Origin: Natrialba aegyptia DSM 13077
GTDB lineage: Archaea; Halobacteriota; Halobacteria; Halobacteriales; Natrialbaceae
Length of the DNA stretch: 64,000 nt
Assembly (NCBI RefSeq): GCF_000337535.1
Contig: NZ_AOIP01000003.1
Span: 3,914-67,913 of the forward strand
Direction: 5' to 3'
Part shown: positions 1 to 64,000 of the stretch, piece by piece
Layout: each line of letters begins with the position of its first letter
Position numbering within the stretch: position 1 is the stretch's first letter
The notes under the pieces: model-generated
The model's input: only the letters and a program-made list of their open reading frames with translations
What the model was told of the DNA's origin: nothing
Database searches by the model: none
Program-made: the position numbers and the translations under genes

Positions 1-77
1 CCGAAGGAGCATCTCGCAGGGTCGCTGAACACATCTACCTCAGTGTTCACCCTGCTCTCTGGTATGGTAACTGTTCT

Positions 78-539
78 ATGACGCCCTCTTCTACACGTCA
101 ATCTCTTACTGGTACCGTATTCGAACAACCAGAAATCGTCGAACAAGAGGCACAGCACTTAGCAACAGAGTTTGGAGTGGCGGACCGCTGCTCATATGTT
201 GCAGGGGATATGTTCGAAGCAGTGCCTAGTGCTGATGTCTATTTTCTCAAACACATAATTCACGACTGGAGCGATACTCAAGCCATTCAAATCCTCACAA
301 CAATCCGGGAACATGCTCCCGATGATGCGCAATTAGTGCTTCTTGAACACGTGCTCCCCGAGTCGAATTCATCACATTTTGGGGCACTTTATGATATTCA
401 GATGATTGTCTGGACGACCGGTCGTGAACGGACGCCTGATGAGTATGCATCGTTGCTTGAACAGAGTGGTTGGGAACATAATGAAACTACATTCGGCAAA
501 AATAATCTATTGGGTGCTATCAAGGCAACTCCCACTTAA
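78..539 (+). pseudogene. C-terminal remnant of SAM-dependent O-methyltransferase
   Basis: The 153-residue reading frame matches only the C-terminal catalytic part of the plant/bacterial-type O-methyltransferase family. It shows a TGTVFEQPEIVE stretch (the acidic SAM-ribose region), the LKHIIHDWSD motif and LLEHVLPE. The N-terminal dimerisation domain and the glycine-rich SAM loop expected just before residue 12 are absent. The frame stays open to the left edge, but the residues encoded there (positions 3-100) do not look like the family, as if one or more frameshifts had occurred near 60-110. Intact family members are about 330-340 residues. The DNA is AT-richer than the rest of the window, which fits acquired, decaying DNA. 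A gene simply cut by the window edge is less likely because the glycine loop should lie inside it. Confidence 0.6.
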
Positions 540-918
540 AACGAGAAGTCGAAGGATAACATCTCAAGAATCACTCTTCATTCTTGTCACTAATGAATAT
601 AAATGCGCTATCTCCAGATACTAAACGAACTTGCCGACGCTACAGTTTTCTCTCTCTGAGGAGTTATAGAAAAGCTATTCAACAGGATATTTGAAACTAT
701 TTTTTAGCGCGGTTTCGGTTACTAAGTGGAGTTGATCGCTCAATTCGTAGCGAACGAAATCGGATATCTGCCAGCATCAACGAGGGGGGGCTCTATCTCG
801 TCGATATCGTGTTTCTCGGTGAGTTGGTGCAAGAACACCGTCCTCAGAATGGAGCGCATTCTGGTGAACTGCACGAGAGCGTGGTTCCGCTGATTTAGCT
901 AGGACGATGATGGGGCGA
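540..918. other. Intergenic, AT-rich, no supported gene
   Basis: This 379-bp stretch separates the methyltransferase remnant from the SPW-type gene. On the minus strand a 66-codon frame (about 697-897) is open but has no start near its upstream end. It could be the tail of a degraded gene. No RNA gene or transposase motif was recognised. Confidence 0.4.
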
Positions 919-1341
919 TTATTCTGACAACGCGAACATACCGTAGAGTTGTGTGCCGGCGAGGAGAACAACGGCGAGGCCACCGCCGACGTTGATGACG
1001 GTGACAAGCGTTCGTGTGTTCTCGAGCACGAAGGGAGAGGCGATGACCCAGAGACCGAGGAGAGCGAGGAGGAGTGTGAGAGCGATATTCGGTGACTGAT
1101 AGGTGTCTGATAGCAGTGCGTTGACGGAACCGAGGGTTGCAATAACTGCCCCGAGAAGGACGTTGTGGAGGTTGAGGAGTCCGGTAATGGTGACGACGAT
1201 GGATGAGGCCAGAAGGAGGAGGCCGACGACTGCGGTTGCACCGGCCGTTCGGACGACGATCGGAGCAACTGATTTTGCAGTTGGTGATGTGGGTGTCGCG
1301 GATTCCGAACTGCCCATAGATGCCATTCGTGAGCGATCCAT
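919..1341 (-). CDS. SPW-repeat-like integral membrane protein
   Basis: A 140-residue protein with a short polar N-terminus (about 1-25) and four hydrophobic segments near residues 28-50, 57-77, 87-107 and 113-135. The segment LLGLWVIASPFVL has the SPW signature (W-x-x-x-S-P-F) of the SPW repeat family, two-helix repeats in bacterial and archaeal membrane proteins of unknown function. The second helix pair carries the best motif and the first is diverged. The gene stands alone, with an empty stretch downstream and the tRNA-Lys region upstream. Function is unknown. The start at the first Met is the only reasonable one. Confidence 0.75.
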   Translation of the reverse strand: MDRSRMASMGSSESATPTSPTAKSVAPIVVRTAGATAVVGLLLLASSIVVTITGLLNLHNVLLGAVIATLGSVNALLSDTYQSPNIALTLLLALLGLWVIASPFVLENTRTLVTVINVGGGLAVVLLAGTQLYGMFALSE

Positions 1342-1536
1342 ATAGAGCCACTGCAGGGATTGTACAACAGATTAGTTAGCAACACTCTCTTGGCGAGTAG
1401 ATTTGTTGGTGATCGAACGAGGCAGTACGATTGTAACCGACGCGAGGATGTTCTGCTCCCTTCATTACTGCGATCGGACTGCATCGAAAACTGCGCTGGT
1501 TTCGATGTTCACGCTCGCAGCTGTGAGTAGGGTAAG

Positions 1537-1565
1537 AAGCGGGCCGGGCGCGACTTGAACACACG
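1537..1565 (-). repeat. Duplicated 3' end of tRNA-Lys (att-like direct repeat)
   Basis: These 29 bases match 1654-1682, the 3' acceptor strand and T-arm of the tRNA-Lys gene, with two mismatches and in the same orientation. The rest of a tRNA is absent. The copy lies 117 bp beyond the tRNA 3' end, where the second attachment site of a tRNA-integrating element is expected. The 88 bp between the copies hold no gene, so any element has been lost. Confidence 0.65.
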
Positions 1566-1656
1566 GTCGGACGTGCTCGCTCTGCTGTGCGCGACCTCCC
1601 TGCGATTCAAATCACGCTAGTCGTGTTGCTCCTCGCCTAGTTGCTCGAAGCAAAAG

Positions 1657-1730
<74 letters not shown>

Positions 1731-1872
1731 CGTGGTTTCACTATCGGCGAGTGGTGGTTAAACGTTTCTTTCTTCGCTGCCGACTGGCCGGTGGTAATGG
1801 CCTATACTTTGTCATATAGTCCCTGTAGAACTGTGTCCTGCGTTGTCAGCGGTCGATTCGCCATCTGCTAGT

Positions 1873-2574
1873 TCAGTCGAAGTACTGTTCGAGTGCATCG
1901 GTGACGAGTTCACCTGGGGTGGTATCGTCGAGGGAGGCGCGGCGGCGGAGGTCGCGATAGGTGTCGGGTGAGAGCGAGAGTTCGAGCTGGCCGAGGTGGA
2001 CGCCGTGGTTGGTCAGGGCGCGATTGACGGGGGTTCCGTCGTTGATCGTGCTGGCGACGGTGCGGATGTCGCGGACGGTGAGGTCGCCGTCGATTGCGGC
2101 CCAGGCCAGGAGGAGACGGGCTTCGCCGCCGACGCGGGCGATGTGTTTGGCGGCGGTGGGAGCGATTTGGCCGAGGGCGACTTGTTTGCGGACGGATCGG
2201 GGGAGGTCGTGGACGCGGGCCCATTTGCGGATGAACGAGACGGTCACGTCGGGGCCGGCGCGTTCGGCGGCAGCCTTGTAGGAGCCTTCGCCGCGGACGA
2301 GTGCGGCACACGCGGCGGCACCGCGGAGCATGTAGAGGTGGTCGTCTTCGGTGGTGCCGGTTGCGAACTGCGAGACGGTGTCGGCGGCGGCGTCGAGGCT
2401 ATCGGGGTCGGTCGGATCGAACTGGACGGCTTTGCGGGCGCGTGTTCCGGTGACGGATTCGTCGCCACGGATGACGGGTGCGCCGACGGGTGATTCGCGG
2501 TCGGTTGGAATTGGCCGTCCATCGGGACCGCGATTGCGCCCGCGTGAATTTTCTTCGGGCCGGTTGTCGGTCAT
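1873..2574 (-). CDS. Conserved haloarchaeal protein, DUF7119-like, with HTH-type core
   Basis: A 233-residue protein. The N-terminal 55 residues are polar and disordered (Arg, Gly, Pro, Asp rich). The central part (about 75-165) is helical. The segment YKAAAERAGPDVTVSFIRKW resembles a helix-turn-helix, followed by LGQIAPTAAKHIARV, which resembles the ParB/KorB-type HTH region. The C-terminus (LELSLSPDTYRDLRRRA) looks like a ribbon-helix-helix half. This resembles the haloarchaeal family I recall as DUF7119, though the family number is from memory. A DNA-binding role is inferred from the HTH-like segments only. The gene is monocistronic, between tRNA-Lys and the tandem array. Confidence 0.75.
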   Translation of the reverse strand: MTDNRPEENSRGRNRGPDGRPIPTDRESPVGAPVIRGDESVTGTRARKAVQFDPTDPDSLDAAADTVSQFATGTTEDDHLYMLRGAAACAALVRGEGSYKAAAERAGPDVTVSFIRKWARVHDLPRSVRKQVALGQIAPTAAKHIARVGGEARLLLAWAAIDGDLTVRDIRTVASTINDGTPVNRALTNHGVHLGQLELSLSPDTYRDLRRRASLDDTTPGELVTDALEQYFD

Positions 2575-2666
2575 GGGTCTGCCCTGGTCTATGGAACAGA
2601 GGGGGAAAAGTGTCGCTCCCTGTGAAGCGGTGGGAGAGTACTAGAGTGGCGAGTATGTGTCTATTA

Positions 2667-2777
2667 TCTATCGTCTGTTCTCTGTTGTCCGTTGTCTATC
2701 GTCTGTTCTCTGTTGTCCGTTGTCTATCGTCTGTTCTCTGTTGTCCGTTGTCTATCGTCTGTTCTCTGTTGTGCGAG
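2667..2777. repeat. 28-bp tandem repeat, about four copies
   Basis: Units start at 2667, 2695, 2723 and 2751. The first three are essentially identical and the last is slightly shortened and changed near 2773. The unit is pyrimidine-rich on the plus strand, built from TCTATCG, TCTGTTCTCTG and TTGTCCGTTG. The rest of the 2575-2953 intergenic region shows no gene or obvious promoter. Confidence 0.9.
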
Positions 2778-2953
2778 TACCAACTGCGGGTAGGGAAACA
2801 GGGAGTACATCATTATCATGGATATTGTTATCCAATAACGATAGAAGGCGTTTCACAGCAGGTAGAGGAGACAGATCGAGGCTTCCAGGGTCGTGGTAAC
2901 GCAGGGACGAGTTCAGGCCCAGCTCCGGGTCCGGATCCGGATCCGGGTTTTCG

Positions 2954-3121
2954 TTACTCCTCGTCGTCGCGCTGCTCGGCGAGGTGTTCCCAGATTTCGG
3001 TACAGCCAGCGCCTTCTTCGATGTCGTCGAGGTGGGCGTCATCGCGTTCTCGGTCCTGGTCTGGTGTGTCCGAGTTCGGATTGTGGCTGGGTCGTTGGCT
3101 TTGTTCAGCCGTGTCAGTCAT
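2954..3121 (-). CDS. Small acidic haloarchaeal protein (55 aa)
   Basis: A short hydrophilic protein starting MTDTAEQSQRP. The C-terminal half (LDDIEEGAGCTEIWEHLAEQ) has the look of a conserved small haloarchaeal protein with a single Cys in a GCTEIWEHL motif. An upstream Met nine codons earlier is possible, but its added residues are basic and unlike the body, so the internal Met is preferred. No transmembrane segment is seen and the function is unknown. Confidence 0.6.
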   Translation of the reverse strand: MTDTAEQSQRPSHNPNSDTPDQDRERDDAHLDDIEEGAGCTEIWEHLAEQRDDEE

Positions 3122-3344
3122 GACTGCCCATTTGGTTGGAAAGCGCATAAGTGACGCCTCGTGTGCAATGGATACCTGTACTCGGTTATAGCGGAGATGG
3201 TTGCCGTCATCTCGGTTCGGGCGAGTGGCGTGGAGGTCGTCGTCGTCGGTCGGTTCGGTCGATCTAGCGTGTCATCGGCGAGGCAAAACGTTGCAGCCAT
3301 CGACGGACAGAGGTGGGTCCAGCACAGAGTGTCCATAGATACCG

Positions 3345-3695
3345 ATGGCGATTGCACTGCGGACGCTCGACGATGGGGCCTGGATCAGCGTCAACGACTC
3401 CCGTGAGGTCGGTGTGAGTGATATCTGGGCCCTTCCGACGCGCGAGTTCTGTTCGTGTGAGACGCCCCACGTTCTTCTCGAGGCGTTTTCCGCCGTTCAC
3501 GTTTCGGATCATCGAGTACTCGCGGATGCGGTGGGGATGTGTATCGAGTGTGGAACGCGGGACAGTATCGATTCGTTGCCGGTTGGCCGAATCGTTAACG
3601 GCGAGTTCAAGCCGTACGAGCCGGCTGGTGTCCAGTCGACGATCACGGGTGCTGTGGATGGGGCGGCCTGTTCGAGTTTCGAGTCGGTGGAGTAA
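3345..3695 (+). CDS. Conserved haloarchaeal protein with CxC and CxxC motifs
   Basis: A 116-residue protein. The central part has C-x-C (EFCSCETPH) followed by a C-x-x-C motif (MCIECGTRD), a plausible zinc or metal site. The body (ISVNDSREVGVSDIWALPTR, then LEAFSAVHVSDHRVLADAVG) has normal haloarchaeal amino-acid use. The opposite-strand frame over 3264-3794 is Arg, His and Thr rich and looks like a shadow. The protein is probably cytosolic with unknown function. It precedes the nitrite reductase gene by 168 bp on the same strand, but a separate TATA box lies between. Confidence 0.65.
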   Translation: MAIALRTLDDGAWISVNDSREVGVSDIWALPTREFCSCETPHVLLEAFSAVHVSDHRVLADAVGMCIECGTRDSIDSLPVGRIVNGEFKPYEPAGVQSTITGAVDGAACSSFESVE

Positions 3696-3833
3696 TTCGA
3701 CCGTTGTCATCGGCTGGGAGTTGAATCCCTGGTTGTTGTGGTCGGTGTGGATGGACCGAATCGCGTCAGTATGTGGTGGCAAAAACCTCCGCAACTGGCT
3801 AGAGGCGGCCGGGTCTGACGCGACGCACGGGCG

Positions 3834-3857
3834 TATAAGACTCGTAGTCTATAGACT
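3834..3857 (+). promoter_or_regulatory. TATA box and 12-bp palindromic operator before nirA-like gene
   Basis: TATAAG at 3834-3839 lies 25-30 bp before the ATG at 3864, as for a leaderless transcript. The perfect palindrome AGTCTATAGACT at 3846-3857 sits between the TATA box and the start, where a bound protein would block transcription initiation. Confidence 0.55.
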
Positions 3858-3863
3858 GAGCAA

Positions 3864-5639
3864 ATGCCTACTGATGTCGAGGAGTGGAAGGACGAGGTCT
3901 ACGGCACGGACATTCGAGACCACATCGAGCGATTCGCCGAGGAAGGCTGGGAGTCGATCCCGGAAGACGAGCGCGACGCCTGGTTCGAGCGCTTCAAGTG
4001 GTACGGACTGTACCACCAGCGCGCCGGTCAGGAGTCGTACTTCATGATGCGGATCGGGCCGCCAAGCGGCGTGCTCGAGCCGGGTCAGTTCCGCCGGATC
4101 GTCGAAATCGCGGACGAGTACGCTCGCGGTCCGGTCGCGAATCCCGAGTTCGGTAACGGCTGGCTCGACGTGACGACGCGACAGGCAATCCAGCTGCACT
4201 GGATTCGAATCGAGGACGTTCCCGAAATCTTCGACGAACTCGAGGACGCCGGACTGTCGACGGTGCAGGCTTGCGGTGACTCCTGGCGGAACATCGTCGG
4301 CTGTCCGGTCGCCGGAAAGGACAAACACGAGCACATCGATGCTAACGAGCTGGCATACGAACTCCACGATACGTTCAAGCAGAACGAAGCACACTCGAAC
4401 CTGCCCCGCAAGTGGAAGGTTTCCGTGACCGGCTGTGACGAGGGTTGCGGGCAGGGCGACATCAACGACCTGGCGTTCGAGCCCGCCGAGAAGGAGGTAG
4501 ACGGCGAGACGGTGACGGGCTACAACGTCCGCGTCGGCGGCGGACTGGCGCGTAACGAACCCCGCTTTGCGAAGAATATCGACGTTTTCGCAACGCCGGA
4601 GCAGGCGGTCGAGGTCGCGGGTGGCCTCTCCAAGCTCTTCCGGGATCACGGCGACCGCGATAACCGCTACAACGCTCGCATCAAGTTCCTCGTCGACGAG
4701 TGGGGTCCCGAGAAGGTTCGGGAGACGCTTCAGGACGAGTATATCGATTTCGAACTCGAGACGGCGGGCGAGGACCTTCGGCACTCCTACAGCTACAACG
4801 CCGGCGACGCGGACGGCAAGCACGACCACGTCGGCGTCCACGAACAGGTCGACGGCAACAACTACATCGGCCTGAACGTCCTCGTCGGGCGACTCGGTAT
4901 CGATGACGCCTACGAAATCGCCGACGCCGCCGAGGAGCACGCGTCCGGCGAGGTCCGACTCACGCAGCGCCAGAACATCATCCTGACGGACGTGCCGGAC
5001 GAGGATGTCGACGCCTTGCTCGATAACGAGGTCTTCGACGAGTACAGCCCCGATCCGCACCCGTTCCGGCGGGGCTCGATCGCCTGTACCGGCACCGAGT
5101 TCTGTTCGCTTTCGATCGTCGAGACGAAGAACCGGCAGGTTCGGTTCTCGCGCTGGCTGGTCGAGAACGTCGACCTGCCGGCGGGCGTCGAGGACTTCCA
5201 CATCCACCTCTCGGGCTGTACCGCCTCCTGCGCCCAGCCCCAGATCGCCGACGTCTCCCTGCGCGGGATGAAGACCCGCAAGGACGGCGAACCCGTCGAG
5301 GCGCTCGACATCGGCCTCGGCGGCGGCCTCGGCGAGAACCCGCAGTTCGCCTCCTGGGTCGCAGACCGCGTCCCGGCCGACGAAGTGCCGGGTGCGATCG
5401 AGAACCTGCTCGAGAACTTCGCGGACCGACGAACGGACGGCGAGAGCTTCCGCGAGTTCGTCGCCGACCGCGACGACGAGGAGTTAGCCGAACTCGTCGA
5501 ACCCGAGGAGACGAGCTACGAGGATCCGTACATGCACAACACCAAGCAGACCTGGTATCCGTACGCGGAAGATGACGGGCTGGACGAAGGCCCTGCACCT
5601 GCCCGGGCGGACGGGACGCCGATTCCGTCGGACGACTAA
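3864..5639 (+). CDS. nirA: Siroheme-dependent nitrite/sulfite reductase (ferredoxin type)
   Basis: A 591-residue protein with the duplicated ferrodoxin-like and siroheme-binding fold of assimilatory nitrite and sulfite reductases. The [4Fe-4S]-siroheme cysteines are visible as C408-x5-C414 (ACTGTEFCSL) and C452-x3-C456 (SGCTASC), bridging cluster and siroheme. The N-terminal half has GWLDVTTRQAIQLHWI and the second half the matching RLTQRQNIILTDV, the repeated substrate-channel motif. The reaction is six-electron reduction of nitrite to ammonium (or sulfite to sulfide) with ferredoxin in the cytoplasm. Nitrite is favoured by similarity to haloarchaeal NirA, but no nitrate reductase gene is in the window. 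The start gives the family's usual length and agrees with the TATA box. Confidence 0.9.
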   Translation: MPTDVEEWKDEVYGTDIRDHIERFAEEGWESIPEDERDAWFERFKWYGLYHQRAGQESYFMMRIGPPSGVLEPGQFRRIVEIADEYARGPVANPEFGNGWLDVTTRQAIQLHWIRIEDVPEIFDELEDAGLSTVQACGDSWRNIVGCPVAGKDKHEHIDANELAYELHDTFKQNEAHSNLPRKWKVSVTGCDEGCGQGDINDLAFEPAEKEVDGETVTGYNVRVGGGLARNEPRFAKNIDVFATPEQAVEVAGGLSKLFRDHGDRDNRYNARIKFLVDEWGPEKVRETLQDEYIDFELETAGEDLRHSYSYNAGDADGKHDHVGVHEQVDGNNYIGLNVLVGRLGIDDAYEIADAAEEHASGEVRLTQRQNIILTDVPDEDVDALLDNEVFDEYSPDPHPFRRGSIACTGTEFCSLSIVETKNRQVRFSRWLVENVDLPAGVEDFHIHLSGCTASCAQPQIADVSLRGMKTRKDGEPVEALDIGLGGGLGENPQFASWVADRVPADEVPGAIENLLENFADRRTDGESFREFVADRDDEELAELVEPEETSYEDPYMHNTKQTWYPYAEDDGLDEGPAPARADGTPIPSDD

Positions 5640-6138
5640 CCCGCCACCTCCCCCGTCTTCGATATCAGTAGCCGCGGCGGGTATCCACGACTCGTCGGTC
5701 GCCACTTTTCGTTCTCGGCGTCGGCATCGAACGACTGTTCGTCCCTGGTAGGCCTGGAACGGTTCCGAGTTCGCGCTGTGCCGTCGTTTCCGATCGCGGT
5801 GACCACCGCGCGGCTCGCGCCCGTTGCGTCGCTGTTCTCGATATCCGCTCGCTGAACGCTCTGCTCGAACGTAAGGCCTATCTCGTCAGCGTCGGTTCGC
5901 GGAACTCGGACGCTTCGTGGATGGAATACTACGAAACCCCGGTCTGCTCGCCGGTGGGTCGAGCCGTGTCCGTCTCCACCGTCGCCTCGATCCCAGCGCG
6001 GGCTGGGTCAGTCGCGTTGACCGGCGTGATAATCCCAGTCGTTCGATGCGGTCGGTGTCCGTGGCCGTGGCCGTATCGACCACGCAGACAGGTCACCCGT
6101 TGGAAGCCCCTAAGTAGCCATACCCCGAGACCCTAGCC
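5640..6138. other. Intergenic region with no recognised gene
   Basis: About 500 bp between the nitrite reductase and the next gene. Short frames occur in several phases, but none has haloarchaeal coding character or recognisable motifs. No tandem repeat or RNA gene was recognised. Confidence 0.5.
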
Positions 6139-6420
6139 ATGTCCGACCGACTGATGCGAGTCAACGCGTACACGACGCTCGACTACGTCGAAGCCACGGC
6201 GACGGGCCACGAGTTCGAGTTCGATTCCGTCGCCGTCGCCAACGCCACGACGGACCGCGAGGAGCCGGACTGCGTGCGCTTCCAGGTCGAACTCGACAAC
6301 GCGACCGACCAACATTTCCCCAAGCACATGACCGAACTCGAGTTGACGCCGGACCAAGCCCGCGAACTCGCGAGCGAACTCGAGAAGTACGCGGATCGGG
6401 TCGAGGACGCCGCGAAGTAG
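6139..6420 (+). CDS. Small haloarchaeal protein, DUF6360-like
   Basis: A 93-residue acidic protein: RLMRVNAYTTLDYVEATATG at the N-terminus, a beta-rich middle (CVRFQVELDN) and a C-terminal helix (LTPDQARELASELEKYADRV). This matches the layout of the haloarchaeal family I recall as DUF6360; the family label is from memory. No membrane segment or metal motif is seen. It is likely a single-gene unit, with a strong hairpin-plus-T-run terminator downstream. Confidence 0.7.
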   Translation: MSDRLMRVNAYTTLDYVEATATGHEFEFDSVAVANATTDREEPDCVRFQVELDNATDQHFPKHMTELELTPDQARELASELEKYADRVEDAAK

Positions 6421-6441
6421 CCGCTTACCGGGCTCGCTGTG

Positions 6442-6470
6442 CGCCTGCGACGGCAGGCGTCTCGCTTTTT
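6442..6470 (+). terminator. Hairpin followed by T-run
   Basis: A 7-bp perfect stem, CGCCTGC (6442-6448) with GCAGGCG (6453-6459), has a 4-nt loop and is followed by TCTCGCTTTTT ending at 6470. It lies 22 bp after the stop codon at 6420, well placed to end that transcript. Confidence 0.6.
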
Positions 6471-6503
6471 CGCTCGCCCGGCAAAGCCTCGTGTGATCGT
6501 CCC

Positions 6504-6998
6504 ATGAGCGTCGACACTATCCAAGACCTGTTCGAGCACGGCCTCGAAGACATTTATCACGCGGAACACCAACTCCTCGACGCGCTCGATGAACTCGAGT
6601 CGAACACCGAGCGCGAGGAGATCGCGGAGGCGTTTGCGGAACACCGCGAGGAGACCCAGGGGCATATCGACCGTCTCGAAGAGGTCTTCGACATGTTCGG
6701 CGAACCGCCGGAGAAAGAAGAGTGTGAGGGTATCGAGGGGTTGATCGAGGAGTACGAAGAGTTCACGTCGATGGACCCGTCCCAGGAGGTACTGGATTAC
6801 CACAACATGGCGGCGGCGGAGAAGACGGAGCATTACGAGATTGCAGCCTACGGCAATTTGATCCCGCTTGCGGATCAGATCGGGATGGACGAGGCAGCGG
6901 ATCTTCTCGAGGAGAACCTTCGAGAGGAACAGGGTGCACTCGACGAACTGAAGGAGTTGACCGAGACGTACGAGATGGACGCCATTCCGGCGGAGTAA
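6504..6998 (+). CDS. YciE/YciF family ferritin-like protein (DUF892)
   Basis: A 164-residue, highly acidic all-helical protein. It has the family pattern of two helix pairs: DLFEHGLEDIYHAEHQLLDA at the N-terminus, EEIAEAFAEHREETQGHIDR, then HNMAAAEKTEHYEIAAYGNL and EENLREEQGALDELKEL. Conserved Glu and His residues (E-x-x-Y-x-A-E, H-x-x-E-T, E-x-x-H-Y-E) fit a ferritin-like diiron site. The family is stress-associated with proposed ferroxidase activity; cytosolic. Length is typical. Confidence 0.85.
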   Translation: MSVDTIQDLFEHGLEDIYHAEHQLLDALDELESNTEREEIAEAFAEHREETQGHIDRLEEVFDMFGEPPEKEECEGIEGLIEEYEEFTSMDPSQEVLDYHNMAAAEKTEHYEIAAYGNLIPLADQIGMDEAADLLEENLREEQGALDELKELTETYEMDAIPAE

Positions 6999-7040
6999 GC
7001 ACCGCTATCAGCGACTCCCACTTTCTTTTCTCGGTGAGTG

Positions 7041-7067
7041 TCTCGTAAACGCACGAGATACTTATAC
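7041..7067 (+). promoter_or_regulatory. Inverted repeat next to TATA box of the sodium symporter operon
   Basis: TCTCGT (7041-7046) and ACGAGA (7053-7058) form 6-bp arms with a 6-bp spacer, directly before CTTATAC (7061-7067). The ATG follows at 7104, so a short 5' leader is expected. The repeat occupies the BRE/TATA-upstream position where haloarchaeal activators bind. Confidence 0.45.
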
Positions 7068-7103
7068 GATGATCCAGTCCGTTGACACAGATGGTGGTAG
7101 ATA

Positions 7104-8564
7104 ATGTCAGACACATCCCCGAAAACGGCTCGTGACGAGTGGGGAACCCGATTCGGGTTCCTTATGGCGATGATCGGTGGCATGGTTGGTGCAGGAAACA
7201 TTTGGCGGTTCCCCTACGTGATGGGGGATAACGGAGGTGGTGCGTTCGTACTGGCGTTCCTCACCCTCCTGTTTTTACTCGCGGTCCCCGGGTTGATGGC
7301 GGAGGTTGCGCTCGGGCGATACACGAACAAGGGCGTCATCGGCGCATTTCGGGATGTCGTCGGTCGAGGTGGAATGGTCGGGTTCGGCGTCGTCGTCTTG
7401 CTCGTCAACATCGCCCTGATGTCGTACTACTCGCCGTTGATCGGCTGGACGCTGTACTACGCGGTTCATTCCCTGTTGTTTACCTTCACGGCACCCGGGT
7501 TTGAGGCGCAGGCGTTCATGGACAGTTTCTTCGCGAACCCGGCGCTGATGATCGCCCTTCACACGGTCGTGATGGGCTCGATCGCAGCCATTCTCGCGCT
7601 CGGTATCCGACGCGGCGTCGAGCGGATCGTCGTCTACGCGGTGCCGGCGCTCGTGATCTCGCTCGTCATTATGGCGATCCGCGGGCTCACATTGCCGGGG
7701 GCCAGCGAGGGGATCGCGTTCACGTTCGGCGTGCAGTGGGAGTACCTGATCGCGAGTGAGACCTGGATCGCCGCGCTCGGACAGGCGCTGTTCTCGACCG
7801 GACTCGGGTGGGGTATCGCCCTGACCGTCGGCAGTTATCTCCGGGAGTACGACGACGTTCCACTCGGTGGCGGGGTCTTTACCGCGATCGGCGAATCGAG
7901 CATCGCTATCCTCGCGACGCTTGCCATCTTCCCCGTCGTCTTCGCCGTCGGCGTCGAACCCGACGCCGGAACCGGTCTCGCGTTCGTCTCCCTGGTGCAG
8001 GTCTTCCCGGAGATTCCGCTCGGCGGACTGGTTGCGATCCTCTTTTTCGCCGGGTTCTTCCTCGCGACGTTTACCTCCGGCCTGCTCATCACCGAAGTGA
8101 GCGTGACGACGGTAAGCGAGGAAACCCGACTCAGCCGGACGCAGACCGTCCTCGCCGTCTGTGGGGGTATCTGGCTCCTCGGGCTCCCGAGCGCCTACTC
8201 TACCGAAGTCCTCGATTTCCTCGATTTCGTCTTCGGAAACTGGGGACTCCCCCTCGCAACCCTTGCCATCATCGGCATCATCGGCTGGGTTCTCGGCCCC
8301 GAACGACTGCGCGTGCTTACGGTCAACCGCAACGCTGGCATCCATATCGGCACGTGGTGGAATCCCGTCATCAAGTACGTCATTCCCGCCGTCATGCTGT
8401 TCATCATGGGTTACTTCGCCTGGGAGAACTTCCGCGAACCCGAGATGATCGCCGGGATGCTCGTCCTCGTGCTCTTCCCGCTCATCGGCTACGCGATCAT
8501 GTCTCTCGTCGAGGGCCGCCGCGATACGACTGATACGGCCGGCGTCACCGGAGGTGACGACTAA
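7104..8564 (+). CDS. Sodium-dependent transporter, NSS/SNF family
   Basis: A 486-residue polytopic membrane protein of about 11-12 helices. TM1 carries the NSS hallmark GAGNIWRFPY (about residues 31-40), preceded by the unwound GGMVG region that coordinates Na+ in LeuT-type carriers. TM2 contains PGLMAEVALGRY. The family couples inward Na+ movement to uptake of amino acids, betaine-like compounds or related small solutes; the substrate cannot be read from sequence. The stop codon overlaps the ATG of the next gene (ATGG/TAATGG junction at 8561-8566), so the two are translationally coupled. Confidence 0.92.
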   Translation: MSDTSPKTARDEWGTRFGFLMAMIGGMVGAGNIWRFPYVMGDNGGGAFVLAFLTLLFLLAVPGLMAEVALGRYTNKGVIGAFRDVVGRGGMVGFGVVVLLVNIALMSYYSPLIGWTLYYAVHSLLFTFTAPGFEAQAFMDSFFANPALMIALHTVVMGSIAAILALGIRRGVERIVVYAVPALVISLVIMAIRGLTLPGASEGIAFTFGVQWEYLIASETWIAALGQALFSTGLGWGIALTVGSYLREYDDVPLGGGVFTAIGESSIAILATLAIFPVVFAVGVEPDAGTGLAFVSLVQVFPEIPLGGLVAILFFAGFFLATFTSGLLITEVSVTTVSEETRLSRTQTVLAVCGGIWLLGLPSAYSTEVLDFLDFVFGNWGLPLATLAIIGIIGWVLGPERLRVLTVNRNAGIHIGTWWNPVIKYVIPAVMLFIMGYFAWENFREPEMIAGMLVLVLFPLIGYAIMSLVEGRRDTTDTAGVTGGDD

Positions 8565-8881
8565 TGGCGCTCTCCGCAGAGGTTCTCGGCATGCTCGCGT
8601 TCACGCTACTCGCGTTCTGGGGCGTCTCCCTCTGGGCGCTTACCCGTACGCTCCGCCAAGAAAGCCGCAAAGTCGACATCCTCGAACAGCAGGATCGGAT
8701 GGACACCTACTCGCCGGAAGCGCTCGCCGAACTCCGCGAGTGGATCGAGGACCACCCCAACGACCCGCTCGCCGACCGGGCCCGCGCCCAGTATAACGAA
8801 TGCGTCGATGTCGTCACCCAAACCGATCGACACTTCTACGACTGGTCGGACGCTGACATCAACCGGCTCGAACGTCTCTGA
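8564..8881 (+). CDS. Small membrane partner of the NSS transporter (MetS-like)
   Basis: A 105-residue protein with one transmembrane helix (about 5-28: LGMLAFTLLAFWGVSLWALT) followed by a charged cytosolic region of about 75 residues. Its start overlaps the end of the symporter gene. Two-component NSS systems with a small one-helix subunit are known, for example MetP-MetS for methionine in Corynebacterium, and this gene has that position and topology. The C-terminal domain has no motif I recognise. A role as obligatory subunit is inferred from position and topology, not homology. Confidence 0.75.
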   Translation: MALSAEVLGMLAFTLLAFWGVSLWALTRTLRQESRKVDILEQQDRMDTYSPEALAELREWIEDHPNDPLADRARAQYNECVDVVTQTDRHFYDWSDADINRLERL

Positions 8882-8931
8882 ACGCTCGATCGAACCATCC
8901 GTTTTTACCACCTGGCATCGTACGTTGCCCC

Positions 8932-9438
8932 GTGACAGTACGGGCCCCAGAGGGTGACGATCATGGCCACGGCCACGGCGACCGAAACGACGGTGAACTC
9001 GCGATCCGTCCCGCCGAACGGGCGGACCTCCTGGCCGTCGTCCGCATCGAAAACGAGTCGTTCCCCCAACCCTGGCCGTACGAGGCCTTCGACCGCTTTC
9101 TCGGCGACCCCGGTTTTCTCGTCGCCGTCACGAACGGCGATATCGCGGGCTACGTCGTCGCCGACGTGTCACCCTCGTTCGGTCGCCAGCTCGGCCACGT
9201 CAAGGATATCGCCGTCCATCCGGACCGCCGCGAAATGGGCGTCGGTTCCGCACTTCTCTCGCGATCTGTTGCCGTCCTCACAGCTCACGGTGCAGACTCG
9301 ATCAAACTCGAAGTACGACGCTCGAACGACCGCGCGAAACGACTCTACCGCCAGTTCGGGTTCGAACCGATCCGGCGGATTCCCGGCTACTACGGCAACG
9401 ACGAGGACGCGATCGTGATGGTCCGACAGCTCGAGTGA
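8932..9438 (+). CDS. rimI: Ribosomal-protein alanine N-acetyltransferase (GNAT), RimI-type
   Basis: A 168-residue GNAT enzyme. The domain begins near residue 24 (LAIRPAERADL), includes IENESFPQPWP (the RimI-family E-x-x-x-F-x-x-P-W region), the acetyl-CoA loop VHPDRREMGVGSALL (pattern R/Q-x-x-G-x-G/A) and the C-terminal RRSNDRAKRLYRQFGFEPI. The family acetylates protein N-termini; in archaea it acts as a broad N-alpha-acetyltransferase. A His/Gly/Asp-rich segment of about 22 residues precedes the domain. The GTG start at 8932 lies about 30 bp after a TTTTTA TATA-like box. Confidence 0.88.
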   Translation: MTVRAPEGDDHGHGHGDRNDGELAIRPAERADLLAVVRIENESFPQPWPYEAFDRFLGDPGFLVAVTNGDIAGYVVADVSPSFGRQLGHVKDIAVHPDRREMGVGSALLSRSVAVLTAHGADSIKLEVRRSNDRAKRLYRQFGFEPIRRIPGYYGNDEDAIVMVRQLE

Positions 9439-9535
9439 TAAGCGACTCTCACGGACCACCGTCTTATCCCGACGGCACCGATGCCAGCGAGGGAAAGGAC
9501 GAGGACGTTTTACCGCCCGCGTGCGTACGACGCCT

Positions 9536-9997
9536 ATGGGATACGCCTGCCCGGTCTGTGACGCCGAACAGGCCGACGCGGAGCACCTCGCGAACCACCT
9601 CGCGATCACCGCATCGCTCGACCGTCCGGATCACAAGGAATGGCTCGAGGAACACGCCCCGGACTGGGCCGATCACTCCCCGCCGGAGTTAGGGGAAATC
9701 GTCCGCGAGCACGCATCCGAGATCGACACCCCCGAGTTCGAGAGCGCAGGAACGGGTGGTCACGACAACCCCGACCCCGACCACGATCACGGCCACGTCC
9801 ACGACCATACACCCGGCCGTCCGACCGGAATCGAATCCGACCTCGCCGGACAGCGCCGTCAGCCAACCCGTGGCTCGATGTCGGCCGAGGCCGAACGTGC
9901 ACTGCAGGAAGCACAGGAGATGACCCAGCAAATGCTCGCAGATGCGACCGACGACGCGGACGCAGCGGACCCGGACGACGAAGCGACCGACGGCTAA
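9536..9997 (+). CDS. DUF5810 domain protein with N-terminal Cys/His motif
   Basis: A 153-residue protein starting MGYACPVCDAEQADAEHLANH, a C2H2-like metal-binding element (C5, C8, then paired His). WLEEHAPDW follows, then a long acidic, His-rich linker (DHDHGHVHDH near residues 82-92) and a C-terminal helix. The family is haloarchaeal and uncharacterised; the short zinc-finger-like N-terminus suggests nucleic-acid or protein binding. The gene is followed after 49 bp by its usual partner DUF5809. The start at 9536 is chosen because the family begins MGYACPVC. Confidence 0.85.
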   Translation: MGYACPVCDAEQADAEHLANHLAITASLDRPDHKEWLEEHAPDWADHSPPELGEIVREHASEIDTPEFESAGTGGHDNPDPDHDHGHVHDHTPGRPTGIESDLAGQRRQPTRGSMSAEAERALQEAQEMTQQMLADATDDADAADPDDEATDG

Positions 9998-10046
9998 CGG
10001 CCCCGAACACGCAATTGGTAACTGGCCGCCCCGCGCATACCGAGAC

Positions 10047-10481
10047 ATGCACACTGTTGGGACGGTTACGCCGGCGTCGATCGAGGAGGCACGCGAACGC
10101 TACGACGAACTCGGCCCAGCGGCGCAGACGGTCGTCCGCGAGGTCGCAAAGGCCATGTCGTTCGATCGCGAGGAGTACGACGAGCGCGTCACCAGCGCCG
10201 TCGTCGAAACCGCCCGCGACGCCCTGTTTGCAAGTCTACTCGAAATCTCGGTCGGCACCAGCGACGAGTTCAGCGAGTGGCGCGACGGCTACGACGGCGA
10301 GGTGACGGTGGTCGGGAACGAGAACGTCGAGAACGTCGTCTGGCACGCCGGGCCGGCCGACGAGGCGGTCGCCGCGACCTTCCAGAACGAGGAGGAGGCG
10401 GCCGTCGGAACGGTGCGCCGACAGGCGTTCGGGCGGTTGTATCGAGACTACTTCGAGGCCGCCGACTATAGTAACAACTAA
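10047..10481 (+). CDS. DUF5809 family protein, 3' end formed by an inserted element
   Basis: A 144-residue acidic helical protein (MHTVGTVTPASIEEARERYD, LGPAAQTVVREVAKAMSFDR, then DALFASLLEIS). It is the regular haloarchaeal companion of DUF5810 and both are uncharacterised. The start at 10047 is chosen because the open frame upstream overlaps the DUF5810 gene and is Thr/Arg rich. The last codons and the TAA stop (TATAGTAACAACTAA, 10467-10481) lie inside the left arm of an 86-bp repeated element that recurs near 27.4 kb, so the natural C-terminus has been replaced or extended by the insertion. Confidence 0.8.
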   Translation: MHTVGTVTPASIEEARERYDELGPAAQTVVREVAKAMSFDREEYDERVTSAVVETARDALFASLLEISVGTSDEFSEWRDGYDGEVTVVGNENVENVVWHAGPADEAVAATFQNEEEAAVGTVRRQAFGRLYRDYFEAADYSNN

Positions 10482-10551
10482 AACGGTTTACACGCTGATC
10501 GCACGGCCATCAGGCGGTCAGGTGTGCACTGACTTTCAGTGGCTACTATAG
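10466..10551 (+). repeat. MITE-like inverted-repeat element, copy 1
   Basis: This 86-bp element starts CTATAGTAACAACT and ends AGTGGCTACTATAG, so its ends are inverted repeats of about 18 bp (consensus CTATAGTARCMACTGAAA). It is nearly identical to the reverse complement of 27398-27482 and related to 58225-58301. It has no coding capacity. It overlaps the 3' end of the DUF5809 gene. Confidence 0.85.
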
Positions 10552-10587
10552 CTGTGCGTCGGCGTTGCTGTCACGGTCGAGTCACAG

Positions 10588-11103
10588 TCACAGGTACGGC
10601 CGAAGCAACGCGCCGTCGTGGAGGTTGTCGGGGAGCGTGTCGAACCATCGTGCGGCCCTGATTTCGTCGGGAGAGACGCCGAGTGATTCCGCGTCTGCGA
10701 TCGGTCCGTTGGCGGTGGCCGCAAAGACGACGTATGCTGCTCGGAAGGAGTCGCCGGTGGCACTCGAACGGTACGTCTGCTCCAAGACGACCAGCGGATC
10801 GCGTATCGTCGCACGCAGTCCCGTTTCTTCGCGAATTTCGCGCCGAGCGGCGTCACGCAGTCGTTCGCCGGGTTCGACCGCGCCGCCAGGGAGTATCCAG
10901 CCATCGGCCCAGCGATTTTTGACGAGCGCGATCCGGCCGTCGCTATCACGAACGCGTGCGGCGGCAGTGAGCGCCGTTCCGCCGACGCCCCACTCGCGGA
11001 ACGATTCGAACGACGGTTCGGAGAGGGAGAGCGTTTGCTCCTCGCGGGCCACATCGCTGAACTCGTCGTCGAGCACGTCCGACCAAGCGCGCGCTTTCGA
11101 CAA
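10588..11103 (-). CDS. Nudix hydrolase
   Basis: A 171-residue protein with a complete Nudix box at residues 74-96 (GAVEPGERLRDAARREI then REETGL), matching GX5EX7REUXEEXGU. The preceding KNRWADGWILPGG is the usual strand before the box. The enzyme hydrolyses a nucleoside diphosphate linked to another moiety, with Mg2+ bound by the box glutamates; the substrate is not readable. It is divergent from a second Nudix gene at 11169, with 65 bp between start codons. Confidence 0.88.
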   Translation of the reverse strand: MSKARAWSDVLDDEFSDVAREEQTLSLSEPSFESFREWGVGGTALTAAARVRDSDGRIALVKNRWADGWILPGGAVEPGERLRDAARREIREETGLRATIRDPLVVLEQTYRSSATGDSFRAAYVVFAATANGPIADAESLGVSPDEIRAARWFDTLPDNLHDGALLRPYL

Positions 11104-11168
11104 ATACGTTCGGTCGTTGTCTCGTTCGAACAGTACCTATTACGTCTTCGAACGCCCACACTCCGACG

Positions 11169-11816
11169 ATGACTGCCGACGAGTGGAGCGTTCTCGAGGA
11201 AGTGATCGAGTACGAGACGCCGTGGTACGACGGCGGCTACGACCTGCTCGAACAACCGGACGGCACGGAAAAACGCTACTACTGGGCCGACCTCCCGCCG
11301 TCGGTCGTCGTCGTCGCGTGCGTCGACGGCCGCGTGCTTCCGGACGGGTCGGACGCCGAACCCGCGGCCACGCGCGATGATGCCAGCGTCGACGGTACCG
11401 TCCACACCGATACTGACATCGACGCAACCGACAACCACCTGCTGTTCGTCGAACAGTATCGTCCACCCGTCCACGAGACCCACCTCGAACTCCCCGCCGG
11501 TATCGTCGAGGACGGCGAATCCTACACGGAAGCCGCGACGCGCGAACTCGAGGAGGAAACCGGATTTCGCCCGTCGAGTACGGTCCTCCTGCAGGAGTAT
11601 GCGGTCGCGACGGGCGTCCTCCGACACGACCGCGGCATCGTCTACGCCGACGGGCTGGTGCCCGGCGAGCGTGAACTCGATAGCAACGAGTTCCTCGACG
11701 TCACGGCGGTGCCCGTGACGGAGGCGCTCGACCGGGCGCGCGAACGGCCGGCGAACGATGCGACGCTGACGGCGCTGTTACTCGCGGCGGAAGACGGGAT
11801 GCTCGACCTGGGGTGA
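11169..11816 (+). CDS. Nudix hydrolase, ADP-ribose pyrophosphatase-like
   Basis: A 215-residue protein with a Nudix box at residues 111-133 (GIVEDGESYTEAATRELEEE then TGF). The segment LLFVEQYRPPVHETHLELPA before the box is typical of the ADP-ribose pyrophosphatase branch (EQxR and the E-L-P-A-G turn). A haloarchaeal acidic insertion of about 35 residues (56-90) interrupts the N-terminal sheet. Likely reaction: ADP-ribose to AMP and ribose 5-phosphate. The C-terminal helix contains the usual DATLTALLLA. Confidence 0.88.
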   Translation: MTADEWSVLEEVIEYETPWYDGGYDLLEQPDGTEKRYYWADLPPSVVVVACVDGRVLPDGSDAEPAATRDDASVDGTVHTDTDIDATDNHLLFVEQYRPPVHETHLELPAGIVEDGESYTEAATRELEEETGFRPSSTVLLQEYAVATGVLRHDRGIVYADGLVPGERELDSNEFLDVTAVPVTEALDRARERPANDATLTALLLAAEDGMLDLG

Positions 11817-11928
11817 GGTTGTGCGGGTTCCCGTCCTCTCCCTGCTTGCGTCCGCCGCACCTCCGCGATGTCGCAGGCGACGCACCCGACCCGTGGCCTT
11901 ATTCTTCCGGCGTTCCAACGCGGGAGTG

Positions 11929-12366
11929 ATGGATGGCGAAATCTCCCCGGACGAGGTCAAAGATCTCCTGAACACGGATACCGATGATACCGGTGCGAAC
12001 GGGACGAACGGAGCGAACGCGGATGCGGACTCCGATACCGTCGTTCGAGTCGTCGATATCCGCGACGAACGCAGTTTCGCCCACAGCCGTATCCCCGGCA
12101 GCGAAAACATCCCCTTTCAGGAACTGACCGGCCGCGTCGACGAACTCGAGGACGCGGATCGGATCGTCACCGTCTGTCCGCACGGCAAGGCGAGCGTGCA
12201 GGCGGCTCAACTCCTCGGATCGTACGAGGGAACGGCGGATGCACGAATCGAGAGTATGGCCGGCGGCCTCGAAAAATACGGGCTCAAGTACGGCCTCGCC
12301 GCCGGCGACCGAAGTTCCGATGGAGCCGACGAGTCGGCCAGTACGAACGCCGAATCTCCGTTCTAG
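11929..12366 (+). CDS. Rhodanese-like sulfurtransferase
   Basis: A 145-residue single-domain rhodanese. A short acidic, Asn/Gly/Asp-rich spacer (residues 18-38) is followed by VRVVDIRDERSFAHSRIPGS, the conserved CH2A element. The active-site loop is CPHGKAS with the catalytic Cys at residue 83. The final MAGGLEKYGL matches the family's GG-x-x-x-W/Y end. It transfers sulfane sulfur from an unknown donor to an unknown acceptor in the cytosol. The start at 11929 is used because upstream codons are Arg/Pro rich and unlike the protein. Confidence 0.88.
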   Translation: MDGEISPDEVKDLLNTDTDDTGANGTNGANADADSDTVVRVVDIRDERSFAHSRIPGSENIPFQELTGRVDELEDADRIVTVCPHGKASVQAAQLLGSYEGTADARIESMAGGLEKYGLKYGLAAGDRSSDGADESASTNAESPF

Positions 12367-12610
12367 CGGTGCTATCCTGTCCCCCGATCGACACTCTTCG
12401 AGGCGGACGCGTGTCACCATCCTTCTCGGCGATTCGCCCGTTCGGTACCGTCGATGGCGCGTTTTGATGGTGAGAGACGTTATAGTCGATGACAACGCTA
12501 TTCAGACCGTTGTCACTCCGGAGACGCGAAACAAAACCGACAGTGAAGTTGACGGCCCGATACAGCGGGTCGCGAGTTCGGAAGTCGTCTCAGAGCATCG
12601 CGGGCATCAG

Positions 12611-12904
12611 TTAGGCGACGTTGAAGCCGCGGTCCCGAAGGAACTCCTCGATGCGTCCGGTGTGGTTGCCCTGGAGTTCGATGTGACCGTCCTCGACGGT
12701 CCCTCCGCAGGCAAACTTGGACTTGAGATCCGACGAGAGACTGTCTAGGTCGACGTCCTTCGGATCGAATCCTTCGACGATCGTTACCTCCTTACCGTAT
12801 CTGCGCTCGTCAATGCGGATGGTGAGTTGCTGTTGTCCCTTGGCCACGTCCTCGCAGACGCAGAGTTCCTCGGGCAGCCCGCACGTCGAGCAGACTTCCG
12901 ACAT
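12611..12904 (-). CDS. Translation initiation factor aIF1 (SUI1)
   Basis: A 97-residue protein: an N-terminal zinc-binding-like stretch ([15 protein letters not shown]) then the SUI1 fold ([57 protein letters not shown]). SUI1/aIF1 binds the 30S subunit and promotes start-codon discrimination. Length and the KFACGGT motif are typical of archaeal members. A TATA-like TTTAATA lies about 30 bp upstream on the minus strand. Confidence 0.95.
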
Positions 12905-13052
12905 TACGTTCCTTGCTACGAAATGGCCATATTAAACACTATCGGGACCTACATGCTGTCGCGTGGTTCTTTTTCAGTGATCCACCGATCGATGATCCGA
13001 TGGTCCGGTGAGCCGATGGGTCGGTTCGAACCGACTGTCGGCGCGATTCGGA

Positions 13053-15545
13053 CTACGGGCGGTCCGCGTCGGGGGCCGTGTCCGAACTCGGGCTCACGAA
13101 CGGTAACCGCTCGCGTGCGAGTTCATCGACGAACTCGATGGCGGTCGCGGCGTCGTCGGGAGTGACGCCGGTGCCGTAGACGGCCTGTTCGTAGCACGCG
13201 AGGACGTGTTCGACCCGTGGATCGGTCGGGGCGGGTGTGTGTGGTGACTGTGAGTAGGTGTGCGAGTGTGTCTGTGAATCCGAATGGACATCTGAACGTG
13301 ACTGTGGATCTCCCTGCGATCGGGGCTGTGACTGTGACCCTGACTCCGCTGAACGGTCCGACGGTAACGTAGTCGCTGCCTGCGCTTCCAGGGCACTCAC
13401 ATACGCCCGCGGTGATTCGCCGGGACGGCGCGGCCTGAACTCGCGTTCGAACAGGCGTTCGAGGCGGCGGTAGGCGCGTTCGGTGTCCCGGGCGGGGTCG
13501 TCGTGGCGGCGCTGCCAGTACAGTCCGATCGTGCGGAAGTAGAGTTCGCGGCCGCCGGTGCGGTGGATGGCAGCGGCCAGCCCGACGATAGCGACGGCGG
13601 TGAACGCGAGGAACTCGCGCGGGATCGTGATCGCGAGCGGGTTGGTATCGTCGTCCTCGCCGTCGCCGTCCTGTGCGGCCGGTGTGCCGGGGTCGGGACG
13701 GGTGGGATCGGTGGAATTCGTTCCGTTGGGGTCGCTGGAGTTGTTCGGGTCGGTCGGATCGGTTGGATCGGTTCCGTTGTCGGGCGGACTGGGTTCATTC
13801 GGGTCGGGCGATGGCTCGTTACCGGGGTCATCCTCGCTGTCGTTGCGAATCGGAACGTCCTCGCTTTCGTCGGTGTCGACGTTCTCGTGACCGTTCTCGC
13901 GGGCCTCCTGTAGGCGATCCATGTGTACGTCGTCGCGCTCGCCGCCTGGGGTGGGATCGAACGAGACCCAGCCGTGGTCGGGGAAGTAGACTTCGACCCA
14001 GGCGTGGGCGTCGAGACCGCGGACGACGTGGGTATTGTCGTCGACTTGCTGGCCGCTCGTGTAGCCCGTGACGTATCGAGCGGGGATGTCCTCCGCGCGA
14101 AGCATTTGCGTCATCGTGGTCGCGAAGTAGATGCAGTAGCCCTCGTCCATCTCCAGGAGGAACTCCTCGGCGACGTTCCCGTTCGGCTGCTCGATGTCGA
14201 GTGAGTAACCCTTCGACGAGCGGAGATACGATTCGATCGTCGCTGCCGTTTCGTACGGGGTGTCAGCGTCTTCGGTCACCGTGGCGGTCCGGTCGTCGAA
14301 TTCCGACGAGGTGCCTTCCGGCAGTTGCAGGTAGTACTCTTCGATCTCGTCGGGGTAGTCCGTCCCCGCTTGCTTGAGTGAAGCGGGATCGCTGTCGATG
14401 ATCGCGCTCTCGACGACGTAGCTGTCGTCCTCGATCAGCGTCGTCGAGGGGTGAACCTGGCCGTGTCGCGTCACTTCGGCGTACTGTGCGGCTCCCTCGC
14501 TGACGGACAACGGCTGGGGGGCGACCGGCATGACGCCGAGTTCAGTTTCGGCGGTGACGACCTGCCTGGCCACGTCGTACTCGCCGGGCGGGGAGGTTAT
14601 CGGTCCGTTGAGCGACTGCAACTGTCCGCTTCGGACCCACTCGTCGCCGGTAAAACGATCGTAGACGCCGGTACGCCAGTAGGAGGCCTGCTCGGACTCG
14701 ACGGTGAACCGGACCTCGGGTGAGAGGTCGACCTGGCCGGTAAAGCCGGAGCGCTGGCCGGCGGAATCGATAGCGCCCTCGAGTGAACTCGGGCCGCCGC
14801 GATCGAGCGTGACCGGGCCGGTTGCGTTTCCGGGGACGAACGTGACGGACAGCGAGAGGACGATGATCAGTGCGAAGAGGACGGCAAGCAGGTCCGCCTG
14901 GGCGATCGAGCCGCCGCGGCGCTCGAGTTCGCCGAAGCCGACGGTACCCAGTGCGGCGAGGGTGCCGACCAGGGTGATCGTGAGGTCGGCGTCGCCGGTC
15001 AGGACGAGAAAGCAAAGCGTGAAGCCGCCGGGGAGCACGCTCAGGGCGTATCGACCCCGGAGCGCGAGGTACCACGAGAGGAAGACGGGTGCGGGAACGA
15101 GGCCGAGCGTCAGCGCGCTGGCTTCGACCGTTCGAAGCAGCGAGAGGCCGGTAACGAGCGTGACAACGTCGGCGAGCAGCGACTCGGTTGCCGAGAGGAC
15201 GACGCCGACGCCGACGCCGCTGGCCTCGAGGTAGTACGCAAACCCGAGGCTGGCTGCCGTCACCGCGGCGATCGTGGCGGTCCGCGGACGGATCAGGCGG
15301 GCGAGCAGCGTCGCGGCGAGCAACATCGTGCCGGCGAGGACGAACAGCGAGTCCGTTCCGCCGACGACCCGCGTCACGTCCTGTAGAACGGAGACGATCG
15401 ACGCGAGCAACACCAGGACGCAGCCGAGTGCGAGCGTGCGGAACGCACCGGGGCCGACCGTTCGTCCGGTTTCGTTTCGACCCCTCCCCGTTCCGCCGAG
15501 GGAAATCGTCCGCTCCGTGCGACGAGACTCGGCGTCCGTGCTCAT
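13053..15545 (-). CDS. Membrane-anchored transglutaminase-like protein (TgpA/DUF3488 type)
   Basis: An 830-residue protein. Residues 30-245 form a block of about 8-9 hydrophobic helices (DUF3488). An extracytoplasmic region follows with a transglutaminase core whose Cys-His-Asp triad is visible at C471 (GYCIYFATT), H514 (DAHAWVEVYF) and D530 (VSFDPTP). A long Pro/Asp/Asn/Ser-rich linker (about 575-645), one more helix (about 650-668) and a cytosolic DUF4129-like tail (AYRRLERLFEREF) complete it. It is the third gene of the moxR-DUF58-transglutaminase operon, and its start overlaps the DUF58 stop (ATGA, 15542-15545). The substrate is unknown; a role in processing or crosslinking surface proteins is inferred. 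Confidence 0.88.
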   Translation of the reverse strand: MSTDAESRRTERTISLGGTGRGRNETGRTVGPGAFRTLALGCVLVLLASIVSVLQDVTRVVGGTDSLFVLAGTMLLAATLLARLIRPRTATIAAVTAASLGFAYYLEASGVGVGVVLSATESLLADVVTLVTGLSLLRTVEASALTLGLVPAPVFLSWYLALRGRYALSVLPGGFTLCFLVLTGDADLTITLVGTLAALGTVGFGELERRGGSIAQADLLAVLFALIIVLSLSVTFVPGNATGPVTLDRGGPSSLEGAIDSAGQRSGFTGQVDLSPEVRFTVESEQASYWRTGVYDRFTGDEWVRSGQLQSLNGPITSPPGEYDVARQVVTAETELGVMPVAPQPLSVSEGAAQYAEVTRHGQVHPSTTLIEDDSYVVESAIIDSDPASLKQAGTDYPDEIEEYYLQLPEGTSSEFDDRTATVTEDADTPYETAATIESYLRSSKGYSLDIEQPNGNVAEEFLLEMDEGYCIYFATTMTQMLRAEDIPARYVTGYTSGQQVDDNTHVVRGLDAHAWVEVYFPDHGWVSFDPTPGGERDDVHMDRLQEARENGHENVDTDESEDVPIRNDSEDDPGNEPSPDPNEPSPPDNGTDPTDPTDPNNSSDPNGTNSTDPTRPDPGTPAAQDGDGEDDDTNPLAITIPREFLAFTAVAIVGLAAAIHRTGGRELYFRTIGLYWQRRHDDPARDTERAYRRLERLFEREFRPRRPGESPRAYVSALEAQAATTLPSDRSAESGSQSQPRSQGDPQSRSDVHSDSQTHSHTYSQSPHTPAPTDPRVEHVLACYEQAVYGTGVTPDDAATAIEFVDELARERLPFVSPSSDTAPDADRP

Positions 15546-16729
15546 GTGAGCACCCCCGATCGCTGCGTCCCCGTCCTCCCCGCGCCGTCATCGTTTCCTG
15601 TCCCCGTAGCCCGCTGTCCGGCGTTCCTGCGGTCGCCGCCGTCAGCGGCCGGTCCCGGCCGCGCGCGCTCGCTAGCGCCTCGCAGCCGCTCGAAGGGGAT
15701 TTCGTGTTCGGCCTCTCCCTCGCCGATGGCGACCGAAACCGTCCCCGTTCGCGCTGTAACGCGAATCTCCGCATCGGTCCGGTCGCGATCCGTGAGCGCC
15801 GCCGTCCCTGCACCCGTCTCGAGGGCGGCGAGGACGGCGAGCAGTTCGTAGTAGTGTCCGGCGTCGGAACTCGGCTGAACGACCGTTCCGTCCACGACGA
15901 GGCCGACCCGAATACTCGTCTCGCGAAGCGCCGTCACGATGCTCGCAACCGCCGTCGCGAGTTCGTCTTCCAATCCCGTCGCACATTCGGCGGCGATAGT
16001 AACCGTTTCGAGACCCGCATCGGCGGCGTACTCCGTGACGACGAGGTCGTCTTCGGGCTGTTTGGCCGCGGCCTTCCAGTGGACGTCGCGCAACGAATCA
16101 CCGCGGCGATACTCCCGGAGGTGATCGAACTCCTCGCGGTTGCGTCGGGCCGTCGCGTCGGCGAACTCGTGCAATCGCTTGTCCAACGCGCCCTGTAATT
16201 CGTACACCCGCGGGTAGACCGTTACCGAACTCGTCTCGCTGAACTCGAACCGACGCGTGACGAGCCCGAAGACATCGCGTATCGTGATCGTCGCTGGTCC
16301 GACCGTTCGATCGCCACGGGACGCAAGCGCTACGTCGTAGGTCACTCGCGTCTCGCCGTCGAGGATCGTTTCCGTCGCCGGGGTGTGCGTGGGCATCGAT
16401 TCCGATTCGGGTGCATGCGTTCTCGCCTCATCCGTTTCGAGAGCGAGTCCCGTTCCGATTTCGTCACGGACGGTCGCCGCTACGTCGCCGGTCGTCTCGA
16501 CGGCGAACGCGGCTTCGCGGGTCTCGCCGACGAACCCGTCGTCCATCGGTAGCCGTCTGACCGCGGGACGGTCGAGGCGGAGCGTCACGACGAAACCGGC
16601 CAGCAGGATAACGAGCAGCGGCGCGACGACGGCGTTTAGCGACCGCGGGCCGTACTGCCACCCCATCGCGACCGAGAGACAGATGATGGCGAGGACGGCC
16701 CAGCCGCGGCGTGTGAGTGTTACGTGCAT
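15542..16729 (-). CDS. DUF58 domain protein
   Basis: A 395-residue protein: two N-terminal helices (about 8-45: AVLAIICLSVAMGW, then NAVVAPLLVILLAGFVVTL), a beta-rich region (50-185) and the DUF58 core with REFDHLREYRRGDSLRDVHW, then AAAKQPEDDLVVTEY, a signature close to a degenerate vWA fold. The C-terminal about 50 residues are Gly/Arg/Thr rich. DUF58 proteins regularly accompany MoxR ATPases and transglutaminase-like proteins. It overlaps the downstream transglutaminase gene by 4 bp and follows moxR after 78 bp. Confidence 0.88.
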   Translation of the reverse strand: MHVTLTRRGWAVLAIICLSVAMGWQYGPRSLNAVVAPLLVILLAGFVVTLRLDRPAVRRLPMDDGFVGETREAAFAVETTGDVAATVRDEIGTGLALETDEARTHAPESESMPTHTPATETILDGETRVTYDVALASRGDRTVGPATITIRDVFGLVTRRFEFSETSSVTVYPRVYELQGALDKRLHEFADATARRNREEFDHLREYRRGDSLRDVHWKAAAKQPEDDLVVTEYAADAGLETVTIAAECATGLEDELATAVASIVTALRETSIRVGLVVDGTVVQPSSDAGHYYELLAVLAALETGAGTAALTDRDRTDAEIRVTARTGTVSVAIGEGEAEHEIPFERLRGASERARPGPAADGGDRRNAGQRATGTGNDDGAGRTGTQRSGVLT

Positions 16730-16807
16730 ACGTCCGTTTCGGTTACCGCCGGTTCGATCGCGCTCGCGCTCGCTTCGCTCGCGGCCGTGTCACCCGTCTC
16801 TCCCGCG

Positions 16808-17812
16808 TCATCCGTCTCGGTCCTCAACCGGGACCCGCTCGAGCGCGTCCGCGACGATATCACCGCCGTCGCGGGCGCGGTCGTTCGTCTTTACGCGATG
16901 ACTCAATACGACGGGTGCCTCCACCTGTACGTCGTCGGGCGTGACGAACTCGCGGCCGTCGACGACCGCCCGCGCCTGCGATGCCCGGAGGAGCGAAATC
17001 GCTCCTCGCGGACTGACGCCGACGTGTGCGTTCTCGCGCGTATAGCCGACGAGCCGCGTTACGTACTTCCTAATCGGTTCCGCAACCTGCACCTGCGAGA
17101 CCGCTTCCCGCGCCCGAACGAGCGTTTCCCGGTCGGTGACGGACTCGAGTTCGTCGATCGGATGCGTCCCGACGGTTCGACCCAACAGTTCGGATTCGTC
17201 CTCGGGACTCGGATAGCCGAGGTGGAGTTTCTTCATGAATCGGTCGAGTTCGGCGAAGGGCAGGTCGTAGGTCCGGTTCGGCTCGATTGCGTTCTGCGTC
17301 GCGATGACGGTAAACGGCGAGGGAAGCCCGCGCGTCTCGCCGTCGGCGGTGACCTGTTCTTCTTCCATCGCCTCGAGCAGCGCCGACTGGGTTTTCGGCG
17401 GCGCGCGGTTGATCTCGTCGCCGAGGACGATATTGCCGAAGATGGGGCCGGGCTGGAACTCGAACTCGCGGGTCTGTTGGTTGAAGACGTTCACGCCGGT
17501 CACGTCCGTCGGAAGAAGATCGGGCGTAAACTGAACTCGTCTGAAGGTGCAGTCCACCGAGGTCGCAATCGATCGGGCGAGCATCGTCTTGCCGACCCCA
17601 GGAACGTCATCGAGCAGGACGTGTCCGCGGCCGAGCAAGGCCGTAATGACGTGATCGATCACGTCCTCGTGACCGACGATGACGCGCGAAACGTTCTCCG
17701 CGATGTCGGTTCCGATCGTTTCCACGGTCGAGAGCGCCAGTGGCTCAACGGCCGTCTCGTCGGCCGGAGGCGTCTCGAGCACCGTCTCGGATGTCGGGTC
17801 AGCGTCAGTCAT
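16808..17812 (-). CDS. MoxR-family AAA+ ATPase
   Basis: A 334-residue ATPase. The Walker A region is DDVPGVGKTMLARSIA, Walker B is VLGDEINRAPPKTQSALLEA, sensor 1 is TVIATQNAIEPNRTYDLP, and the C-terminal lid begins near HVGVSPRGAISLLRASQA. MoxR ATPases act as chaperones that activate or assemble vWA/DUF58 partners. First gene of the operon. The Met at 17812 is preferred because the 37 additional residues upstream are basic and out of character. Confidence 0.9.
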   Translation of the reverse strand: MTDADPTSETVLETPPADETAVEPLALSTVETIGTDIAENVSRVIVGHEDVIDHVITALLGRGHVLLDDVPGVGKTMLARSIATSVDCTFRRVQFTPDLLPTDVTGVNVFNQQTREFEFQPGPIFGNIVLGDEINRAPPKTQSALLEAMEEEQVTADGETRGLPSPFTVIATQNAIEPNRTYDLPFAELDRFMKKLHLGYPSPEDESELLGRTVGTHPIDELESVTDRETLVRAREAVSQVQVAEPIRKYVTRLVGYTRENAHVGVSPRGAISLLRASQARAVVDGREFVTPDDVQVEAPVVLSHRVKTNDRARDGGDIVADALERVPVEDRDG

Positions 17813-18057
17813 CGGTCGAGGTGAGGGCGAACTCGCGAGGAGATTCGGACGCGCGGCACCTGCAGACTCATCGTGCTTGTGCGACCTCCGCGTGTCGGAA
17901 CTATATGCTTTGTGTCGAGACAAGTGAGTGTTTCACCTTACGGGTGGTCTCACCGGGCGCATTTACCACCGAAGCAGTAAGCAGACGCACCGCTGTTCAT
18001 CGCGTTGTCACTCAAAAACGAACGGTCGGAGAACGATACTGCCTTCGGATCGCCGAT

Positions 18058-18252
18058 CTAGAGGCGCTCGACGCTCGTCGCGCGCGGGCCCTTCTCAGCC
18101 TCCTCGATTTCGAACTCGAGTTCCTGACCCTCTTCCAGATCAGGACCGCCAACGTCCTCCATGTGGAAGAACACGTCCTCGTCCGCGTCCTCGGTCTCGA
18201 TGAATCCGTAACCGCCGGTGTCGTTGAAGAATGCAACCGTACCTTTCGCCAT
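18058..18252 (-). CDS. cspA: Cold-shock domain protein
   Basis: A 64-residue single cold-shock domain. RNP1-like GGYGFIETED and RNP2-like DVFFHMEDV surround the single-stranded nucleic-acid surface, and the C-terminus GPRATSVERL is the usual last strand. It binds RNA or ssDNA, acting as an RNA chaperone. It is monocistronic with a TATA box at 18279-18286. Confidence 0.95.
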   Translation of the reverse strand: MAKGTVAFFNDTGGYGFIETEDADEDVFFHMEDVGGPDLEEGQELEFEIEEAEKGPRATSVERL

Positions 18253-18278
18253 TGCAGTTCAACAAACTCACGACGGAG

Positions 18279-18286
18279 ATATAAAT
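18279..18286 (-). promoter_or_regulatory. TATA box of the cold-shock gene
   Basis: ATTTATAT on the minus strand, 27-34 bp before the ATG at 18252, implying a leaderless or nearly leaderless transcript. Confidence 0.55.
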
Positions 18287-18347
18287 GTTCGGGAGATTGC
18301 CACCGAATTCGTCCGAAAACGGTCCGTTACCCGCAGTCAGTCGGCAC

Positions 18348-18674
18348 TTACCAGGTTTTGCACGCGGGGCAGACGAACGTCCCGTCGTCGCGCCAGCGGC
18401 GGGTGCTCGCTTCGCCGCACTCGCTGCACACCGCCGCATCCGCGGGCGGACTCCACGCGTACGTCGCTAGCGACGAGTTCAGTGTCTCCGAACCTGAACT
18501 CGAGGCCGAGCCCGGATCGGTATTCGAGTTGGCTGTGGAGTCGGTCTCCGTCTCTGTCTCCGTCTCCGTCTCTGTCGCCGTTTCCGACGGGGCGGGTTCG
18601 CGTTCGGACGATTCGTCTGTGCGTTCCTCGGTCTCTGCCGCCTGATAGTCTGAAAGGGTCTTGTCGTCCGTCAT
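18348..18674 (-). CDS. Small zinc-ribbon protein with acidic low-complexity region
   Basis: A 108-residue protein. The N-terminus is MTDDKTLSDYQAAETEERTD, then a Thr/Glu dipeptide run (about 32-45) and a Ser/Gly region. The C-terminus is a zinc ribbon: CSECGEAS, then CPACKTW, two C-x-x-C knuckles. This layout recurs among haloarchaeal small proteins. Function is unknown; a nucleic-acid or protein-docking role is possible. The internal Met at 18674 is chosen because upstream residues are basic. The Thr/Glu run reflects a short GTCTCC/GTCTCT repeat. Confidence 0.7.
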   Translation of the reverse strand: MTDDKTLSDYQAAETEERTDESSEREPAPSETATETETETETETDSTANSNTDPGSASSSGSETLNSSLATYAWSPPADAAVCSECGEASTRRWRDDGTFVCPACKTW

Positions 18675-18842
18675 AGCTGGGACTGCGATCGGCAATCGGT
18701 TAGCTACCGGTGGTTTTCCCCGACGCGTTCGAAGTCGTCGTCCGGATCGCTCTCTACAACGAGCCGTTTTACTGCGGATGGCGGTTATTAGTAGCTCGTC
18801 ATTGGAGAAAGTTTTTTCACCTATTTGGTGGAAATCCAACCA

Positions 18843-19001
18843 ATGGATCTCCGCGAGTCACTCGCTGCACTCGGTGCCGCTCTGGAAGGCGATGAGATAA
18901 CGGGCCGCCAGGCGGCGATCATCGTCGCAGTCTGGATGGGCGGGATCGCCGTCTTCGGGATCGTCGCCTACTTCATCGTCTTCGTGATCATCGGCTTTTG
19001 A
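18843..19001 (+). CDS. Small single-span membrane protein (52 aa)
   Basis: A short frame starting MDLRESLAALGAALEGDEIT with a C-terminal hydrophobic helix (AAIIVAVWMGGIAVFGIVAY then FIVFVIIGF) ending at the stop. Codon use is haloarchaeal, and the amphipathic start plus a single membrane anchor looks like a genuine small membrane protein. No family is recognised. It lies between the divergent zinc-ribbon gene and another small membrane protein on the same strand. Confidence 0.55.
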   Translation: MDLRESLAALGAALEGDEITGRQAAIIVAVWMGGIAVFGIVAYFIVFVIIGF

Positions 19002-19113
19002 GCGGGGTCGGGCACACTCGCATCGCGGCACGTACAACGCCCCTGCCGATCGCTCGGAACGGTCTCGGAGCGGGACCGGCACGGCCAAGTACCACCGGTG
19101 ACAATCCCCACAC

Positions 19114-19308
19114 ATGGAAACCGCCGTAGTGCTGAACGTCATCGTTGACAACGTGATTGAGATGAACGAATACTTCAGTAACGTCGCGACGGGCGAGGGA
19201 GCCGCACCGCTGCTCATCCTCGTCGGAACGCTCCTCATCGTCTTCTCGCTCGGCGTCTTCGGCGTCTTGACCCTCGGTGCGCTCGGCAGTCTCGTAACCG
19301 GTAACTGA
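19114..19308 (+). CDS. Small membrane protein (64 aa)
   Basis: The N-terminal half (METAVVLNVIVDNVIEMNEY) is amphipathic and the C-terminal half is a hydrophobic helix or hairpin (LLILVGTLLIVFSLGVFGVL then TLGALGSLVTGN). It has haloarchaeal codon use and no metal or catalytic motifs. Function is unknown; its position after another small membrane protein suggests, but does not prove, co-transcription. Confidence 0.6.
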   Translation: METAVVLNVIVDNVIEMNEYFSNVATGEGAAPLLILVGTLLIVFSLGVFGVLTLGALGSLVTGN

Positions 19309-19346
19309 GTTCGTCTTCTTCGTTTCTCTTCGCAACGCGAGTGCGT

Positions 19347-20375
19347 TTACTGACGAGAGCCACGAGAGCCACGGACGCGCGCAATCGCTTCGCTCGCGCG
19401 CTCGATCGCATCATCGAGTTCAGGACCGAGCGGCGAGCCGACGACGATCCCGTCGACGTGGTCGAGCATCGCGTCGAACCGATCCGCGACCTGCGCCGTC
19501 GTCCCGGCGACGCAGAACGCGTCGATCATCGCCGGCGTGACGCGGTCGAACGCGTCGGTGAGATCCCCCTTCGAGAGCGCGTCGCCGACCGAACTCGCGG
19601 CCTCGCGGTCGATGTCGTGTCGGTCGAGCACCGGGTCGGCCGCCCCGCCGACGATGAAGGCGACCGGGGGACGTGCGGCCTCCCGCGCCGCCGCTTCGTC
19701 CGCCGCGACGCTCACGCTCGCGAACGCGAGCGCCTCGAACGCGCCGCGGTCGGCGGGCCGCTCGTCCAGTCCGTGCTCGAGTTGGCCGGCCGCCCACTCG
19801 AGATCGCGCGGATGGGCGGCGTTGACCAGCACGCCGTCGGCGTGCTTGGCGCTCATCCGGAGCATGTGCGGCCCCTGCGCGCCGACGTAGACGGGAATCC
19901 GACCCGACGGCGGCTCGAGATTGAGCGACGCGTCGCTGGCCGCGAACGTCCCGTCGTGGCTGACGGTCTCGCCCGCCCAGAGATCGCGCGCGACATCGAA
20001 CGTTTCGAGGACGCGCCGAAGCGGCCGCTCGTGTTCGATGCCGAGGTTCGCGAGCGACGACCGGTCACCCGCACCGATCCCGAAGACGGCACGGCCGTCG
20101 CTGAACTCGTCGATCGTCGCCGTTTGGGCGGCGAGTTTGACCGGGTGGGTCTCGTAGGGATTGACGACGCCCGGGCCGAGTCGAATGCTGTCCGTGGCGT
20201 CGGCCATGCGCGAGAGCGCCACGAACGGGTCGCGGTTGAAGTAGTGGCTGCTCGCGAACGCGATGTCGAATCCCTCGTCCTCTGCGAGGGCCGCGAGTTC
20301 GGCGATGCGCTCGATGGGGTGTTCGGGCGTGAGTTCGATGCCGACGGTCGGCTCGGTATCGGCGTTCGTGCTCAT
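19347..20375 (-). CDS. mer: F420-dependent 5,10-methylene-tetrahydromethanopterin reductase
   Basis: A 342-residue luciferase-like TIM-barrel protein. The N-terminus VGIELTPEHPIERIAELAAL, the F420-binding IRLGPGVVNPYETHPVKLA and FGIGAGDRSSLANLGIEHER are typical of Mer. It uses F420H2 to interconvert methylene- and methyl-tetrahydropterin. Haloarchaea are not methanogens but keep Mer, probably for one-carbon metabolism with a folate or pterin. Its start overlaps the cofE stop (20372-20375), so the two are translationally coupled in the order cofE then mer. A different F420-dependent luciferase-like oxidoreductase cannot be excluded. Confidence 0.85.
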   Translation of the reverse strand: MSTNADTEPTVGIELTPEHPIERIAELAALAEDEGFDIAFASSHYFNRDPFVALSRMADATDSIRLGPGVVNPYETHPVKLAAQTATIDEFSDGRAVFGIGAGDRSSLANLGIEHERPLRRVLETFDVARDLWAGETVSHDGTFAASDASLNLEPPSGRIPVYVGAQGPHMLRMSAKHADGVLVNAAHPRDLEWAAGQLEHGLDERPADRGAFEALAFASVSVAADEAAAREAARPPVAFIVGGAADPVLDRHDIDREAASSVGDALSKGDLTDAFDRVTPAMIDAFCVAGTTAQVADRFDAMLDHVDGIVVGSPLGPELDDAIERASEAIARVRGSRGSRQ

Positions 20376-21154
20376 TCGTCGGCCCTCCACTCCCACCCGC
20401 GAAGCGCTTGTCTGATGAGGTCGTCTTCGACCGAGCGGAAGAGTTCGTCGCTGCCGTCGAGGTCGCCGAAGGCCCAGTCGCTGACGACGACGGCGGGGGT
20501 GCCGCCGGCCCCTTCGCCGGTGACGAGGTTCGCGGCGGCGGCGAGTTCGTCGACGACGGACTGGACGGTGACGCCGAGTTCGCGGCCGTCGCGGTCGCGT
20601 TCGCCGCGCCAGTCGCGGCTGGCGGGGAGGCCGTCCCAGCCGATGGCGACGCCGCGCTGGCCGTGGCGGAAGGGGCGGCCGCAGGTGTCGGTGACGATCA
20701 CGGCAACGTCCTCGTAGCCGCGCTCTTCGAGTCCGTCTCGGATTCGTGCCGCGCTTTCGCTCGGCCGCTCCGGCAGGAGCAACAGGTCGTGACCGGGCAC
20801 GTTCGAGCGGTCGATGCCCGCGTTCACGCAGATGTGGCCGAACCGCGTTTCGGTGAGCAGGAAGGGGGCGTCGATCAGCAGTTCCGTGCTCTCCTCGAGA
20901 ACGGCCTGTGCGAATCGGGGGTCTTTCTCCTCGCCGGTGAGATCGCCGATGCGCTCGGCGAGTTCATTCGCGCGGCCGCTGACCGGGTAGTCGTCGAGGT
21001 CGGCCGTTCGTCCCTCGGCCTTGGAGACGATGGTGCTGGCGACGGTGAGCACGTCGCCCTCGGCGAGGGTGTCCCCCGCCCGATCCGCGACGAGGTCGGC
21101 GATGTCGTCGCCGGGGCGGATCTCGGGCAGGTCCGCCACTGGTGTGAGTTCCAT
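20372..21154 (-). CDS. cofE: Coenzyme F420-0:L-glutamate ligase
   Basis: A 260-residue protein matching CofE in length. MELTPVADLPEIRPGDDIAD starts the enzyme, VLTVASTIVSKAEGR is the GTP-site region, and ICVNAGIDRSNV, VIVTDTCGRPFRHGQRGVAI and FGDLDGSDELF carry conserved residues. CofE adds glutamates to F420-0 using GTP in the last steps of F420 synthesis. It is followed by mer with a 4-bp overlap. npdG, another F420 gene, lies at 39.7 kb. Confidence 0.92.
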   Translation of the reverse strand: MELTPVADLPEIRPGDDIADLVADRAGDTLAEGDVLTVASTIVSKAEGRTADLDDYPVSGRANELAERIGDLTGEEKDPRFAQAVLEESTELLIDAPFLLTETRFGHICVNAGIDRSNVPGHDLLLLPERPSESAARIRDGLEERGYEDVAVIVTDTCGRPFRHGQRGVAIGWDGLPASRDWRGERDRDGRELGVTVQSVVDELAAAANLVTGEGAGGTPAVVVSDWAFGDLDGSDELFRSVEDDLIRQALRGWEWRADE

Positions 21155-21239
21155 ACCGGTGGGTGGGCGAGTACCGCCAAAAACGCACCGTCACCGGAGA
21201 ATCGAACCAGCGGCCGGCAGCGCGTCACCCGCTCGTCGC

Positions 21240-22082
21240 TTATCGCTCGCGTTCGAAGAGCGCTCCCGGCCCGTCGATCGTGAGTCGGTTCTCGCTCCCG
21301 GTTTCAGCCTCGCTCGCGCTCGTACTCGCGCGCTCGTTCTCGTTTTCGTTTTCGCGTTCGCTCTCGCTCTCGCTCTCGAAATCAGCAACCCGCGCGAGAT
21401 CCCAGAGCGTCGCTCCGTTGCTCGTGACGACCGGGACCCCGAGTTCCGACTCGAGATCGTCGACGGCGGCGAGCGAACGGTAGTTGGTACACGAGACGAA
21501 GATCGCATCGAGGCCGCTCGAATCGCACTGCCCGACGTGGTCGACCACCTGTTGAAACGCCTCGGTCTCGTCCAGTGCGCCGATGGCCGTGTTTCGCTCG
21601 AGGCCGCGCCCGTCGATCGTCGCGACATCGAAGCCGCGCTGCTCGAGAAACTCCCGTTCTTTCTCGTCCAGGTCGGCAGTGTACGGCGTGACGACGGCGA
21701 TTCGCGTCGCGTCGATGAACTCGAGCGCGCGGACGACGGATCGTGCCGTCGCGACGGCCGGAACGCCCGCCGCCTCCCGGATGGTCGCCTCGAGTTCGGC
21801 GTCGAAACCGGGCCCGTGCAACAGGCTGCCGGTCGTGCAGGCGTAGGCGATCGCGTCGACGGCGGCGTGACCGAGCAGTTCGGCCGCGCGGGTCGCGTCG
21901 TCGCTCATCGCGTCGAGTTCGTCGACGGTCACCGACTCGAGGGACATCCGCGCACCGTGGACGCTCACGGAGGCCGGAAGCGCCGCGCGGAACTCCGGTT
22001 CGGCCGTCGTGTTCGACGAGGGGACGATCAGGCCGATTCGACCGCGTTGGTTCCCGCCGGCGTCAGCTTCATTGGTCGGCAT
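21240..22082 (-). CDS. Asp/Glu racemase superfamily protein, maleate cis-trans isomerase-like
   Basis: A 280-residue protein. The N-terminal RIGLIVPSSNTTAEPEFRAA is typical of arylmalonate decarboxylase/maleate isomerases. The two catalytic cysteines of the superfamily are visible in AIAYACTTGSLLHGPG and DAIFVSCTNYRSLAA. The family acts on C4 dicarboxylates or hydantoins without cofactor. A Ser/Glu/Asn/Arg-repeat segment is inserted near the C-terminus (about 232-265), encoded by a short repeat at 21320-21390. The start overlaps the hyuB stop by 14 bp, so it is the last gene of the hyuA-hyuB operon. Hydantoin racemase is an alternative. Confidence 0.82.
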   Translation of the reverse strand: MPTNEADAGGNQRGRIGLIVPSSNTTAEPEFRAALPASVSVHGARMSLESVTVDELDAMSDDATRAAELLGHAAVDAIAYACTTGSLLHGPGFDAELEATIREAAGVPAVATARSVVRALEFIDATRIAVVTPYTADLDEKEREFLEQRGFDVATIDGRGLERNTAIGALDETEAFQQVVDHVGQCDSSGLDAIFVSCTNYRSLAAVDDLESELGVPVVTSNGATLWDLARVADFESESESERENENENERASTSASEAETGSENRLTIDGPGALFERER

Positions 22083-23769
22083 CGTCACCTCGCGAGTTCG
22101 CGTCGCTTTCAGCTTCGAGCGCCGTGGTGTTTCGCGCTGCCGGCTCGCCGTGGCCGCCGCCGCCCGGCGTCCGGACGGTGACGGTCGTTCCCGCCTCGAC
22201 ATCGACCGTCGTCTTTGCGGGCACCGCCTCGCCGTCGATCAGGTTTTCGCCCGTCGCGCCGCTCTCGCCGCCCGCGACGCCGGCGGGCGCGTGGCGTCGG
22301 CGCTCGGTCAAAAGCGATACCGTCGCGTCTCGCTCGACGGTGACGGTGCGCTCGAGTCCACAACCGCCGCGGAACTCGCCGCGGCCGCCGCTGTCTTCGC
22401 GCAGCCCGTAGCGGTCGACGCGGAGCGGGTACTCCGTTTCGATCGATTCGACGGGCGTGTTGAGCGTGTTCGTCATGCCGACCTGGACGCCGTCCATGCC
22501 GTCGCGATCGGCGCGCGCCCCGAAGCCGCCGGCGATGGTTTCGTAGTAGGCGAACGAGCCGTCCCGCGCGCCGATGGTCAGGTTGTTCATCGTGCCCTGG
22601 CCCTGTGCGGGGACGCGGTCCGGCGCGGCGCTCGCGAGCGCGGTAAAGACCACGTCCGTCACCCGCTGGCTGGTCTCGACGTTTCCCCCGACGACCGCCG
22701 CGGGGGGCTCCGGATTCAGGAGCGTCCCTTCGGGAGCGCGGACGCTCACCGGCTCGTAACAGCCGTGGTTCGGCGGGATCTCGGGATCGGTGAGACACCG
22801 GACGACGAAGTACACCGCGCTCTTCGCGACCGCGAGCGGCGCGTTGAGATTCCCCGCGAGCTGGTCGTCGGTTCCGTCGAAGTCGACGTCGATCGTCGCG
22901 CCATCGACCGTCACCGTCACCGCGAGTTCGATGTCGTCGTCGATCACCCCGTCGCCCTCGAGCACGTCGGTCGCCTCGTAGGTCCCGTCGGGAAGGGTTT
23001 CGAGTTCGCCTTCGATGCGCTCGCGCGAGTAGTCGATGACGGCCTCGAATCCCGCCAGAGCGGTGTCGCGGCCGTGCCGGTCGAGCAGTGCGGCGAGTCG
23101 CTCTTGGGCGCGCTCGTTCGCGGCGAGTTGGGCGCGCAGGTCGGCGCGTCGCTCGCGGGGGTTGCGGACGTTCGCGAGGATGAGCGACCGGATGTCCTCG
23201 CGCACCTCGCCGGCCTCGACGAGTCGCGTCGGCGGGAGTCGCAGCCCTTCCTGGTAGATCTCCTCCGCGCCGGCGGGCATGCTTCCGGGCGTCATGCCAC
23301 CCACGTCGGCGTGGTGGGCGCGGGAGACGGCGTAGCCGACGATGTCGCCGTCCGCGGCGAGGGGCGAGACCATCGTCACGTCCGGCAGGTGCGTCCCGCC
23401 CCGGAAGGGGTCGTTGAGCACGAACACGTCGCCGGGTCGCGGATCGAACTCGAGGACGGCGTCGACGGCGGCGGGCATCGCGCCGAGGTGGACCGGGATG
23501 TGTTCGGCCTGGGCGATCATCCGCCCGTCGGCGTCGAACAGGGCCGTCGAGCAGTCCCGGCGCTCCTTGATGTTCGGCGAGTACGCGCCGCGGATCAGGG
23601 TCTGGCCCATCTCCTCGGCGATGCTCTCGAGTTGGTTGCGAAGCACTTCGAGCGTCACCGGGTCGATATCGCTGCCGGGTTCAGGGGTTATGGCGTTCGG
23701 TCGGTCGGTGCCGTCGGTTTCGGCGTTGTCACTCTCGGTGTTGTCGAGTTCAGTGTCGTCGGTCGTCAT
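22069..23769 (-). CDS. Hydantoinase B / oxoprolinase beta-type subunit
   Basis: A 566-residue protein. The family signature begins IDPVTLEVLRNQLESIAEEM and continues with RGAYSPNIKERRDCSTALFD, DVFVLNDPFRGGTHLPDVTM and YEPVSVRAPEGTLLNPEPPA, plus the glycine-rich GFGARADRDG and GGGHG near the end. HyuB-type subunits act with HyuA in ATP-dependent opening of hydantoin or 5-oxoproline rings. The ATG at 23769 overlaps the hyuA stop (4 bp). The open frame continuing far upstream is not coding. An acidic N-terminal extension of about 25 residues is haloarchaeal. Confidence 0.92.
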   Translation of the reverse strand: MTTDDTELDNTESDNAETDGTDRPNAITPEPGSDIDPVTLEVLRNQLESIAEEMGQTLIRGAYSPNIKERRDCSTALFDADGRMIAQAEHIPVHLGAMPAAVDAVLEFDPRPGDVFVLNDPFRGGTHLPDVTMVSPLAADGDIVGYAVSRAHHADVGGMTPGSMPAGAEEIYQEGLRLPPTRLVEAGEVREDIRSLILANVRNPRERRADLRAQLAANERAQERLAALLDRHGRDTALAGFEAVIDYSRERIEGELETLPDGTYEATDVLEGDGVIDDDIELAVTVTVDGATIDVDFDGTDDQLAGNLNAPLAVAKSAVYFVVRCLTDPEIPPNHGCYEPVSVRAPEGTLLNPEPPAAVVGGNVETSQRVTDVVFTALASAAPDRVPAQGQGTMNNLTIGARDGSFAYYETIAGGFGARADRDGMDGVQVGMTNTLNTPVESIETEYPLRVDRYGLREDSGGRGEFRGGCGLERTVTVERDATVSLLTERRRHAPAGVAGGESGATGENLIDGEAVPAKTTVDVEAGTTVTVRTPGGGGHGEPAARNTTALEAESDANSRGDDADQ

Positions 23770-25946
23770 TCTTCGGTCACCTCCGTGCGGGTCACGACGA
23801 GCGTTCCGTCCGCCAGACAGCGTCCCGTCCACCCCGGCGGGACGACGGCGGTGCTTTCGTCCTGTTCGAGAATCGCCGGGCCGGCGACCGTCGCGTTCGG
23901 TGCAAGGCGGTCGCGGTCGTAGACGGTCGCCTCCCGGGGCTCGGGTTCCGATTTCGATTCCGATTCCGTTTCGAGATCGAAGCCGGGGAAGTGGGCCATC
24001 CGCGTGCCGACGCGGGCGTCGCCGTTCCCCGCGTGGCGGACGGTCGGATCGGCTCCGGGGACGGTCGCCGTCGCGCGGAGGTTGACGACCTCGATCCGTT
24101 CGTCCAACTCGTAGCCGTAGGCGCGCTCGTGGGCCTCGTGGAACCGCTCTGCGATCGCCGCTGCGTCGAATCCGTCCGCCATGGGAACGGAGAGTTCGAA
24201 GCTCTGGCCGGCGTACCGACAGTCCGCCGCGCGCTCGACGCGCGCCGAATCGGGGTCCGACGTCTCCGCGAGCACGTCCGCGACGAGTTCGTCGGAAACG
24301 GCTTCGGTCGCCTCCGGATCGGCCGTCTCGAGGTCGACGCCGACGGTGCGGACGGCGTCGTAGCTCTCGTCGGCGGCGAGGAGGCCGAACGCCGAGAGGA
24401 CCCCGCCCGGTCGCGGGATGACGACGCGGTCGACGTCGAGCGAGTCGGCGAGCGCGACGGCGTGCAGCGGTCCCGCGCCGCCGAAGGCGACGAGCGCGAA
24501 CTCGCGCGGGTCGTGGCCGCGTTCGACGGTGACGCTGCGGATCGTTCGGGTCATCGTCGCGTTGGCCACGCGGTAGACGCCGCGGGCGGCCGCGAGCGCG
24601 TCGGGCAGTCCGGCTTCGTCGGCCAGTTGCGCGAGGGCGTCGCGGGCCGCGTCCACGTCGAGCGTGAGCTCGCCGCCCAGGGCGGTGTCGGGGCCGATGT
24701 AGCCGAGGACGACGTTGGCGTCGGTGACGGTCGGCCGCGTCCCACCGCGGCCGTAGCAGGCGGGGCCGGGCTGTGCGCCCGCGGATTGGGGGCCGACTCG
24801 AAGCGCCCCGCCGCCGTCGACCCACGCGATCGAGCCGCCGCCGGCACCGACGGTGTTCACGTCGACCATCGGCGTTCGGATCGGGAGGCCGTCGATCTCG
24901 GCGTCGGTCGTCCGCTCCGCTCGGCCGTCGCGGACGAGGCTCACGTCGCTCGAGGTGCCGCCCATGTCGAATGTGACGAGTCCCTCGATCGTGCCGCCGC
25001 CGGGTTCGTCGGCGTCCGCGCTCGTAGCGTCGGCCTCTCCGTCACCGACCGTCGCCGCAGCACCCACGACGCCCGCGGCGGGTCCGGAGAGCGCCGTCGT
25101 GACGGCGTGTTCGCGGACGGTCTCGGGGTCCGCGATGCCGCCGTTGGCCTGCATGATCCGCGGGGCCGGAATCCCCGCCTCCGCGGCCTCGTCGACGAGC
25201 CGCCCGACGTAGCGGTCGATCGCCGGCCGGACGTAGGCGTCGACCGCGGTGGTCGACGTGCGCTCGAACTCGCGGAACTCGGCGAGCACCTCGTGGGAGG
25301 CCGAGACCGGCACGTCGAGTTCGTCTCGCAGGGTTTCGGCGACCACTCGCTCGTTCGCGGGGTCGGCGTAGGCGTGCAACAGACAGACGGCGACGGATTC
25401 GACCTCCCGGTCGCGCAGCGTCGCCGCGAGTTCGCGCACCTCATCGGGGTCGACCGCCCGTTCGATTCCGTCGACCGTCGTTCGCTCGTCGATCTCGAAG
25501 CGCAACTCGCGCGGAACGAGCGGTGCCGGTTTCTCGGCGTCGAGGTCGTACAGCGCGGGCCGGTCCTGCCGGCCGATCTCGAGCACGTCCCGGAATCTCG
25601 ACGTGGTGACGAGCGCCGTCTTCGCGCCCCCGCGCTCCAAGAGGGCGTTAACCGAGACGGTCATCGCGTGACCGAACTCGTCGATGTCGTCCGGGTCGAT
25701 GCCCGCCTCGGCGCAGGCCTTTCGAACGCCCTCGAGGACGCCGACGTGTTGTTCGTCCGTCGTCGGCACCTTCGCGGTGACGAGGCTGTCGTCCACGGAG
25801 AGGGCCACGTCGGTGAAGGTGCCGCCGACGTCGACGCCGATTCGAACGGCGTCGGTACCGTCGTCGGTCCCCGCGTTCCGAGCCGCCGAGTCGCTGTGTG
25901 TCATCGATACGTCCGTGTTCGTGTCAGAGGTATGTGAATCGATCAT
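23766..25946 (-). CDS. Hydantoinase A / oxoprolinase alpha-type subunit
   Basis: A 726-residue protein with actin/Hsp70-like ATPase folds. The phosphate-binding loop GVDVGGTFTDVALSVDDSL lies near residue 37, DMGGTSSDVSLV is the second phosphate motif, and VGAGGGSIAWVD plus GYIGPDTALGGELTLDV are typical HyuA sequences. It hydrolyses ATP to activate the ring carbonyl for the HyuB partner. An alternative start is the Met 14 codons in (25904), leaving the same domains. The overlap with hyuB indicates translational coupling. 5-oxoproline, hydantoin and N-methylhydantoin are all possible substrates. Confidence 0.92.
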   Translation of the reverse strand: MIDSHTSDTNTDVSMTHSDSAARNAGTDDGTDAVRIGVDVGGTFTDVALSVDDSLVTAKVPTTDEQHVGVLEGVRKACAEAGIDPDDIDEFGHAMTVSVNALLERGGAKTALVTTSRFRDVLEIGRQDRPALYDLDAEKPAPLVPRELRFEIDERTTVDGIERAVDPDEVRELAATLRDREVESVAVCLLHAYADPANERVVAETLRDELDVPVSASHEVLAEFREFERTSTTAVDAYVRPAIDRYVGRLVDEAAEAGIPAPRIMQANGGIADPETVREHAVTTALSGPAAGVVGAAATVGDGEADATSADADEPGGGTIEGLVTFDMGGTSSDVSLVRDGRAERTTDAEIDGLPIRTPMVDVNTVGAGGGSIAWVDGGGALRVGPQSAGAQPGPACYGRGGTRPTVTDANVVLGYIGPDTALGGELTLDVDAARDALAQLADEAGLPDALAAARGVYRVANATMTRTIRSVTVERGHDPREFALVAFGGAGPLHAVALADSLDVDRVVIPRPGGVLSAFGLLAADESYDAVRTVGVDLETADPEATEAVSDELVADVLAETSDPDSARVERAADCRYAGQSFELSVPMADGFDAAAIAERFHEAHERAYGYELDERIEVVNLRATATVPGADPTVRHAGNGDARVGTRMAHFPGFDLETESESKSEPEPREATVYDRDRLAPNATVAGPAILEQDESTAVVPPGWTGRCLADGTLVVTRTEVTEE

Positions 25947-26031
25947 GTCGTCGAATAGGATGTTCTGCGTGTCCGTGCGTCGTGGTGAGACGAGTTCAGG
26001 TGGTGGTCGTGTCGTCGCTGTGGGTGCATAG

Positions 26032-27237
26032 TCAGGCGAAGAGCACGTCGTACAGCGTCTGCAGCCCGATCCCGATCACGACGAGCGTGACGAACCCGCC
26101 GAGTGCGTTCTGGAGCCGGCTATTGGTGTGCTCGCCGAGCAGCCCCTCGTTGTTCATCGCGTAGGTGAGGAAGACGGCGAGGATCGGCAACAGCAGTCCG
26201 TTGGCGACCTGCGCGAAGACGATCACGGTGATCGGGTTGTAATCCAGCGCCGAGAAGACGATGCCCGTCCCCAGAATCGTCATCCAGACCGCTCGGAACC
26301 GGGTCGCCGTCAGATCGCGCTCCCAGCCGAGCGCGCCGGCCGTCGCGTACGCCCCGGCAAGCGGCGCGCTCATCGAACTCGTGAATCCGGCCGCGAAGAG
26401 CCCGATCGCGAAGAAGGTCAGCGCGTAGCCGCCGAAGACCGGCTCGAGCTGCGTTGCCATCGCCCCGACGTCGTCGATCTCGGTCCCGCTGGGAAACACC
26501 GCGGCGGCCGTGACGACGATCGACGTCGTGATGAGCCCGCCGATGGCGACCATCAGGATCGTGTCGGTCCGGCACTCGGTGAGATCGGCCGCGCCGTCCC
26601 AGCGCTCCTGGACGGTGCTCGCGTGCAAGAAGAGGTTGTAGCCGACGACGGTCGTCCCGATGAGTCCGGCGATCAGGTAGGCCGATCCGTCGGGAATCGT
26701 CGGCACGAGTCCGATCGAGAGCGCCCCCATATCGGGGCGGACGATAATCGCGTTAATGACGAACGCGAGGCCCATGACGATCACGAGGCCGATGAAGACC
26801 CGTTCGATCAGTTTGTAGTTTCCCGACCACAGCAAGCCGGCGGCCACGAACCCGATAAGGGGGCCCCAGACGCTCTCGCTGACCCCGGTTATCGTCGCGA
26901 GGCCGGCAGCGCCCCCGACGATGTTGCCGGTCTGAAAGGCCGCCGTCCCGATCCCGATCGCGCTCACGACGAGCGCAACGGTCGCGCCCTTCGCGATCGG
27001 ATTCGAGAACTCGTTTCGAAACGCTTCGCCCAGACCCTCCGCGGTGATCAGGCCGAGCCGCGCGCTCATCTCCTGTAAGACCATCGTCGCCAGAATCGAA
27101 AACGCGATCGTCCAGACGAGCACGTACGCGTACTCGGCACCGATCACGCTCGCCGTCGTCACCGTTCCCGGCCCGACGAACGCGGCCGCGACGAGTGCGC
27201 CCGGTCCAACCGCTTTCAATCGCTCCAGAATGCCCAT
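26032..27237 (-). CDS. NRAMP-family permease with altered metal-site residues
   Basis: A 401-residue membrane protein of about 11 helices with the NRAMP layout. The TM1 motif expected as D-P-G-N reads GPGTVTTASV, so the metal-binding Asp and Asn are replaced. In TM6 the usual M-P-H-N reads VVGYNLFLHAST, losing the Met. It therefore probably does not carry Mn2+ or Fe2+ like canonical MntH. It is the first gene on the minus strand before hyuA (85 bp gap). NRAMP-like genes also lie beside oxoprolinase genes in Bacillus (ycsG near the pxp genes), so an organic substrate is possible. The Met at 27237 is chosen; a start five codons upstream also exists. Confidence 0.82.
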   Translation of the reverse strand: MGILERLKAVGPGALVAAAFVGPGTVTTASVIGAEYAYVLVWTIAFSILATMVLQEMSARLGLITAEGLGEAFRNEFSNPIAKGATVALVVSAIGIGTAAFQTGNIVGGAAGLATITGVSESVWGPLIGFVAAGLLWSGNYKLIERVFIGLVIVMGLAFVINAIIVRPDMGALSIGLVPTIPDGSAYLIAGLIGTTVVGYNLFLHASTVQERWDGAADLTECRTDTILMVAIGGLITTSIVVTAAAVFPSGTEIDDVGAMATQLEPVFGGYALTFFAIGLFAAGFTSSMSAPLAGAYATAGALGWERDLTATRFRAVWMTILGTGIVFSALDYNPITVIVFAQVANGLLLPILAVFLTYAMNNEGLLGEHTNSRLQNALGGFVTLVVIGIGLQTLYDVLFA

Positions 27238-27397
27238 GGTATCTGTACACACATATCGCTCTCCGAACGAGTCAAAAACGTTGTTAAGAGTCGATCATAC
27301 GCGCGCCCCGAGTTCGGTCGCCGATGAGCGTTCGTATGAACTCGTATCACCTTCTCCCCCTACGGAGCTTGTCGGTGAACTCCCGTTCTGGCCGAAG

Positions 27398-27482
27398 CTA
27401 TAGTAGCCACTGAAAGTCAGTGCACACCTGATCGTGCGACAGCCGTACGATCAGTGTGTAAACCGTTTCAGTTGTTACTATA
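27398..27482 (-). repeat. MITE-like inverted-repeat element, copy 2
   Basis: 85 bp, opposite in orientation to copy 1 at 10466-10551 and highly similar along its length. Outer arms CTATAGTAGCCACTGAAA and the complement of TTCAGTTGTTACTATA form the terminal inverted repeats; the middle also folds back on itself. It lies in the 331-bp gap between the permease gene and the CopG-like gene, which shows no other feature. Confidence 0.85.
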
Positions 27483-27568
27483 CTCGGCAGGCGAATACTC
27501 GCCGTTCACGTTCGGCGTTCCCGACTTCAGGGCGAGATGAACGCCGGAGTTTCGCCGAGACCGGGCGG

Positions 27569-28108
27569 TCAGTCGACGCGCTCGGTGATGATCACCTTCG
27601 AGACGCCCTGTTCGATCTCGATCTCGGTCGGGAGGTCGGCGGTGCTGCGCTCGATGAAGCGCGTCATGAACCAGCGGATCGCCTCCGACGGAAAGACGAG
27701 GTGATAATCGGCGTCCTCGCGGCGCACCTCGAGAAAGCCGCAAAACGAGAGCCATTCGAGAACCTCGCCGACCGTCTCAAAGCGGTCCGCGTATTCGTGG
27801 GCATGGTACTCCGAAACGCGGTCGGCCGCCTCGACGAACGCCGGGTCCGGGTCGCCGCCGTCGTAACAGAACTCGAGAAAGGCATGGAGGAAATCGACGT
27901 CGAGCAACACGTGCTCCCCCGACGCCAGCATCCGGTAGTACTGCTCTAAATTATCGCTGGGCTGTTGATTCGCCGCCTCGAAGTTCGCCGCGTAAAAGGC
28001 GAGCGCGCGCCGGACGACCTCGCTCTGCCCGGCACCCGTCTCGGTCACCAGCGTCTCGAGGGCGGCCGCTGACTCCTCGTCAAGCGATACCGTTACGCGC
28101 TGTGTCAT
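27569..28108 (-). CDS. Ribbon-helix-helix (CopG/MetJ-type) protein with C-terminal sensor-like domain
   Basis: A 179-residue protein. Residues 1-50 (MTQRVTVSLDEESAAALETL, then GAGQSEVVRRALAFYAANFE) form a ribbon-helix-helix DNA-binding domain with an S-E-V-V-R-R-A helix. Residues 60-179 form an acidic alpha-beta region (LDVDFLHAFLEFCYDGGDPD, EVLEWLSFCGFLEVR) with no family I recognise. It is probably a dimeric transcription factor that senses something through the C-terminal part. It is divergent from the Nudix-eIF2B gene at 28216 and may regulate it or itself. Confidence 0.8.
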   Translation of the reverse strand: MTQRVTVSLDEESAAALETLVTETGAGQSEVVRRALAFYAANFEAANQQPSDNLEQYYRMLASGEHVLLDVDFLHAFLEFCYDGGDPDPAFVEAADRVSEYHAHEYADRFETVGEVLEWLSFCGFLEVRREDADYHLVFPSEAIRWFMTRFIERSTADLPTEIEIEQGVSKVIITERVD

Positions 28109-28215
28109 ACTGACTCGTCGAACTCGAGACGTGTATAGCTCACGTCATCCGCGCAGCGGTTGCATTCCCACCCCGCTCGGACCCCGATCCCGAAAGCGAT
28201 TCCCCCGTTGCCGCC

Positions 28216-29637
28216 ATGGAATCGGATATGAACGACGCTTCGGATGCGACCGACGACACCGACCCGGCCACGGAGCCGACCCAGGCCGATGTCGTCACCG
28301 CCTTCCTCCGCAACCGCGGCGAGATCCTCTGCTTGCGTCGCAGCGACGCCGTCGGCACCTATTCGGGCCAGTGGGGCGGCGTCTCCGGCTTCGCCGAGGG
28401 CGATCCCGACAGCCAGGTTCGCACCGAAATCCGCGAGGAAACCGGCCTCGGCGACGACGATTGTGAACTCGTCCGCACCGGTCGCCCGGTGACGGTCACC
28501 GATCCGGATCTCGACCGCGAGTGGACCGTCCACCCGTATCTCTTCGACGTGGACCACCGCGAGATCGACCCGAGCGAGGAACACGACGAGTTCAGGTGGC
28601 TCTCGCCGACGGCGATCGTCGATCCGGCCGACGACCGTGAGACGGTGCCGGCGCTGTGGACGGCCTACGAGCGCGTGGCCCCGACGGTCCGATCGATCGC
28701 GGCGGACGACGAGCACGGCGCTGCGGCCCTTTCGATCCGCGCGCTCGAAGTTCTGCGGGATCGGGCGGGGTTGCTGGTCGCCGAGCGGGACGACGGCGGG
28801 GACGAGAGCGACGCCGCGGACGGAGACGAGGCGGGGGCCGTCCGCACTGAAGACGAGTGGGACGAACTCGCGGCGCTGGCTGGCCGGCTGCTCAAGGCCC
28901 GGCCGTCGATGGCCGTCCTCCGAAATCGGGTCAACAGAGCGATGGCGGACGCAAGTGGAACCGTCGATACCGACGACGCGGCTGCGGTCGCCGGCGCACC
29001 CGCCGTCCTCGCCGCCGCCGTCGCCGGTATCGACCGCGCGACGGCCGCCGACGAGGAGGCCGCGGCGGCCGCGAGCGAGTTCACCGAGGGCACCGTGATG
29101 ACCCTCTCGCGGTCGGGAACCGTCCTCGATGCGCTGCGGAACGGGTCGCCGTCGCGGGTGTTCGTCGCCGAATCCCGGCCCGCGCGGGAGGGGATCGACG
29201 CGGCCGAACGCCTGGCTGCCGAACTGGATTGTCCGATTGCGGTCCACACCGACGCCGCGGTCGCCCACGTGCTCGCGACCGAGCCCGTCGATCGGGTGCT
29301 GGTCGGTGCCGACACGATTCGCCCCGACGGGGCCGCGGTGAACAAGACCGGCACCCGAACGCTCGCCGTCGCCGCCGCTCGGGCGGACGTGCCCGTCACG
29401 GTCGTCGCTGCCGCTGATAAGGTCTCGACTCGCGAAGACGTGAACCTGGAATCCGGCTCCCGGAACGCCGTCTACGACGGCGACTGCGACCTCGACGTTC
29501 TGAATCCGACGTTCGACGTGACGCCCGCCGAGTTCGTCGCCGCGTTCGCCACGGAGCGGGGCGTACTCGACCCCGGCGACATCGAGGCGGTCGCCGACGA
29601 GTTCACTGAACTCGCGGACTGGCGCGAGCACGGTTAG
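28216..29637 (+). CDS. Nudix domain fused to eIF2B-alpha-like domain
   Basis: A 473-residue fusion. Residues 25-155 are a Nudix domain (GEILCLRRSDAVGTYSGQWG, then TEIREETGL); the box has REETGL but the first Glu is displaced by one position and the usual first Arg is Thr, so activity is uncertain. Residues 215-473 are an eIF2B-alpha/IF2B-related domain with the VLVGADTIRPDGAAVNKTGT signature also seen in ribose-1,5-bisphosphate isomerases and methylthioribose-1-phosphate isomerases. An acidic linker (200-215) joins them. This points to sugar-phosphate or nucleotide salvage rather than translation initiation. The start is one of two nearby Mets. Confidence 0.82.
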   Translation: MESDMNDASDATDDTDPATEPTQADVVTAFLRNRGEILCLRRSDAVGTYSGQWGGVSGFAEGDPDSQVRTEIREETGLGDDDCELVRTGRPVTVTDPDLDREWTVHPYLFDVDHREIDPSEEHDEFRWLSPTAIVDPADDRETVPALWTAYERVAPTVRSIAADDEHGAAALSIRALEVLRDRAGLLVAERDDGGDESDAADGDEAGAVRTEDEWDELAALAGRLLKARPSMAVLRNRVNRAMADASGTVDTDDAAAVAGAPAVLAAAVAGIDRATAADEEAAAAASEFTEGTVMTLSRSGTVLDALRNGSPSRVFVAESRPAREGIDAAERLAAELDCPIAVHTDAAVAHVLATEPVDRVLVGADTIRPDGAAVNKTGTRTLAVAAARADVPVTVVAAADKVSTREDVNLESGSRNAVYDGDCDLDVLNPTFDVTPAEFVAAFATERGVLDPGDIEAVADEFTELADWREHG

Positions 29638-29843
29638 TCGCTGTCGGGCTGAGGTGGTTGCCGCGTCCTGACCGCTCTCGGAACTGCGTTCGGACGGTGC
29701 ACTGCAGCGACCTGCGGACTTCGAAGCGGGACGTACTACCGGGGCGTCGCTGACGCAACACGCTTCTGGCGAGGGGAGTGGACGGTCACGGCGCAGTTTC
29801 GAGAGTGCGTTGTCTTCCGCCTTGACTCTCGCTGCGAACCGGG

Positions 29844-30287
29844 TTACGCCCGTGGTCCGTTGACGACTCGGAAGACGATCCCGAGTCCGGAGCAGACGAT
29901 ACCGACCTGAACGAACAAGAGCCCCACACTGGTTATCCACGCGAAGCCGGTGACGAGCATCCCCGATAGTCGCCCGACCAGTATCGGACCGGCGAGCAGG
30001 ACGACGGACAGACTTCCGGCGACGGCCCCCGTTGTGAGGAGCCGTCGCGACTGTTCGGCCGGGTTCCACAGGGACGTGACGAGGACCAGCAGTCCCGCTT
30101 CTCCGAGCGTGAGGACGCCGATGAGCGCGAATACGATCACGAAGATGCCGGTGAGCCCGGCCGCGAATCCATCGCCGCCGGGCGGAGTGTCGGGTATCGA
30201 TGTAAACAGCAGTGCCGCAGTTGCGAAACTGACCCCGCCGAGCAGCGCGGTGACGACAGCAACTGTCCCGTGACGAGAAATATTCAT
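29844..30287 (-). CDS. Four-helix integral membrane protein, family unknown
   Basis: A 147-residue protein with four hydrophobic segments (about 10-30, 45-70, 84-106, 112-138) connected by short loops, and a short basic C-terminus (VVNGPRA). No catalytic or binding motif is seen. Codon use and hydrophobicity pattern support it as real. The gene is isolated on the minus strand, with a TATA-like GTATATAAG about 25 bp upstream. Confidence 0.7.
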   Translation of the reverse strand: MNISRHGTVAVVTALLGGVSFATAALLFTSIPDTPPGGDGFAAGLTGIFVIVFALIGVLTLGEAGLLVLVTSLWNPAEQSRRLLTTGAVAGSLSVVLLAGPILVGRLSGMLVTGFAWITSVGLLFVQVGIVCSGLGIVFRVVNGPRA

Positions 30288-30570
30288 CGAACGGACACTA
30301 GTTCTCGTCTGGGGTATATAAGAACTCGTTACTCTCGTGACGGTTCTTCGAACGAGTTCTTCACCCGAGTTTCGGGAGACGAGTGCTCACCGTGTCGTTT
30401 CGGGGTACGAGTAGATCTCCGAGGAACGCGTTTACGGGCCGAGTTGGGCGGTGGGAGCGGTGTTGTGGTTCCGATGGCGATGGTGGTTGTGGTGGTCGTC
30501 TCGCGTCCCACCGTCAACTCGGCTGGCCGCCGCGATCCGAGTTCAGTTTGGATGAACTCGTCTCGCGGTC

Positions 30571-30858
30571 TTACTTCGAGTCGGGTTCGGATCTCGTCTC
30601 GACAACGGGAGCGACGCGACAGCCACAGGGACCGGCGACGGCTTCGCCCGGCCCGATCATGGTCCGCCGGACGATGGGCGTGTTACAGCGCGGACAGCGC
30701 GGGAATGTATCACCGTCATCACTCGCGGCGGTCTCCGCGTCTGCTTTCGGATTCGCCTTCGAATCAGCCTTCGATTCAGTCTTCGGACCAGCCTTCGAAC
30801 CAGTCGAGTCGCCCGATCGATCCGGCGCGAACTCGTCCGCTGTGAACTCGTCGGTCAT
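30571..30858 (-). CDS. Small zinc-finger haloarchaeal protein
   Basis: A 95-residue protein. The N-terminal 50 residues are Asp/Lys/Ala-rich low complexity (SKAGPKTESKADSKANPKAD). The C-terminal domain has CPRCNTPIVRRTMIGPGEAV and GPCGCRVAPV, a C-x-x-C plus C-x-C set suited to one zinc ion. Function is unknown; it resembles haloarchaeal zinc-finger proteins. The start at 30858 is chosen because upstream codons are basic. Confidence 0.65.
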   Translation of the reverse strand: MTDEFTADEFAPDRSGDSTGSKAGPKTESKADSKANPKADAETAASDDGDTFPRCPRCNTPIVRRTMIGPGEAVAGPCGCRVAPVVETRSEPDSK

Positions 30859-31396
30859 ACCGCGTCCACCATCCTGTACTCGGTGGGAGCAAATCGGACG
30901 CCGGCGGCTCTTTGTGCGGTCCAACGCGTCAATCGTGCGGGATGTTTATATCCCGTGAGAATGTACGCAAACATGGCTGCAAGCATACCGCTTGGAAGCC
31001 ACGTCTCGGGTGTCCTAGACCCGGGACATTTTACGTCCGTTTAGCGGCTTCCGTTCTAATTGTTAACTGGTAGGAACTTATATCTACCGCTCATCACGGG
31101 GAAGGAGAGTTTGATCTGACAGAGTGCAGTCGATTTCCTCGATTGGGGAGTCGAATTGAACGCGGTTATGAAAACGTTCCAACTGCTCCCTTCGAGCGAG
31201 TGCAGGCGAGACTGCCACACGGGACCGACAGACGGAAAGTCATTCGCCGAGTACCGCCTCTCGGCGGCCGTGACGAAGTGTTACCCCCACCGAGCCCCTT
31301 GTGACGAGGGTTTTTCCCGAGCCGCCTTTCGGAATACCAGTCGAGAGCGCCGGCACCGTGCAAAGCTTGAACGTCGACTCGTTCGTACCACCGCGT
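30859..31396. other. Intergenic region with two TATA-like boxes and one tiny frame
   Basis: 538 bp between a divergent pair. TTTATA at 30948-30953 lies inside an inverted repeat GGGAT/ATCCC, and a 23-codon frame starts at 30973 (see separate entry). ACTTATATC near 31076 is another TATA-like site with no clear gene behind it. No RNA fold was established by eye. Confidence 0.4.
30973..31044 (+). CDS. Possible 23-aa leader-type peptide
   Basis: A frame reading MAASIPLGSHVSGVLDPGHF plus three residues, with the ATG about 20-25 bp after a TTTATA box, fitting a leaderless transcript. There is no homology I recognise. It may equally be a chance frame in a promoter region. Confidence 0.2.
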   Translation: MAASIPLGSHVSGVLDPGHFTSV

Positions 31397-32425
31397 ATGC
31401 CAACTCGCGAATCGGACCCGGACCCGGACCCGAACTCGAACTCGAACTCGAACTCGAGCGCGAACGCCGACACGAACGCCGACGCCGCCCCCAGCATCGA
31501 CCTCGACCACCTCGGCGTTCACACCTCGGTCAGCGCCGTCTTTCCGCCCGCTGAACTCGCGACCGAACTCGCCGACCTCCCCACTTCCGCGACCGTCGAC
31601 GTCATCGGCGACGACCAAATCGCCGACTGTAACGCCGTCGTCACCCTCGACCACCGCGAGGCGTTCCTCGACCTCGACTGGGTGCACTCGATCCAGGCCG
31701 GCGTCGACCGCTTTCCCTTCGACGAGTTCAGGGCGAACGACGTCGTCCTCACCAACAGCACCGGCATCCACGGTCGGTCCATCGGCGAGACCGTCGCGGG
31801 CTATCTTCTCTCGTTCGCGCGCCGCCTGCACGCCTACGTCGCCGCTCAGCAGGACCGGCGCTGGGAGCAACCCGAGTGGGACGAGGCGGTTACGCTCTCC
31901 GGCAAGACGGCGTGCGTCCTCGGCACCGGCACGCTCGGCAGCGGCGTCGCCGATGTCCTCGGCGCGCTCGACGTGCGCGTGACCGGCGTTCGACGGTCCG
32001 CCGACCCTGTTCCCGGCTTCGAGGAAGTTTACGCGACCGAGGACCGCCGCGACGCCATCGCCGACGCCGAGTTCGTCATCGTCACGCTCCCGTTGACCGA
32101 CGACACCCACCACCTGGTCGACGCCGACGCGTTCGACGCCATGCGCGAGGACGCGTATCTCGTCAACGTCGGCCGCGGCCCCGTCGTCGACGAGGACGCG
32201 CTGATCGACGCGCTCGGATCCAACTCGATCGCCGGCGCGGCGCTCGACGTTTTCGAAACCGAACCACTCCCCGAGAACTCGCCGCTGTGGGGGATGGACG
32301 AGGTGATCGTCACGCCCCACTGCGGAGCCTTCACGGTGGATTACTTCCGCGACGTCGCTGAACTCGTCTTCGAGAACGTCGAGCGACTCGCGGACGACGA
32401 GCCGTTTGTCAACCGGGTCGTCTAA
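31397..32425 (+). CDS. D-2-hydroxyacid dehydrogenase
   Basis: A 342-residue NAD(P)-dependent dehydrogenase. The N-terminal 30 residues are a haloarchaeal acidic run (Asp-Pro and Asn-Ser repeats). The cofactor loop is VLGTGTLGSGVADVLGAL, the catalytic Arg lies in LVNVGRGPVVDEDAL, the Glu in DVFETEPLPENSPLW and the His in VTPHCGAFT. It reduces a 2-oxoacid to the D-2-hydroxyacid, or the reverse, in the cytosol; the substrate is not readable. The start at 31397 is preferred since the upstream frame has no homology. Confidence 0.9.
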   Translation: MPTRESDPDPDPNSNSNSNSSANADTNADAAPSIDLDHLGVHTSVSAVFPPAELATELADLPTSATVDVIGDDQIADCNAVVTLDHREAFLDLDWVHSIQAGVDRFPFDEFRANDVVLTNSTGIHGRSIGETVAGYLLSFARRLHAYVAAQQDRRWEQPEWDEAVTLSGKTACVLGTGTLGSGVADVLGALDVRVTGVRRSADPVPGFEEVYATEDRRDAIADAEFVIVTLPLTDDTHHLVDADAFDAMREDAYLVNVGRGPVVDEDALIDALGSNSIAGAALDVFETEPLPENSPLWGMDEVIVTPHCGAFTVDYFRDVAELVFENVERLADDEPFVNRVV

Positions 32426-32623
32426 CGGAACTTGTTACTTGTCCGCCGAACGAACGAGTGCGCGAATCGAACGGCGTGAGAAACCTCCGATCCGGGGAAA
32501 GAGCGGCTGTTCACTCGTCTTAACCGCGAGTGAGCGAAGCGAACGAGCGGGCCGACGACTGCTGTGGAGAGCGCCGTGCGCTCGGAACGGCGGGAGGAGT
32601 GCTTTTCATCAAAGTTTTGCCGA

Positions 32624-32644
32624 GGGTGCGCTTTTGGCGCACCC
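32624..32644 (-). terminator. Strong hairpin after the EngB gene
   Basis: An 8-bp perfect stem, GGGTGCGC (32624-32631) with GCGCACCC (32637-32644), has a 5-nt loop and lies 17 bp beyond the engB stop on the minus strand. There is no clean T-run on that strand after the stem, so the call is tentative. Confidence 0.4.
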
Positions 32645-32660
32645 GCAGCGCAAAAGTTTG

Positions 32661-33278
32661 TTAGAAAAACTTGAACAGGTCGTCCCGCTTCTGGTCGTGT
32701 AAGTGCTCGCGGACGGCCTCGTTCAGCGAGCTAATTTGGCCCTTCTTTGCGGTAATCGGCGCGATGGTCTCTTGCCACTGTTTCCAGGGTGGCAACAGCC
32801 CGAGGCGATCGCAGAGTTCGTCCAGTCGCTCGTCGCGGTCGTCGACTTTGTCCATCTTGTTGACGGCGACGACGGTCGGAATCCCGAGGTCGCGCAGGAA
32901 GTGGAACATTTCGACGTCGTAGGGGATTTCGTCGGGGCCGGAGTGGCGATCGATGATGTCGATGACGCTCTTGCCGTCGACGACCAGAATTGCGACGAGG
33001 ATGTCATCCGCGTGCGATTCGAGGTACTGGACGATGTCCGTCTTGATCTGCTCGCGGTGCTCCTCGTCGACGCCACTCATGAAGCCGAAGCCGGGAAGAT
33101 CGCTGATGACGAAGTCTTCCGCGGCCCAGTCGTAGTGGTTGGGGCTGCGGGTCACGCCGGGGTTACCGCCGGTATCGAAGCTGTGACCGGTCAACTCGCG
33201 CATGAGCGTCGACTTGCCCACGTTCGAGCGACCGACCAGGGCGACTTCGGCCTCGCGGTCGGGACGCGTATCGAACAT
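32661..33278 (-). CDS. engB: GTP-binding protein EngB
   Basis: A 205-residue GTPase of the TrmE-Era-EngA-EngB superfamily. G1 is [17 protein letters not shown]2 includes the conserved [12 protein letters not shown]3 is [11 protein letters not shown] and G4 is VAVNKMDKV. EngB acts in large-subunit ribosome assembly in bacteria; archaeal copies are assumed similar. The start at 33278 is chosen because it immediately precedes the conserved domain, and the 31 residues upstream are unlike it. Confidence 0.92.
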
Positions 33279-33450
33279 ACCCACCCGTAGACCGCTCGCG
33301 GCTTTATAAGCACCGTGACGGCTCGGCTGTTCCAGTCCCGTCGATCCACCGTCCTGACTCGGTCCCTGCAACCTGAACTCGGCTGCAGGAGCGAGAAGTT
33401 CGTGTACGCGATCCCTGAAGTTATGCCTGCAGACATACTCAGGATCGCAC

Positions 33451-34743
33451 GTGCGCCTCGTCCAGTTGACGGTTCCGACAGGAGAGCGACAGACGATCCT
33501 CGAGACGCTCGACGAACGGGAGATCGATTACGTCGTCACCGACGAGAACAGCGGCCGGGAGTACACCGCCGTCGTCTACTTTCCGCTTCCCACGCCGGCG
33601 GTCGAACCCGTTCTCGACGACCTCCAGAAGGCCGGCATCGACGAGGACGCCTACACCGTCGTCGTCGACGCTGAAACGGTCATCTCGCGCCGGTTCGAGG
33701 CGCTTCGCGACGAGTACGAACAGGGCGACGTCGAATCCGACCGTATCTCCCGACAGGAACTCCTGGCGGAAGCCGACTCGCTGACCCCGACCTTCGGCGT
33801 CTACGCGACGATGACGATCGTCAGCGCCATCGTCGCGACCGCCGGTCTCCTGCTCGATTCGTCCGCCGTCGTCGTCGGCTCCATGGTCATCGCACCGTTG
33901 ATCGGCCCCGCACTCGGCGCGAGCGTCGGCTCCGTGATCGACGACGAAGAACTGTTCACCGAGAGCGTCCTCTACCAACTCGTCGGTATCGTCCTCGCCA
34001 TCGCCGCCGCGGCCGTCTTCGCCTGGCTCGTCCGGACGACGAACGTCGTTCCACCCGGGCTCGATATCGGCTCCGTCGACGAAATTTCCGAGCGGCTGAC
34101 GCCGGATCTCCTCTCTCTCGCGGTCGCCCTCGGTGCCGGCGTCGCCGGCATCGTCAGCATCGCTACCGGCATCTCCGTGGCACTCGTCGGCGTGATGATC
34201 GCGGCCGCGCTCATTCCGCCCGCCGCCGCCGCCGGCGTCGCCATCGCCTGGGGCCAACCGTCCGCTGCCATCGGCTCGACGGCGCTCGTCCTCGTCAACG
34301 TCCTCTCCGTGAACCTCGCCGGCCTCCTGACGCTCTGGTACGTCGGCTATCGCCCCGAAAGCCTGTTTTCGCTGACCGAAACCGAACAACGAGTTCGCAA
34401 ACGCGTCGTCGCGCTCGGCGTCATCGTCCTCGTCTTCGCCGTCTTCCTCGGCGGGATCACCTACTCGTCGTACACGCTGGCCACGTTCGAGGAGAACGCC
34501 CAGACCGAAGCTGAACTCGTCCTCGAGGAGCCAGCGTTCGAGGAGTACCAACTCCTCGGCGTGAACGTCATCGCCGACGACGAGTACCCGTTCGTCGGCC
34601 CCGAACGCGTCATCATTCGGATCGGCGGCCCGCCGGGCGACTCGGAACCCGGCATCGCCGACACGCTGGCCGAGCGGATAAACCGCCACACCTCCGAACA
34701 GGTCGGCGTCGAAATCCGCTATATCGGGCTGGTCGAACGGTGA
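33451..34743 (+). CDS. DUF389 / TIGR00341 family membrane protein
   Basis: A 430-residue protein: an N-terminal cytosolic ferredoxin-like region ([20 protein letters not shown], then [20 protein letters not shown]), then six to seven membrane helices (from about 112 to 350) with [20 protein letters not shown], and a C-terminal soluble tail ([20 protein letters not shown]). The family is widespread and of unknown function. It starts with GTG at 33451. Confidence 0.85.
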
Positions 34744-34764
34744 TCGTCGCGGGGACCTCTCCGC

Positions 34765-35151
34765 TCACCGACCGAACAACCGTTCGAGCCGACCGCCCTC
34801 TCCCGACTCGGTCGTTTGCTCGTGGCCGCCTGCCCGGTTGTCCGAACTCGATCCGTCGTGTCCGGTGCTGTCAGCGTCTCTATCACCGTCGCCGACACCG
34901 CCGCTCTCACCACCGCCGCCACCGAGCCAGCGCCGTCGCTCGAACCGCCGCCGAATCCACGCCCGCGGACCGCCGATTCTGTTGATAACGTACGTCGGAA
35001 AGTAAAGCGTCAACACCCCGAGAACGAGAAAGATTCCGCCGACGACGACCCGATCGGTACGGATGAACTCGAAGCCGACGACGAACATCGGGCCGGCCAT
35101 CGAGAACCCGGCCGCGAGTTGGAGCATGTCGAACAGTCCTGGTCCTTTCAT
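34765..35151 (-). CDS. Small two-helix membrane protein, haloarchaeal
   Basis: A 128-residue protein with two hydrophobic segments (about 9-28 and 34-54), then IGGPRAWIRRRFERRRWLGG and a Gly/Asp/Ser-rich acidic tail to the C-terminus. The pattern is a short membrane hairpin with a basic cytosolic stretch. No family is recognised with confidence. It is convergent with the DUF389 gene, with 21 bp between stops. Confidence 0.7.
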   Translation of the reverse strand: MKGPGLFDMLQLAAGFSMAGPMFVVGFEFIRTDRVVVGGIFLVLGVLTLYFPTYVINRIGGPRAWIRRRFERRRWLGGGGGESGGVGDGDRDADSTGHDGSSSDNRAGGHEQTTESGEGGRLERLFGR

Positions 35152-35256
35152 GTGTTCCCGGTTCGATCGATTCGGTACTCGACACTCGGCCGCGTTACTC
35201 GGCGTTCGCTCCGCCCGCGGTAGCCGACACTCTCCAGTGGCTGGCGCGGCCGACGT

Positions 35257-36252
35257 TCATTGCTCCTCTTCGAACGGTAACGTCGGTTCGTAGTCGACCG
35301 CCTCGACGGCGGCCTCGAGGACGGTCTCGACGTTCTCGCCGGTTTCGACGCTCATCGTGTAATCCGCGTTCATCGCGTCGGTCCGGCTGTCGTCCCAGAC
35401 GTCGGCTCGGTCCGTCTTGTTCGCGATCGTCAATACGGGGACGGTCTCGAACTGGGCGGCGATCGAATCCCGGAGTTCGAGTTGCGAGTCGAGCGGGTAG
35501 CCGCATTCGGCGCTCGGATCGAGCATGACGAGCATGCAGTCGGCGAGGTGTTCGATGGCGCTGACGGCCTGGGATTCGATCTCGTTTCGCTCCGCCGGCG
35601 GTCGATCGAGCAGGCCCGGCGTATCGACGATCTGGTAGCGGATGTGGTCGCGTTCGAAGTGGCCGAGGCCGATCCCCTTCGTCGTGAACGGGTAGGAGGC
35701 GGTCTCGCCGCGGGCGCTCGTGACGTCGTTGACGAACGAGGACTTGCCGACGTTGGGATAGCCGGCGACGACGATCGTCGGTTCGTCCGGATTGATTTCG
35801 GGCAGATCCCGCAGGTCGTTTCGTGCCTCGTTGATCCGCAGCAGGTGGTCGTCGACCTGTTCGACGATGTCTGCGAGCCGTGCGAAGGCTTGTTTGCGGT
35901 GCTTGCGAGCCGTGTCGACGTCCGTTTTTCGCAGCCGCGGCTGGTACTCCTCGTGAATCTCGCGGGCCTTCCGGCTGGCCCACATCACTTCCGAGAGACT
36001 CTGGCGGAGCGCGTCCACGTCCACGATGGCGTCGGCGAGTTCGTAGTAGAACGGGTGGGCGTCGTACTCGAAGTCGGGCCAGGCCGTGACGACGTTTTCG
36101 AGGTTATCGGAGATGATGTTCGCCGCGGTCTGGAGCATGGACTGCTGGGCTTCGAGGCCGCCTTTGGCCTTGCCGGCCCGTGCTGCCCGCGAAAACGCCT
36201 TGTCGATCAACTCTTCCGACGTGGGCGTCGTCGGAAGATCTTCGAAAATCAT
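35257..36252 (-). CDS. NOG1-like GTPase
   Basis: A 331-residue GTPase. The N-terminal helical NOG1 domain (about 1-150: MIFEDLPTTPTSEELIDKAF, then KTDVDTARKHRKQAFARLAD) is followed by the G domain with G1 GYPNVGKSSFVNDVTS, G3 DTPGLLDRPPAERNEIE and G4 IANKTDRADVWDD. NOG1 GTPases act in large ribosomal subunit biogenesis. The start at 36252 gives the standard MIFEDLPTTPT N-terminus. Confidence 0.92.
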   Translation of the reverse strand: MIFEDLPTTPTSEELIDKAFSRAARAGKAKGGLEAQQSMLQTAANIISDNLENVVTAWPDFEYDAHPFYYELADAIVDVDALRQSLSEVMWASRKAREIHEEYQPRLRKTDVDTARKHRKQAFARLADIVEQVDDHLLRINEARNDLRDLPEINPDEPTIVVAGYPNVGKSSFVNDVTSARGETASYPFTTKGIGLGHFERDHIRYQIVDTPGLLDRPPAERNEIESQAVSAIEHLADCMLVMLDPSAECGYPLDSQLELRDSIAAQFETVPVLTIANKTDRADVWDDSRTDAMNADYTMSVETGENVETVLEAAVEAVDYEPTLPFEEEQ

Positions 36253-36337
36253 GCTCACAGGTAGGACGCGCGGTCTTAAAAGGTCGTTCGTTACGCGGCG
36301 AGGGCTTATGCGCACACGGCGCGAACGGACGGCTACG

Positions 36338-36748
36338 ATGACAGACTGGCGTGCCGTTATTATCGGCTTTCTCGTCGCAACGGTCCTCAGCATCGTCGGG
36401 CTCGCGATCCCCGGCATCGGCCAGTTCGTTGCGGGGCTGGTCGGCGGCTTCGTCGCGGGCTATCTCGCGGGCGGCGGCCTCGGACGCGGGTTCTGGCACG
36501 GGCTGTTAGCGGGTGCGTTCGGCGGGATCGTCGTCGGCGTCCTCCTCGCCCTCCTCGTCGCCCTGACGGGATGGGCTGCCGGGCCCATCGGCGGCCTCCT
36601 CTCGGGCGTCGCCGGCATCGGTATTCTCCTCGCCGCGCTGCTCGTCTCGTTCATCCTGGCGCTCGAGAGCGCGCTCGCCGGCGCGGTCGGCGGGCTGTTC
36701 AATCCCCGATCTCAATCGTCCGGGCGCGCTCGTGGTCGTCGCCGCTAA
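36338..36748 (+). CDS. DUF5518 membrane protein
   Basis: A 136-residue membrane protein with four helices and many small residues: VIIGFLVATVLSIVGLAIPG, GGFVAGYLAGGGLGRGFWHG, GGIVVGVLLALLVALTG and LLAALLVSFILALESALAGA. The G-F-V-A-G-Y-L-A-G-G repeat is typical of DUF5518. The function is unknown. An in-frame ATG nine codons upstream is possible. It is divergent from the NOG1 gene. Confidence 0.8.
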   Translation: MTDWRAVIIGFLVATVLSIVGLAIPGIGQFVAGLVGGFVAGYLAGGGLGRGFWHGLLAGAFGGIVVGVLLALLVALTGWAAGPIGGLLSGVAGIGILLAALLVSFILALESALAGAVGGLFNPRSQSSGRARGRRR

Positions 36749-36769
36749 GTTAGCCGCCCGATCGCCCGC

Positions 36770-37117
36770 CTACGCCGACGCCATCTCCCGACAGCTCTCG
36801 GCGCACTTCGGCAGAATTTCTGCACACGCCTGGCAGTGCTCGTTATCGTGTTGCTCGCACTCTTCGGCACACTCCTCGCAGAGTTCAGCGCAGATTTCCC
36901 CGAGTTCAGCGTGGTAGCCCGAGTTCCGCGCCATCCAGCGGGCGTGAAGCGACGCGATGTCGGCGACGTCTCGACAGAGCCTGATACACCGAGCCATCTC
37001 CTCGCCCTCGTCGGCGCAGGCGTCGGCACACCACTCACAGACCTGCGCGGCGTCGAGACAGTTGTCGATACACTCCTGCATCTGCTCGTCTGCGTGCTCG
37101 AGTTTGTCGAGTGCCAT
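36770..37117 (-). CDS. Four-helix bundle copper-binding protein (Csp/DUF326-like)
   Basis: A 115-residue helical protein with about 17 cysteines lined along its helices (CIDNCLDAAQVCEWCADACA, MARCIRLCRDVADIAS, CAELCEECAEECEQHDNEHC, CAEILPKCAESCREM). This is the arrangement of Csp copper-storage proteins and related DUF326 four-helix bundles, which bind Cu(I) inside the bundle. No signal peptide is seen, so it is probably cytosolic. An ATG directly after a GTG was chosen as start. Confidence 0.85.
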   Translation of the reverse strand: MALDKLEHADEQMQECIDNCLDAAQVCEWCADACADEGEEMARCIRLCRDVADIASLHARWMARNSGYHAELGEICAELCEECAEECEQHDNEHCQACAEILPKCAESCREMASA

Positions 37118-37208
37118 CACCTGAACTCGTCATCGTCGAATGGCATGAACGTGTGACGGGCGACTGCAAGCGTCTCCGCAACAGTGCCACAGTCACCACC
37201 GACTCCCG

Positions 37209-37493
37209 CTAGCGCCGCGCCTCGAGTTCAGTTTCCAGTTCGTCGAGGGACATGTCCTTCATCGAGAGGAGAACGAGCAGGTGGTAGACGATGTCGGCGG
37301 CTTCGGCGGCGATTTCGTCCTCCTGGTCGTCTTTCGCGGCGAGAACGAGTTCGGTCGCTTCTTCGCCGAGTTTCTCGAGGACGGCGTTTTCGCCCTTTTC
37401 GTGGGTAAAAAGCGAGGCAGTATAGGAGTCGTCGGGTAGGGTTTCCTTGCGATCCTCGATGACGGCGAACAGTTCGTCGAGTGTATCCTCCAT
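37209..37493 (-). CDS. hisE: Phosphoribosyl-ATP diphosphatase
   Basis: A 94-residue MazG-like all-helical enzyme. SLFTHEKGENAVLEKLGEEA then TELVLAAKDDQEDEIAAEAA carries the metal-binding glutamates and DIVYHLLVLLSMKDMSLDEL ends the fold. It hydrolyses phosphoribosyl-ATP to phosphoribosyl-AMP in histidine synthesis. Its ATG directly follows the stop of the upstream DUF151 gene (37494), so the two are probably co-transcribed. Confidence 0.93.
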   Translation of the reverse strand: MEDTLDELFAVIEDRKETLPDDSYTASLFTHEKGENAVLEKLGEEATELVLAAKDDQEDEIAAEAADIVYHLLVLLSMKDMSLDELETELEARR

Positions 37494-37961
37494 TTATAGA
37501 TCACCGGAGACGTTGCGGATGTCTTCGAGTTGGTCGAACTTCTCACTGTCGTCACGGCTGTCCTCGAAGACGGCGTCGCTGACTTCGATCGAGGCGTTGG
37601 TCCGGGCGGCGAGCGCGAGGGAGTCGCTCGGCCGGGCGTCGATGACGGTTTCGCCTCGCGGCGTCTCGACGTACAGATCCGCGAGATAGGTGCCGCCCTG
37701 GCCGTCGTCGCGGTCTTCGATTTCGGTGACGACGACGCGGTCGATCCGACTCCCGAGTTCTTCGACCACGTCGAGCAAGAGATCGTGCGTCAGCGGTCGG
37801 CCGATGTCCTCGGCTTCGAGACCGCGGGCGATACTGGTCGCCTCGGTGAATCCGATGAAGATGGGGACGACGTCGTCCTCACCGTCGATATCGAGGACGA
37901 CGACTGGGACCGGGCCCTGTGGCGTCCCAGCGACACGGACTGCGTCGATAGCTGCCTGCAT
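37494..37961 (-). CDS. Bifunctional nuclease family protein (DUF151)
   Basis: A 155-residue protein. MQAAIDAVRVAGTPQGPVPV, VVPIFIGFTEATSIARGLEA, LTHDLLLDVVEELGSRIDRV and VIDARPSDSLALAARTNASI are the conserved DUF151 blocks. Plant members have combined DNase and RNase activity; archaeal function is untested. The start at 37961 removes a 46-residue basic prefix unlike the family. It abuts hisE. Confidence 0.88.
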   Translation of the reverse strand: MQAAIDAVRVAGTPQGPVPVVVLDIDGEDDVVPIFIGFTEATSIARGLEAEDIGRPLTHDLLLDVVEELGSRIDRVVVTEIEDRDDGQGGTYLADLYVETPRGETVIDARPSDSLALAARTNASIEVSDAVFEDSRDDSEKFDQLEDIRNVSGDL

Positions 37962-38132
37962 ATCCCTCTCGTTGGGTCTCCGGGAGGAAAAACATGTCCG
38001 GTTGCGAATGCATACAGCGTCCCGCCGCTCACCCGGCGGGGCGACCGCCGCGCGTGCCGCCCGACAGTGTATCCGGGCGAGACGACAGCGGCGCTGCACT
38101 CCTCGCGGTCCGTCCGAGCCGATTTCCCGCCG

Positions 38133-38759
38133 TTACTCGGCGGTTGCGGACGGGAGAACGGCGTCGTCGTTCTCGAAGAACGCCAGGCCGTGAATCCGGC
38201 TGTCCCTCGTCAACTCCGGATGGAAGGCTGTGCCCACGACCGGCCCGTCTCGAACCGCAACCGGTCGGCCGTCCCACGTCGCCAGCACGTCGACCGCCGC
38301 TGAACTCGCATCGTCGATCGCGGGTGCACGGATGAATACTGCCGGGAACGGCGCGTCGTCCGCGAGCCCCTGCACGTCGAGCGGGGCCTCGAAACTGTCC
38401 GCCTGGCGGCCGAAGGCGTTTCGCTCGACGGTTACGTCGATCAGCCCGAGTTCGTCGACGCGGTCGTCACCGGCGTCGGTTGCGGCGACGATCAGTCCGG
38501 CGCAGGTGGCAAACAGGGGTTTGCCCGCGGCGACGTGAGCTTCGACTTCGGCGGCGATACCCTCGTCGTGGAGCAGTCTGGAGATGGTCGTCGACTCGCC
38601 GCCGGGCAGTGCGAGCACGTCGCAGTCGGGGACGGCTCCAGCGGTACGGATCTCCTCGACATCGATCGTTCTGTCGTGAGCCGCGGCCGCACGTTCGATC
38701 GCGGCTGCGTGTTCTGCAACGTCGCCCTGAACGGCGACGACGCCGGCGCGCAGTGTCAT
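38133..38759 (-). CDS. pdxT: Pyridoxal 5'-phosphate synthase glutaminase subunit
   Basis: A 208-residue class-I glutamine amidotransferase. The oxyanion strand is LALPGGESTTISRLL, the nucleophile lies in LFATCAGLIVAATD, and the His-Glu pair in GTAFHPELTRDSRIH. It supplies ammonia to PdxS for PLP synthesis. pdxS is not in the window. The start at 38759 (MTLRAGVVAVQGDV) is the family N-terminus. Confidence 0.92.
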   Translation of the reverse strand: MTLRAGVVAVQGDVAEHAAAIERAAAAHDRTIDVEEIRTAGAVPDCDVLALPGGESTTISRLLHDEGIAAEVEAHVAAGKPLFATCAGLIVAATDAGDDRVDELGLIDVTVERNAFGRQADSFEAPLDVQGLADDAPFPAVFIRAPAIDDASSAAVDVLATWDGRPVAVRDGPVVGTAFHPELTRDSRIHGLAFFENDDAVLPSATAE

Positions 38760-38865
38760 AGCTGGGCCTACGAACACCGGGCTCAAAAAGGACGCGACGC
38801 GCCGATTCGGCCGCTGGCCGAGGGTGTCGCGAGAGAAACGGCAGCGCTTCCGAGACTTACGGGAC

Positions 38866-39027
38866 TTACGAGACGAGCGTCAGAAGCTGGATGAGGACGC
38901 CGATCATGACGCCCGTCGCGATAACCGTCTTCGGGTCGATGAGAATTGCGTTCGAGTCCTCGGAGTCGAAGTAGCGGACGAGTCCGGCACTGGACATCAG
39001 CCCGCCGGTGTTCTGTCCTTTATCCAT
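38866..39027 (-). CDS. Protein translocase subunit Sec61beta (SecG-type)
   Basis: A 53-residue protein below common ORF cutoffs. It reads [20 protein letters not shown] then [20 protein letters not shown] and ends with a single hydrophobic helix ([13 protein letters not shown]). [20 protein letters not shown] is the archaeal Sec61beta signature; a single C-terminal transmembrane helix contacts SecY. It is part of the SecYE-Sec61beta protein export channel. The gene stands alone between pdxT and thioredoxin. Confidence 0.92.
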
Positions 39028-39257
39028 ACTCGCCTGTACGGGTTCCCGGAACTAAACCTTTCGACTCTCGGAGTGGCCCGGCCGACGGTCAGTTCACCGG
39101 TTCGTTCTGTGCCGCACGGTCATCGCGCACCGCTGTCCTGCAACCTGACAGCAATGCCGCCCGGTGGCAAAGTCACCCGCCGCAGTACGGAGAGCCGGCA
39201 AGCGACTACGACTGGGAAACCCTTATGCGCCGCGCGCGGCAACTAGCGCTGAACCGT

Positions 39258-39527
39258 ATGACTGTCACGCTCAAGGACTTCTACGCGGACTGGTGTGGTC
39301 CCTGCAAGACACAGGACCCCATCCTCGAAGAACTCGAAGACGACTGGGACGGCCGGTTCGATGTCGAGAAGGTAAACGTAGACGAACAGCAAGACGTTGC
39401 CAACGAATACCAGGTACGATCGCTGCCGACGCTCATCATCGAGAACGACGACGGTATCGTCGAGCGTTTCGTCGGTGTCACCCAGCGCGGGGATCTCGAG
39501 GACGCCCTCGAATCTGCGGGCGCGTAA
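39258..39527 (+). CDS. Thioredoxin, short form
   Basis: An 89-residue thioredoxin-fold protein with the active site ADWCGPCKT (residues 10-18) and the cis-Pro region VRSLPTLIIENDDG. It is shorter than the usual 105-110 residues because the first beta-alpha unit is reduced. It reduces disulfides of cytosolic proteins. A TATA-like CTTATG lies about 30 bp upstream. The longer open frame before it has no thioredoxin similarity. Confidence 0.9.
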   Translation: MTVTLKDFYADWCGPCKTQDPILEELEDDWDGRFDVEKVNVDEQQDVANEYQVRSLPTLIIENDDGIVERFVGVTQRGDLEDALESAGA

Positions 39528-39727
39528 GCGCAGTTTCTGCAGTTCTTCGGTTTCGCTCCGGTAGCAGCGGCTCTATCGCGCTCCGTATTTCTTCCTGCAA
39601 CCACTTCGACACGAGTGAAACGCGCCACGGACTACTGTGGGTGTCTCGTACGGACCGCTGTCAGTCGATTCCGGCCCAGTCGCGACTCGTCCTGCGAGTG
39701 CGCTGGAAATCGGTACAGGAGACCGTA

Positions 39728-40399
39728 TCAGACCCACTTGACGCCAACGTCGTGCAGTTCGTCGTTGTGTTTCGCGATGTTGATGACCAGCGGCGTCACG
39801 CTTTCGACCTCCGCGGCGTTCGCGAGCGGCCCCGCATCGAGTGCGCGCAGCCCGTCAATCTCGTTCGCGAGCGCCCGAACGGTCTCCTTTGCGCTGTCGT
39901 CGTCCCCGACGAGGAGCGTATCGAGGTCAAATTCCGCGGAGAGATCCGCGAGCTTGCCGGCGGCGAGGTTGTGGAACGCGCCGACGACGGGGACCCCGTC
40001 GGATGCGCGCTGGGCGACGAGTTCAGTGACGCTGCCGGCACCCGGCGGGTGGTAGTGCATGCCGTCTTCGTCGCCTTTCATGCCGACGGCGGGGGTGACG
40101 AGGACGGTGTCGGCATCGAGGACGCCGTCGATGGCGTCGACGGTATCACCGGCGTAGTAGGGTGGGACGCTGAGGATGGCAACGTCGGCGCGATCCGCGG
40201 CCATCTCGTTGCCGAAGCCGTTGATGTCGGGATCGTCGACGGCGTGTGAGTCGAGTTCGGCTTTGTAGTCGTCGACGGCATCGCGGGCCTTTTCGGGGTC
40301 GCGGGAGCCGACGAGGAGTTCGTGGTCCGTATCGCGAGCGAAGCGGAGCGTGAGACCTTCGCCGATGTCGCCGGTTCCGCCGAGGAGTGCGATTCGCAT
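39728..40399 (-). CDS. npdG: NADPH-dependent F420 reductase
   Basis: A 223-residue Rossmann enzyme. The N-terminal MRIALLGGTGDIGEGLTLRF is the NADP loop, LLVGSRDPEKARDAVDDY follows and AILSVPPYYAGDTV, LVTPAVGMKGDEDGM and FHNLAAGKLADL are family motifs. It transfers hydride between NADP(H) and coenzyme F420. It is the third F420-linked gene in the window. The start at 40399 matches the family N-terminus. Confidence 0.9.
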   Translation of the reverse strand: MRIALLGGTGDIGEGLTLRFARDTDHELLVGSRDPEKARDAVDDYKAELDSHAVDDPDINGFGNEMAADRADVAILSVPPYYAGDTVDAIDGVLDADTVLVTPAVGMKGDEDGMHYHPPGAGSVTELVAQRASDGVPVVGAFHNLAAGKLADLSAEFDLDTLLVGDDDSAKETVRALANEIDGLRALDAGPLANAAEVESVTPLVINIAKHNDELHDVGVKWV

Positions 40400-40541
40400 G
40401 CGTCTCACTCGTGGGGGCACTCGAATAAAGGGTCGGGGGGCGGTGTATCTCGCCGGAAGCGGTTCGCTACTCGACTCGTCGTCCGGTGGTCGTCGAGGGC
40501 CCGTCCGTCCGGTTTCGGTACGGCGGTCCATCCGCGCGCTC

Positions 40542-41987
40542 TCAGGCGAGCACGCGAACCGTCGCCTCGACGGCATCGGCGTCGCTGACGACGCGGACGG
40601 GGAACTGCTCGTTCCGAGCGGTCGGATAGGTTTCGTAGCCGAGCTGCAACTGCCGGCGCTCGCCGCCCGAGAGCGTTACCGACCGACTCTCGACGACCGT
40701 CGGATCGTGGCCGACGACGAGTTCAACGGTCGTCGTTCGCGTTTCGGAGCCGCCGTTCCGGACGGTTGCGGTGACGGCGAGGAACTCGCCCGCGTCGACC
40801 GGCGAGTTCGTTTCCTGGATCGAGACGGCAATGTCGCCGTTTTCGCCGTCTCCGTTGCCGTCGACGTCGTTGCCCCCGCTTCGCGCGTCGAGTTCCCAGC
40901 GAGAGTCGAGTGCGGTGACGGTACCGTCGGTACAGATCACCCACGGGAGGACGGTGCAGGTGTGACAGCCCGACGAAAGCGAGATCGTCGCGGTGTCGCG
41001 TGCCCCCTCGAGTTCGGTCACGTCGAGGATGACGTCGGACTGGGTGAGCCACCAGACGACGCTGTCGAGGCTCCCGTCCGGATCGGTGGCGACGAGTTCG
41101 AACTCGGTCGGCGTCGTCCGAGAGATCGACACGACCTGCTCGCGCGGTCGCACACCCTCGACGGTCGGCGACGTAGCCCCGTCGTCGGTTACCTCCACGC
41201 GCCAGCGGGCCGCGTACGTCTCCCGACTCGGCTCCGCGATCGGTGCCGTGCCCGGCAGTACGGCCGCCGTCACGTCGTGCGTTCCGCTCGATTCGAACTC
41301 GTGCCACCGGTAGTGCGCCCCGCGTTCGGCGTAGTAGGTCGACACCCAGGGCCCGCCGACGCCGCCGCCGACCCGTTCCCCGTCGACCCACCAGACGGTC
41401 CGCTGTGCGGACCCCGGATCGACGGCTTCGGCCTCGAACAGCACCGCCGTCCCCGGCTGCACCGCGAGTTCACTGTCCGGCCGCGCGGCTGGCACCGACG
41501 AGGCGGCGGTGACGCCGACGCGGCGGGCCGACGACTGCCCGCCCGCCGCGACCTGAATCTCGAACTCGTCGTTTCGGGGCACGGGATAGGTGTAGAACCC
41601 CTGCCGGATCGTTCTGGTCCGGCCGGCTTCGATGGTCAGCCCGCGGCGCGAGACGCGCGTTTCGTCGTCGCCGACGAGCAGCGAGGCCTCGGTCCGAATC
41701 GCGTCCGTCCCGGTGTTTTCGAGCGCGGTCGTCACCCGCAGGTACTCGCCGGCGGGCAGCGGCGCGTTCGTTTCGGTGATCGAGACGCGGAGTGCGTCCT
41801 GCGTTTGTGCCTGCGCCTGCTCCCGCGCTCGGGGTCGTGGTTGTGGTCGTCCCCGCCCTCCCCGCTCACCAGTTCCCACCGATACGCTCGACCCCGCCCC
41901 GTCGCCCCGCCGCGTGCCCGCGAGCGTCGGTGCGAGTACGACGCCCGGAGCCGTCCGCAACAGTCTGCGTCGCGTCGGTCCAGTCAT
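40542..41987 (-). CDS. Tat-exported protein with two CARDB-like domains
   Basis: A 481-residue protein. A twin-arginine signal (TRRRLLRTAPGVVLAPTLAG) starts it. Two similar beta-sandwich segments resemble CARDB: VSITETNAPLPAGEYLRVTT near residue 67 and VSIQETNSPVDAGEFLAVTA near 395, each followed by an ARNEQFPV-like strand. Between them is a PKD-like or Ig-like region (WWVDGERVGGG, WWLTQSDVILDVTE). A C-x-x-C motif (SGCHTCTVL) lies near 350. It is a secreted or surface-anchored protein with no enzymatic motif. The start at 41987 gives the clean signal peptide. Confidence 0.82.
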   Translation of the reverse strand: MTGPTRRRLLRTAPGVVLAPTLAGTRRGDGAGSSVSVGTGERGGRGRPQPRPRAREQAQAQTQDALRVSITETNAPLPAGEYLRVTTALENTGTDAIRTEASLLVGDDETRVSRRGLTIEAGRTRTIRQGFYTYPVPRNDEFEIQVAAGGQSSARRVGVTAASSVPAARPDSELAVQPGTAVLFEAEAVDPGSAQRTVWWVDGERVGGGVGGPWVSTYYAERGAHYRWHEFESSGTHDVTAAVLPGTAPIAEPSRETYAARWRVEVTDDGATSPTVEGVRPREQVVSISRTTPTEFELVATDPDGSLDSVVWWLTQSDVILDVTELEGARDTATISLSSGCHTCTVLPWVICTDGTVTALDSRWELDARSGGNDVDGNGDGENGDIAVSIQETNSPVDAGEFLAVTATVRNGGSETRTTTVELVVGHDPTVVESRSVTLSGGERRQLQLGYETYPTARNEQFPVRVVSDADAVEATVRVLA

Positions 41988-42099
41988 CGACTGAACTCGC
42001 GGCGATCGGGGGAAAAACCGCGGTGATCGTTGCGGTCTCAACGTCGTGTTAGCGATCTCAGTGGCGGACTATCGTCCCGAGTCCGAACGTACCGGCGTC

Positions 42100-42357
42100 C
42101 TACGGGGCCTCGTCCTCGTCCGGATTCATCGCGGCACCGAGGCCGCTGTCGTAGGCGTCCCGGTTCTCGACTTCCCGGAGCCGCTGTTCGATGCGGGTTA
42201 CAAGTTCAGTGCGCCGGTCCTCGTCGGTATCGGGGTCGTTGCCGAGGGCCTGCAGGTCCTCGCGAGCCGTCCGGAGGACGGCGATCGCCTCCTCGTCCTC
42301 GAGTTCGGTTGCGCGGTCGAGTTGCCGCGCGATGTCGTCGAGCGTGGTGTCGGTCAT
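42100..42357 (-). CDS. Small acidic haloarchaeal protein (85 aa)
   Basis: An 85-residue helical protein: MTDTTLDDIARQLDRATELE, DEEAIAVLRTAREDLQALGN, then RRTELVTRIEQRLREVENRD and a C-terminal GLGAAMNPDEDEAP. This conserved haloarchaeal small protein has no known role. The Met at 42357 is selected over a longer basic frame. Confidence 0.65.
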   Translation of the reverse strand: MTDTTLDDIARQLDRATELEDEEAIAVLRTAREDLQALGNDPDTDEDRRTELVTRIEQRLREVENRDAYDSGLGAAMNPDEDEAP

Positions 42358-42407
42358 CGTGGTCGGTCGTTTGACGGCCAGGATGTTCATACCCGGCCTC
42401 GGTGGGC

Positions 42408-44030
42408 TCATTCCCGTTCGAGTTCGTCGGCTGCGTTCGACAGCCCCTCGGTCGCCGGCCCCTCCAGCAGGTCCCCGTCCGGGGCGAACCGCGAGCCGTG
42501 GCAGGGGCAATCCCAGCTACATTCGCCGTCGTTCCACTCGACGAGACAGTACATGTGCGTACAGACGGCCGAGGTCGCGTGAAGTTCGCCGTCGGCGTCT
42601 CGCGCGCAGGCGACGGGCGTCCCTTCGCGGCGGATCACCGTTCCCTCGCCGGGATCGAGTTCGAGCGATCCGGACGCGAGCATCGTCCGGAGCCAGTCGG
42701 TCGCGAGTTCGCTCATCGCGTCGACGTTCTCGGTGACGGCCTTCCCGGCCGAGGGCTTCGGCGTGAACCGCAGCGGATCGAACAGCTTCCGCTCCGGCGG
42801 CTTCTGCCCGTCGATGAGGGCGGCGAGCAGCCGGCCGGCGGCGACGCCGTTGGTCATGCCCCAGCCGCGAAATCCGGTCGCGACGAAGACGTTCGGCGTG
42901 CCGGCACCGGCGCGACCGACGAACGGCACCCGATCGACCGGCTTGTAGTCCTGGTTCGACCAGCGGTACGCCACGGATTCGACGGGAAACCGCTCGCGGG
43001 CCCACTCGAGGAGTCGCCGGTAGCGGTCGACGGTCGAGCCGCCCTGGCCGGTCTTGTGGTTCTCTCCGCCGACCAGCAGGAGTTCCTCCTCGTCGCCGCG
43101 ATAGGTCCGCACCGAGCGGTAGTTGTCGCCGGTCCGGTAGTACATCCCGTCCGGCGGGTCCCTGTCGAGTCGAAGCGCGAGCACGTAGGACCGTTTCGGG
43201 TGCATCCGCGCGAAGTACCCCGCGCGGTCGAGGATCGGAAATCCGGTTGCGAGGACAACCTGCTCGGCAGTCACCGACGCCGCTTCGGTCCGGACCCGAC
43301 ACGGCGTCCCCGGTTCGACGGCCGTGACGCGGGTCCGTTCGAAGACCCTGGCTCCGTCATCTTCGCGGAGCACGTCCGCGATCCCGAGCAGATATCGGCG
43401 CGGGTGAAACCACGCCTGCTCGTCGAACCGCACCGCGGCCTGCGCTCGCTCGAACGGCGGCACCGACGTGACGAGCGTCGCCGGGAGCCCCGCATCTTGT
43501 GCGGCGTCGGCCTCGCGTTCGAGTTTGTCCCGACTGTCTCCGTACAGGTACGACGATTGGCGCTCGAACCCGCAGTCGATCCCGAACTCGTCGATCCGTC
43601 GCTCGACCGCGTCGATCGCGTCCTCCTGCACCGTCGCGTACTGCTTTGCCGCCCGCCGGCTGAACTCGCGGCGCAGGTGGTCGTAGATCGCCCCGTGCTG
43701 GCTCGTCAGCTTCGCCGTCGATTTACCCGTGATCCCTGCCGAGACGCGGTCTCGTTCGAGCACGGCGACCGTCTTCCCCCGCTCGCGCAGTTCGAGCGCC
43801 GTCGAAAGGCCGGCGATTCCCGCACCGACGACCGCCACGTCGACCGTTCGGTCGGCCGTGAGCGGACGCTCGCCACCGCCGCGCTCCGAGTCGCGGTCCG
43901 GTTTCGCTTCGGGCGGCTCCGCGAGCCAGAGCGCGGTCGGTTCGCCGGGCAGGTTGGGATCGCAGGAAAATCGGTCGGGATCGGAGTCGGAATCGGGGTT
44001 GGGGTCGGGGTCGTGGTCAGAACCGGTCAT
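42408..44030 (-). CDS. FAD-dependent oxidoreductase with C-terminal Rieske domain
   Basis: A 540-residue protein. It has an acidic N-terminal run (Asp-Pro repeats), then a D-amino-acid-oxidase-like FAD domain (VAVVGAGIAGLSTALELRER, GITGKSTAKLTSQHG, VFVATGFRGWGMTNGVAAGR). Residues about 475-540 are a Rieske [2Fe-2S] domain with CTH near 499 and CPCHGSRFAPDGDLL, ligands C-x-H and C-x-x-H. The family oxidises secondary amines or related substrates, passing electrons through the Rieske cluster. Cytosolic, with no signal peptide. Confidence 0.9.
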   Translation of the reverse strand: MTGSDHDPDPNPDSDSDPDRFSCDPNLPGEPTALWLAEPPEAKPDRDSERGGGERPLTADRTVDVAVVGAGIAGLSTALELRERGKTVAVLERDRVSAGITGKSTAKLTSQHGAIYDHLRREFSRRAAKQYATVQEDAIDAVERRIDEFGIDCGFERQSSYLYGDSRDKLEREADAAQDAGLPATLVTSVPPFERAQAAVRFDEQAWFHPRRYLLGIADVLREDDGARVFERTRVTAVEPGTPCRVRTEAASVTAEQVVLATGFPILDRAGYFARMHPKRSYVLALRLDRDPPDGMYYRTGDNYRSVRTYRGDEEELLLVGGENHKTGQGGSTVDRYRRLLEWARERFPVESVAYRWSNQDYKPVDRVPFVGRAGAGTPNVFVATGFRGWGMTNGVAAGRLLAALIDGQKPPERKLFDPLRFTPKPSAGKAVTENVDAMSELATDWLRTMLASGSLELDPGEGTVIRREGTPVACARDADGELHATSAVCTHMYCLVEWNDGECSWDCPCHGSRFAPDGDLLEGPATEGLSNAADELERE

Positions 44031-44107
44031 AGGACTGGCGCGGGCTACACCGACGACGGCTAAAAAACGGGCGTGCGAACGTGCTGGCTCGCTCGCGCAG
44101 CCGGCGG

Positions 44108-45034
44108 TTACGCCTCGAGTAGCGCCGGCAGGTCGTTCACCGATTCGAGGACGGCCGACGCGTTCTCCGCTTCGTACTTCCGTCGCCCGTCCTCGCCGGT
44201 GAGACCGCCCGTCAGGACGCCGACGCCGTGGTACTCCCGATCGGCGTCCGCCTCGTTCGCGTTCGTCGCCGTTCTGATATCGTCGAGCGTATCGCCGGCG
44301 AAGACCACGCGTTCGGCGTCGAACCGGTCTGCCAGCGTCGTCAGCGCCCGCGGGTGCGGCTTGCCCTCCTTCCAGTCGTCCATCGTAAACCGGTGCTCAA
44401 CGGAAACTTCGTCCGCCAGCCCGACCCGATCGAGCGCGAGTTCAGCTTCGGCTTTCGGTCGCCCGGTCAGCACGCCGACCGCGCCGTCGTACGCGTCGAC
44501 GAGCCGGTCGCGGGTTTCCGCCGACAGCAGTACCGGCTCGTCGTGGATGAATCCGGACTCGTCGACGAGTTCGGCGTCCGGTTCGCCACCCTCGAGTGCG
44601 CGGTAGAGTTCGGTGCCGAGATACAGTTGCTGGAAGACGTCGCGAAGCCGCTCGCGATCCCAGCGGTTCGTCACGCGCTGGGTTGCGCGCGCGCCGAGGC
44701 CGTCGCGGACGACGGTTTCGGCCGCTTCGAGGCCGCCGCCCTCGGCGGCGATGGCGTCGGTGAACTCGTCGATCGACGCGTCGTAGCCCTCGCTCGTCGC
44801 GAGAATATAGAGCGCCGCGGCGTGTGTGAGTTCCCAGTCGTTGTTGAACCCGCCGGCGTCTTTGAACTGCTGGATGTCGTCCTTGCGGATCGTCCGGTCG
44901 TAGACGACCTCGACGGACTCGACGATCGCGCGCCGGTAGGAGTCGGCCACGTCGACGAGCACGCCGTCGATGTCGAGGACGACGGCGTCTGCGGCGAGGG
45001 TGGCCGTGTCGGTCGCGGTTGCGTGCTCGGTCAT
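44108..45034 (-). CDS. HAD-superfamily hydrolase (TIGR01548-like)
   Basis: A 308-residue HAD hydrolase. Motif I is [20 protein letters not shown], motif II is [14 protein letters not shown] and motifs III/IV are KPHPRALTT, then [15 protein letters not shown] helical cap (about 45-160) lies between. The nucleophile is the first Asp of DIDG. A phosphatase or related activity on a small phosphorylated metabolite is expected; TIGR01548-type proteins are found in archaea and plants near histidine synthesis, but substrate is unknown here. The start at 45034 is selected. Confidence 0.85.
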
Positions 45035-45102
45035 ACGCGCTCGAACGGGCCGGCGGGAATAAAGGCGGTCGGATTCGGCCGGCGCGACGGACCTGCCCGC
45101 GC

Positions 45103-45768
45103 TCAAAGCAGCGGCGTGCCAGCGACGGCGAACGCGACGAGCAACAATGCGACCGCGTAGAGTACGTCCGCCCACAGCCACGAGAGCACGTTCGCGACGT
45201 AGATCACGAGGATGACCGGAACTCCGAGCAGGACGAGCGGCGACCGCCGCCACTTGGCTCGTGCGTGCGCCCAGAGCGTGTTCGCATCGCCGGTGCTCGG
45301 AAACGCCTGCATCCCGACTGCGAGCCCGAGCCAGCCGAGGGCGGCCATGCCGATCAGCATCTCCCGGGAGACGGCCGCCGGATCAACCGCGGGGAATCCG
45401 CCGCCCGTCGGCGACACGACACCGGTCCCCGTCGCGAGTTCCGCGAAGGCGAGACAGGCGACAAGCGCCACGACGGTGTTGACGAGAAACGGCGCGACGC
45501 CGATGAGGAACGCGTCGCGGTACCGGTCCGGTTGTTCGTGGCGGACGTAGCCGGCGGGGTCGCCGAGGCGAAAGTAGACGACCTCGTGAACGCGGACGCC
45601 GACGGCCCGGCAGGTTATCGCGTGGGCGAACTCGTGGACGACGACGCCGGGGGCGGTCGCGAGTTCGAGGGCGAACCACAGCAGTGTGCCGAAGCCGGCG
45701 ATGACGGCCGCGAGAACGACGGTCACGAGCAGTATTGCGAGGAGGGACAGGACAGTATCGGGGAGCAC
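45103..45768 (-). CDS. M50-type membrane metalloprotease
   Basis: A 221-residue membrane protein with about six helices. The zinc motif HEFAH lies at about residues 45-49 in [20 protein letters not shown], embedded in the second helix as in site-2 proteases, and [20 protein letters not shown] may hold the second metal region. It presumably cleaves membrane proteins. The second zinc ligand motif is not certain, so loss of activity cannot be excluded. It is upstream of the HAD gene on the same strand, with 68 bp between. Confidence 0.75.
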
Positions 45769-45804
45769 GCGTCGGTTCGAAGCAACGTCCCCGGTGCTGT
45801 TAAT

Positions 45805-46221
45805 TCATGCGTCTCGGCTCGACTCGGGATGCGTGCTCACGTACAGCGTTCCAGCTTGGATCGTCTGTCGCTCGACGGGAATCGCCGGTTGGTCGCCGCC
45901 GAGCGTCGTAAAGAGAAACGCTGCGTCGGCGGCGTGGGCAACGTCCCGGGCCGGCCGGTGCAGTTCGGGCGGCAGGTTCCGGGCGTAGATCGCGTCCGCG
46001 TCGGCGTAGACCGACGGCTCGGGATCGACGATATCGTCTCGGACGAACTGAACTCGTTCGGGAACGTCTCGCTGATAGATATCCGTCGCCGTGACGGCGT
46101 GGCCACGTTCCGCCAGCGTCGCCGCCAGCTCGGTTCGTCGGCCGATCCCCACCTCGACGAGTCGGTCGTATGCTGCGAGGACAGTTGTCATCGCCGGTAG
46201 ATTTCGCCGAGTGTGGCCCAT
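45805..46221 (-). CDS. UPF0146 family protein
   Basis: A 138-residue Rossmann-like protein. VEVGIGRRTELAATLAERGH, AVTATDIYQRDVP, FVRDDIVDPEPSVYADADAI and YARNLPPELHRPARDVAHAA are the conserved blocks of UPF0146, a SAM-methyltransferase-like archaeal family of unknown function. A second Met is possible 11 codons in. It is divergent from the archaemetzincin gene, and their promoters overlap in 46220-46260. Confidence 0.85.
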   Translation of the reverse strand: MGHTRRNLPAMTTVLAAYDRLVEVGIGRRTELAATLAERGHAVTATDIYQRDVPERVQFVRDDIVDPEPSVYADADAIYARNLPPELHRPARDVAHAADAAFLFTTLGGDQPAIPVERQTIQAGTLYVSTHPESSRDA

Positions 46222-46260
46222 GGCGGGACGTTTATGAGCGAAGCGACCATAGCGTTTGTC

Positions 46261-46782
46261 ATGCTCGTCGACATCGTGCCGGTCGGCAACGTCCCCGCAG
46301 CGGTCAAACGGGCAGCGTCCTCGGCGTTACGATCGGTCTACGACTGCGACGTTTCGGTCACCGATTCCCAGCCAGTGCCGGGCGGGGCGTACGACTCCGG
46401 TCGCGACCAGTATTCCGCAGAGGCGTTCATCCAACTCGCAGAACGCGTCGGTCGCGGGGGGAAAAACATCGCCGTCACGCCACACGACCTTTTCTACCGC
46501 CGTCGGAACTACGTCTTCGGACTCGCCTATCTCGACGGCAGCGGCAGCGTCGTTTCGACCTATCGATTGCAAACCTCGAGCGACGGCGGCTTTTCGAACA
46601 AGAGCGCAGGCGAAATTTTCGAGAACCGCGTCCGCAAGGAAATCGTCCACGAAATCGGCCATACATATGGGCTCGAACACTGCGACAACAACCGCTGCGT
46701 GATGAACTTCTCGCCGACCGTCCGCGAAGTCGATATCAAAGAAGAGAACCTCTGTGGCAGTTGCCAACGCTTCGTTCGCTGA
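46261..46782 (+). CDS. amzA: Archaemetzincin metalloprotease
   Basis: A 173-residue protein with the archaemetzincin active site HEIGHTYGLEHC at residues 130-141 (zinc ligands H130, H134, H140; catalytic E131) and the extra structural zinc cysteines C141, C146, C165 and C168 (RCVMNF, LCGSC). It begins MLVDIVPVGNVPAAVK, the usual family N-terminus, supporting the ATG at 46261 over two upstream Mets. A TTTATG box lies 25-31 bp before. It is presumably a cytosolic aminopeptidase-like protease with unknown natural substrates. Confidence 0.93.
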   Translation: MLVDIVPVGNVPAAVKRAASSALRSVYDCDVSVTDSQPVPGGAYDSGRDQYSAEAFIQLAERVGRGGKNIAVTPHDLFYRRRNYVFGLAYLDGSGSVVSTYRLQTSSDGGFSNKSAGEIFENRVRKEIVHEIGHTYGLEHCDNNRCVMNFSPTVREVDIKEENLCGSCQRFVR

Positions 46783-46885
46783 ACCGTTTTCCCCGCTCTC
46801 GCTGACCATTGTGTTGCCCGCTTCGCGAACTCGAGAGCGACAGCCGGCAACGATGGGTCTTCTTACTGTCATTGAAACCGTTTGA

Positions 46886-46893
46886 TTAAATAC
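46886..46893 (+). promoter_or_regulatory. TATA box of ABC transporter operon
   Basis: TTAAATAC lies 28-35 bp before the ATG at 46921, consistent with a leaderless mRNA for the two ABC genes. Confidence 0.45.
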
Positions 46894-46920
46894 TCCGCTT
46901 CACATTACTGCAGCCAACTC

Positions 46921-47865
46921 ATGGCAGCAATCGAAACGAACGGAGTTTCGAAACGGTTCGACGAGACTCACGCCGTTCGAGATATCGATCTTACCGTCGA
47001 GAGCGGCGAGGTGTTCGGCTTTCTCGGCCCGAACGGGGCAGGCAAGTCGACGACGATCAATATGCTTCTCGACTTCGTGCGGCCGACAACCGGCGCTATC
47101 TCCATTCTGGGCGTCGACCCGCAGGAACAGCCCCGCGTCGTTCGCCGGCGTACCGGCGTGCTTCCGGAGGGGTACGCCTTCTACGATCGCCTCTCGGGTC
47201 GCCGTCACGTCGAACTGGCCATCGACATGTACGAGAGCGACGACGACCCGGTCGACATCCTCGCTCGCGTCGGCCTGACCGGAGACGAAGAGACTGCCGT
47301 CGGAACCTACTCGAAGGGCATGCGACAGCGCCTCGCCCTCGGTATCGCGCTCGTCGACGACCCCGATCTGTTAATCCTCGACGAGCCCTCCTCCGGCCTC
47401 GATCCGAACGGCATCAGAACGCTTCGAGAGATCGTCCGCGAGGAAGCCGACCACGGGACGACCGTCTTCCTCTCGAGTCACGTCCTCGACCAGGTCGAAG
47501 CCGTCTGCGACCGCGTCGCCATTATGAACGACGGCACCCTCCTGACCGTCGACACCGTCGACGGCCTCCGAGAAACTCTCGATCCGAACTCGACGCTCAT
47601 CCTTTCCGTCGATACGGTTCCCGAATCGGTTTCCCAGCGCCTCGCCGAACTGGATCGCGTCGACACCGTCGCTGTCGATGCCGCCAGTACCGGTCGCGGT
47701 GGAACAATTTCTATCACCTGTACCGACTCCGGCGTCAAATCCGCCGCTATCGGCCGCGTCGAGGACGCCGGTGCAACGGTGACGGACATCGATGTCGAGG
47801 ATTCCTCCCTGGAAGAACTGTTCGCAGCCTATACCGCCTCCCCGTCCGACGGTGAGCCGCGATGA
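46921..47865 (+). CDS. ABC transporter ATP-binding protein
   Basis: A 314-residue ATPase. Walker A is GPNGAGKSTTINMLLDF, the signature is YSKGMRQRLALGIAL, Walker B is LLILDEPSSGLDPNGIRTLR and the switch His lies in TVFLSSHVLDQVEA. A C-terminal ferredoxin-like extension (about 220-314) is typical of CcmA/DrrA-type exporters. It pairs with the downstream permease (4-bp overlap). Exporters of this class move drugs, peptides or lipids; substrate unknown. It lies 0.9 kb from a Tat-exported cysteine-rich protein gene. Confidence 0.92.
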   Translation: MAAIETNGVSKRFDETHAVRDIDLTVESGEVFGFLGPNGAGKSTTINMLLDFVRPTTGAISILGVDPQEQPRVVRRRTGVLPEGYAFYDRLSGRRHVELAIDMYESDDDPVDILARVGLTGDEETAVGTYSKGMRQRLALGIALVDDPDLLILDEPSSGLDPNGIRTLREIVREEADHGTTVFLSSHVLDQVEAVCDRVAIMNDGTLLTVDTVDGLRETLDPNSTLILSVDTVPESVSQRLAELDRVDTVAVDAASTGRGGTISITCTDSGVKSAAIGRVEDAGATVTDIDVEDSSLEELFAAYTASPSDGEPR

Positions 47866-48719
47866 ACTCGGTCGCTGCGATCGCTCGAACCGACATCGCA
47901 GATGCGATCCACTCCCGGACACTCTGGGGTACGACGGGGCTCATGACTGCCCTCGTCGCCATCTCCTGGCTCAGTCTCAGTACCGAATTAGTCGAGCAGG
48001 TAGACACACCGCTGTTGACCGCTATCGACTCGTTCGGTCTCTGGGTTCCGCTCGTCGCGATCGTCCTCGGTTACGAGGCCGTAATCGGCGAACGCGAATC
48101 CGGTCGCATTCGCTTTCTCCTCGGACTCCCGAGCACGCGTCGGGAACTGATCATCGGCAAGTACCTGAGTCGCGTGAGCGTGCTGGTAACCGCGCTTGTC
48201 GCCTCGCTCGGTGTCCTTGCAGTGCTCGTCTTCGTCCGTGTCGACGAAATCCCGCTCGTTCCGTTGCTCAGCGCCGTGATACTGCTCGTCCTCTACGGAC
48301 TTGCGTGGATCGGGATGGCGGTCGGCGTGTCGAGTATCGTCTCGTCGAAAACGCGCGCGGTCGCAGTCGTCGTCGGTCTCTACGCGCTGTTCGGACCGCT
48401 CTGGGGACAGATCGTCCTTCCCGCCTGCGTCCGGTTTGGTGAACTCGTCACGGGGACGACGCAGTCGATCAACCTGACGGGACGGCTCACGTACGCCGAC
48501 GAGCCAACGTGGTTTCTGTACGTGGCCCGTCTCAGCCCGCTCGAAGCCTTCGACGCTGCCCGCTACTACATTCGAGATCTCCTCGAGATCGCGCTGGTGG
48601 GCGGCCAGACGACCGCCGCTCACGGGCCGAATCTATTCGGACTCGCCGTCCTGCTCTGCTGGGCGATCGCGCCCGTCGCTCTCGGCGTTTGGTTCTTCGA
48701 TCGAGTCGATCTCGAGTAA
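47862..48719 (+). CDS. ABC-2 type permease
   Basis: A 285-residue membrane protein with six helices (about 23-43, 60-80, 105-128, 138-165, 175-198, 255-275). The EAVIGERESGRIRFLLGLPS then TRRELIIGKYLSRV segment after TM2 is the typical ABC-2 coupling region. Its start overlaps the ATPase stop (ATGA). Together they form an exporter. A large loop (about 200-255) separates the last two helices. Confidence 0.88.
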   Translation: MNSVAAIARTDIADAIHSRTLWGTTGLMTALVAISWLSLSTELVEQVDTPLLTAIDSFGLWVPLVAIVLGYEAVIGERESGRIRFLLGLPSTRRELIIGKYLSRVSVLVTALVASLGVLAVLVFVRVDEIPLVPLLSAVILLVLYGLAWIGMAVGVSSIVSSKTRAVAVVVGLYALFGPLWGQIVLPACVRFGELVTGTTQSINLTGRLTYADEPTWFLYVARLSPLEAFDAARYYIRDLLEIALVGGQTTAAHGPNLFGLAVLLCWAIAPVALGVWFFDRVDLE

Positions 48720-48825
48720 CCGTTGTCTCTCCGGTATCGGTTTCGTTCATGCCGCCACTCTGGTCAGCAAGGCACCCAAATTGCCGCTTGGACGACCAGA
48801 GAAAAAGGAAATGGTCAGTGTTCGA

Positions 48826-49473
48826 TCAGCAGCCGCAACTGTCCGTGATGATACACTCGCCGTCGTCGCAGGTGTTACACTTTTTCTTGTACCGCCCGAC
48901 GAAACACCAGTCCTCTTCGCAGGCGCAACCGTCGCAGTTGTCGCCGGAACAACTGTCGGCTGACGCTTCGCTGTCGCTTTCGGAGACGGTCAGATCGGAT
49001 TCGAAACGCCGGTATTCCTCTCCATCGGGTGCTGTGTATAGCACGACAGCACCACCGTCTTTCGGGAAGAGAGCGGCCGACGGGATCGCCTCCTCGCCGA
49101 AGCTAACCTGTAGTCGCCCACGGGTGGTGGACGTCGTAAATGCGATCTGCTTGTTTCCATCGGTGTACGTCCGATGGATCTGTCCGTTTTCGTCGAACTG
49201 CTGATTCGGCAATACGTCCAGCGACGCCTCCTCGAGCAGTCCATCCGCCGCCAACCTGCGTAGTAAGCGCTTTCCGCTCCGGACGTCGGTCGGGACTGAA
49301 ACGTCCCGGGATTCGAGGACGACCCCTTCCGCCTTCAGTTCCGAGAGGCCGAACGAAGTCGCTGACGCGCTCGCGGACGTGGCGGAAACCGCTCCGAGAC
49401 CGGCGACGGTCGCAACCGATGATTTGCGAAGCAATGCTCGTCGACTCGTCTGTGTGATGTCATCTTGGGACAT
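48826..49473 (-). CDS. Tat-exported protein with 10-cysteine C-terminal tail (microhalocin-like layout)
   Basis: A 215-residue protein. The Tat signal has R11-R12 (TQTSRRALLRKSSVATVAG) followed by a hydrophobic Ala/Ser stretch. A middle domain of about 130 residues (GRLQVSFGEEAIPSAALFPK, GGAVVLYTAPDGEEYRRFES) shows no family I recognise. The last 41 residues (175-215) hold ten Cys: C175, C180, C183, C185, C190, C199, C202, C207, C213 and C215. Halocin C8 precursors share this order: Tat signal, long N-terminal part that confers immunity, and a Cys-rich C-terminal peptide. The resemblance is in layout; no sequence homology was confirmed. The Met at 49473 is chosen over a start seven codons upstream because a TATA box lies 24-31 bp before it. 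It is convergent with an ABC exporter. Confidence 0.8.
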   Translation of the reverse strand: MSQDDITQTSRRALLRKSSVATVAGLGAVSATSASASATSFGLSELKAEGVVLESRDVSVPTDVRSGKRLLRRLAADGLLEEASLDVLPNQQFDENGQIHRTYTDGNKQIAFTTSTTRGRLQVSFGEEAIPSAALFPKDGGAVVLYTAPDGEEYRRFESDLTVSESDSEASADSCSGDNCDGCACEEDWCFVGRYKKKCNTCDDGECIITDSCGC

Positions 49474-49897
49474 CAATACGTGATCCATCATCAAAGAATA
49501 AAATATTTTCCCAGATTTTTAGGCTTCAACTATCTCTATGTATATAAAATACCGGCCTATCTGTTTACGATAACAAGAATTAGACCAGTTGATTTATTTA
49601 CTATTATCAGAGCGGACACTTTCGGCATTCCTACTCGGACTCGTCTCGGCGAGTTCGTTTTCGAAGCGTGCTCGCGACGCACTTACCTGATGGCGTCGTT
49701 CGATACCGGCCCCGTCGCGAACAAGACTGAACTCTCGGCGTTCAATCCGTCGAGAAGGATGGGACTGAGACTATCGTTCCGGACGATTGATGGGAACTAT
49801 CATCACGAAGCGCGTTTAGCGCCCCGCTCGCTGCGTTTCACACGCGTTCGTACAAGTCGATCGGTGCGGTGTGCGAGGTGTCGTTCTCGGTCACAAC
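49474..49897. other. Intergenic region, AT-rich near the Cys-rich gene
   Basis: 424 bp between the Tat-Cys gene and the winged-helix gene, both on the minus strand. Positions 49495-49615 are markedly AT-rich, unlike the surrounding DNA, and contain the promoter of the Cys-rich gene (TATA 49497-49504). No gene or RNA was recognised in the remainder. Confidence 0.5.
49497..49504 (-). promoter_or_regulatory. TATA box of the Tat-Cys-rich gene
   Basis: ATTTTATT on the minus strand, 24-31 bp before the ATG at 49473; this decides that start over the earlier Met. Confidence 0.5.
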
Positions 49898-50191
49898 TCA
49901 TCCGACTTCCGCCTCGAACGGCCGATTGGGAGGCATCTGTTCGATCAATTCCGTCTGTTCTTTGTACCCCTTGTAGGCCGTAATGGCTATGACTCCCCGT
50001 TCCGTGAGCGTGTACTTTCCATCCGCTTTCATCACTAACCCGTGCTCACTGAGCCGTCTGTGGATGTTGTACACCGTACTCTTCGACACGTCGAGTTCCT
50101 CCGCTAACTCCCGTTTATATTTCGGTGACTCCCGCAGCGACATGAGGGCATCTGCGTGCTGGCAGACGACCGTCACGATCTCATCGCTCAT
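49898..50191 (-). CDS. Winged-helix transcription regulator (97 aa)
   Basis: A 97-residue protein. Residues about 25-75 form a winged helix: YKRELAEELDVSKSTVYNIH is the HTH with recognition helix, and LSEHGLVMKADGKYTLTERG is the wing. A short N-terminal helix and an acidic C-terminus complete it. It is probably a small dimeric repressor or activator. Its promoter has a near-palindrome TACATTATAGTGTA overlapping the expected start of transcription, which suggests autoregulation. The neighbouring genes are the Cys-rich exported protein and a methyltransferase. Confidence 0.85.
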   Translation of the reverse strand: MSDEIVTVVCQHADALMSLRESPKYKRELAEELDVSKSTVYNIHRRLSEHGLVMKADGKYTLTERGVIAITAYKGYKEQTELIEQMPPNRPFEAEVG

Positions 50192-50198
50192 ACTGGAT

Positions 50199-50223
50199 TA
50201 CATTATAGTGTACGAACATAAAT
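50199..50223 (-). promoter_or_regulatory. TATA box and operator-like near-palindrome of the winged-helix gene
   Basis: ATTTATG (complement of 50217-50223) lies 26-32 bp before the ATG at 50191. TACATTATAGTGTA at 50199-50212, a 14-bp near-palindrome with one mismatched pair, sits between it and the start. Its core ATTATAGTGTA recurs exactly at 58394-58404. Confidence 0.5.
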
Positions 50224-50358
50224 GGTGTGGGGAATAGTTATGGGTATTGCTTATTAGATGATACTCCCCGTCTCTGCGGCATTTCTTCTGCTCGATGGAT
50301 CGACGAAGCCGTCTCTCTCACCCATACATTTTCATTGACCGACTGACATCGGTTTCGT

Positions 50359-51012
50359 ATGGTTACCGCTCAGCCCTTCGAGACGCTTTCCGAGGAATAC
50401 GACGACTGGTTCGAGACACACGATGGGGCCTACCGCGCCGAACAGGCGGCGCTCGAACGAGTGCTTCCGGAGACGTTCGATAGCCGCCACGACCGCGCCC
50501 TCGAAATCGGCGTCGGTACCGGTCGCTTCGCGGCCCCGCTCGGGCTTTCTCTCGGACTCGATCCCGCTCGAAACGCGCTTGAGCGAACGCGGGAACGCGG
50601 GGTCGATCCCGTTCGCGGCGTCGCTGAATCGCTGCCGTTCGCTGCGGGGACACTCGATCTCACGCTGTTCGTTACCGTCCTCTGCTTCGTTGACGACCTC
50701 GAAACGACGCTTTCGGAGGCCCGTCGCGTCCTCGCGGACGATGGCACGCTTGTCGTTGCCGTCCTCGACCGTTCGAGTGCAGTCGGCCAGGTGTATCAGG
50801 AACACAAAGACGAGAGTCCCTTCTACGCCGACGCCGAGTTCTTGACTGGCGACGCGGCCTGCCGTGAACTCGAACGGGCAGGATTCGTGATCGAAGACCG
50901 AGCACAGACTGTCTTCGAGGATCCCGCGACGATCGATCCCGAGGCGACACCGTTGCGTGAGGGCCACGGTGATGGGTTGTTCGCCGTGATCCGCGCGAGC
51001 CCTGTACCCTGA
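50359..51012 (+). CDS. Class I SAM-dependent methyltransferase
   Basis: A 217-residue methyltransferase. SAM-binding motif I is ALEIGVGTGRFAAPL, followed by GLDPARNALERTRERG and GVAESLPFAAGTLDLTLFVT. The C-terminal part (DAACRELERAGFVIEDRAQT) is the usual last helix and strand. It resembles the Methyltransf_11 family of small-molecule methyltransferases; substrate unknown. The gene is divergent from the winged-helix gene. Confidence 0.85.
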   Translation: MVTAQPFETLSEEYDDWFETHDGAYRAEQAALERVLPETFDSRHDRALEIGVGTGRFAAPLGLSLGLDPARNALERTRERGVDPVRGVAESLPFAAGTLDLTLFVTVLCFVDDLETTLSEARRVLADDGTLVVAVLDRSSAVGQVYQEHKDESPFYADAEFLTGDAACRELERAGFVIEDRAQTVFEDPATIDPEATPLREGHGDGLFAVIRASPVP

Positions 51013-51136
51013 GCGGCTGCGAGGGGTCGATGAAGGCCGGGAAACGACTTACCTTGCCGGCGCCCGTAGGTCGAGACGACCGGGTCGACTCCCGTGAGTA
51101 CTGTCGGTCGAAAGCGGAGCCGACCCGAGGTGAACT

Positions 51137-51973
51137 GTGACAGACGAGGACCCGACGCCGAACTCGCGTTCGAACGCCGCCCCAAATCATGGCGGGACCG
51201 ACGGGAACGGCGAAATCGAGATCGAAGTCACACGCGGCGAGACGGATGTCTCTGCGGATGACTCCGACAAGCGGCGAACTGAGCGTGAGTCTCGTTCTCC
51301 CGATGAATCCGCGTCCGAAACCGACCTCGCGGACGAGCTCGGGCGTATCGACGTGATGACGACCCCCGAGGGATACGTCGAGGGACGAATTACCGACGTG
51401 ACCCCACTCGACGCCACCACGGTCGAACTTACCGTTTTACTGCCCCACGGAGAGACGCGTTCGTTCGCGCTCGAGAAACCGATCCCGTGGTCCGAGGAAT
51501 TCCTCCTCGCGCGACTCGTCGCGGACATCGGCTACGACGCGGCCTCGATCGACCACATTATCGGCGAACCCGTCTACCTGGTCCGAACGGATGCGGGACC
51601 CGAAACGCCGCCCAATGAACCCGGAACAGGAAGCGATTGGTGGACGGCATCGATGCAGGCCGCAAGCGACGCCATCCTCTCGTCGCTTTCGGGCGGCCGC
51701 TACCGAATCGAGACGGCCACCGAACCCGAGTGGCAACTCGTGGACCCGCTCGACCGCCCGGACACGTCGCCCACCGAACCACCGGATACGACCGCTGACC
51801 TCGTCGGAACGGGGCTGATCCTCACCGGAACCATCATCGCCGCCGCCGGTGCCGTCGTCGGTGCCACGGGTGAACTCGTCGTCTCGAGTTCGGTCGTCGC
51901 CGCCGTGTTGCTCGGATTGCTGGTTGTTCTGACCGGCCTCGTTGTCCTTTTCCGAACGAGCCACACGGAGTAA
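51137..51973 (+). CDS. Membrane protein with N-terminal soluble domain, uncharacterised
   Basis: A 278-residue protein with an acidic, Ser/Asp/Glu-rich N-terminal region (1-70), a conserved-looking soluble domain (about 75-190: IDVMTTPEGYVEGRITDVTP, WSEEFLLARLVADIGYDAAS) and two C-terminal helices (about 222-245, 250-272: LILTGTIIAAAGAVVGATGE). The orientation of the N-terminal domain is unclear. Start is GTG at 51137. No homology is recognised. Confidence 0.7.
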   Translation: MTDEDPTPNSRSNAAPNHGGTDGNGEIEIEVTRGETDVSADDSDKRRTERESRSPDESASETDLADELGRIDVMTTPEGYVEGRITDVTPLDATTVELTVLLPHGETRSFALEKPIPWSEEFLLARLVADIGYDAASIDHIIGEPVYLVRTDAGPETPPNEPGTGSDWWTASMQAASDAILSSLSGGRYRIETATEPEWQLVDPLDRPDTSPTEPPDTTADLVGTGLILTGTIIAAAGAVVGATGELVVSSSVVAAVLLGLLVVLTGLVVLFRTSHTE

Positions 51974-52026
51974 CAGCGTCGGCAACGGTGCTGCGTCGCG
52001 GTGAACTCGTGTCCGATACGCTTTTA

Positions 52027-52040
52027 TTACGGTACCGTAA
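52027..52040. promoter_or_regulatory. 14-bp perfect palindrome upstream of the kinase-like gene
   Basis: TTACGGTACCGTAA is perfectly self-complementary. It overlaps a TATA-like CTTTTATTA (52021-52029) and lies about 85 bp before the ATG at 52125. It is likely an operator or the start of a structured leader. Confidence 0.5.
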
Positions 52041-52124
52041 CTCATAGCTATCTTCTGTCGACCGGAGCGGCGGCGCTGTAGCACTGTCTCCGGTCGGCAA
52101 CCCCCCGTTAGCGGGACCGAACTA

Positions 52125-53063
52125 ATGACACAGCAACTCGTTTCGACGCTCGAATCGTACGCCGACGACGTAGTAGTCGGTCGCCGACTCCACGACGTGC
52201 CGCCCTACCGCGTTTACGAGGTGTATCTGGACGGCCGTCAAGCGGCGGTGAAAGTTGACGCCCACCCGCGCGGTCACGCCGCCGCCGAGGGCCGCGTTCA
52301 CGAGTTCGTCGCAACGCAGACGGGCGTTTCCGTTCCCGCGGTGCTCGCCGTCGGCTCCGACCACTACGTGACTGCCTGGTGCGATGAACTCGAGCGCTCA
52401 CCCGCCCCACTCGAGACGATCGATTCCGAGTGGGCGGCCGCTGCTGGTCGCTGGCTCGGAACGTTGCATACCGAGACGGCGGGTGCGTTCGACGGGTTCG
52501 GCCGGCCCCGTGACGGCGACTCCGGCATCGAACTCGAGGCGCACGCCGACTGGATCGAAGCCGTCCGTGCGCGTCTTTCCTTCCACCGGTCGTTTCTCGA
52601 ACCGATTGGATACGGGACCGTCGTCGACGCCGTCGATCAGTTCTTCGAAACGCATGACAACGCTTTCGACGGAGCCGGGGAGCCCGTGCTCTGTCACGGC
52701 GATATCCACCCTGAACACCTCGCTCGAACCGGTGACGGACCTGTGGCGATCGATTTCGAACACGCGCTCGTCGCGCCCGGCGAGTACGATTACTGGCGAA
52801 CGGTGGTCCCGTACTTCGAAGCCCGCAACGATGTCGACGACTCCGTGACGCGAGCGTTCCGGGCCGGATACGAATCCGTCCGCTCAGTCCCCGCTGCTCT
52901 CGAGCAACGAAAGCCAGCGTATCGTCTGCTCCTGTTGCTCGAGTTCATCGAATCGCTCCATCTCCAGCGGCGAGGCGACCCGTCGACACGTACGACCCGC
53001 GGTGACCGGTTCCGAGAACTCGTCTTCGAGACGCTCGAGGAGTTGCGCGAGAAAGCGAACTAA
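52125..53063 (+). CDS. Aminoglycoside phosphotransferase-like kinase (APH family)
   Basis: A 312-residue protein with a protein-kinase-like fold. The ATP-binding N-lobe includes YEVYLDGRQAAVKVDAHPRG and the catalytic loop is LCHGDIHPEHLARTGDGPVA, with the Mg-binding Asp in VAIDFEHALVAPGEYDYWR. APH-type kinases phosphorylate small hydroxylated molecules; the substrate is unknown. The pattern H-G-D-x-H followed by I-D-x-E is intact, so activity is plausible. Confidence 0.87.
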   Translation: MTQQLVSTLESYADDVVVGRRLHDVPPYRVYEVYLDGRQAAVKVDAHPRGHAAAEGRVHEFVATQTGVSVPAVLAVGSDHYVTAWCDELERSPAPLETIDSEWAAAAGRWLGTLHTETAGAFDGFGRPRDGDSGIELEAHADWIEAVRARLSFHRSFLEPIGYGTVVDAVDQFFETHDNAFDGAGEPVLCHGDIHPEHLARTGDGPVAIDFEHALVAPGEYDYWRTVVPYFEARNDVDDSVTRAFRAGYESVRSVPAALEQRKPAYRLLLLLEFIESLHLQRRGDPSTRTTRGDRFRELVFETLEELREKAN

Positions 53064-53100
53064 GTACCGCACAATCTCGGCGACTCTCCTCCACGATCGA

Positions 53101-53153
53101 CGACTCCGACGACTCCGACGACTCCGACGACTCCGACGACTCCGACGACTCCG
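53101..53153. repeat. 9-bp tandem repeat, about six copies
   Basis: The unit CGACTCCGA repeats nearly six times between the kinase gene and the convergent ABCE1 gene. The array ends beside GACGACTCCGTCGTC, a short hairpin. The repeat would encode Asp-Asp-Ser if translated on the plus strand, but no gene spans it. Confidence 0.85.
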
Positions 53154-53196
53154 TCGTCTTTCGTCGGCGTGACGGTGTGATGGCCCGATACGACGA

Positions 53197-55011
53197 TCAG
53201 GGCGCGTAGTAATACTCTCCTTCGCGCTTTTGCTCGCGGTCTAACTGCGAGTCCGGCTTGTTGATCCGCGGCCGCGAGGTCCGTTCGTCCCGCCGGAACG
53301 TAACCTCGAGATTCGCGAGGAACTCGTTCATGCCGTCGCGCATCGGCTGTGGCTGGCCGGCGTGACCGTGCGCTGCGGGTTCGCCGTCGAAGACCATCAG
53401 CCGGTCCGCCAGCAGGTCGATCATGTAGGTGTCGTGGTCGATGACCATCACGGTCGAGTCCTGCTGTTCGGCGTAGCGTCGGATCGCACTCGTCGCCTGC
53501 ACGCGTTGTTCGACGTCCAAGTGCGCCGAGGGCTCGTCGAGCAAGTAGAGATCCGCGGACTCGGACAGGCAGGCTGCGATGGCCACCCGCTGGCGCTCAC
53601 CGCCCGACAGATCCGAGAGATTCTGCTCCATGATCCGCTCTAACTGGAGCGGCTGGGCGATTTCCGTGTTCCAGTAGGATGAGCCGAACTGATCCGTGAT
53701 CGACGAGAGGAAGGCATCAACTCGCATCGGCTGGTCGATCGTCACGTACTGGGGTTTGTAAGAGATGTCCAGATTCAGGTCGGCGTCGCCGGTATCGGGC
53801 TCGAGATTCCCCGTCAGCAACTTCGCGAACGTCGACTTCCCGATCCCGTTCGGGCCGACGATACCGAGCACTTCGTTCCGGTGAATCTCGCCACCCTCGA
53901 CTTCGAGACTGAACTCGCCGTCACCGTAGCTCTTGGTGAGGTCGGGATAGTCGACGAGTACGTCGCCGTGGGTCGCGGTTCGGGGCGCGTGCTCCTCGAA
54001 CTCGATCGGATTCTGGCGAATTCGCATGTTCTCGTTGTCGAGATAGCCCGCGAGGTATTCGTTGATCCCGTTGCGGACTGATTTCGGCGATGTGATGACA
54101 CCATAGGCACCGGGTTCACCGTAGGCGACGTGCAGCGTGTCCGCGAGCAGGTCGAGAATCGCGAGGTCGTGCTCGACGACGAGCATCGACTTTCCCGCTT
54201 CTTCGGCGAGTTCACGGATCAGTCTAGCCGCGGTGACGCGCTGGCCGATGTCGAGGTAGGGCGTGATCTCGTCCAGGAAGTAAAAGTCCGTATCGCGAGC
54301 GAGCGTCGCGGCGAGTGCGACCCGTTGGAGTTCGCCGCCGGAGAGATCCTCGATCGCCTGGTCCATGACGGGACCGATCGACAGGCGTTCGACGAGGCCG
54401 TCAAGAGCATCTCGTTCGTCCGTCCGCTCCAGCAGTTGGCGGGTGTTGCCGTCGAACTGGTTCGGAATCTGATCGACGTATTGGGGTTTTCGGGCGACGG
54501 TGATCTCGCCATCGCGGATGTCCGCGATGTAGTCCTGGAGTTCGGTGCCGCGGTACGCCTCTAAGACATCGTCCCAGTCCGGCGACTCCTCGTAGCGTCC
54601 GAGGTTAGGTTCGAGTTCGCCGGCGAGGATACGAACGGCGGTCGTTTTCCCGATGCCGTTGGGCCCGAGGATACCGGTGACCTGTCCTTCCTGCGGTGCG
54701 GGCAGGCCGTACAGCGAGAAGGCGTTCTCGCCGTAGCGGTGGGCGGGTTCGTCCTCCAGTTCCTGGGGCAGGTTGATGATCTCGATGGCGTCGAAGGGAC
54801 ACTTCTCGACGCAGATTCCGCAACTCTCGCCGAGACAGATCTCCTCGGAGATGCGGACCTGTTCGGGCTGTCCCTCCGCGGTTTCCTCGCCGCGGAGCGT
54901 AATGCACTCTTTGCCCGTTCGGTTCGGTGGGCAGTAGTTCTTGCACTCGTAGCTACAGCGGTCGGGTTGACACCGATCTAGGTCTACGACGGCGATGCTA
55001 TCGTCGGCCAT
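53197..55011 (-). CDS. Ribosome recycling ATPase ABCE1/RLI
   Basis: A 604-residue protein. The N-terminal iron-sulfur domain has two 4Fe-4S sets (DRCQPDRCSYECKNYCPPN, ICLGESCGICVEKCPF). Two ABC domains follow: Walker A GPNGIGKTTAVRIL and signature LSGGELQRVA in the first, GPNGIGKSTFAKLL and LSGGERQRVA in the second. It splits the 70S ribosome after termination with ATP hydrolysis. The first Walker B region reads DEITPYLD, a haloarchaeal variant of DEPSSYLD. It follows an EMC6-like gene after 2 bp, so co-transcription is likely. Confidence 0.95.
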   Translation of the reverse strand: MADDSIAVVDLDRCQPDRCSYECKNYCPPNRTGKECITLRGEETAEGQPEQVRISEEICLGESCGICVEKCPFDAIEIINLPQELEDEPAHRYGENAFSLYGLPAPQEGQVTGILGPNGIGKTTAVRILAGELEPNLGRYEESPDWDDVLEAYRGTELQDYIADIRDGEITVARKPQYVDQIPNQFDGNTRQLLERTDERDALDGLVERLSIGPVMDQAIEDLSGGELQRVALAATLARDTDFYFLDEITPYLDIGQRVTAARLIRELAEEAGKSMLVVEHDLAILDLLADTLHVAYGEPGAYGVITSPKSVRNGINEYLAGYLDNENMRIRQNPIEFEEHAPRTATHGDVLVDYPDLTKSYGDGEFSLEVEGGEIHRNEVLGIVGPNGIGKSTFAKLLTGNLEPDTGDADLNLDISYKPQYVTIDQPMRVDAFLSSITDQFGSSYWNTEIAQPLQLERIMEQNLSDLSGGERQRVAIAACLSESADLYLLDEPSAHLDVEQRVQATSAIRRYAEQQDSTVMVIDHDTYMIDLLADRLMVFDGEPAAHGHAGQPQPMRDGMNEFLANLEVTFRRDERTSRPRINKPDSQLDREQKREGEYYYAP

Positions 55012-55013
55012 GG

Positions 55014-55337
55014 TTATGCCGTCGACTCCGCGGTAAGCAGGATGCCCCACGTCACGAACCACATTGCGAAGGTCATGAACGTGATGAACAGGTGGTGTTT
55101 CATCCCAAACTCGTCGTCGGCGTAGATGTTCGTGAAGTTGAAGAGAACGAACTGGACGACGATCGCACCGAGGACGAGAAACAGCGCTCGCGTATCGCTG
55201 GCGGCGGTGTCTACCGGGAGGTCTCCGGTAAGCGCCACGGAGGCGAGTGCGGCACCGACGCCGAGTAGCGCGGCCAGCGCGGTGACGCTGATGGAGCGAA
55301 TATGCTCCCGTCGGTCGCTAATCGATTCGGTCGACAT
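55014..55337 (-). CDS. EMC6-like membrane protein
   Basis: A 107-residue protein with three hydrophobic segments (about 17-37, 49-69, 82-103) ending LFITFMTFAMWFVTWGILLT. The short N-terminus and the final helix resemble the haloarchaeal EMC6-like family, which is assigned partly from memory. It sits directly before the ABCE1 gene in one operon; the link between a membrane insertase-like protein and ribosome recycling is unproven. Confidence 0.7.
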   Translation of the reverse strand: MSTESISDRREHIRSISVTALAALLGVGAALASVALTGDLPVDTAASDTRALFLVLGAIVVQFVLFNFTNIYADDEFGMKHHLFITFMTFAMWFVTWGILLTAESTA

Positions 55338-55424
55338 GGGTGTGACTCTGTCGTCGGTGGTGAAAAGGGGTTCGGGTTCACCGCCTCATAGAATCGCGTA
55401 CTCGGAGGCGATCCGTCCGTGCGG

Positions 55425-58082
55425 TTACGAGTCGATTTCGACCGTCTGCTCGGCGACGTTGACCGCGTAGCCGCTCGTCGTCGTCCGCTCGTGGGTGACC
55501 GAGATTTCGACCTGGACCTCCGAGTCGATCTCGATCTCTTCCTTTGCGATTTTCTCGAAGAGGTCGTAGAGTTCGCCGGGGTCCTCGGCGCTGTAGTACT
55601 CGCCGCCGGTTTCTTCGGCCCAGTCGGTGAGTTTTCCTTCGGGAATCGAATCTCCTGCGTCACCGTGGAGTCCGACCGTGTACAGCGTAACATTGTCATT
55701 TTTCGCTCGATCAACTTGGGTGTCCATGACCGAATCACCGTTGCCACTGTTTTTCCCGTCACTCAAGAGAATCGAAATCCGCTCTTGGCCATCCTTCCCT
55801 CTGCTATCGTAGTCGTCAAGTGCCTTCTCGAGACCGGATCCCATATTCGTCCCGCCGTAGGCGTTTCCGACGACGTTCTCCCTGGCTGCGTCGAGGTCGC
55901 CGTCCAGATGGTGAAGGGTGTTCCCGTCAGTATCGAACTCGTAGACACCGGCCCGATCGCCCTCCGATTCGTTCATCAGATCGATGAAATTCGTCGTTGC
56001 GTTGACTCGTTCTCCAGTTGGGTCATTTCCTGAATGGCTATAGAAACCGAGATCGCCTCTCTCATTACAATATGGTCCAATGCAGGTTCTATCGAGAACT
56101 CGTACTTTATCCCAGTTACTTGGATGAGCGTAATCTTCTTGATATGTTAATATTTCTGTTTCTCCTGTTGTAGTATTCTTGACTTCTATATCATGTTGTA
56201 TCCAATCGCCGAAGAAGCTCTCAGTATGGGTATTTCGAAATGCTTCATCGATTTCGTCTGGGATTAGTTCCCAATCATTACCAGTTATTCTAATCTCATT
56301 CTGGGGTGTATATGTGCCGCCATAGGTGTTGTGCGGCCCCATCGACCCGGAACTGTCGAGGATGAACGTCGCGTCGATCGGCGGTCTGGATTCGCCGTAC
56401 TCGAAGAGGAGATCCTCGTCGCCGTCCGAAAACGGCGTGTCCGTCCGCAGCGACCGGTCGAAGTTGATGTTGACGTTATCCTCAATGCCAATATCGTTGC
56501 CGGCGACGATCGCCCCGTCGATGGTCGTTCCACCATCAATCTGTACGTTCGCACCCGGCGCGTAGATGACGCCCTGGAAGTCGCCGTCGACCGTGACCGT
56601 CGAGTCGTTCGTCGCGTAAATCCACAGCGAGGACGCCCGGTCGTCCGGGTGGATCTCGACGTTGGAGACATCGACGTTTCCATCGACGTAGAAACTCGTT
56701 TGATTATCGCCGTAGACGTCGACGCCCGAGAGTTCGAGATCGTCCTCGACACCAACGTGGATGTTGCCGTCGCTCGAATCGAGCGTACTGATACTGTTGC
56801 CGTCGTTTTCGAGACCTTCGTAGATTCCTGCGGTAACGCTTCCACCGGCTGTGGAGTCGCTGCGCAGATACTCGTCGAGTAGCGTGTCTATCTCGTCGTT
56901 GATCGAGTCGATGCTCGTATAGGAAGATGAAAGTTCAGTGGCAAGCGCCTGTTCGTGTGCATCGAGCCAGTAGGCGTTGTCCTCTTCGAACGGCCGTCCC
57001 TGTGGACCGGGATCCACGGACACGCCGTAGCCGATCTGTGAGATCGTCGGATTCCCTTTCGATCCGAGTTCACCGTTGACGACGGGAATTCCATCGATAT
57101 TCGCGTGGTTCTGGAGGTCGTAGTTCTCGTAATCCGCGAGGAGAAGATCGTTCGTGACGTTTTGGGTTGACTGATGATCGTCGTATGCGGTCACCGTCAG
57201 CGGCGAATCGACCGTCTTGTCCGACCCTGAAACGTACAGTCCGCCATAAACTGTCGGCTCGATATCGACGAGATTCGCGAGCGGCGTCTCGCCGTCGACG
57301 CCGGCGACGACCGTAACCGTTTGCTGGTCTTCCTCGTGGCAGATAATATTCGTCGTGACCTGCGTCGCCGGCTTGCAGTCGTGTCCGGGAACGTTCGCCT
57401 CGTCGGTCGCGTTGAACTCGTCTTTCAGAAAGTCGTACCAGCCGTTGTGGTACGCGCTATCCGATACTTCGACCGTGACGTAGTTCACGTACTCGAGTTC
57501 ATCGCCGCGAAGATCGAACTCCTGTGTGGTACCCGATTCGACGGTGTGTTCACCGGAGCCGACGGCTCCCTCGACTGTTGTCGGTGAGAGGTCGAGTCGA
57601 CCGACCTGTTCGCCGTCGGCCATCTCGGTGTAATATCTGATATTCGGATCCGCAACCGCCTGGGCACGATTATTGTCGATGCGCCAGACACCGCCCGCCT
57701 GATAGGCGAACTCGTTTCCGGCTTCGTCGGTCGAGACGATCGTCTTGAGATCGATTGAGGTCTCATTACTCGCGTATCCATCGGAGATATTAACCGTCAA
57801 TTTGCCGTCCATAACCAGTTCGCTATCACCGCCCAGATAGACCGTTTCTTTGGTATCGTTTTGCAACCCGGCTGAGGAGAGATCGCTATCGAACTGTTTG
57901 AGTTCTTGCTCCGTTTTCTCAGCGTGGGTCTCCCCCGATATCGCATCGAGTGCGCCTGAGCCGACCATCAACACAAGACCCGCCCCGATAAACACCATCG
58001 CGAAAAGCAAGATCACACCGAGTACCGGTGTGACCCCGCGGTCCCCGTCCCCGTTTGCTGAATGAGCTGCCACACCTTTCAT
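55425..58082 (-). CDS. Pilin-like vWA surface protein with large insertion
   Basis: An 885-residue protein. The N-terminus DRGVTPVLGVILLFAMVFIG (about 14-33) is a class III/type IV pilin-like signal and helix, so it is probably processed by a prepilin peptidase and displayed on the surface. The middle is beta-rich. A vWA domain follows: MIDAS motif DSSGSMG with D576, T745 in YGGTNMGSGLEKAL and D775 in LLSDGKNSG. Between the first and second MIDAS elements lie about 169 residues instead of the usual 65-75, so roughly 100 residues are inserted (about 583-690), coded by AT-rich DNA. It probably binds divalent metal and protein ligands. Confidence 0.9.
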   Translation of the reverse strand: MKGVAAHSANGDGDRGVTPVLGVILLFAMVFIGAGLVLMVGSGALDAISGETHAEKTEQELKQFDSDLSSAGLQNDTKETVYLGGDSELVMDGKLTVNISDGYASNETSIDLKTIVSTDEAGNEFAYQAGGVWRIDNNRAQAVADPNIRYYTEMADGEQVGRLDLSPTTVEGAVGSGEHTVESGTTQEFDLRGDELEYVNYVTVEVSDSAYHNGWYDFLKDEFNATDEANVPGHDCKPATQVTTNIICHEEDQQTVTVVAGVDGETPLANLVDIEPTVYGGLYVSGSDKTVDSPLTVTAYDDHQSTQNVTNDLLLADYENYDLQNHANIDGIPVVNGELGSKGNPTISQIGYGVSVDPGPQGRPFEEDNAYWLDAHEQALATELSSSYTSIDSINDEIDTLLDEYLRSDSTAGGSVTAGIYEGLENDGNSISTLDSSDGNIHVGVEDDLELSGVDVYGDNQTSFYVDGNVDVSNVEIHPDDRASSLWIYATNDSTVTVDGDFQGVIYAPGANVQIDGGTTIDGAIVAGNDIGIEDNVNINFDRSLRTDTPFSDGDEDLLFEYGESRPPIDATFILDSSGSMGPHNTYGGTYTPQNEIRITGNDWELIPDEIDEAFRNTHTESFFGDWIQHDIEVKNTTTGETEILTYQEDYAHPSNWDKVRVLDRTCIGPYCNERGDLGFYSHSGNDPTGERVNATTNFIDLMNESEGDRAGVYEFDTDGNTLHHLDGDLDAARENVVGNAYGGTNMGSGLEKALDDYDSRGKDGQERISILLSDGKNSGNGDSVMDTQVDRAKNDNVTLYTVGLHGDAGDSIPEGKLTDWAEETGGEYYSAEDPGELYDLFEKIAKEEIEIDSEVQVEISVTHERTTTSGYAVNVAEQTVEIDS

Positions 58083-58102
58083 TGGCTGACTCTATTTATT
58101 AC

Positions 58103-58112
58103 TTATACTTAA
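58103..58112 (-). promoter_or_regulatory. TATA region of the vWA gene
   Basis: The complement reads TTAAGTATAA, about 21-30 bp before the ATG at 58082; a leaderless transcript is likely. Confidence 0.45.
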
Positions 58113-58224
58113 AATGTAGTGTATACGCGCAGGAAATAGTTAAGAAGCGACCACTCTCACGACCGATCGATGACGCGGTTTTCGGTTCGAAAACGAGGAG
58201 CCGTTGAGTGGAGAACGGTTGCTG

Positions 58225-58301
58225 CTAGAGTGGTCACTGAACGACAGCGCCACCCGGTGGCACAGCCGTCGTACGATCGGTGCGTAACCTGTTTCAGTTT
58301 A
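58225..58301 (-). repeat. Diverged copy of the MITE-like element
   Basis: CTAGAGTGGTCACTGAA at the left and CTGTTTCAGTTTA near the right, with CAGCCGTCGTACGATC in the middle, resemble copy 2 (27398-27482) with several substitutions and small gaps. The right terminal repeat is degraded. Confidence 0.6.
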
Positions 58302-58393
58302 CGAGAGAGTTCGAACCCGGCGCCGTTGCTGACCAGCCGGTCAAATAATGATACTGGGGTATAGAACGCCTTTCAGCGCATTTTGAGTTGGAT

Positions 58394-58404
58394 ATTATAG
58401 TGTA
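58394..58404. promoter_or_regulatory. Copy of operator-like 11-mer ATTATAGTGTA
   Basis: Identical to 50202-50212. It is 67-77 bp before the regulator gene start at 58471 and about 320 bp before the vWA gene start on the other strand. Confidence 0.35.
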
Positions 58405-58439
58405 TTTTAAAAGAGAGTCCACTCGGGAGAGGCTCAACT

Positions 58440-58445
58440 TTTATA
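58440..58445 (+). promoter_or_regulatory. TATA box of the second winged-helix regulator
   Basis: TTTATA lies 26-31 bp before the ATG at 58471; a leaderless transcript is expected. Confidence 0.5.
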
Positions 58446-58470
58446 CTGCTGGGAGCTTTCGATTCGTAAT

Positions 58471-58764
58471 ATGGTAGATACCGATCTGGAGGAAATCGAA
58501 GACTTGCCTCCGAGCGCCAAACTCGTTTTCAAGGTTCTCGAGTACGACGGGCCGCTCACCCAGAAGCAAATCGTCGAGGAGTCGATGCTCTCGGCTCGGA
58601 CGGTCCGATATGCACTGGAACGGCTCGAGGAGATCGGAACCGTTGATGAGGACATCTATTTCGCGGACGCTCGTCAAAGCCTCTACCGACTGACGGATCC
58701 CGTTGCTGCCGATGGCAATGGCGTCGATGAGTCGCCGAAGAAAGACGCCTGCTGTGCGGAGTAA
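58471..58764 (+). CDS. Winged-helix transcription regulator (97 aa), MarR-like
   Basis: A 97-residue protein. LPPSAKLVFKVLEYDGPLTQ then KQIVEESMLSARTVRYALER forms the winged helix with a recognition helix in ARTVRYALERLEEIG and the wing at VDEDIYFADARQSLYRL. The C-terminus KKDACCAE carries two adjacent cysteines, possibly for redox or metal response. It is divergent from the vWA gene, so regulation of that gene is possible. Confidence 0.87.
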   Translation: MVDTDLEEIEDLPPSAKLVFKVLEYDGPLTQKQIVEESMLSARTVRYALERLEEIGTVDEDIYFADARQSLYRLTDPVAADGNGVDESPKKDACCAE

Positions 58765-59010
58765 CGCGCGATGTCGACGGGCTGAGACGACCGCGTTCAT
58801 CGGGAGCGGCCGAACATAGACCGGTTTCGTCGGGATGAAACGCGAAGATGTCTCGACCACTCGCCCGAAAGCGCCTCGAATGACTTCCCGAAGACGGGGT
58901 ACTGCACTAATACTGTTTCCGCGAGTTCATCGCTGGCTATTCGATCGGCCGTTCGGTTGCCGGATCGGTGAGAACGGCAGGATTATTTCGACTGAGTGAT
59001 GACTCGCGCT

Positions 59011-59424
59011 ATGGATAAGGAAACCCTACCGCGCTGGGGGTGGTTGCTGGTCGGACTGTTCGTGGCGGCGATGACCGCGAATCTGTTCAACCTTCTTGTG
59101 CTCGGCCGGGCCGGATTTCCCGAGGAGTATCGGGTTATCACCGTCATCACGGCGATGGCACCGGTATTGATCTACGTCGGTGTCTGGTACGACGAGGAGC
59201 GCCAGCAGTACTGGGAGCAGTCACGGGCACATATCGTCGGCGATGTCGTCTTTCTCCTCTCCGGTGCGGCGATCGGGTCGGCGATTGCGATCGTTGCCGT
59301 CGCCGACTTCGGTCTCCGGCAGTTTCTGCAGGATATCCTGGCGATGGTTACCGGGTTCATGCTCGCGTGGGGGCTGTTCTGGTGGCGGAACCCGGCCCTG
59401 TATCGGTCCGAAACTGACCAGTGA
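59011..59424 (+). CDS. Four-helix membrane protein, haloarchaeal
   Basis: A 137-residue protein with four hydrophobic segments (about 10-30, 43-60, 78-98, 107-125): WGWLLVGLFVAAMTANLFNL, VITVITAMAPVLIYVGVWYD, VVFLLSGAAIGSAIAIVAVA and LAMVTGFMLAWGLFWWRNPA. No family is recognised. The start at 59011 is chosen; a start five codons earlier is possible. Confidence 0.7.
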   Translation: MDKETLPRWGWLLVGLFVAAMTANLFNLLVLGRAGFPEEYRVITVITAMAPVLIYVGVWYDEERQQYWEQSRAHIVGDVVFLLSGAAIGSAIAIVAVADFGLRQFLQDILAMVTGFMLAWGLFWWRNPALYRSETDQ

Positions 59425-59522
59425 GGCCGGAATTGGCGAACGCCGTCGAGTTCAGAAGACGGGTTGTCGACCCGATTCAGAGCGGCTGCATACCGGCAAT
59501 TCGGATCGGCTGCACACCGGCG

Positions 59523-60413
59523 TTACAGCGGGGTTCGGAGGTGGTCGAGTCCCGGCGTCGGTGGCAGGGTTCGTTTGTGCTCGGTTTCCGCGGAGAGCCA
59601 CGCGATCGCTCGCGCAGTTTCTCCGTCGAGGTCGAGTTCGGCTGCGGCGTCGGTGACCGAGCGGTCGTCGTCGACGAGTCGTCGCAGCAGTGGGTCGATC
59701 GTTTCGTAGGAGGCACCGAGTTCACCGGCGTCGGTCTGGTCGGCCCAGAAGCCCGCGGTCGGGGGCTTGCTGATGATCCGTCGTGGGATTCCGATCCGCG
59801 CTGCGAGTGCGCGGACTTCGGTTTTGTAGAGGTCGCCGATCGGGTAGGCGTCGGCTGCGCCGTCGCCGTATTTGGTGAAGTAGCCGAGGAGGAGTTCCGA
59901 GCGATTCGCGGTCCCGAGCACGAGCCGGTGTTCGCGGTTCGCCGCGTAGTAGGCACAGCACATCCGGAGGCGTGCGATCACGTTCCCGAGTTCACAATTT
60001 CGCTCGTGCGGGCGGTCGCCGTCGTCGATCCGTGATTCGAGTTCGCTCGTGACGGTTTCTTTGAACGCGTCGAGAAGCGGCCGGAGCTGAATCTCGGTGA
60101 ACTCCATGCCGAGCCCGTCGGCGATGGTCCGGGCGTCGCGGGCGTCTGCACGTTCGGCTTTGTGACAGGGGAGGGCGAGTCCGAGGACGTTGTCAGCACC
60201 CAGCGCCTCGACGGCCAGGGCAGCCGTGACGGTCGAGTCGATGCCGCCGCTCATGGCGACGACGGCGCCGTCGGCGCTTGCATCGTCGACGAGCGTTTGA
60301 ATCGACTGAACGATCCGCGACTGAACCGTTTCGAGCCGGCCTCGATCCATAATGAACGATTCGGGCGGTGCCTCCGTCTCTGTGGGGACGCTTGTACTAC
60401 TTTCAGCACACAT
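59523..60413 (-). CDS. nadE: NAD+ synthase (ammonia-dependent)
   Basis: A 296-residue protein. The PP-loop SGGIDSTVTAALAVEA (about residues 55-70) is the ATP-pyrophosphatase signature. LGTANRSELLLGYFTKYGDG, IGDLYKTEVRALAARIGIPR and ISKPPTAGFWADQTDAGELG are NadE motifs. No glutaminase domain is present, so it uses ammonia. It converts nicotinic acid adenine dinucleotide to NAD+. The Met at 60413 is supported by a TATA box 27-34 bp upstream (60440-60447); a second Met 21 codons in is the alternative. Confidence 0.93.
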   Translation of the reverse strand: MCAESSTSVPTETEAPPESFIMDRGRLETVQSRIVQSIQTLVDDASADGAVVAMSGGIDSTVTAALAVEALGADNVLGLALPCHKAERADARDARTIADGLGMEFTEIQLRPLLDAFKETVTSELESRIDDGDRPHERNCELGNVIARLRMCCAYYAANREHRLVLGTANRSELLLGYFTKYGDGAADAYPIGDLYKTEVRALAARIGIPRRIISKPPTAGFWADQTDAGELGASYETIDPLLRRLVDDDRSVTDAAAELDLDGETARAIAWLSAETEHKRTLPPTPGLDHLRTPL

Positions 60414-60439
60414 AGTGCATCAACACCATTGTTTTGACA

Positions 60440-60447
60440 GTATATTC
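60440..60447 (-). promoter_or_regulatory. TATA box of nadE
   Basis: GAATATAC on the minus strand, 27-34 bp before the nadE ATG at 60413; this supports the longer start. Confidence 0.45.
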
Positions 60448-60662
60448 AAACATCCGTCTCATATATATGACTACCCCTTAAACAGCTAGTAGTCCTTCCC
60501 CGTGTGTCAGTTACTTACCGGCGACTATCGCCATCCGGCACCGTCGAACTGCCGTCACGGTTTCGAAACCGGCCACTCTGCGGACGGGAGACCCGTCACG
60601 CTCCGCGTTATCATAGCGAAATGAACACAATTATACTCAACCACTACACACGGTGATCAAAT

Positions 60663-60824
60663 GTCGACGCCGACGGCGAGCCCTGGTGGGGTGTCCCGCC
60701 GCTCGCGGAACTCGGCTGCGGCGCTATACTTGAACTCGTCGGTGACCGCCTCGTCGCGATCTCCGACGGGCGCATGTACGGTCTGCACAAGAAACCGGGG
60801 CGGCGATACACGCTCTTCTCGTGA
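60663..60824 (+). pseudogene. C-terminal gene fragment, family unknown
   Basis: An open frame of 53 codons with no start codon, directly after an in-frame stop region, reads VDADGEPWWGVPPLAELGCG, AILELVGDRLVAISDGRMYG and LHKKPGRRYTLFS before a TGA. Composition looks like a haloarchaeal protein end. It may be the tail of a gene whose front has been lost. No family was recognised. Confidence 0.3.
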
Positions 60825-60893
60825 GCCGTGAGCCGGGAGCAGTGAGCCGTGAGCCGTAGGCCGTGAGTTGGGAGTCGGTAACCGGTAGTCGTC

Positions 60894-62219
60894 CTACAGC
60901 GGAATCGCGCCCAACAGTAGCGCGACCGCGAGGATGATCGACGACGGGATGACCATCAGCGGCAGCGTGAACTTGATGTGCTCTCCGAGTTCGACGCCGG
61001 CCAGGCCGATGAGGAGGTACGTGGCTCCCGTGAACGGTGAGACGGGGAAGCCGACGGTTTGGCCGACGAGCGAGGCGCGGACGACCGCGACGGGGTCGTG
61101 TCCGTACGCGGCGCTCGTTTCGGCGAAGACGGGAAGCACGCCGAAGTAGAAGGCGTCCGGGCTGAACAGCAACCGTGCGGGCAGCGAGACGACCGCGACG
61201 ATGAGCGGCAGTTGCGAGCCGAGTACGTCCGGAATGAGATAGACCAGTATATTGGCCATTTCCGTGATCATCCCGCTCTCTTCGAGGACGCCGATGAGGA
61301 CGCCGGCGGCGAAGAGGATGCCGACGTAGGTCATCACGTCGGGGGCGTAGGATTCGAGCACCTCCTTTTGCTTCTCGTACTCCGGCACGTTCACGAGCAG
61401 TGCGATAACGACGCCGATCATGAACGAGACTTCCGGCGACGTGATTCCTGCGATAAGAACGCCGAGGACGGCGACCGTGAGGGCGAAATTGAACCACCAC
61501 TTCCAATCGACCGAAACCTCGCGGCCGTCCACTGCGTCGTCGATCAGCGACTCTTCGTCGACGCCGTCGAACGCGGTTACCGCGTCCAGATTCTCCCGAA
61601 TCCGCCGGCCGTAGTAGGCGCTGATGCCGAAGACGGAGAGCATGCCTGCGACCTGTGCGGGGATCATCGGGTTGAACACGTTCGAGATCGTCGCCGGATC
61701 GATCGCCGCGACGCCGCGAACGACCTGCCCGCCCCACGGGACCATGTTCATCGTCCCGGCGGTCAGCGCGACGAGCGCGGCGAGGATTTTCCGATCGATG
61801 TCGAGCGCATCGTACAGCGGGAGCATCGCCGGAATCGTGATCAGCATCGTCGTTGCGCCGGCCCCGTCCAGGTGGGTGACCATCGCGAGGCCGACGGTTC
61901 CGATCGTGAGCAACGCCGGTTTGTCGATGATGCTACTTACGATGCGCGAGATGAACGGGTCGAAGAGTCCGCTGTCCCGCATGATACTGAAGTACCAGAC
62001 GGCGAACGCGAACATCGCCGTAATGGCGACGATCCCTTGCAACCCTTCTTCCGCAAACGTCGCGAGTTCGTCCGGCGAGAACCCAGCGAGCAAGGCGGCA
62101 ACCGTTGGAACGATAATTAGTGTCGGGATTACGTAGAGTTGCTTTCGTATGACAAGAAAAAGAATGAGGAATATAGCACTGTAGCCGATAACTCCGAGCA
62201 TCAAGCCAGATACTGCCAT
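60894..62219 (-). CDS. CitMHS family citrate-metal/proton symporter
   Basis: A 441-residue membrane protein with about 11-12 helices in two pseudo-repeats. LGVIGYSAIFLILFLVIRKQ starts TM1, THLDGAGATTMLITIPAMLP (about 107-126) and AGTMNMVPWGGQVVRGVAAI are family features, and SPDAFYFGVLPVFAETSAAY lies in the C-terminal half. The family takes up citrate complexed with divalent metal, with protons. The start at 62219 (MAVSGLMLGV) agrees with a TATA box at 62243-62250; the upstream residues are atypical. Confidence 0.88.
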   Translation of the reverse strand: MAVSGLMLGVIGYSAIFLILFLVIRKQLYVIPTLIIVPTVAALLAGFSPDELATFAEEGLQGIVAITAMFAFAVWYFSIMRDSGLFDPFISRIVSSIIDKPALLTIGTVGLAMVTHLDGAGATTMLITIPAMLPLYDALDIDRKILAALVALTAGTMNMVPWGGQVVRGVAAIDPATISNVFNPMIPAQVAGMLSVFGISAYYGRRIRENLDAVTAFDGVDEESLIDDAVDGREVSVDWKWWFNFALTVAVLGVLIAGITSPEVSFMIGVVIALLVNVPEYEKQKEVLESYAPDVMTYVGILFAAGVLIGVLEESGMITEMANILVYLIPDVLGSQLPLIVAVVSLPARLLFSPDAFYFGVLPVFAETSAAYGHDPVAVVRASLVGQTVGFPVSPFTGATYLLIGLAGVELGEHIKFTLPLMVIPSSIILAVALLLGAIPL

Positions 62220-62242
62220 GTATATCGACAGCCAATAACAGC

Positions 62243-62250
62243 ATAAAAAT
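62243..62250 (-). promoter_or_regulatory. TATA box of the CitMHS gene
   Basis: ATTTTTAT on the minus strand, 24-31 bp before the ATG at 62219; this supports the start at MAVSG over the longer frame. Confidence 0.45.
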
Positions 62251-62472
62251 CCACACATATATCCCAAGATATACGATATCTGTCTACGTCACATTTTGCT
62301 GCCAGCGACAGGTGATGTCGTACCCGGTACTCGACCGCGCTCCGACCGCACTGCGGTGAGTTTCGCTCGATTACGTCGTCGGAAGAGTGACCGCGTCGGT
62401 CGCCGTACTTACGGGCGCCCGCCATCCGAACTCGAAGACACAGGGGCGTCTTCGGACGGGTTCAGTTACAAC

Positions 62473-62609
62473 ATCTACGCTAAAAGAACCGCTCGCTCGG
62501 AGTCACTCGCTCGCGGTACAATACACTACGAAGGGACGATCGTGATCGGGTCTTTCCGGTCGATCGCCTGCTCGAGTTCGTCCGCGATGGCGCTGCCGCG
62601 CGAGACCTG
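62473..62609 (-). repeat. Duplicated 3' end of the PilT/KH ATPase gene
   Basis: These 137 bp match 62677-62815 with only a few substitutions and a 2-bp indel, in direct orientation. On the minus strand they encode the ATPase C-terminus (ADELEQAIDRKDPIT with its stop), so this is a gene fragment left by duplication. The 204-bp offset lies just outside the gene. Confidence 0.85.
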
Positions 62610-62731
62610 GATCTCACACGCGTACCTTTTTCTCGTCGGGTTCGCTCGTTTCACTCGCTCACCGCTCCTCCAAAAAATCTACGCTAAAAAAGAGCCGCTC
62701 GCTCGGAGTCACTCGCTCACGGTACAATACA

Positions 62732-64000
62732 CTACGAGGGAACGATCGTGATCGGATCTTTCCGATCGATCGCCTGCTCGAGTTCGTCCGCGATGGCGCT
62801 GCCGCGCGAGACCTGTATTTCGCCGCCGCGGCTCACCGTTGCGGTGAAGAGATAGTCGCCGCCGGCCTGGACTTCGACGGTTTCACCGTGGTTGCCGTCG
62901 ACGGGGATGACGATGTGTCGGGAGGTGATCTCGGGGGTGACCATTTGGCCTGCGGCCTGGCCGCCGCTTCCGGTACCGGCACCGCCACCGCTGCCGTTTG
63001 CACTGGCTCCGGCCCCGGCCCCGTAGTTCGGGTTCTCGTCGTGGGTCCGCACGTCGATGTCGATCCCGAGTCGGTTTTCGATGTCCGTGATCCGGCCGCC
63101 GCCCTTGCCGATGACCGTCGAGATGTCGTCCTCCTCGACGTAGACGACGGCTCTGTCTTGACCCTTGAGGAGGACGTCGACGTAGCCGCGGGCGACCGAG
63201 CGGATCTCGCGTTCGATCTCCTGCTTGGCGATGCGGTCGACGCCGGACTCGCTGCCGGGACCGCCCTCCTCGTCTTTGAGCGGGACGGTGACGACCTGGC
63301 GGTTGAAGGTGTAGATCTCGTACTCTGGGTCGCCGGTCTCGAAGTTCGTAACCTGAATCACGGGGCGGGCCAGGTCCTCCTCGGTGAGTCCGGCGGGGAC
63401 CTTGACCTCCGTGCGCACGTCGTAGACGGTTTCGACCTCGCCGGCCTCGATGTAGACGACGGTGTCGACGACCTGGGGGATCATCCCGAGTTCGACGCGA
63501 CCGACGAGGCGCTGGAGTGCGTCGATCGGCCGGGTCGCGTGGACGACGCCGATCATACCGACGCCGGCCAGGCGCATGTCCGCGAAGACCTCGAAGTCGT
63601 CGGTCTTGCGAACCTCGTCGTAGATGGTGTAGTCGGGTCGGACCATCAACAGGGCGTCCGCGGTTTTGGCCATCTCGCCGCCGAGTTCAGTGTACTGGGT
63701 GATCTCGGGGCCGACCTGGAGGTCGCGGGGCTTTTCCATCGTCTTGACGGCGTAGTCGTGGTTCGAGATGTACCGGGCGACTGCCTGGGCGAAGGTCGAC
63801 TTCCCGGCTCCGGGGGCACCGGAGATGAGGACGCCGCGCTGGCGCTCCAGCAGGCGATCCTTCAACTCTTCGGCGTTCTCGTAGTCTTCGATGTCCGTCT
63901 GGGCGATCGGCCGGACGGCGGTGATCTCGATGCCGTCCGCAAACGGCGGGCGGCCGATGGCGATCCGGTAGTCCCGAAACTGGACGATCTTCATGCCCGG
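62732..64000 (-). CDS. PIN/TRAM-linked PilT-type ATPase with KH domain (partial, N-terminus off window)
   Basis: The visible 420 residues are the C-terminal two thirds of a large archaeal ATPase, probably over 600 residues whole. Walker A is ISGAPGAGKSTFAQAVARYI, Walker B is DYTIYDEVRKTDDFEVFADM and HATRPIDALQRL follows, as in VirB11/PilT ATPases. A KH domain lies at DDISTVIGKGGGRITDIENR, with the GxxG loop GKGG. A Gly/Ala/Ser-rich linker (about 325-350) precedes the last beta domain. The upstream part, beyond the edge, is expected to hold a PIN nuclease domain. The Met at 63994 is not the true start because the frame stays open to the edge. Confidence 0.9.
   Translation of the reverse strand, partial: PGMKIVQFRDYRIAIGRPPFADGIEITAVRPIAQTDIEDYENAEELKDRLLERQRGVLISGAPGAGKSTFAQAVARYISNHDYAVKTMEKPRDLQVGPEITQYTELGGEMAKTADALLMVRPDYTIYDEVRKTDDFEVFADMRLAGVGMIGVVHATRPIDALQRLVGRVELGMIPQVVDTVVYIEAGEVETVYDVRTEVKVPAGLTEEDLARPVIQVTNFETGDPEYEIYTFNRQVVTVPLKDEEGGPGSESGVDRIAKQEIEREIRSVARGYVDVLLKGQDRAVVYVEEDDISTVIGKGGGRITDIENRLGIDIDVRTHDENPNYGAGAGASANGSGGGAGTGSGGQAAGQMVTPEITSRHIVIPVDGNHGETVEVQAGGDYLFTATVSRGGEIQVSRGSAIADELEQAIDRKDPITIVPS

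Follow-up and report, generated by a model that had tools for sequence, protein, structure and literature searches.

A predicted Tat-exported precursor with a ten-cysteine tail in Natrialba aegyptia represents a diversified haloarchaeal family with a halocin C8-like plan

The gene at 48826..49473 (minus strand, stop codon counted) of the window, that is, of the whole stretch of 64,000 nucleotides of Natrialba aegyptia DNA analysed here, encodes a predicted Tat-exported precursor of 215 amino acids. Its family is large, unnamed and very diverse, and in it a conserved N-domain precedes a cysteine-rich tail. Our preferred reading, to which we give slightly better than even chances, is that of a two-part precursor: a protein that would be exported by the Tat route, and from which a disulfide-bonded peptide would be released to act antagonistically, with protection provided by an adjacent ABC pair, by the N-domain, or by both, in a system separate from halocin C8.

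The precursor, recognised from its open reading frame and its family of homologues, consists of three parts. The twin-arginine signal region (49357..49473, minus), delimited from the sequence and the alignments, carries the RR pair at residues 11-12 and is hydrophobic to about residue 38; the pair is invariant in the family alignments A1 and A4, as expected of a Tat signal such as halocin C8 family members bear, and the Tat models TIGR02811 and TIGR01409 match the precursor weakly. The N-domain follows (residues ~45-166; 48976..49341, minus); it is free of cysteine and was defined by an HMM made of N-domains only, which matches across the superfamily. The last part is the tail (48829..48951, minus), 41 residues with ten cysteines, proposed as the mature peptide from its sequence and its cysteine parity. 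These cysteines occupy positions 175, 180, 183, 185, 190, 199, 202, 207, 213 and 215, and there are none elsewhere; about 130 residues in the middle of the protein are thus devoid of them, and finding ten within 41 residues has a p of ~1e-12 against a background of 0.8%. Their spacing is 4-2-1-4-8-2-4-5-1 and includes CxC and CxxC motifs. With every cysteine paired, the calculated mass of the tail is ~4.44 kDa, and its calculated pI is 4.1; an acidic pI is usual for haloarchaea, and here it gives no pointer to membrane activity.

A preliminary description of this DNA had reported the Tat signal, a middle of about 130 unassigned residues and ten cysteines in the last 41 residues, with exactly this spacing, and all of it was borne out. 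The middle is indeed without assignment: searches of Pfam, NCBIfam, PHROG and PDB with the window precursor returned nothing apart from weak Tat-signal matches, and the same kind of search with 37 relatives likewise gave no family, the PDB profile matches being confined to the signal region. A model of the N-domain built from the single sequence contains a helix and beta strands, at low confidence (pLDDT 46). No conserved cleavage motif was found ahead of the tail.

How far does the family extend? Searching 391 genomes of the class with the single sequence gave ~15 relatives bearing the tail. A profile of 13 sequences (A1) reached many more and had matches in 255 genomes, in most of which the Tat signal alone was covered; these weak matches were left out, and loci were extracted around the longer profile matches only. 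Signal and cysteine bias were excluded as sources of similarity by a profile of the N-domain from 16 close orthologues, from which signal and tail had been removed. With this profile, 37 remote members match in their N-domains at 13-51 bits, while shuffled controls (20 per member) did not exceed 7.6 bits, nor reversed ones 4.1 bits; by these sequence comparisons, the conserved N-domain is homologous throughout a large haloarchaeal family. Three further members in loci already extracted were added by a profile of the wider family, and there are at least 55 members with the homologous middle domain and the cysteine tail, all of them from haloarchaea in the samples searched. The matches listed for a phylum sample of 217 genomes fall without exception within the same order, and the viral contigs and plasmids searched yielded no relatives. 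The search of named genomes matched Natrialba taiwanensis (DSM 12281) alone, because the family has no short conserved patterns. It had been proposed to check whether homologues keep the cysteine tail while the middle domain varies: the tail is kept, but it is the middle that is conserved, and the loops and spacing of the tail that vary.

Another question concerns the state of the cysteines, which may be joined in disulfides or may hold a metal. Throughout the family they sit within the last 28-72 residues, and the mature proteins have between 4 and 22 of them; the number is even in each of the 52 non-redundant members (p ~4e-16 for the 51 members with at least six); among other cysteine-containing proteins of the same loci, taken as a control, it is even in 50 of 85. 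Members found later (L140, L136, L111 and L227; L numbers denote loci), counted by hand with the residues ahead of the start methionine excluded, are also even. On the tree of the N-domain the number shifts at least 27 times, and no living member has an odd count. The spacing is scarcely ever repeated (52 patterns in 57 proteins). Distant pairs have N-domains of 19-29% identity, and the non-cysteine residues of their tails are 7-16% identical in most cases, near chance; among near relatives, the tail is conserved at least as well as the N-domain. Constant cysteines with variable loops are, at the sequence level, a pattern typical of disulfide peptides. The tail, with its predicted 4.44 kDa and a cysteine number that is even like that of its relatives, would, if released, fit a microhalocin-like peptide, which should be exported, be below 10 kDa and have paired cysteines. 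The always-even number also provides an easy criterion in searches for more members.

The main alternative of the preliminary description was a metal-binding tail, which on an exported protein could for example be metallothionein-like or of the Zn(Cys)4 type, and the CxC and CxxC motifs are what one would look for in such a tail. A metal tail should show a number of cysteines that is not tied to pairs, or four of them per metal. It is disfavoured because all 52 counts are even while just 23 of the 51 members with at least six cysteines have multiples of four; moreover, the Tat route ends in an oxidising exterior, and the loops are hypervariable. The parity, together with the changes in number, argues for disulfides, so that this alternative is weakened and now appears highly improbable.

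The nearest precedent for the general plan is halocin C8, for which Tat exports the precursor ProC8 (283 aa) and maturation yields HalI plus the 76-residue HalC8 (PMC11509114). Like ProC8, the members of the family have a Tat signal, a cysteine-free N-terminal part and a cysteine-rich C-terminal peptide, usually with ten cysteines; some HalC8 homologues also share with them a neighbouring membrane protein, F4 (described below), and in L040 a locus with an ABC pair. Unlike in ProC8, the N-domain is of another, non-homologous kind and TIGR04449 is absent, and unlike HalC8, which has 76 residues and is hydrophobic, the tails have 28-72 residues, are hydrophilic and vary in scaffold. The halocin C8 domain model TIGR04449 (69 positions, cut-off 24 bits) and the Halocin 8-like N-terminal domain PF22862 match neither the window precursor nor any of the 37 aligned members, although the former does match HalC8-like genes in L040 and L160, and hhalign, comparing the N-domain profile of the family with that of HalC8 precursors, gives a probability of 0.3%. 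On these grounds the precursor was rejected as a halocin C8 family member; the alike three-part layout, and the presence of a halocin C8 domain gene at L040, notwithstanding, we regard true membership as the least probable of all the readings considered. In L040 (8309-15705, 7.4 kb), a family member is found together with F4, an ABC pair and another Tat protein, the latter with TIGR04449 (E 5e-6), and this cluster lends itself to testing whether partners are shared. The family and the halocin C8 systems have a plan and some partners in common, with no demonstrable ancestor, and the precursor probably works like that of halocin C8, by analogy and though non-homologous to it. The microhalocin-type system suggested earlier consequently stands as a plan, Tat export and a disulfide-rich tail being strongly supported by the homologues, but not as membership in the halocin C8 family; the plan is supported because the N-domain is conserved, the tails are diversified, the cysteines are even in number and the ABC partner is conserved. 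Halocin-like systems were reportedly predicted among uncharacterised archaeal families by Makarova et al. in 2019, and some members of the present family may already have been predicted in that survey.

Other haloarchaeal precursors differ in what is released. The extracellular protease HlyR4 activates halocin H4, no such protease is reported to be known for HalC8, and HFX_0892 frees an active N-terminal alpha-helical peptide (PMC12893001); the word cysteine is absent from the main text of that paper, hence no cysteine tail is described there for HFX_0892. Like the present family, halocin H4 and HFX_0892 have secreted precursors, and an extracellular serine protease activates theirs once they have left the cell; unlike the N-terminal helical peptide of HFX_0892, the peptide proposed here is the C-terminal cysteine tail.

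The precursor has a partner of its own. Convergent with it lie an ABC ATPase of DrrA/lantibiotic-protection type (46924..47865, plus; ABC_tran E 2.9e-28) and an ABC-2 type permease (47862..48719, plus; ABC2_membrane_2 E 2.5e-34). As in LanFEG and BcrAB systems, the ATPase scores on TIGR01188 (drrA, E 2e-69) and TIGR03740 (lantibiotic protection, E 9e-51), and one ATPase goes with one or two ABC-2 permeases (L035, L036); unlike in those systems, it is below both curated cut-offs, and its 172.7 bits against the 309.75 bits of TIGR03740 place it outside LanFEG proper, so that the pair is assigned, from sequence, to the general antibiotic-protection type and no finer. An ATPase/permease pair adjoins 10 of the 16 close orthologues, a count in which the loci are partly non-independent and some of them served to train the detection profiles; it is absent nearby from the other six and from most remote members, and directly adjacent in the remote members L111 and L142. 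The layout varies: convergent in the window, L034 and L039, divergent in L035-L037, L041 and L044, on the same strand in L038, and 2 kb off in L040. The permease tree groups 11 of 12 precursor-linked permeases in a single clade (support 100/99) that leaves out the paralogues of the own genome; the ATPase tree is less resolved. The own genome, of 4.6 Mb, has five ATPases of this score class, the other four without a cysteine-tail neighbour; five in a genome of this size puts the chance of finding one inside 3 kb of any given gene under 1%. The preliminary description had seen in the pair a converging exporter. The convergent pair is real; its role as the exporter is probably mistaken, because the precursor already bears a Tat signal, and the pair probably serves self-protection or efflux.

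How could such a system work? The precursor would fold in the cytoplasm and leave through the Tat route; its acidic Ser/Asp/Glu linker would then be cut outside the cell by a general protease such as halolysin; in the own genome, S8 subtilases are encoded by seven genes. Cleavage would free a peptide of ~4.4 kDa with five disulfides that would most likely act against competing haloarchaea, an antimicrobial activity that we infer from the features described above. Self-protection would come from the ABC-2 pair, LanFEG- or BcrAB-like in role, while the N-domain may also, or instead, be protective, as HalI is in halocin C8. Counting against an antimicrobial peptide are the lack of a cleavage motif, the patchy occurrence of the ABC pair, the missing F4 at the window gene, an N-domain that is non-homologous to HalI and the acidic tail.

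The same anatomy would suit a secreted disulfide peptide that serves as an intercellular signal, or pheromone, with the winged-helix gene upstream on the same strand (49898..50191, minus; HVO_A0261_N, Pfam E 3e-15) acting in the response; in N. taiwanensis this small regulator, correctly noted before, has disappeared along with promoter and Tat signal. However, tblastn over 74 loci gave two weak matches to it, so that the gene is not conserved, and there is no linked receptor gene; the diversity of the tails, and tandem paralogues with unlike tails, suit antagonism better than a shared signal. We consider a pheromone unlikely, and equally so a disulfide-rich secreted protease inhibitor, or another protective surface protein, whose tail is never freed. 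Disulfide-rich tails are frequent among inhibitors, and haloarchaea secrete subtilases, for which the S8 genes of the own genome are again of note, but such a function leaves unexplained both the association with the ABC pair and the co-location with a halocin C8 domain gene.

If the two-part precursor is viewed across the whole family, a broader picture can be drawn, which we consider somewhat short of an even chance: a large, hitherto unnamed haloarchaeal arsenal of Tat-exported, defensin-like disulfide mini-proteins, with one conserved N-domain and rapidly diversified scaffolds of 4-22 cysteines, freed extracellularly for antagonism, each equipped with its own protection system and of an origin independent of halocin C8. 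Haloarchaeal antimicrobial peptides of known sequence are, to our knowledge, very few. Were the picture true, one recognisable N-domain with dozens of disulfide scaffolds would be a search handle for many more peptides, archaea would evolve defensin-like peptides through the Tat pathway, that is, by folded export, and the specific ABC partner would make self-protection testable.

In one relative, the gene has lost its upstream flank. Between precursor and regulator lies an AT-rich intergenic region (49474..49897), read from the sequence as the promoter region, with a TATA-like box at ~49541-49551 on the minus strand that was picked out by eye. AT-rich DNA at 49495-49615 had been said to fit acquisition; this is weak, and was set aside, as a promoter region is the simpler account and the N. 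taiwanensis locus is syntenic. In that species (L034/L195), one clean deletion of 819 bp, equivalent to window 49390-50208, takes away the winged-helix gene, the promoter (49474-49897 included) and the Tat signal, while the rest of the precursor is ~94% identical and in frame; the flanks are syntenic on both sides, with the ABC pair and the precursor remnant at the same place. As read from the sequence, the deletion is one that silences an otherwise well-preserved orthologue. An archaemetzincin-like metalloprotease gene (window 46237-46782) adjoins the ABC pair, in a stretch kept in N. taiwanensis; none was seen at other family loci, and it is probably unrelated to the precursor.

Decay is not confined to N. 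taiwanensis. Truncated or broken copies of the family occur in L037, L105 and L221, and neighbouring paralogues with unlike tails in L110, L120, L135 and L136. The patchy distribution, the decayed copies and these tandem paralogues fit what would be expected of conflict genes. In L220 (2661-3050), a frame of 130 aa has the N-domain and the Tat signal and no cysteine tail; it may result from gene breakage or be an immunity-like copy that stands alone.

A last point concerns F4 (A2 family; L038:10014-10823 and others), a haloarchaeal membrane protein whose start reads PEYTGxxRCxxCT and which has a C-terminal domain of cysteine pairs; Pfam, NCBIfam and PDB gave no match for it. Several precursors have an F4 gene in their neighbourhood, as have HalC8-like genes in L148, L153 and L160; the window gene has none. 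F4 was rejected as a dedicated partner and kept as a lead: members of its family, numbering one to ten per genome, occur in 358 of the 391 class genomes, most of them with no cysteine-tail neighbour, and its proximity to HalC8-like genes counts as supportive only, because F4 is common in haloarchaea. Tat-signal proteins with hydrophobic cysteine-rich tails of other types were also seen, in L202 (8413-9378), L204 (1260-2165), L160 (11813-12886) and L223 (1593-2513), those in L202, L204 and L160 beside or near F4 genes; they are possibly further precursor families.
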